Origin: an uncultured Acidobacteriota bacterium
GTDB lineage: Bacteria; Acidobacteriota; JAAYUB01
Reading direction: 5' to 3'
Length of the DNA stretch: 19,298 nt
Assembly: GCA_937925645.1 (NCBI GenBank)
Contig: CALAMB010000344.1
Span: 1-19,298 of the forward strand
The notes beneath the pieces were generated by a model. That model was not told the DNA's origin. It saw only the letters and a list, made by a program, of their open reading frames with translations, and ran no database searches. Position numbers and translations under genes: made by a program. This document shows positions 1-19,298 of the stretch, piece by piece (positions within the stretch are counted from its first letter, which is position 1; each line of letters begins with the position of its first letter).

Positions 1-1784
<1,784 letters not shown>

Positions 1785-1823
1785 CGGAGACCTCCGTCAA
1801 AACTTAGCCACGCAAAGGCGGTG

Positions 1824-1832
1824 ATTGTACCA
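1824..1832 (-). promoter_or_regulatory. Extended -10 promoter for the bS22-like gene
   Basis: The minus strand reads TGGTACAAT, an extended -10 with a 5/6 hexamer, 39 nt before the start codon of the small basic gene. No convincing -35 is present. It lies about 20 bp from the divergent -10 of the plus-strand operon, so the two promoters share one short region. Confidence 0.45.
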
Positions 1833-1849
1833 CAAGTAGCGCGGGGCTG

Positions 1850-1858
1850 TGCTATACT
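1850..1858 (+). promoter_or_regulatory. Extended -10 promoter for the DHS-like operon
   Basis: TGCTATACT is an extended -10 followed by an A/T-rich stretch. Initiation near 1865 gives a leader of about 25 nt carrying AAGGAGGA (1876-1883). TTGTAC at 1825-1830 could be a -35, but its 22-bp spacer is too long, so the extended -10 is the better explanation. Confidence 0.45.
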
Positions 1859-1889
1859 TTTTGGGATTTTTTCTCAAGGAGGACACCCG

Positions 1890-3035
1890 GTGAGCGCGCG
1901 CAAACAGAAGCAGCCGGCCGGCGGCGGACGCATCCTGCAGTCCCAGCCCATCGACGGCCGCGAGACCACCCCCGAGCTATTGCAAAAGGCGTTCCTGGCG
2001 TACGGCGGCCGCGAGCTGCGGTCCGCCTGGGAGCTGCTGGAACGGGCCGTCCGCGAGGACTACACCATCGTGCTGACCATGTCCGGGGCCATGACCCCGG
2101 CCGACCTGGCCCGCTCCTGCCTCAACCCGCTCCTGGAGCGCGGCGTGGTGGACCTCATCTGCACCACCGGGGCCAACCTGTACCACGACGCCCACCGGAG
2201 TCTGGGGCACATCCTGCGCGAGGGCTCGCCGGCGGTGGACGACCGGGTGCTCCGCAAGGAACAGATCATCCGCATCTACGACATTTTCTTCAACGAGCAG
2301 GTGCTTTTAGAAACCGACCAGTTCTTCAGCCGCGTCCTCCAGGCCCCCGAGTTCCAGCGGCCCATGACCACCACCGAGTGCCACTTCCTGCTCGGCAAGT
2401 ACCTCCGCGAGGTGGAGGAGCGGCTGGGCCGCGCGGACAACCCCAGCCTGCTCGCCACCTGCCACCGGCTGCAGGTGCCCATCTTCTGCGGCGCGCCGCA
2501 GGACGGCTCCATCTTCCTGAACGTGGTCAAGCTGGCCCGGCTGCTGGGCGACGCGTTCCGCTTCCGCCTGGACCTGGCCGCCGACGTGTTCGAGTATGCC
2601 GCGTTCCAGTACCTGGCCAAGTCGGCCGGCTCGCGCAAGATGGCGGTGATCATCCTGGGCGGCGGCGTGCCGAAGAACTACACCCTGCAGGGCGAGCCGC
2701 TCATGAGCCAGATCCTGGAGATCGACGTGGGCGGCTTCGACATCGACATCCAGATCAGCGACGCCAACGTCCACACCGGCGGCCTCTCCGGCTGCCCGGC
2801 GGGCGAGGGACACACCTGGGGCAAGACCACCGCCGAGTACGTGGTCAACAGCGTCTACTGTCACGGCGACGTCACCCAGCTCTTCCCGCTGCTGGTCCAC
2901 GCGCTGGCCCAGTCGGGGCTGCGGCGCGAACCGCGCCGGCTCATGGCCCGGCGGGAGGAGGCGGTGGCGCACCTGGCCGCCGCGGTCGAGGAGCGGCGGG
3001 CCGGGCTCGCCGCCGGCCTGGAGGGACGTCCATGA
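1890..3035 (+). CDS. Deoxyhypusine synthase family protein (bacterial homologue)
   Basis: The 381-residue product is a member of the deoxyhypusine synthase family, NAD-dependent enzymes that transfer the aminobutyl group of spermidine through an enzyme-lysine imine. Recognisable stretches are IVLTMSGAMTPADLARSCLN, DLICTTGANLYHDAH, the glycine-rich VIILGGGVPKNYTLQ and GHTWGKTTAEYVVNSVYCHG. The WGK lysine (K312) aligns with the catalytic lysine of the eukaryotic enzyme and is kept. Bacteria lack eIF5A, so the acceptor is not hypusine; bacterial members are thought to make polyamines such as homospermidine, but the substrate here is unknown. The start is GTG at 1890, chosen for AAGGAGGA 6 nt upstream; the frame is open further upstream (to 1548), but only through the divergent small gene and its promoter. 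The stop overlaps the next gene by ATGA, indicating translational coupling. Confidence 0.88.
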   Translation: MSARKQKQPAGGGRILQSQPIDGRETTPELLQKAFLAYGGRELRSAWELLERAVREDYTIVLTMSGAMTPADLARSCLNPLLERGVVDLICTTGANLYHDAHRSLGHILREGSPAVDDRVLRKEQIIRIYDIFFNEQVLLETDQFFSRVLQAPEFQRPMTTTECHFLLGKYLREVEERLGRADNPSLLATCHRLQVPIFCGAPQDGSIFLNVVKLARLLGDAFRFRLDLAADVFEYAAFQYLAKSAGSRKMAVIILGGGVPKNYTLQGEPLMSQILEIDVGGFDIDIQISDANVHTGGLSGCPAGEGHTWGKTTAEYVVNSVYCHGDVTQLFPLLVHALAQSGLRREPRRLMARREEAVAHLAAAVEERRAGLAAGLEGRP

Positions 3036-4138
3036 ACCGGCACCCCGGCCACGGTGACCGCGACCGGATCGCCGTCGTGGGCGGCGGGCCCGCCGGACTG
3101 TCGGCCGCGCTCACCGCGGCGCGCCTGGGCCTGCCGTGCGTGCTGTTCGAAAAGGGCGAGATCGGCGGGAACATCCAGTGCGCCGAGGGAATCTACGACC
3201 CGGCCGGCGTCCTGACCATGGAGAAGGCGTTCATCCGCACGCGGATCCGCCACGCGCGGCTGCACGTCAACGGCCGGTCGTTCACCTTCGACATCGGCTC
3301 GCGCAACCGTTTCTTCGTCATCGACCGCGGCGAGTGGCAGGCGGAGCTGGGCCGCCGGGCGCGGGCCGCCGGCGTGGAGGTGCGCGAGGGCGAGCGCGCG
3401 GACCCGTTCGCGCTGCAAGACGACTTCCGGGCGGTGGTGGACGCGCGCGGGATGTACGCCTTCTACTCCCGCTGGCACGAGTTCGATCCGCCCCCCGGCT
3501 TCGGCCTGCAGTGGACGCTGGAGGGCGACTTCTCCGCCTGGGCGAACACCATCGACGTCAAGATTCTCGAGGAGCAGCCGGGCTACTTCTGGATCTTCCC
3601 CAAGGGCACCCGCCAGGCCAACGTGGGTTTCGGCTGGCTGACCCGGCCCGCCGCGCCGCCGTGGGAGATCCTGGAGGGCTACCTCGAGGCGAACGGCATC
3701 GCCGGCTACCGGCGCGTGCGCAAGATCGGCGGCTTCCTGGTGGGCACCTGTCCCCAGCCGCCGTTCGTTGGCAAGGTGATCCGGGCCGGCGACGCGGGCG
3801 GATTCGCCTCGGCCCTGCACGGCGGCGGCATCGACGCCGCCTGGCTCACGGGCCGGCTGGCGGTGGAGACCGTCGTCCGCGGCGAGCCGGCTCATTTCCT
3901 CCGCGAGCTGAACCGGAAGCTGGGACTCATGCGCTGCGTGGAACAGCGGGTGATGGACAAGTGGCTGGCCGAGGGCCCGGCGGCGCTGGAGCGCGCCGGG
4001 CGGCTGCTCGAGGAGAACGGGCCGCTGCTCCGGGCCTCGGTGCGCTTCATCACCTCCGGGCTGCTGGGCGCGGCGGTGCGTCGCGTCTTCCAGGGCGCCA
4101 TGCCACGGGAGTTCTACCGGCTGACGGATCAGGTCTGA
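3032..4138 (+). CDS. FAD-dependent oxidoreductase, geranylgeranyl-reductase-like
   Basis: The 368-residue flavoprotein has an N-terminal Rossmann dinucleotide fold (IAVVGGGPAGLSAALTAARL, about residues 13-32), the family signature YFWIFPKG with W187 followed by ANVGFGW, and a second FAD motif GDAGGFAS around D254. The YxWxFPK signature and the overall order fit the geranylgeranyl reductase family, whose members saturate isoprenoid double bonds in archaeal lipids, chlorophyll or menaquinone. The early cysteine of GGNIQCAEG is also typical of the family. No membrane segment or signal peptide is seen. Its ATG overlaps the stop of the DHS-like gene, so the two are co-translated. The actual substrate cannot be read from sequence; a role on a polyamine- or isoprenoid-derived product is inference only. 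The gene ends 19 bp from a convergent gene, with no clear terminator between them. Confidence 0.82.
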   Translation: MNRHPGHGDRDRIAVVGGGPAGLSAALTAARLGLPCVLFEKGEIGGNIQCAEGIYDPAGVLTMEKAFIRTRIRHARLHVNGRSFTFDIGSRNRFFVIDRGEWQAELGRRARAAGVEVREGERADPFALQDDFRAVVDARGMYAFYSRWHEFDPPPGFGLQWTLEGDFSAWANTIDVKILEEQPGYFWIFPKGTRQANVGFGWLTRPAAPPWEILEGYLEANGIAGYRRVRKIGGFLVGTCPQPPFVGKVIRAGDAGGFASALHGGGIDAAWLTGRLAVETVVRGEPAHFLRELNRKLGLMRCVEQRVMDKWLAEGPAALERAGRLLEENGPLLRASVRFITSGLLGAAVRRVFQGAMPREFYRLTDQV

Positions 4139-4157
4139 TCCCTTCTCCGACCGGGTG

Positions 4158-5750
4158 TCAGGGATTCCCGGCCGACGGGACGCGTTCCCAGAGCCGCAGC
4201 CGCGCGGCGCGCTCCGCCGTCAGCCCGGCGTCGGCCGGCCATGGCCGCGGGGCGTAGTGCCGCGCCAGGTACGGCCGCCAGAGCCGCTCGAACCGCTCCA
4301 CCGCGGCCGGATTGTCCGCCCGCAGCAACCCGTACACGGGATGATCCCCCTCCACGACAAACCGCGGCCGCCGCCGCTCCAGGTCGGCGAAGAAGATCTC
4401 CAGCGCCCCTTCCGGCAGGGGATCCCGCAGCAGTTGCGGCCACCAGAAGAACCGCGCGGCCGGGTCCCGCCGGGCATAGAAGTAGATGTCGATATCCGCC
4501 GCCCAGACCAGCACCGCCCCGCCGGGCGGCGCCTGGCGGGCGAGCCAGCGGCCGATCCGCGCCGGTTCGTAGCCGGACTCCGCCACCCAGCCGGGTCGCG
4601 CGGCGAAGGCCGCCACGCTCTGCGCCGCCGCGGTGGCCACCGGCCAGGCCGTCACCGCCACCCCGGCCAGCAGGCCGGCCGCCGCGGCCCGCCACCGGAT
4701 CGGCTCGGCCAGGAGCGCGCCGGCCAGCAGGGCCAGCACCGGAATGATGAGCTGGAAGTAGTGATCCAGAAACTTCAGCGGTCCGGCCACCGCCAGCGCC
4801 GAGCCGGCCAGCCAGAGAAACAGGAACCGGCGCGCCTCCGGATCGGCCGAGCGGAACCGCCGGGGACGGAGCGCCAGCCACCCGGCGCCGGCCGCGGCGG
4901 CCAGAAGCAGGAACCACCGGGTCGCGGCGAATTCCCGGATGAAGCCCGTGGAGTAGTTCAGGAAGATCCGCCAGAAGTCGTGGACGGCGTACCGGGCGTT
5001 GTAGCCGAACGTGATCCGGAAAAAGTCTCCCAGCACCCCCTGTCCCGCGCACCAGGCCAGACACGCGGCGGGCGCCGCCGCCAGCCCGGCGGCGAAGGCG
5101 CCCAGCACCGCCCGGCGCCGGCCGGCGATGGCTCCCGTCGGCGCCGCGAGCGCCAGCCAGACCGCGATCGCCGCGATGGGGAAAGCCACGACGTACTTGT
5201 TCATGAACGCCAGCCCCAACAGGACGCCCGCGCCGGCGGCCGTCCAGGCGGGGGCGCGCGCCATCGCCCGGGAGAACAGCAGCCGGATCGCCGCGAGCTG
5301 GCAGCAGACCAGGAAGACTTCCGAGTTGAAGGAGACGGCTCCGAACGAGGCGGTGCAGGCATTGTAGAGCCACGCGGCGGCCAGTCCGGCCCAGAACCCG
5401 AACAGGCGGCGGCCGAGGGACAGCACCAGCAGGGTGTTGGCCAGGCCGAGCAGGAGGCCGGCAACGTGGATGGCTTCCGGGCTGTGGTCGATGGATTGGA
5501 CGCCCAGGTAGAGCAGGTACTGGATCGGCGGTTTCTGCTCCCAGACGTCCGCATAGAGCCGGCCGCCCCGGGAGAGCACGTCCGCGACGACCATGTAGCC
5601 CGTCTCGTCGATGCCGATGAGGGGCTCCCGCAGGTACCCCACCCGCATGGCGAGGAACAGCACGGACAGCAGCACCCAGGCGCCGACGCGCGCCAGGGCG
5701 CGTTCCCGCTGCCCGCCGCCGTCAGGGGAATCCGCCGGGTAGATATCCAT
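4158..5750 (-). CDS. Integral-membrane GT-C glycosyltransferase (ArnT/PMT, GT39/GT83-like)
   Basis: The 530-residue protein has about 10-12 hydrophobic segments (the first near residues 22-40) and a soluble C-terminal part from about residue 390. After the first segment comes IDETGYMVVADVLSRGG and then YADVWEQKPPIQYLLY, the first-loop acidic motif (D48, E49) and following loop typical of GT-C enzymes that use polyprenyl-phosphate sugars, such as ArnT and protein mannosyltransferases. The acceptor (lipid, glycan or protein) is unknown. ATG 5750 is used here. A TTG at 5762 is in frame, but neither start has a good Shine-Dalgarno sequence. The gene starts 19 nt after the stop of the secreted protease and is probably co-transcribed with it, which may hint at glycosylation of exported protein (weak inference). 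Confidence 0.82.
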   Translation of the reverse strand: MDIYPADSPDGGGQRERALARVGAWVLLSVLFLAMRVGYLREPLIGIDETGYMVVADVLSRGGRLYADVWEQKPPIQYLLYLGVQSIDHSPEAIHVAGLLLGLANTLLVLSLGRRLFGFWAGLAAAWLYNACTASFGAVSFNSEVFLVCCQLAAIRLLFSRAMARAPAWTAAGAGVLLGLAFMNKYVVAFPIAAIAVWLALAAPTGAIAGRRRAVLGAFAAGLAAAPAACLAWCAGQGVLGDFFRITFGYNARYAVHDFWRIFLNYSTGFIREFAATRWFLLLAAAAGAGWLALRPRRFRSADPEARRFLFLWLAGSALAVAGPLKFLDHYFQLIIPVLALLAGALLAEPIRWRAAAAGLLAGVAVTAWPVATAAAQSVAAFAARPGWVAESGYEPARIGRWLARQAPPGGAVLVWAADIDIYFYARRDPAARFFWWPQLLRDPLPEGALEIFFADLERRRPRFVVEGDHPVYGLLRADNPAAVERFERLWRPYLARHYAPRPWPADAGLTAERAARLRLWERVPSAGNP

Positions 5751-5769
5751 GCTCCGGTTCAACCGCGGA

Positions 5770-8565
5770 CTAGTCGGTCAAAAGAGCCAGCAGGGCCAGG
5801 TCCCGCACGGTGATCCGGCCGTCGTCGTCCAGATCGGCGGCGCACTCGCTGCGCTGGAAGTCCCCTTCCCCCGCCGCCAGGTTCCCGCCGAGGAGCGCCG
5901 CGAGGAGGACCACGTCCGCGGCGTCGAGGATGCCGTTGCCGTCGAGGTCGCCGGCCCGGAAGGCGTAGGCCTCGCAGTCGGGCTCCGCGCGGGCGATCAT
6001 CGCGTCATCCACGTACCAGCCGCCGCCCACCTTCGTGGAGCTGTCGCAGGCGAGTCGGAAGCGAAGCCATACCGTCTGCCCGGCCCAGGCGGAGAGATTG
6101 ACCCGCACCCGGGTCATGGCGCCGAGCCCCCCGCCCGACCAGGCGGGCCGGCTGAGGATCGGCGACTCATAGTTGATGGAGACGGTGGCGTTGTACCCGC
6201 CCTCCACCATCGACGCGCCGAGGTCGGCCCAGGTGATTTCATCGGTGGACAATTCCAGCACCGCCCCGTCGTAGGCGGTCGCCCCGCCCTCCAGATAGTA
6301 CGTGTGCCAGAAGCTCAGCTCGTACAGCGAGCCGGCGGGCAGATCCAGGGGCCCCCAGATCAGGTAGTCGTCGTTCTTCTTGTCGCGGTCGAAGGCGCGC
6401 CAGACCGTCGGTCCGGCATGGTAGTAGTTCGCCGCCACGCGCTCCCAGTACGACACCATGCCCGGGCCGTGATCCACCTCCCAGAGGGAGCTGGCGGCCT
6501 CCATGTCGTCGGCGGCCAGGGTGGAGTCGACGGTCTGGCCCACCGGCAGGGTGTAGGCCAAGCGCTGGACGTGGGTCCCGAACCGGCACTCCAGCTCCAG
6601 CGTCAGGTCGACGCCGCACGCCGCGTCGTCGCGGAGGCGCACCAGGAACGGCACGCCCGGCGCCACGGCCGCGCCGCCGGCCGCGGGCGCCGCGTAGTGC
6701 GCCTGGCCGCGGTAGACCACCAGGTCGTCCGGCGCGGCGAGCGTCACCAGAACGTCCCCGGTCGCCGCCGCACCCGTGTTCCGGATGGGCACGGCCAGCG
6801 CCACGAGCTCGCCGGGTTCGGCGATGCCGTTGCCGTTCCCCTCCACCTCCGTCAGCACCCGGCCGGCGGATTCCAGAAACGGGCCCAGGGCGCGGCAGTC
6901 GTCAACGGAAAAGATGCCCGGCCGGAGGAACTCCTGGCAGATCTCGAACACGTGGGCGCCGCCGTAGAGCGCCTGGTCGGCGTCGATCATGGCCTCCGCG
7001 CCCCGGTGGAAGGTGTTCTGCGCGGCGGTCGGCATCAGAAAGTGACTCTGCAGCACGATCCGGTCGGCGACCTCCTGGCCGAGCTGCAGGAACAGGTTCT
7101 TCAGCGCCGTGGACCAGTAGGCGCTGTCGCCGTAAATGTCGTTGGTCTTGTCCTCGGGATAGCGCATGTCGTCATGATCGATCCGGCGGAGGAACGTGTC
7201 GGGCGGGGTGTAGCCCTTCGCGTCCCACTCGCCGATGTGAAACGGGTTGTAGCCGCTGGCCACGCTCAGGTCGTAGGTCCGGCTGAAGGCCCAGTAGTCG
7301 GAGAATCCTTCGCCGATGGCCCCGGATTCGATGTAGAAACTGTTGAACGCGGCACTGTTGGAAGTGTCCTGGATGGCGTGGCCGTACTCGTGGAGGATGA
7401 TGTCGGCGTCCTCGGCGTCATCGACGCCGCCGTCGCCGAAGGCGATGTAGCGGGTGCTGCCTTGCCGCACGAAATGCGAGTTGTCGGCGCCGTTCAGCCC
7501 ATGCACGTCCACCGGGAGTGAAAAGTGGACGATGGTGTCGAAGCCCAGCCACTGGATGTACCGCTGGGCCGAATCGATCCAGTAGTAGGCCATCACGGCC
7601 TCGAATCCCGCCGGGTCCCGCGGGTAGTCGAACACGGGCGACGGTTCCGCGGGCGGCGCCGTCAGCGGGGGCTCGTCGGTGCGGCTCACGATCTGGACCC
7701 ACGGCCCCGTCAGGTGATAGCCCTGGGCATCGGGGGCGGCCAGTTCCGCCAGCACCACGTCGAGGTAGGCGGGGAGGAACAAGCTGCCGTCCGACGTGTC
7801 CCGCAGACTGGAGTCATTCAGGTAGTTCACCGGATTGGGCTGGAACACCCGGCCGCTGCCGTCGGCATACCAGACGTCGGCGGACGCGCCCAGCACGCGG
7901 AGCGGCGCGCCGCCCACCCAGACGGTCCAGCGGGCCGGCGGCTCCTCCGTCGCCAGCCGGAACTCCCGCGCGGCGAGCGGCCGGCCCGCGTCGATGAAAT
8001 ACGCTTCCTGCTCGGTCTCCAGCATCGCCACAGGCGGCAGCGGCTTCTCGGCCAGCGGCTTGGGCCAGGCCGTCCGGAGGACCCGCTCGGCGAAGGCGTC
8101 GGCGGCCAGACCGAGCGCCGCCGTCCGGTCGGGGAAATCCTCCGGCCACGCCGGGTCGGGGCCCATAGGCACGCGCTGAGCCAGCGTCACCCGTCCGGCC
8201 GGGTCGAAATGAACGCTGATCCGGCCGTTGACCACCGGCCGGCCGGAGTGCCAGAGATCCAGGTCCACGTGGCGCCCGCCGGGCGAGCGGCGCTCCGCCG
8301 CCGGCTGGTATTGCGCCAGCTCGGCGCCCAGCCCCAGCCACCCGGCATGGTCGGCCAGGAAGCGGCGGGCGGCCGCCGCGGGCTCGCCCGCGTACGGCAC
8401 CGGCTCAACCGGGCGGACCTGGAGGGGCAGCGCCGTCTCCGGGCAGCGCTCCACCCGGAACAGCCGGCCGCCGGCTGTCACCGTCTCCACCGCCGCAGCC
8501 GCCATCATCGCCGCCATTCCCAGTGCCGTGACCGCCGCGATCGCCGTCCGCTGCCAGGTTCTCAT
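5770..8565 (-). CDS. Secreted M36 (fungalysin-type) zinc metalloprotease with C-terminal dockerin
   Basis: The 931-residue precursor has a signal peptide (about 1-31), an N-terminal propeptide of the fungalysin/thermolysin type (about 55-165), and a catalytic domain with HEYGHAIQD (zinc ligands H392, H396; base E393) and GAIGEGFSD (third ligand E419). GEGxSD and the later IYGDSAYWSTALKNLF point to M36 rather than M4. The C-terminal third holds a beta-sandwich starting NGNGIAEPGELVAL (about 568-680), a second jelly-roll-like domain (about 690-865), and a type I dockerin (about 868-931) with two Ca-binding repeats, DLDGNGILDAADVVLLAALL and DLDDDGRITVRDLALLALL. Dockerins bind cohesins, so the enzyme may be anchored to a partner or scaffold, though none is encoded here. 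AGGAA precedes the ATG at an acceptable distance. The glycosyltransferase gene follows directly. Confidence 0.92.
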   Translation of the reverse strand: MRTWQRTAIAAVTALGMAAMMAAAAVETVTAGGRLFRVERCPETALPLQVRPVEPVPYAGEPAAAARRFLADHAGWLGLGAELAQYQPAAERRSPGGRHVDLDLWHSGRPVVNGRISVHFDPAGRVTLAQRVPMGPDPAWPEDFPDRTAALGLAADAFAERVLRTAWPKPLAEKPLPPVAMLETEQEAYFIDAGRPLAAREFRLATEEPPARWTVWVGGAPLRVLGASADVWYADGSGRVFQPNPVNYLNDSSLRDTSDGSLFLPAYLDVVLAELAAPDAQGYHLTGPWVQIVSRTDEPPLTAPPAEPSPVFDYPRDPAGFEAVMAYYWIDSAQRYIQWLGFDTIVHFSLPVDVHGLNGADNSHFVRQGSTRYIAFGDGGVDDAEDADIILHEYGHAIQDTSNSAAFNSFYIESGAIGEGFSDYWAFSRTYDLSVASGYNPFHIGEWDAKGYTPPDTFLRRIDHDDMRYPEDKTNDIYGDSAYWSTALKNLFLQLGQEVADRIVLQSHFLMPTAAQNTFHRGAEAMIDADQALYGGAHVFEICQEFLRPGIFSVDDCRALGPFLESAGRVLTEVEGNGNGIAEPGELVALAVPIRNTGAAATGDVLVTLAAPDDLVVYRGQAHYAAPAAGGAAVAPGVPFLVRLRDDAACGVDLTLELECRFGTHVQRLAYTLPVGQTVDSTLAADDMEAASSLWEVDHGPGMVSYWERVAANYYHAGPTVWRAFDRDKKNDDYLIWGPLDLPAGSLYELSFWHTYYLEGGATAYDGAVLELSTDEITWADLGASMVEGGYNATVSINYESPILSRPAWSGGGLGAMTRVRVNLSAWAGQTVWLRFRLACDSSTKVGGGWYVDDAMIARAEPDCEAYAFRAGDLDGNGILDAADVVLLAALLGGNLAAGEGDFQRSECAADLDDDGRITVRDLALLALLTD

Positions 8566-8658
8566 ATCCGCTTTCCTCGCCGCTGGATTTTCAGTGCGTC
8601 CGAATGCCGCCAGGTTCGGAATATAGATGTCTCCGGACCGCCAAAAGTTGATCCGTTA

Positions 8659-8677
8659 CCGGAGCGCGCCTCTCCGG
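8659..8677 (-). terminator. Stem-loop directly after ymdB, weak terminator candidate
   Basis: CCGGAG pairs with CTCCGG around a 7-nt loop, starting 1 nt after the ymdB stop codon. Only a distant short T-run (ACTTTT, more than 10 nt further) follows, so it may be a 3' end-stabilising hairpin rather than an efficient terminator. It marks the likely end of the housekeeping transcript, ahead of the protease gene. Confidence 0.35.
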
Positions 8678-8678
8678 G

Positions 8679-9464
8679 TCACGACGGCAGCGGCAGGTTG
8701 AGCCGCTCCACGCCGGTGGCGCGGCCCGTCTCGGGATCCACCTCGACCACCAGCGCGTTAAGCCGGTGTCCCCGGGTCTCCGGGGTGAACTTGCTCGGCA
8801 GGTGGAACAGGAACCGCTGGATGGAGCCCTCCACGTCCATGCCGATGACCGAGTCGTGGGGGCCGGTCATGCCGAGGTCGGTGATGTACGCCGTGCCGTC
8901 CGGCAGGATCCGCTCGTCCGCCGTCTGGACGTGGGTGTGGGTGCCGAACACCGCGCTGACCTTGCCGTTGAGAAACCAGCCCATGGCCACTTTCTCGGAA
9001 GTGGCCTCGGCGTGGAAATCCACGAAGATGATGGGCGTGCGGCGCCGCAATTCGGCCAGCACCGCCTCGATGCCGCGGAAGGGGCAGTCGATGGGCGGCA
9101 TGAACACGCGGCCCTGGAGGTTCACCACCGCCACCGGCACGCCGATCTGCGAGTCGACCACAGTGCAGCCCCGGCCGGGCACCCCGGGGGGGTAGTTCAA
9201 CGGGCGGAGCAGCCGGTCGGTCTGGTTGAGGAGGTCGTACACCTCCTTCCGGTCCCAGATGTGGTTCCCCGAGGTCATCACGTCAATCCCCAGCGGCATG
9301 AGCTCCTGGAACTTTTCGGGGATCATCCCGAAACCGCCGGCGGCGTTCTCGCCGTTGGCGATGGTGAAATCGATCCGGTACTCGCTCTGCACCCGGTGCA
9401 GCATCTCGCGGAGCACCCGCCGCCCCGGCCGTCCCAAGACATCGCCCACGCACAGCACCCGCAT
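8679..9464 (-). CDS. ymdB: YmdB-family metallophosphoesterase (TIGR00282)
   Basis: The 261-residue protein is a cytoplasmic calcineurin-like phosphoesterase of the YmdB family, shown in Bacillus to hydrolyse 2',3'-cyclic nucleotides and to affect RNA levels and biofilm development. All expected metal ligands are visible: D8 (GDVLGRPG), E39 and N40 (NGENAAGG), N67 and H68 (TSGNHIWD), H151 (DFHAEATSEK), H176 and H178 (GTHTHVQT). Length is normal for the family. GGGAGGA lies 5 nt before the ATG. It follows rny at 44 nt on the same strand, the conserved rny-ymdB pairing, which supports a role in RNA turnover. A small hairpin lies between the two genes and another directly after this one. Confidence 0.95.
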   Translation of the reverse strand: MRVLCVGDVLGRPGRRVLREMLHRVQSEYRIDFTIANGENAAGGFGMIPEKFQELMPLGIDVMTSGNHIWDRKEVYDLLNQTDRLLRPLNYPPGVPGRGCTVVDSQIGVPVAVVNLQGRVFMPPIDCPFRGIEAVLAELRRRTPIIFVDFHAEATSEKVAMGWFLNGKVSAVFGTHTHVQTADERILPDGTAYITDLGMTGPHDSVIGMDVEGSIQRFLFHLPSKFTPETRGHRLNALVVEVDPETGRATGVERLNLPLPS

Positions 9465-9484
9465 CGTATCCTCCCGCAGACGGA

Positions 9485-9504
9485 CCGGCCGGCTCCCCGG
9501 CCGG
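9485..9504 (-). other. GC-rich intercistronic hairpin between rny and ymdB
   Basis: CCGGCCGG is repeated around a 4-nt spacer (GGAG on the minus strand); because the 8-mer is self-complementary, the copies can form an 8-bp stem with a GGAG loop. It begins 4 nt after the rny stop and ends about 20 nt before the ymdB start. No T-tract follows, so it is better seen as an RNA-stabilising or processing hairpin than as a terminator. Confidence 0.4.
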
Positions 9505-9508
9505 GTTC

Positions 9509-11083
9509 CTACTTGGCGTATTCGACGAACCGCCGTTCCCGGATCACCGTGACCTTGATCTGGCCCGGGTACTGCAGGTCGCTCTCGATCTTCTTGGTCA
9601 GGTCCTTGGCCATCCAGAACGCCTGCTCGTCGCTGATCTTGTTGCTCTCGACGATGACGCGGATCTCGCGGCCGGCCTGAAGCGCGTAGGCCTTGGCCAC
9701 GCCGGTGAAGCTGTCGGCGATGTTCTCGAGCTTCTCGAGGCGCTTGACGTACGACTCGAGGATCTCGCGGCGGGCGCCCGGCCGGGCGGCGGACACCGCG
9801 TCGGCCACCTGCACCAGCACCGCCTCGACGCTCTGGAAATCCACGTCGAAGTGATGCGCCTCGACGGCGTGCAACACCTCGGGGTTCTCGCCGTTCTTGC
9901 GCAGCAGCTCCACGCCGAGCTGGGTGTGGGTGCCCTCCACCTCCCGGTCCACCGACTTGCCGATGTCGTGGATGAGGCCGGCGCGCCGGGCGACCCGCTC
10001 GTCGGCGCCCACCTCCTGCGCCAGCATGCCGGCGATGTGCGCCACCTCCTTCGCATGCTCCAGCACGTTCTGGCCGTAGCTCGAGCGATAGTGCAGGCGG
10101 CCCAGAAGCTTGAGCACGTCGGGGTGGAAGTCGTGGAAGCCCATCTCGAAGGCGGCCTCCTCGCCGATCTCCAGGATCTTCTGCTCCATTTCGGCCTTGA
10201 CCTTGTCCACGATCTCCTCGATCCGCGCGGGGTGGATCCGGCCGTCGGTGATGAGGCGCTCGATGGCGATCTTGGCGATCTCGCGGCGATAGGGGTCGAA
10301 ACCGGACAGGATGACCGCCTCGGGGGTGTCGTCGACGATCAGGTCGATCCCGGTGGCGATCTCCAGGGCGCGGATGTTCCGCCCCTCGCGGCCGATGATG
10401 CGGCCCTTCATCTCGTCGCTGGGCAGATCCACCACCGACACGGTGGTTTCGATGGTGTGCTCCACAGCGCAGCGCTGGATGGAAGTGGACAGAATCTTGC
10501 GGGCCAGACTGTTGGCGCGGTTCCGGGCGTCGTCCTCGATCTGCTTGACCAGCGCGGTGGCGTCGTGCCGCGCCTCCTCCTGGAGCACGTCCACGAGCTG
10601 CTGCTTGGCCTCGTCGCGGGTCATGCCGGCGACCTTTTCCAACTGCTCCTGCTGCAGCCGGCGGAGCTCCTTCACTTTCGTTTCCTCTTCCTTGATCCGG
10701 ACCTCGCGCGAGATGAGCCCGTTTTCCCGGTTGGCCTGTTCCTTTTCCTTCTTGGTGATTTGCTCCTCGCGCCGGCTGAGCGCCAGGTCGCGCTGGGACA
10801 GCTTCTGTTCGGTCGCGGTCAGTTCCTTCCGCTTCTCCTTGATGTCCGCGTCGTGTTCGCTGCGGAGCTTGAAGAGCTCGTCCTTCCCTTCGAGGACTTT
10901 CTCGCGCTTGGCCTGCTCGGCGTCCCGGCGGGCCCGGGTGACGATCTCGTCGGCCTGCGCCTGCGCGGCGCGGAGCCGCTCGGTGACCACCCGGTTCTTC
11001 AGGCGGAGGTAGACAACCAGCAGCACCGTCCCGACCACGGCCACGGGGGCCGCGATGATCAAAGCCGTATAGAATGCGTTCAT
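9509..11083 (-). CDS. rny: Ribonuclease Y
   Basis: RNase Y is a membrane-anchored endoribonuclease that starts mRNA decay. The 524-residue product shows the full family order: one N-terminal transmembrane segment (about 5-25), a long charged coiled coil (about 35-175), a KH RNA-binding domain with [12 protein letters not shown] (227-238), and an HD phosphohydrolase domain with LIHDIGK (catalytic H372-D373) and AHHFD. It ends in the usual [16 protein letters not shown]. The ATG at 11083 is chosen because AAGGAGA precedes it and the product then begins directly with the membrane anchor; a longer frame would add 12 residues without a ribosome-binding site. It lies downstream of the 6S RNA gene, with a roughly 97-nt leader that contains a stem-loop, and upstream of ymdB. 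Confidence 0.97.
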
Positions 11084-11106
11084 GTCGTCTCCTTCGGGCA
11101 ATATAT

Positions 11107-11135
11107 GCACAAACCCCAAGGGGTCCTGTTTGCGC
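11107..11135 (-). promoter_or_regulatory. Stem-loop in the rny 5' leader
   Basis: On the minus strand GCGCAAAC pairs with GTTTGTGC (8 bp, one G-U), enclosing a short CCC/GGG extension with an asymmetric AGGA bulge. It ends about 23 nt before the rny start and just upstream of the ribosome-binding site. There is no T-tract after it (ATATATTG follows). It could be a processing site, an RNase Y autocontrol element, or a weak transcription end for the 6S RNA. The function is inferred from position only. Confidence 0.45.
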
Positions 11136-11180
11136 AGGTTGTCCGGGAGACCGTTCCGGAGAGGATCAGGCGGGAAAAAG

Positions 11181-11346
11181 CTGCAACGGTGCAGGGCGAA
11201 TCGTTTTGGTCCGGCAGTTCAAAGTGGGTGTCTGTTCAGCACTTCAGGCTTCCCTCTCGCAGAAGGCTTGCACACCGTGCCGAAACTCTAAACTCCCGTC
11301 CGTTCTCATCGCAGACCCAATTGGAATCACCCCGCACGCGTTGCAG
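11181..11346 (-). ncRNA. ssrS: 6S RNA
   Basis: The 166-nt RNA fits 6S RNA, which mimics an open promoter and sequesters the housekeeping sigma RNA polymerase in stationary phase. The ends pair in a closing stem of about 18 bp: CTGCAACG with CGTTGCAG, then (after one bulged C) GTGCGGGGTG with CGCCCTGCAC. The 3' half carries GAAGCCTGAAGTGCTGAA and then CAGACACCCACTTTGAAC, which match the conserved segment of E. coli 6S (GAAGCCTTAAAACTG, then ACGACACATTCACCTTGAAC). The position directly after zapA is the classical site of ssrS. The 5' end lies one base after the zapA stop, so it is either processed from the zapA transcript or made from a promoter inside zapA. A CTTTTTC run follows the closing stem and may serve as the terminator. 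Exact ends are predicted. Confidence 0.88.
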
Positions 11347-11347
11347 G

Positions 11348-11635
11348 TCAAGGTCGTTTCGGTGCCGGATCGGTGAATTGATCCAGAATCTTCACAAACT
11401 CGGCGCTCTTGCGGCCCACGAACTGGTTCAGCTCGCGATGTTGCTTGCGGAGCTGGAAGTATTCGTCGGCGATCTGGAACGCCGTGAGCATAGCCAGCCG
11501 GTGCGAGTCGATGATGTTCGAGGCGCGCTGGAGCTGCGTCATGCGCTCCTCGACAAAGCCAGCCAGTTCCTTGACGTAGGCCTCGTCGTTCACGTCCTGG
11601 ATGCTGAACACCTGGTTCAATATCTTGATCTGCAC
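11348..11635 (-). CDS. zapA: Cell division protein ZapA
   Basis: The 95-residue protein matches ZapA, which binds and bundles FtsZ filaments at the division ring. The N-terminal globular part begins MQIKILNQVFSIQ, is followed by the characteristic acidic DVNDEAYVKELAGFVEERM, and ends in a helical tail that forms a coiled coil. The start is GTG at 11635 with an AGGG ribosome-binding site 4 nt upstream. The gene lies 20 nt after the ZapB-like gene, at the end of the pheS-pheT part of the block, and its stop abuts the 6S RNA gene, as zapA-ssrS do in many proteobacteria. Confidence 0.93.
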   Translation of the reverse strand: MQIKILNQVFSIQDVNDEAYVKELAGFVEERMTQLQRASNIIDSHRLAMLTAFQIADEYFQLRKQHRELNQFVGRKSAEFVKILDQFTDPAPKRP

Positions 11636-11655
11636 CGATCCCTGCCCTCGCGTGG

Positions 11656-11928
11656 TTACTGCTTGCTCTCCAAAGCATCGAGGTGCTCGATGAGCACCCT
11701 GAGTTTTTCCGCGATCTTCTCCTTTTCTTCCCGGACTGTCGCCATCATCGTCTCAATCGCCCGGTACCGGTCTTCCAGGTCGCGATACCGGCGTTGAAAA
11801 TCGGATAATTCCTCCTTCAAATTTGAGTTTTGCGACTGCAAGTTCTTGAAAAACTCGCTCACTCGGTAAATCTTATCTTCCAGATGGGCGAATCGCTCCA
11901 TCCCATCGGATTCTTTTTTTTCGCTCAT
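11656..11928 (-). CDS. Short coiled-coil protein, ZapB-like
   Basis: The 90-residue product is almost entirely a predicted coiled coil, from HLEDKIYRVSEFFKNLQSQN to the end (LRVLIEHLDALESKQ), with heptad spacing of Leu, Ile and Phe and many Glu, Lys and Arg. Size, composition and the position directly upstream of zapA suggest a ZapB-type partner that links ZapA to the divisome, but coiled coils are poor evidence of homology, so no gene symbol is given. The start at 11928 (MSEKKESDG) has AGGGG 5 nt upstream and lies 7 nt after the pheT stop; a longer frame to 11982 would overlap pheT by 47 bases and is rejected. Confidence 0.75.
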   Translation of the reverse strand: MSEKKESDGMERFAHLEDKIYRVSEFFKNLQSQNSNLKEELSDFQRRYRDLEDRYRAIETMMATVREEKEKIAEKLRVLIEHLDALESKQ

Positions 11929-11935
11929 GCCGCCC

Positions 11936-13981
11936 CTATCGAAACTGGGCTTGGAAACGTTTCCGCAGGCTGGCGGCGGCACGTTCCCGGAGGCGGTCGG
12001 CCTCCTCGTCGGTCAGGGTGCGCTCGGGATGTTGAAAGACCAGCCGGACGTTCATCGCCTTGCGGTCCGGGGGAATGTCGTCCCCCCGGTAAAGGTCAAC
12101 CAGCTTAACCTCCGCTAATTCAGGCATTTTCAATTCAATGACCGACGTTTTTATTGTACTAAAACTGACCCCGATGTCAACGACAAAGGACATGTCGCGG
12201 TCAACGAACGGGAACCGCGGCAGGGCGCGGAAGGCAAACGACCGGTCGATGCCCGCCGCCAGCGGTTCGAACAGCAATTCGGCCACGAACACCTTCCGCC
12301 TGAACTTGAGCTTCTGGGCCAGCAGTTCATTGAGCTGGCCGATGTAACCGATGATCCCGCCCCCCAGCCGGATCCAGGCCGCCGCCCCCGGTTGCAGGAA
12401 GGGCGCGTCATCCGCCTCGTCAAACACGACCGCCGGAACGTTGAGGCGGTCGACCAGGCCCTCGACAACTCCTTTGATGCGGGCGAAATCCGCCGGGATC
12501 CCCGCCGCGGACCAGTGCGCCGGCAGCCACTGCCCGTACGCCCCGATGGCCAGCCGAACCGGCTCCACGTGGCCGTCACCGCACCGGTCGTACACCGAGG
12601 CCACCTCGAAGAGGCGGACGTCGGGGTTGTAGTTGTTCTCGTTGAGCTTCAGCGCGGCCACCATCGCCGGCAGCAGGCCCTGGCGCAGGAACGGCTCCCC
12701 CTCGTCCAGCGGATTGTCCACCCGGACCGGCTCGCCGGCTGGCGCCCAGAGGAGGGCGGCGTCGCGCTGGACGTCGGTGAAATTCGGCGTCAGGATCTCC
12801 TGCAGGCCGCACTCCTTCAGGAACTGCCGGACCGCGGCCTTCTCCCCGGCGAACTGGCGCGACACCGGACGCGACGGATGGAGCGGCAGGGTGGACGGAA
12901 TGCGGTCGTAGCCGTGCAGCCGGGCGACCTCCTCTATGAGGTCCACTTCCAGGCCCACGTCGACGCGATGGGCGGGCGGCCGGACGCGCCAGCCGTCGGG
13001 CGCCGCCTCCACCTGGAACCCCAGGCGGCGGAGCATCGCCTCGACCGGCAGCCCGGCGACGGGCACGCCCACCAGCCGCTCGACCCGTTCGCGGCGCAGG
13101 GCGATCTCCGGCGGCGCCCAGGGGCGCGGGTAGACGTCCACCACGGGCGACACCGCCTCGCCGCCGGCGAGTTCCAGGATCAGCCGCGCGGCCCGCCACA
13201 GGGCTCGCGGCGGCATCTCCAGGTCCGCGCCCCGCTCGAAGCGGTACGACGCCTCGGTGCGCATCTCCAGCGCCCGGGCGGTCCGGCGGACCGACGCGGG
13301 CTGGAACCAGGCGCTCTCCAGCAGGACGTCGGTGGTCGTGTCGGCCACCTCGCTCTCCGCCCCGCCCATCACGCCGGCGATCCCCACCGCGCGCGCCGCG
13401 TCGGCGATGACCAGCATGTCCGGGGCGAGGGCGCGGATGCGGCCGTCGAGGGTCTGAACCGTCTCGCCGGGGCGGGCCCGGCGCGCGACCAGGCACCCGC
13501 CGGTCAGTTTGCTGAAATCGTACGCGTGGAGCGGATGGCCCAGCTCCAGCAGGATGTAGTTGGTGATGTCCACCAGGTTGTTGATGGGGCGCTGGCCCAC
13601 GGCCAGGAGCCGCTCCTGGAGCCAGCACGGCGACGGCGCCACCCGGACGCCGGTGATGCGCACTCCGCAGAAGCGGGCGCACAGATCGGGGTCCTCGATG
13701 GTGATGGCCGGCGCCGGGGCGGCGTCCCGGCCGGCGTCCAGCGCGGCGGGCGCCCGGCGTCGCAGCGGCTCGTGGTACAGGGCGCTGAGCTCGCGGGCGA
13801 TGCCGAGGTGGCTGAGGCAGTCGGGGCGGTTGGCCGTGACGTCGATGTCGATCAGCGTGTCGTGGGACAGGCGCTCCATCGCGTCGACGGGCAGACCGAG
13901 CATGGACAGGTCGGCCGCCAGCCGGTCCGGCGGTTCGTCCAGGGCGATGAGGTCGGCCATCCAGTGGCAGCTGATTTTCAT
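11936..13981 (-). CDS. pheT: Phenylalanine-tRNA ligase beta subunit, short form without the N-terminal tRNA-binding OB domain
   Basis: PheT forms the alpha2-beta2 PheRS with PheS, contributing editing of Tyr-tRNA-Phe and tRNA binding. The 681-residue protein starts as usual (MKISCHWMADLIAL, MLGLPVDAMERL) but passes straight to DTLIDIDVTANRPDCLSHLG, which in E. coli follows the EMAP-type OB domain (roughly residues 39-148 there). That domain is absent here, and the shortfall of about 114 residues against E. coli matches its size. The B3/B4 editing region, B5 and the C-terminal anticodon-binding domain (from about 590, with FPFVDRDMSFVVD and RKAMNVRLVFQHPERTLTD) are present. It lies 25 nt after pheS; an AAGGAG motif sits 11 nt before the start. 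Confidence 0.96.
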   Translation of the reverse strand: MKISCHWMADLIALDEPPDRLAADLSMLGLPVDAMERLSHDTLIDIDVTANRPDCLSHLGIARELSALYHEPLRRRAPAALDAGRDAAPAPAITIEDPDLCARFCGVRITGVRVAPSPCWLQERLLAVGQRPINNLVDITNYILLELGHPLHAYDFSKLTGGCLVARRARPGETVQTLDGRIRALAPDMLVIADAARAVGIAGVMGGAESEVADTTTDVLLESAWFQPASVRRTARALEMRTEASYRFERGADLEMPPRALWRAARLILELAGGEAVSPVVDVYPRPWAPPEIALRRERVERLVGVPVAGLPVEAMLRRLGFQVEAAPDGWRVRPPAHRVDVGLEVDLIEEVARLHGYDRIPSTLPLHPSRPVSRQFAGEKAAVRQFLKECGLQEILTPNFTDVQRDAALLWAPAGEPVRVDNPLDEGEPFLRQGLLPAMVAALKLNENNYNPDVRLFEVASVYDRCGDGHVEPVRLAIGAYGQWLPAHWSAAGIPADFARIKGVVEGLVDRLNVPAVVFDEADDAPFLQPGAAAWIRLGGGIIGYIGQLNELLAQKLKFRRKVFVAELLFEPLAAGIDRSFAFRALPRFPFVDRDMSFVVDIGVSFSTIKTSVIELKMPELAEVKLVDLYRGDDIPPDRKAMNVRLVFQHPERTLTDEEADRLRERAAASLRKRFQAQFR

Positions 13982-14006
13982 GGTGCGCGCTCTCCTTCGC
14001 GTTCGG

Positions 14007-15041
14007 TCAGAAGCGGTGGAACTGGTTCAGGAACCGGACGTCGTTCTCCCAGAACATCCGGATGTCGGGGACGCCGTACCGAAGAATGGCGACCCGGTCG
14101 ATGCCCATGCCGAAGGCGAAGCCCGTGTAGCGCTCGCTGTCGATGCCGCACGCGTCGAACACGTTGGGATGGACCATGCCGGCGCCCAGGATCTCGATCC
14201 AGCCGCTCCCCTTGCAGATCCGGCAGCCGCGGCCGCCGCAGAAAAAGCAGCTCACGTCCACCTCGGCGCCGGGCTCCACGAAGGGGAAGAAGCTGGGCCG
14301 CAGCCGGATGCGGGCGTCCGCGGCGAAGCATTCGCGAGCGAAGTGCTCCAGCGTGCCCTTCAGGTCGGCCAGGGAGACGCCTTCGTCCACCACCAGTCCC
14401 TCGATCTGGTGGAAGATGGGAAAGTGGGTGGCGTCGGGCGTGTCCTTGCGGTACACCTTGCCGGGGGCGATGACCTTGAGCGGCGGCGCCACCGCCTGCA
14501 TGGTCCGGATCTGGACCGGCGAGGTGTGCGTGCGTAGCAGGAAGGACCCGTCGCCGATGAAGAACGTGTCCTGCGCGTCGCGCGCCGGGTGGTCCGGCGG
14601 AAAGTTCAGGGCGCCGAAGTTGAAGAAATCGGTCTCGATCTCCGGTCCCTCGGCGATGGCGTAACCCATCCGCTGGAAGATGCCGCAGATCTCGGCCTCG
14701 ACCTGCTTGACGGGGTGCAGCGTGCCCCGGGCCACGGGGAAGCCGGGCAGCGTGACGTCGAGGCGCTCCTTTTCCAGCCGGTCCTGGTAGGCCGCCAGGC
14801 GGACCTGCCCGGCCAGTTCGTCCAGCCGGGTCTCGATGGCCGCCTTGAGCCGGTTGACTTCCTGGCCGAAGGCGGGCCGCTCGGCGGGCGGCAGGTCGCG
14901 CAGGCGCTTGAGCTGGAGGGTCAGGAGGCCCTTCTCCCGCGACAGGTAGCGCTCCCGCAGCAGGCCGTACGCCGGCTCGTCGCGGACCTCGCGGCACTCC
15001 GCCTCAAAACCCTCCATGATTCGGGCCAGGTCATCACGCAT
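14007..15041 (-). CDS. pheS: Phenylalanine-tRNA ligase alpha subunit
   Basis: The 344-residue catalytic subunit of PheRS charges tRNA-Phe. It has the N-terminal coiled-coil arm (residues 1-90), class II motif 1 (HPVKQVEAEICGIFQRMGYA), motif 2 (LLRTHTSPVQIRTM and GKVYRKDTPDATHFPIFHQI) and motif 3 (GFAFGMGIDRVAILRYGVPD). Length is normal for bacteria. ATG 15041 is chosen because AAGGAG lies 8 nt upstream. The frame is open a further 22 codons to a TTG at 15107, but that stretch is the terminator hairpin and its T-run. Expression must pass this attenuator, since no promoter can fit between it and the start. Confidence 0.97.
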   Translation of the reverse strand: MRDDLARIMEGFEAECREVRDEPAYGLLRERYLSREKGLLTLQLKRLRDLPPAERPAFGQEVNRLKAAIETRLDELAGQVRLAAYQDRLEKERLDVTLPGFPVARGTLHPVKQVEAEICGIFQRMGYAIAEGPEIETDFFNFGALNFPPDHPARDAQDTFFIGDGSFLLRTHTSPVQIRTMQAVAPPLKVIAPGKVYRKDTPDATHFPIFHQIEGLVVDEGVSLADLKGTLEHFARECFAADARIRLRPSFFPFVEPGAEVDVSCFFCGGRGCRICKGSGWIEILGAGMVHPNVFDACGIDSERYTGFAFGMGIDRVAILRYGVPDIRMFWENDVRFLNQFHRF

Positions 15042-15055
15042 CGCGGGCTCCTTGC

Positions 15056-15093
15056 AAAAAAAAACCGGCTGCACCGTAGCGGGACAGCCGGTT
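15056..15093 (-). terminator. Intrinsic terminator/attenuator between rplT and pheS
   Basis: On the minus strand AACCGGCTG pairs with CAGCCGGTT (9 bp), topped by CCG-CTA-CGG (3 bp, 3-nt loop) across a small internal loop, followed at once by a run of nine T (15056-15064). This is a textbook Rho-independent terminator. It starts 26 nt after the rplT stop, and its T-tract ends 14 nt before the pheS start, with the pheS ribosome-binding site in between. It therefore both ends the rpmI-rplT transcript and gates pheST. In E. coli the same site holds the pheM attenuator; no Phe-rich leader peptide with a standard start is visible here, so the sensor is unknown. Confidence 0.88.
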
Positions 15094-15119
15094 GATGTTC
15101 CTTTCAAACGAACTGAGGA

Positions 15120-15470
15120 TTATGCCTGCTTGGCCACTGACACCAGTTCGGCGAAGGTGACCGGGTTGTTCACGGCGAGTTCCGCCAGGACTTTCCGGTC
15201 GAGTTCCACACCGGCTTTTTTCAAACCGGACATAAATCGGCTGTACGACACACCGTGTTCGCGGGTGGCCGCGTTGATCCGGATGATCCAGAGCGACCGG
15301 AACTGGCGCTTGCGCTGGCGCCGGTCGCGGTACGCGTAACCCAACGCCTTCTCCACGGTCTCCTTGGCGGTGCGGTACAGGCGGTTGCGCGACCCCCGGT
15401 ATCCCTTGGCCAGGGCCAGGATCTTTTTTCGGTTCAGCAGTCTCTTGTTTCCACGCTTCACTCGGGGCAT
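15120..15470 (-). CDS. rplT: 50S ribosomal protein L20 (bL20)
   Basis: The 116-residue protein begins [18 protein letters not shown] and carries [40 protein letters not shown] and [15 protein letters not shown], all typical of L20, which binds 23S rRNA early in large-subunit assembly. The long basic N-terminal arm and globular C-terminal domain are complete. It lies 22 nt after rpmI. In enterics and bacilli L20 represses its own operon by binding the leader mRNA; the structured leader upstream of rpmI here is the likely target. The attenuator follows the stop codon. Confidence 0.98.
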
Positions 15471-15492
15471 GACGGTTCTCTCCTCAGCGCCA

Positions 15493-15699
15493 TCAGATTT
15501 GGAGCATTTCCCTGACGCGGCCCAGGTCGGCGCTGGCGACCAAACCGGTCTGGCGGAGGTTGCGCTTCCGCTTGCGGGTCTTCTTCGTCAGAATGTGGCT
15601 CTTATGGCTGTGGCCGCGCAGGACCTTGCCCGTCGCGGTCACCCGGAAGCGCTTGGTGGCGCCTTTCTTGGTCTTCAGCTTCGTCTTCAGCTTGTGCAC
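15493..15699 (-). CDS. rpmI: 50S ribosomal protein L35 (bL35)
   Basis: The 68-residue protein reads [20 protein letters not shown] and later [20 protein letters not shown], the standard L35 sequence. The start is GTG at 15699, set by AAGGAG 7 nt upstream; a longer open frame to 15753 would add residues unlike any L35. It lies between infC and rplT, the usual order, and has its own consensus promoter and about 84 nt of structured leader, so L35 and L20 can be made independently of IF3. Confidence 0.97.
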
Positions 15700-15783
15700 G
15701 GTCCAACTCCTTTTGCGATGACACCATGTCGTGGCTTGTCGCGGAGCCGGCAACGGGGCTGGAGCCTGCTCCCGCGAAAAAAC
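15700..15783 (-). promoter_or_regulatory. Structured rpmI-rplT leader, candidate L20 autoregulatory element
   Basis: The leader can fold: CGCGG-(G)-AGC pairs with GCTCCGCG (8 bp, one bulge) enclosing a GGCTCCAGCC mini-hairpin, and GACA-TGG-TGTC forms a small hairpin about 20 nt before the ribosome-binding site. Position directly before rpmI-rplT is where L20 binds leader RNA in other bacteria. I cannot match it to a specific Rfam family by eye. Confidence 0.5.
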
Positions 15784-15789
15784 GGGCTA

Positions 15790-15817
15790 ATTATAATGAT
15801 AAATTCGGATCTGTCAA
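15790..15817 (-). promoter_or_regulatory. Consensus sigma-70 promoter for rpmI-rplT
   Basis: On the minus strand TTGACA (15812-15817) and TATAAT (15790-15795) are both perfect, separated by 16 bp that are unusually A/T-rich for this region. Initiation near 15783 would place the leader and rpmI downstream. The promoter lies just after the infC stop codon, so it is internal to the thrS-infC-rpmI-rplT cluster. Confidence 0.82.
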
Positions 15818-15836
15818 TGGCCTTTCAGGCGACGGG

Positions 15837-16370
15837 TCATTTTTTCGGCATGAGGTGCATCACCATCAGCCGGCCCTCCATCTCCGGCGGCTTGACCATA
15901 TCGGCCAGCCCCTCGAGCTCCTCGACCAGCCGGGCCAGCAGTTCGTACCCCAGCTCCGGGTGCGCCATTTCCCGGCCCCGGAAGAAGACGCCGCACTTGA
16001 CCCGGTTGCCTTCCTCAAGGAACCGGATGATGTGTTTTTTCTTGAACTCGAAGTCGTGAGTGTCGGTGCGGGGCCGGAACTTCACTTCCTTGAGCTGGAC
16101 CATCTTCTGCTTCTTCTTCGCGTCGTGCTGCTTCTTCTTCTGCTGATAGAGGAATTTGCCGTAGTCCATGACCTTGGCCACGGGCGGCTCGGCGCTCGGG
16201 GCGATCTCCACCAGGTCGACTAGTTTTTCGGTGGCGAGCGCCAAGGCCTGAGCGATGGGAACGACGCCGAGCTGCGTCCCGTCGCTGTCGATCAGTCGGA
16301 CTTCCGGTGCGGTGATCTCCTCGTTGATGCGCACTCGGTCCCGGCTCTCGTGTTTGGGTGCTGGTTTAAT
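15837..16370 (-). CDS. infC: Translation initiation factor IF-3 with probable AUU start
   Basis: IF-3 binds the 30S subunit, keeps subunits apart and checks the start codon. The 177-residue protein has the N-terminal domain (RVRINEEITAPEVRLIDSDG), a Lys-rich linker (YQQKKKQHDAKKKQKM), and the C-terminal domain (VKFRPRTDTHDFEFKKKHI and NRVKCGVFFRGREMAHPELG). A GTG at 16334 would start the protein at MRINEEI without a good ribosome-binding site and remove the usual N-terminal tail. The codon ATT at 16370 has a perfect AGGAGG 6 nt upstream, and gives MKPAPKHESRDRVRINEEIT, close to the usual length. AUU starts of infC are known from E. coli and allow IF-3 to repress its own translation. It lies 36 nt after thrS. 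Confidence 0.93.
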   Translation of the reverse strand: MKPAPKHESRDRVRINEEITAPEVRLIDSDGTQLGVVPIAQALALATEKLVDLVEIAPSAEPPVAKVMDYGKFLYQQKKKQHDAKKKQKMVQLKEVKFRPRTDTHDFEFKKKHIIRFLEEGNRVKCGVFFRGREMAHPELGYELLARLVEELEGLADMVKPPEMEGRLMVMHLMPKK

Positions 16371-16376
16371 GGACGT

Positions 16377-16382
16377 CCTCCT
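16377..16382 (-). promoter_or_regulatory. infC Shine-Dalgarno sequence that decides the AUU start
   Basis: AGGAGG on the minus strand lies 6 nt before ATT at 16368-16370. No ATG, GTG or TTG follows at a usable distance, so this strong site supports the non-canonical start. Confidence 0.82.
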
Positions 16383-16406
16383 GTAAAGAGTGTGTGTTCG
16401 CGTAAA

Positions 16407-18194
16407 TTAAGGTCTGATCGCCCGGCTGTCAATATGGGATTTGACCAGGCCGGCGAATTTGTCCAGCTCCATGGCCCCCAGGTCGCCCTCGTGGCGGTTG
16501 CGCACGGAAACGGTGCCCTGCTCCTGTTCCCGGCCGCCGACCACCAGCATGTAGGGGATTTTCTGAACCTGGGCCTCGCGAATCTTGTAGCCCACCTTCT
16601 CGTTCCGGTCGTCAAGGCGGACGCGCAGGCCTTCCGCCTGCAGCCGTCGGGCGACGGTCCGGGCATAGTCGGCGAACTTCTCGCTGACGGGAATCACCCA
16701 CGCCTGCTCGGGGCTGAGCCAGATGGGGAAGGCGCCCGCGTAGTGCTCCACCAGCGTCCCGAAGAACCGCTCCAGCGATCCCATGATGGCCCGATGGACC
16801 ATGAAGACGTGGTGCTCCTTGGAGTCGGGAGCGACGTAGTTGACGTCAAACCGCCGCGGCAGGTTGAAGTCGAACTGGACGGTGCTGCACTGCCACTTGC
16901 GGCCGATGGCGTCCACGAGCTTGAAATCGATCTTGGGGCCGTAGAAGACCGCCTCGCCCTCCATGCGCGTGTAGGGGATGCCGCGGACCTCCATCGCCTG
17001 CACCAGGCCGGCTTCGGCCATCTCCCACTCCTCGTCGGTGCCCGCGTACTTTTCCTTCCGCTCCGGGTCGCGGACCGATAACTCCACCTGGTACTGCTCG
17101 AAGCCGAACGTCTGCATGAAAAAGAGGCACAGGTCCAGCACGCCGCCCAGCTCGTCGACGATCTGGTCGGGGGTGCAGAAGATGTGGCCGTCGTCCTGGG
17201 TGAAGCCGCGGACGCGGAGCATGCCGTGGAGCACGCCGCTCTTTTCGTAGCGGTACACCGTCCCCAGCTCGGCGAAGCGGACGGGCAGGTCGCGGTAGCT
17301 ATGCAGCCGGTTTTTGTAGATCAGGATGTGGCCCGGGCAGTTCATGGGCTTGACCACGTACTCCTCCTCGTCAATGGTGAGGGTGTACATGTTTTCCTTG
17401 TAGTAGTCGTAATGCCCGGACGTGCGCCACAGGTTGTGCCGCGCCAGGTGGGGGATGTTCACCAGCTCGTAGCCGCGGCGGAAATGCTCGTTCTTCCAGA
17501 AGTCCTCGATCAGGTGGCGGATCAGGGCGCCCTTGGGGTGCCAGTAGACAAACCCCGCGCCCGCGCCGTCCTGGATGGAGTAGAGGTCGAGCTCGCGGCC
17601 CAGCCGGCGGTGGTCCCGCTTGCGGGCCTCCTCCAGGAACGCCAGGTACGCGTCCAGTTCCGCCTGGGTCGGGAAGGCGGTGCCGTAGATGCGCTGGAGC
17701 TGCGGCCGCCGCTCGTCGCCCCGCCAGTAGGAGCCGGCGATGGACAGGAGCTTGAACACCTTGAGCGCGCCGCTCGACACCACGTGGGGGCCGAGGCAGA
17801 AGTCGTACAGCTTGTCCAGCCGGTAGCACGACAGCATCTCGCCGGCCTTTTCGTCGATGAGCTCGCACTTGAGCGCCTCGCCCATCTCGTCGAACACGCG
17901 CTGCGCCTCCGCCAGGCCGATCACCGCGGGCTCGAACGGCAGGTCCGCCGCGGCCAGCTCCCGCATTTTCTCCTCGATCCGGGCCAGGTCCTCCTCGGTC
18001 AAGGCGTGGTCCAGCTGGAAGTCGTAGTAGAAGCCATCGTCGGTGGCGGGGCCGATGCCCAGGTGGGTGCCGGGGAACAGGTGCAGCACGGCCAGGGCCA
18101 TGAGGTGGGAGGTGCTGTGACGCAGGATGGTCAGGGCCTCGGTGGAATCGGCCACGACGCGACGCGTGCCGTCGCGCTCGATCACTTGGAGCAT
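16407..18194 (-). CDS. thrS: Threonine-tRNA ligase lacking most of the TGS domain
   Basis: ThrRS charges tRNA-Thr and edits Ser-tRNA-Thr. The 595-residue protein has the N2 editing domain with H26-x3-H30 (RHSTSHL) and C133-x3-H137 (FCLGPH), the class II core with zinc ligands aligning to C286 (MNCPGH), H337 (FTQDDGH) and H467 (MVHRAI), and the C-terminal anticodon-binding domain (from about 495, AWVIPVSEKF). Before the editing domain there are only 25 residues (MLQVIERDGTRRVVADS), which look like the first strands of a TGS domain followed by a deletion of about 47 residues against E. coli. ATG 18194 has GGAGGA about 10 nt upstream. An in-frame ATG at 18245 would add 17 residues without a ribosome-binding site and would not restore TGS. 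It follows tRNA-Val and precedes infC. Confidence 0.96.
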   Translation of the reverse strand: MLQVIERDGTRRVVADSTEALTILRHSTSHLMALAVLHLFPGTHLGIGPATDDGFYYDFQLDHALTEEDLARIEEKMRELAAADLPFEPAVIGLAEAQRVFDEMGEALKCELIDEKAGEMLSCYRLDKLYDFCLGPHVVSSGALKVFKLLSIAGSYWRGDERRPQLQRIYGTAFPTQAELDAYLAFLEEARKRDHRRLGRELDLYSIQDGAGAGFVYWHPKGALIRHLIEDFWKNEHFRRGYELVNIPHLARHNLWRTSGHYDYYKENMYTLTIDEEEYVVKPMNCPGHILIYKNRLHSYRDLPVRFAELGTVYRYEKSGVLHGMLRVRGFTQDDGHIFCTPDQIVDELGGVLDLCLFFMQTFGFEQYQVELSVRDPERKEKYAGTDEEWEMAEAGLVQAMEVRGIPYTRMEGEAVFYGPKIDFKLVDAIGRKWQCSTVQFDFNLPRRFDVNYVAPDSKEHHVFMVHRAIMGSLERFFGTLVEHYAGAFPIWLSPEQAWVIPVSEKFADYARTVARRLQAEGLRVRLDDRNEKVGYKIREAQVQKIPYMLVVGGREQEQGTVSVRNRHEGDLGAMELDKFAGLVKSHIDSRAIRP

Positions 18195-18256
18195 GGCTGG
18201 ATTGTCCTCCGTGTCCGGTGCGGGAATGGGGCACTCCGATCGCATAAATAAAAAAA

Positions 18257-18331
18257 TGGTAGGTGCGAGCGGATTTGAACCGCTGACCCCTTCCGCGTCA
18301 AGGAAGTGCTCTCCCCCTGAGCTACGCACCT
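18257..18331 (-). tRNA. tRNA-Val (anticodon GAC)
   Basis: The 75-nt cloverleaf is complete: acceptor AGGTGCG/CGCACCT, D arm GCTC/GAGC, anticodon arm CTTCC-TTGACGC-GGAAG with anticodon GAC (18297-18299), T arm AGCGG-TTCAAAT-CCGCT, and an encoded 3' ACCA. GAC reads Val GUC and GUU codons. A TTTTTTTATTT run follows directly. It lies 62 nt upstream of thrS and appears to share its promoter. Confidence 0.96.
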
Positions 18332-18344
18332 ACGCAAGGCGGCC

Positions 18345-18373
18345 AAATTAGCAGACGGCGGGCGGGATGTCAA
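18345..18373 (-). promoter_or_regulatory. Sigma-70 promoter for tRNA-Val and probably thrS
   Basis: On the minus strand a perfect TTGACA (18368-18373) is separated by 17 bp from TAATTT (18345-18350), a weak -10. Initiation near 18338 would be about 7 nt before the tRNA. No other promoter is seen between the tRNA and thrS, so the mRNA for ThrRS may come from the same transcript by read-through past the T-run. Confidence 0.65.
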
Positions 18374-18433
18374 TCCATTTTTGGTTCGTGCGGCATGGCG
18401 TTCGGGCTGATGCGGGCGAATCCGGATCATGGA

Positions 18434-19298
18434 TCAGCTGGCACCGCGCTCGAACAGTTCCAGGATGCGGGGCGAGAGCATCGCCCGCACCGACGGCGGC
18501 AGGGTGAACCCGTTGGATTGCCGGGACTCGCGCAGGTGGCGGCGCCCCTCATCGAGCTGCTCGGCGGAACGCTCGCGGGCCAGGTAGTATTCGCTGACCA
18601 GGGCCGCCCCGATGAAGAAGTTGGCCAGGCCGGCTTTCTCCGCCGAAAAACTCAGGTAATTCTTCATGGAGGCCACGGACTCCGGATACTTGCCCAGGAA
18701 GTAATCGCGGATGCCGTTTTTCAGCAGGGTTTGATAGACCGCCTGGCCGGAGCCGGCGCTCTGGAGCATCCCCATCAGCGTCTTCGCCTCGGAGTTGTTC
18801 GGGTCCAGCGCCAGCGCCTGCTGCAGGGACTGGCGGGCGGGATCGTTCCGGCCGGCCTGGATGTCCCGGCGGGCGGCGGCCACCAGCTGGCTGATCTGGC
18901 CGACCTGCTTGAGCTGCCCGTCGATGCGATCCAGGTAGCCCTGGATCTCGCGCCCCTGGTCGGGGCTGGCGGCGAGCTTCCGGGCGTCCTGGAAGTGGCG
19001 GCGGGCCCGATCCCAGTTCCGTTCGTTGTACGCCTTGATGCCGTCCTGAAAGTAGGCGGCGAAGGCGGCGCTCCGGTCGCCCAGCTCCTTTTTCCGTTTC
19101 TCCTCGGTGACGAGCCGCTGAACGGGCTCCAGTCCGGGGAAGCCGGGCTGCTCCGCCCGGATGGCCATGAGGATTTCCTCAGCCTGGGACGGGTTGTTGG
19201 GCGCGAGCCGGCGGGCGTCGTCGAGGCGCCGCTGCAGGTTCAGGTGGGCCTGGCAGCGGTCGATGTGCTCCAGCAGGTTCGGGAAATCGGGCTTCTTC
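18434..19298 (-). CDS. TPR-repeat protein (5' end beyond window)
   Basis: The frame is open to the right edge, so 287 C-terminal residues are seen and the true start lies outside. The sequence is helical and holds TPR-like repeats, for example AYFQDGIKAYNERNWDRARR, DIQAGRNDPARQSLQQALAL ending in the DPNNSEAKTLMG turn, and IRDYFLGKYPESVASMKNYL. The C-terminal tail reads LPPSVRAMLSPRILELFE. No catalytic domain is visible, and the specific role is not recognised; such proteins usually scaffold complexes, and in this kind of organism are often linked to the envelope or motility. It lies on the same strand as, and upstream of, the tRNA-Val promoter. Confidence 0.8.
   Translation of the reverse strand, partial: KKPDFPNLLEHIDRCQAHLNLQRRLDDARRLAPNNPSQAEEILMAIRAEQPGFPGLEPVQRLVTEEKRKKELGDRSAAFAAYFQDGIKAYNERNWDRARRHFQDARKLAASPDQGREIQGYLDRIDGQLKQVGQISQLVAAARRDIQAGRNDPARQSLQQALALDPNNSEAKTLMGMLQSAGSGQAVYQTLLKNGIRDYFLGKYPESVASMKNYLSFSAEKAGLANFFIGAALVSEYYLARERSAEQLDEGRRHLRESRQSNGFTLPPSVRAMLSPRILELFERGAS

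Follow-up and report, generated by a model that had tools for sequence, protein, structure and literature searches.

In the window, the 19,298-nucleotide stretch of DNA from an uncultured Acidobacteriota bacterium (contig CALAMB010000344.1) that was analysed here, a terminator-like hairpin stands directly ahead of pheS. This raises the question of whether pheST is controlled by a phenylalanine-sensing attenuator, as the sequence-only reading had proposed by analogy with pheM of Escherichia coli, or whether the hairpin plays a simpler role. The genes lie on the minus strand, as do all features of the window described below, in the order thrS, infC, rpmI, rplT, pheS, pheT, which is that of E. 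coli, and PheS, PheT, L20, L35, IF-3 and ThrRS each score above the curated cut-off of its NCBIfam model. The rpmI gene (L35; 15493-15699; TIGR00001) was given a GTG start that is common to the aligned relatives, the mechanical ORF call beginning farther upstream, at a TTG at 15753. It is followed by rplT (L20; 15120-15470; TIGR01032), by pheS (14007-15041; TIGR00468), whose ATG at 15041 specifies the Met at which the PheS alignments of close relatives begin, and by pheT (11936-13981; TIGR00472). The rplT stop codon (15122-15120) and the pheS ATG (15041-15039) are separated by 78 nt (15119-15042), comprising a 26-nt spacer (15094-15119), the hairpin (15063-15093), a U-tract of nine T (15056-15064), the first two of which are also paired, and the pheS ribosome-binding region with AAGGAG (15042-15055). 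Downstream of pheT we also observed a 6S RNA gene (11174-11352), which occupies the same place in L003, L106, L107 and L108.

The arms of the hairpin, AACCGGCTG and CAGCCGGTT, form nine Watson-Crick pairs, a U.G pair and a 3-bp top with the loop CUA. The 83-nt junction stretch folds at -29.4 kcal/mol, a value equalled by 2 of 200 shuffles, and a custom terminator detector scored the hairpin at -20.8 kcal/mol and gave no match on the reverse strand. A simple consensus terminator scan missed it, probably because of the 3-8 nt loop limit of that scan and the internal mismatch in the stem. The stem pairs kept a mean predicted probability of 0.94-0.95 when 60-180 nt of upstream context were folded with them, and the predicted fold also pairs GUUC in the spacer with GAGC in the Shine-Dalgarno (SD) region. 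With a stable GC-rich stem and a U-tract directly after it, the hairpin is, as a feature of the sequence, an intrinsic terminator that is conserved in the class. The description given earlier, of a strong terminator between rplT and pheS with nine T ending 14 nt before the pheS start, is therefore accurate, both in the sequence and in the fold compared with shuffles.

For the order and class we used six genomes, which together with the window give seven rows (window, L001, L002, L106, L003, L107 and L108); PheS identity to the window is 94-95% in L001, L002 and L106, 70% in L003 and 63-64% in L107 and L108. Between rplT and pheS all six genomes have a hairpin whose stem core is ACCGGYUG/CARCCGGU and which is followed by 7-9 T, and one stem pair shows a compensatory C-G to U-A change across the class. 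The 26-nt spacer is identical in the four genus-level genomes; spacer and loop diverge beyond the genus, in L003, L107 and L108, and the loops of L107 and L108 resemble each other. A genome-wide repeated terminator element was ruled out, as the stem pattern has only one to four copies in each genome, with a single copy in G005 and in G006, compared with zero to two for a control pattern. In L108 the hairpin dominates the predicted fold as it does in the window (mean pair probability 0.94-0.96). In L003 the mean falls to 0.63 once 120 nt of upstream sequence are included, and in L107 other pairings displace the stem in a fold with 180 nt of upstream context (0.11); these predictions count mildly against a simple terminator in those two loci.

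A sigma-70 promoter, TTGACA-16-TATAAT, matching the consensus at 12 of 12 positions, lies upstream of rpmI (15790-15817), and a 12/12 promoter is present upstream of rpmI in all seven class loci. Between rpmI and pheS no promoter-like site of at least 9/12 was found in the window. Transcripts of pheST most likely have to cross the hairpin, in agreement with the sequence-only reading. In L107 and L108, promoter-like sites of 9-10/12 occur in or at the end of rpmI or rplT, upstream of the hairpin. In L108 (G006) rpmI-rplT-pheST (3235-5181) looks like a unit of its own, given that the first long ORF upstream of it, of 602 aa, runs in the opposite direction and that infC was not found within the 12 kb read; the contig of L107 begins too near rpmI to show the gene upstream. 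The 5' leader of rpmI (15700-15789) carries GCAGGCTYCAGCCCCGTT in the window and the genus and GCAGGCTTAAGTCCCGTT in L107 and L108, neither being seen in L003. It has no Rfam match at the gathering score in the window, and the motif, which follows the perfect promoter, may be a ribosomal-protein leader element. As to a possible mimicry of rRNA by this leader, through which L20 could bind, a 23S search matched one of the six genomes, G001, where the relevant region reads N.

The E. coli K-12 junction was run as a control with the same detector and the same upstream-pairing test. Its rplT-pheS gap measures 450 nt and contains two terminator-like hairpins and the annotated pheM: the rplT stop is followed after 10 nt by the first hairpin (AGAGGGAGCTAGTCTCCCTCT; -12.0 kcal/mol) and after 212 nt by the pheM attenuator (-14.4 kcal/mol). 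The window hairpin, 26 nt after the rplT stop, corresponds by position to the first of these and not to the attenuator, with which it had been equated. In both bacteria a terminator-like hairpin with a U-tract thus comes just after rplT; in E. coli pheM and the attenuator come next, whereas in the window pheS follows directly. The attenuator is, like the window hairpin, a terminator between rplT and pheS, but it differs in its distance from rplT, in its 14-residue leader peptide and in its competing upstream pairing, and the window lacks all three. The best upstream pairing with the 5' arm of the E. coli attenuator reached -13.7 kcal/mol, equalled by 0-2 of 200 shuffles, whereas in the window no competing upstream pairing was detected, the best values (-9.6 to -13.8 kcal/mol) being equalled by 143-174 of 200. 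The relatives, to which the earlier reading had looked for an antiterminator or a conserved upstream ORF, showed no conserved upstream ORF; as to a competitor, L107 (69-100 of 200 shuffles as good) and L108 (61-193 of 200) were unremarkable, and L003 was borderline, with 12 of 200 at 60 nt and 40 and 46 when more context was included.

We then counted terminators with one detector at four junctions, in the class, in other Acidobacteriota and outside the phylum. At rplT-pheS they were detected in 7 of 7 class rows (four distinct hairpins, the window and the three genus-level rows having the same one), in 10 of 83 other Acidobacteriota and in 23 of 30 loci outside the phylum, which, judged by their record titles, are for the most part related Proteobacteria and are not independent. 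In the same order, the counts were 0/5, 1/36 and 0/30 at infC-rpmI, 0/7, 0/73 and 0/32 at rpmI-rplT, and 0/7, 0/33 and 0/35 at pheS-pheT; the expectation from shuffled sequences was at most 0.8 per group. The neighbouring junctions pooled therefore gave 1 in 258, of which 124 were too short to scan, and as a control they carry little weight where the gap is shorter than 30 nt. Such gaps stayed in the denominators unscanned: 0, 21 and 4 at rplT-pheS, 0, 11 and 7 at infC-rpmI, 7, 35 and 28 at rpmI-rplT, and 7, 27 and 2 at pheS-pheT. No terminator was detected at 73 of the 83 rplT-pheS junctions in other Acidobacteriota (gaps below 30 nt in 21 of the 83). On the reverse strand the same detector gave 0, 0 and 9 matches at rplT-pheS, all nine in loci outside the phylum, where A and T flank many of the hairpins, and 1, 1 and 1 at infC-rpmI. 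A looser detector, applied to 60 Acidobacteriota junctions of at least 40 nt (class included), returned 21 forward and 10 reverse matches. A pheS match was obtained in 166 Acidobacteriota genomes outside the class; from these came 115 junction loci, 83 of them counted. Outside the phylum, 30 of 48 loci entered the count. Duplicates (L052-L057), pattern loci (L082-L091), rRNA loci (L186-L189) and loci in which no rplT was found upstream within 800 nt were left out.

Among the proteobacterial loci, L014, L016, L019, L020 and L021 have only 44-47 nt from the rplT stop to the pheS ATG, with a terminator between. Like the window, they combine a post-rplT terminator with no space for a Phe leader; unlike the window, their stems are GGAGGC or GGAGGCC with the complement, and the ATG is even nearer. 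The tight arrangement that had been described as leaving no room for a separate promoter is thus present in the window, but it is not peculiar to it, being tighter in some of these loci. Only 3 nt separate the end of the T-run from the pheS ATG in L016, L019 and L020, and no SD is visible by eye. Outside the phylum, 6 of 30 loci have a junction ORF with at least three Phe codons. None of the six resembles pheM, given where the codons lie: no Phe codon precedes the hairpin, except for one in L030, and in five of the six some Phe codons overlap the hairpin or the T-run, the ORF of L022 starting after the hairpin. In the open-licence literature searched, no title dealt with a terminator between rplT and pheS outside E. 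coli.

Could the window junction sense the charging of Phe-tRNA as pheM does, with the tail of rplT or a TTG-started extension of pheS as the sensor? We consider this very improbable. In the window and in three genus-level relatives the pheS frame extends upstream without a stop beyond a TTG at 15107, and the T-run supplies Phe codons in that frame, which had been read as a hint at a sensor. The open frame stands within the genus, but the extension from the TTG is not kept beyond it: in L003 a TGA interrupts the frame 12 nt ahead of the pheS ATG, and L107 and L108 have an open frame but not that TTG. The Phe-Phe of the T-run is automatic when a run of T is read in the right frame (TTT encodes Phe), and Phe codons inside the U-tract of the terminator itself would come too late to steer the hairpin. 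No ORF has a Phe codon in the stretch from the rplT stop to the hairpin in the window, L001, L106, L002, L003, L107 or L108; L107 has two ORFs with three Phe, both starting inside the hairpin. A leader peptide or an N-terminal extension of PheS was accordingly rejected, by the TGA of L003 and the lack of a conserved ORF. Only 26 nt separate rplT from the hairpin, and the junction in the window matches no Rfam family at the gathering score, the T-box included; at relaxed Rfam thresholds no T-box was found in the window (14900-15900), L003, L106, L107 or L108, where only weak unrelated families appeared. The earlier statement that neither a Phe leader peptide ahead of the hairpin nor a T-box is present was thereby confirmed. 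Its suggestion of a new sensing mechanism is unsupported and appears unlikely: no competing pairing was found in the window, the arrangement can be explained without such a mechanism, and a new pheM-like sensor at this junction is not supported by our analysis.

An attenuator free of a leader peptide, in which a protein or an RNA (L20, encoded by the neighbouring gene, is one candidate) binds the junction and alters read-through into pheST, appears unlikely as well, and the low probability that we keep for it derives mainly from the conservation of the junction. The window differs from each of its three close relatives at 1 of 78 junction positions, compared with 7-12 of 145 at infC-rpmI (a stretch that includes the first 9 nt of rpmI), 3-4 of 22 at rpmI-rplT and 4-5 of 25 at pheS-pheT. 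A block of 120 columns (15164-15045), which takes in the tail of rplT and the larger part of the junction, is invariant among the four genus-level genomes and is the longest seen between infC and pheT; among 60-column windows one other (14924) is also invariant, and most have 3-12 variable positions. This exceeds what the hairpin alone needs, and may come from function, from recent recombination or from codon constraint in rplT. Not just the pairing but the stem sequence itself persists at about 63% PheS identity, the stem pattern being found a single time in each of G005 and G006, and in Bacillus subtilis L20 is described as acting on a terminator upstream of infC (PMC6097659). Against such regulation, L003, L107 and L108 differ from the window in spacer and loop, the window offers neither an antiterminator competitor nor an Rfam match, and the arrangement recurs elsewhere with unrelated stems. 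That a trans-acting factor, perhaps L20, would bind the class stem and the rplT tail and so couple pheST read-through to ribosome assembly seems to us decidedly doubtful. It is also improbable that the hairpin acts mainly after transcription and terminates little, whether by protecting the rpmI-rplT mRNA, as its 3' end or as a processing site, or by tuning ribosome entry at pheS. The U-tract does adjoin the SD, the GUUC/GAGC pairing is predicted, and RNase III is described as cleaving the pheM terminator structure of E. coli (PMC5371410), but 7-9 T directly after a stable stem, as termination requires, are present in all class members, and the predicted folds of L003, L107 and L108 lack the SD pairing seen in that of the window. 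A pairing considered by eye between UCCUC after the rplT stop and the pheS SD was dropped, being absent from L107 and L108.

The explanation that we favour, and regard as probable, is that of an intercistronic Rho-independent terminator that ends the rpmI-rplT segment, leaky and unregulated, and that lowers the output of pheST. The strong promoter upstream of rpmI would drive L35 and L20, the hairpin would halt most polymerases, and a roughly constant fraction of them would read into pheS-pheT, so that the PheRS subunits would end up below the level of the ribosomal proteins. According to Naville and Gautheret, hardly any of the attenuators that they predict for phyla such as Acidobacteria have an associated function, and pheS and rplT do not occur in the main text of their study (PMC2965389). 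For secA-prfB of B. subtilis, a partial terminator inside a co-transcribed gene pair is described on the basis of Rend-seq (PMC8073009); the case proposed here would be of the same kind, predicted from the sequence.

In conclusion, the junction in the window is, as a single case, ordinary. The analysis suggests that terminators between rplT and pheS, with no Phe sensor, recur in unrelated bacteria. The pheM attenuator of E. coli may then be one elaboration of a wider theme, in which the output of ribosomal proteins is separated from that of the synthetase.
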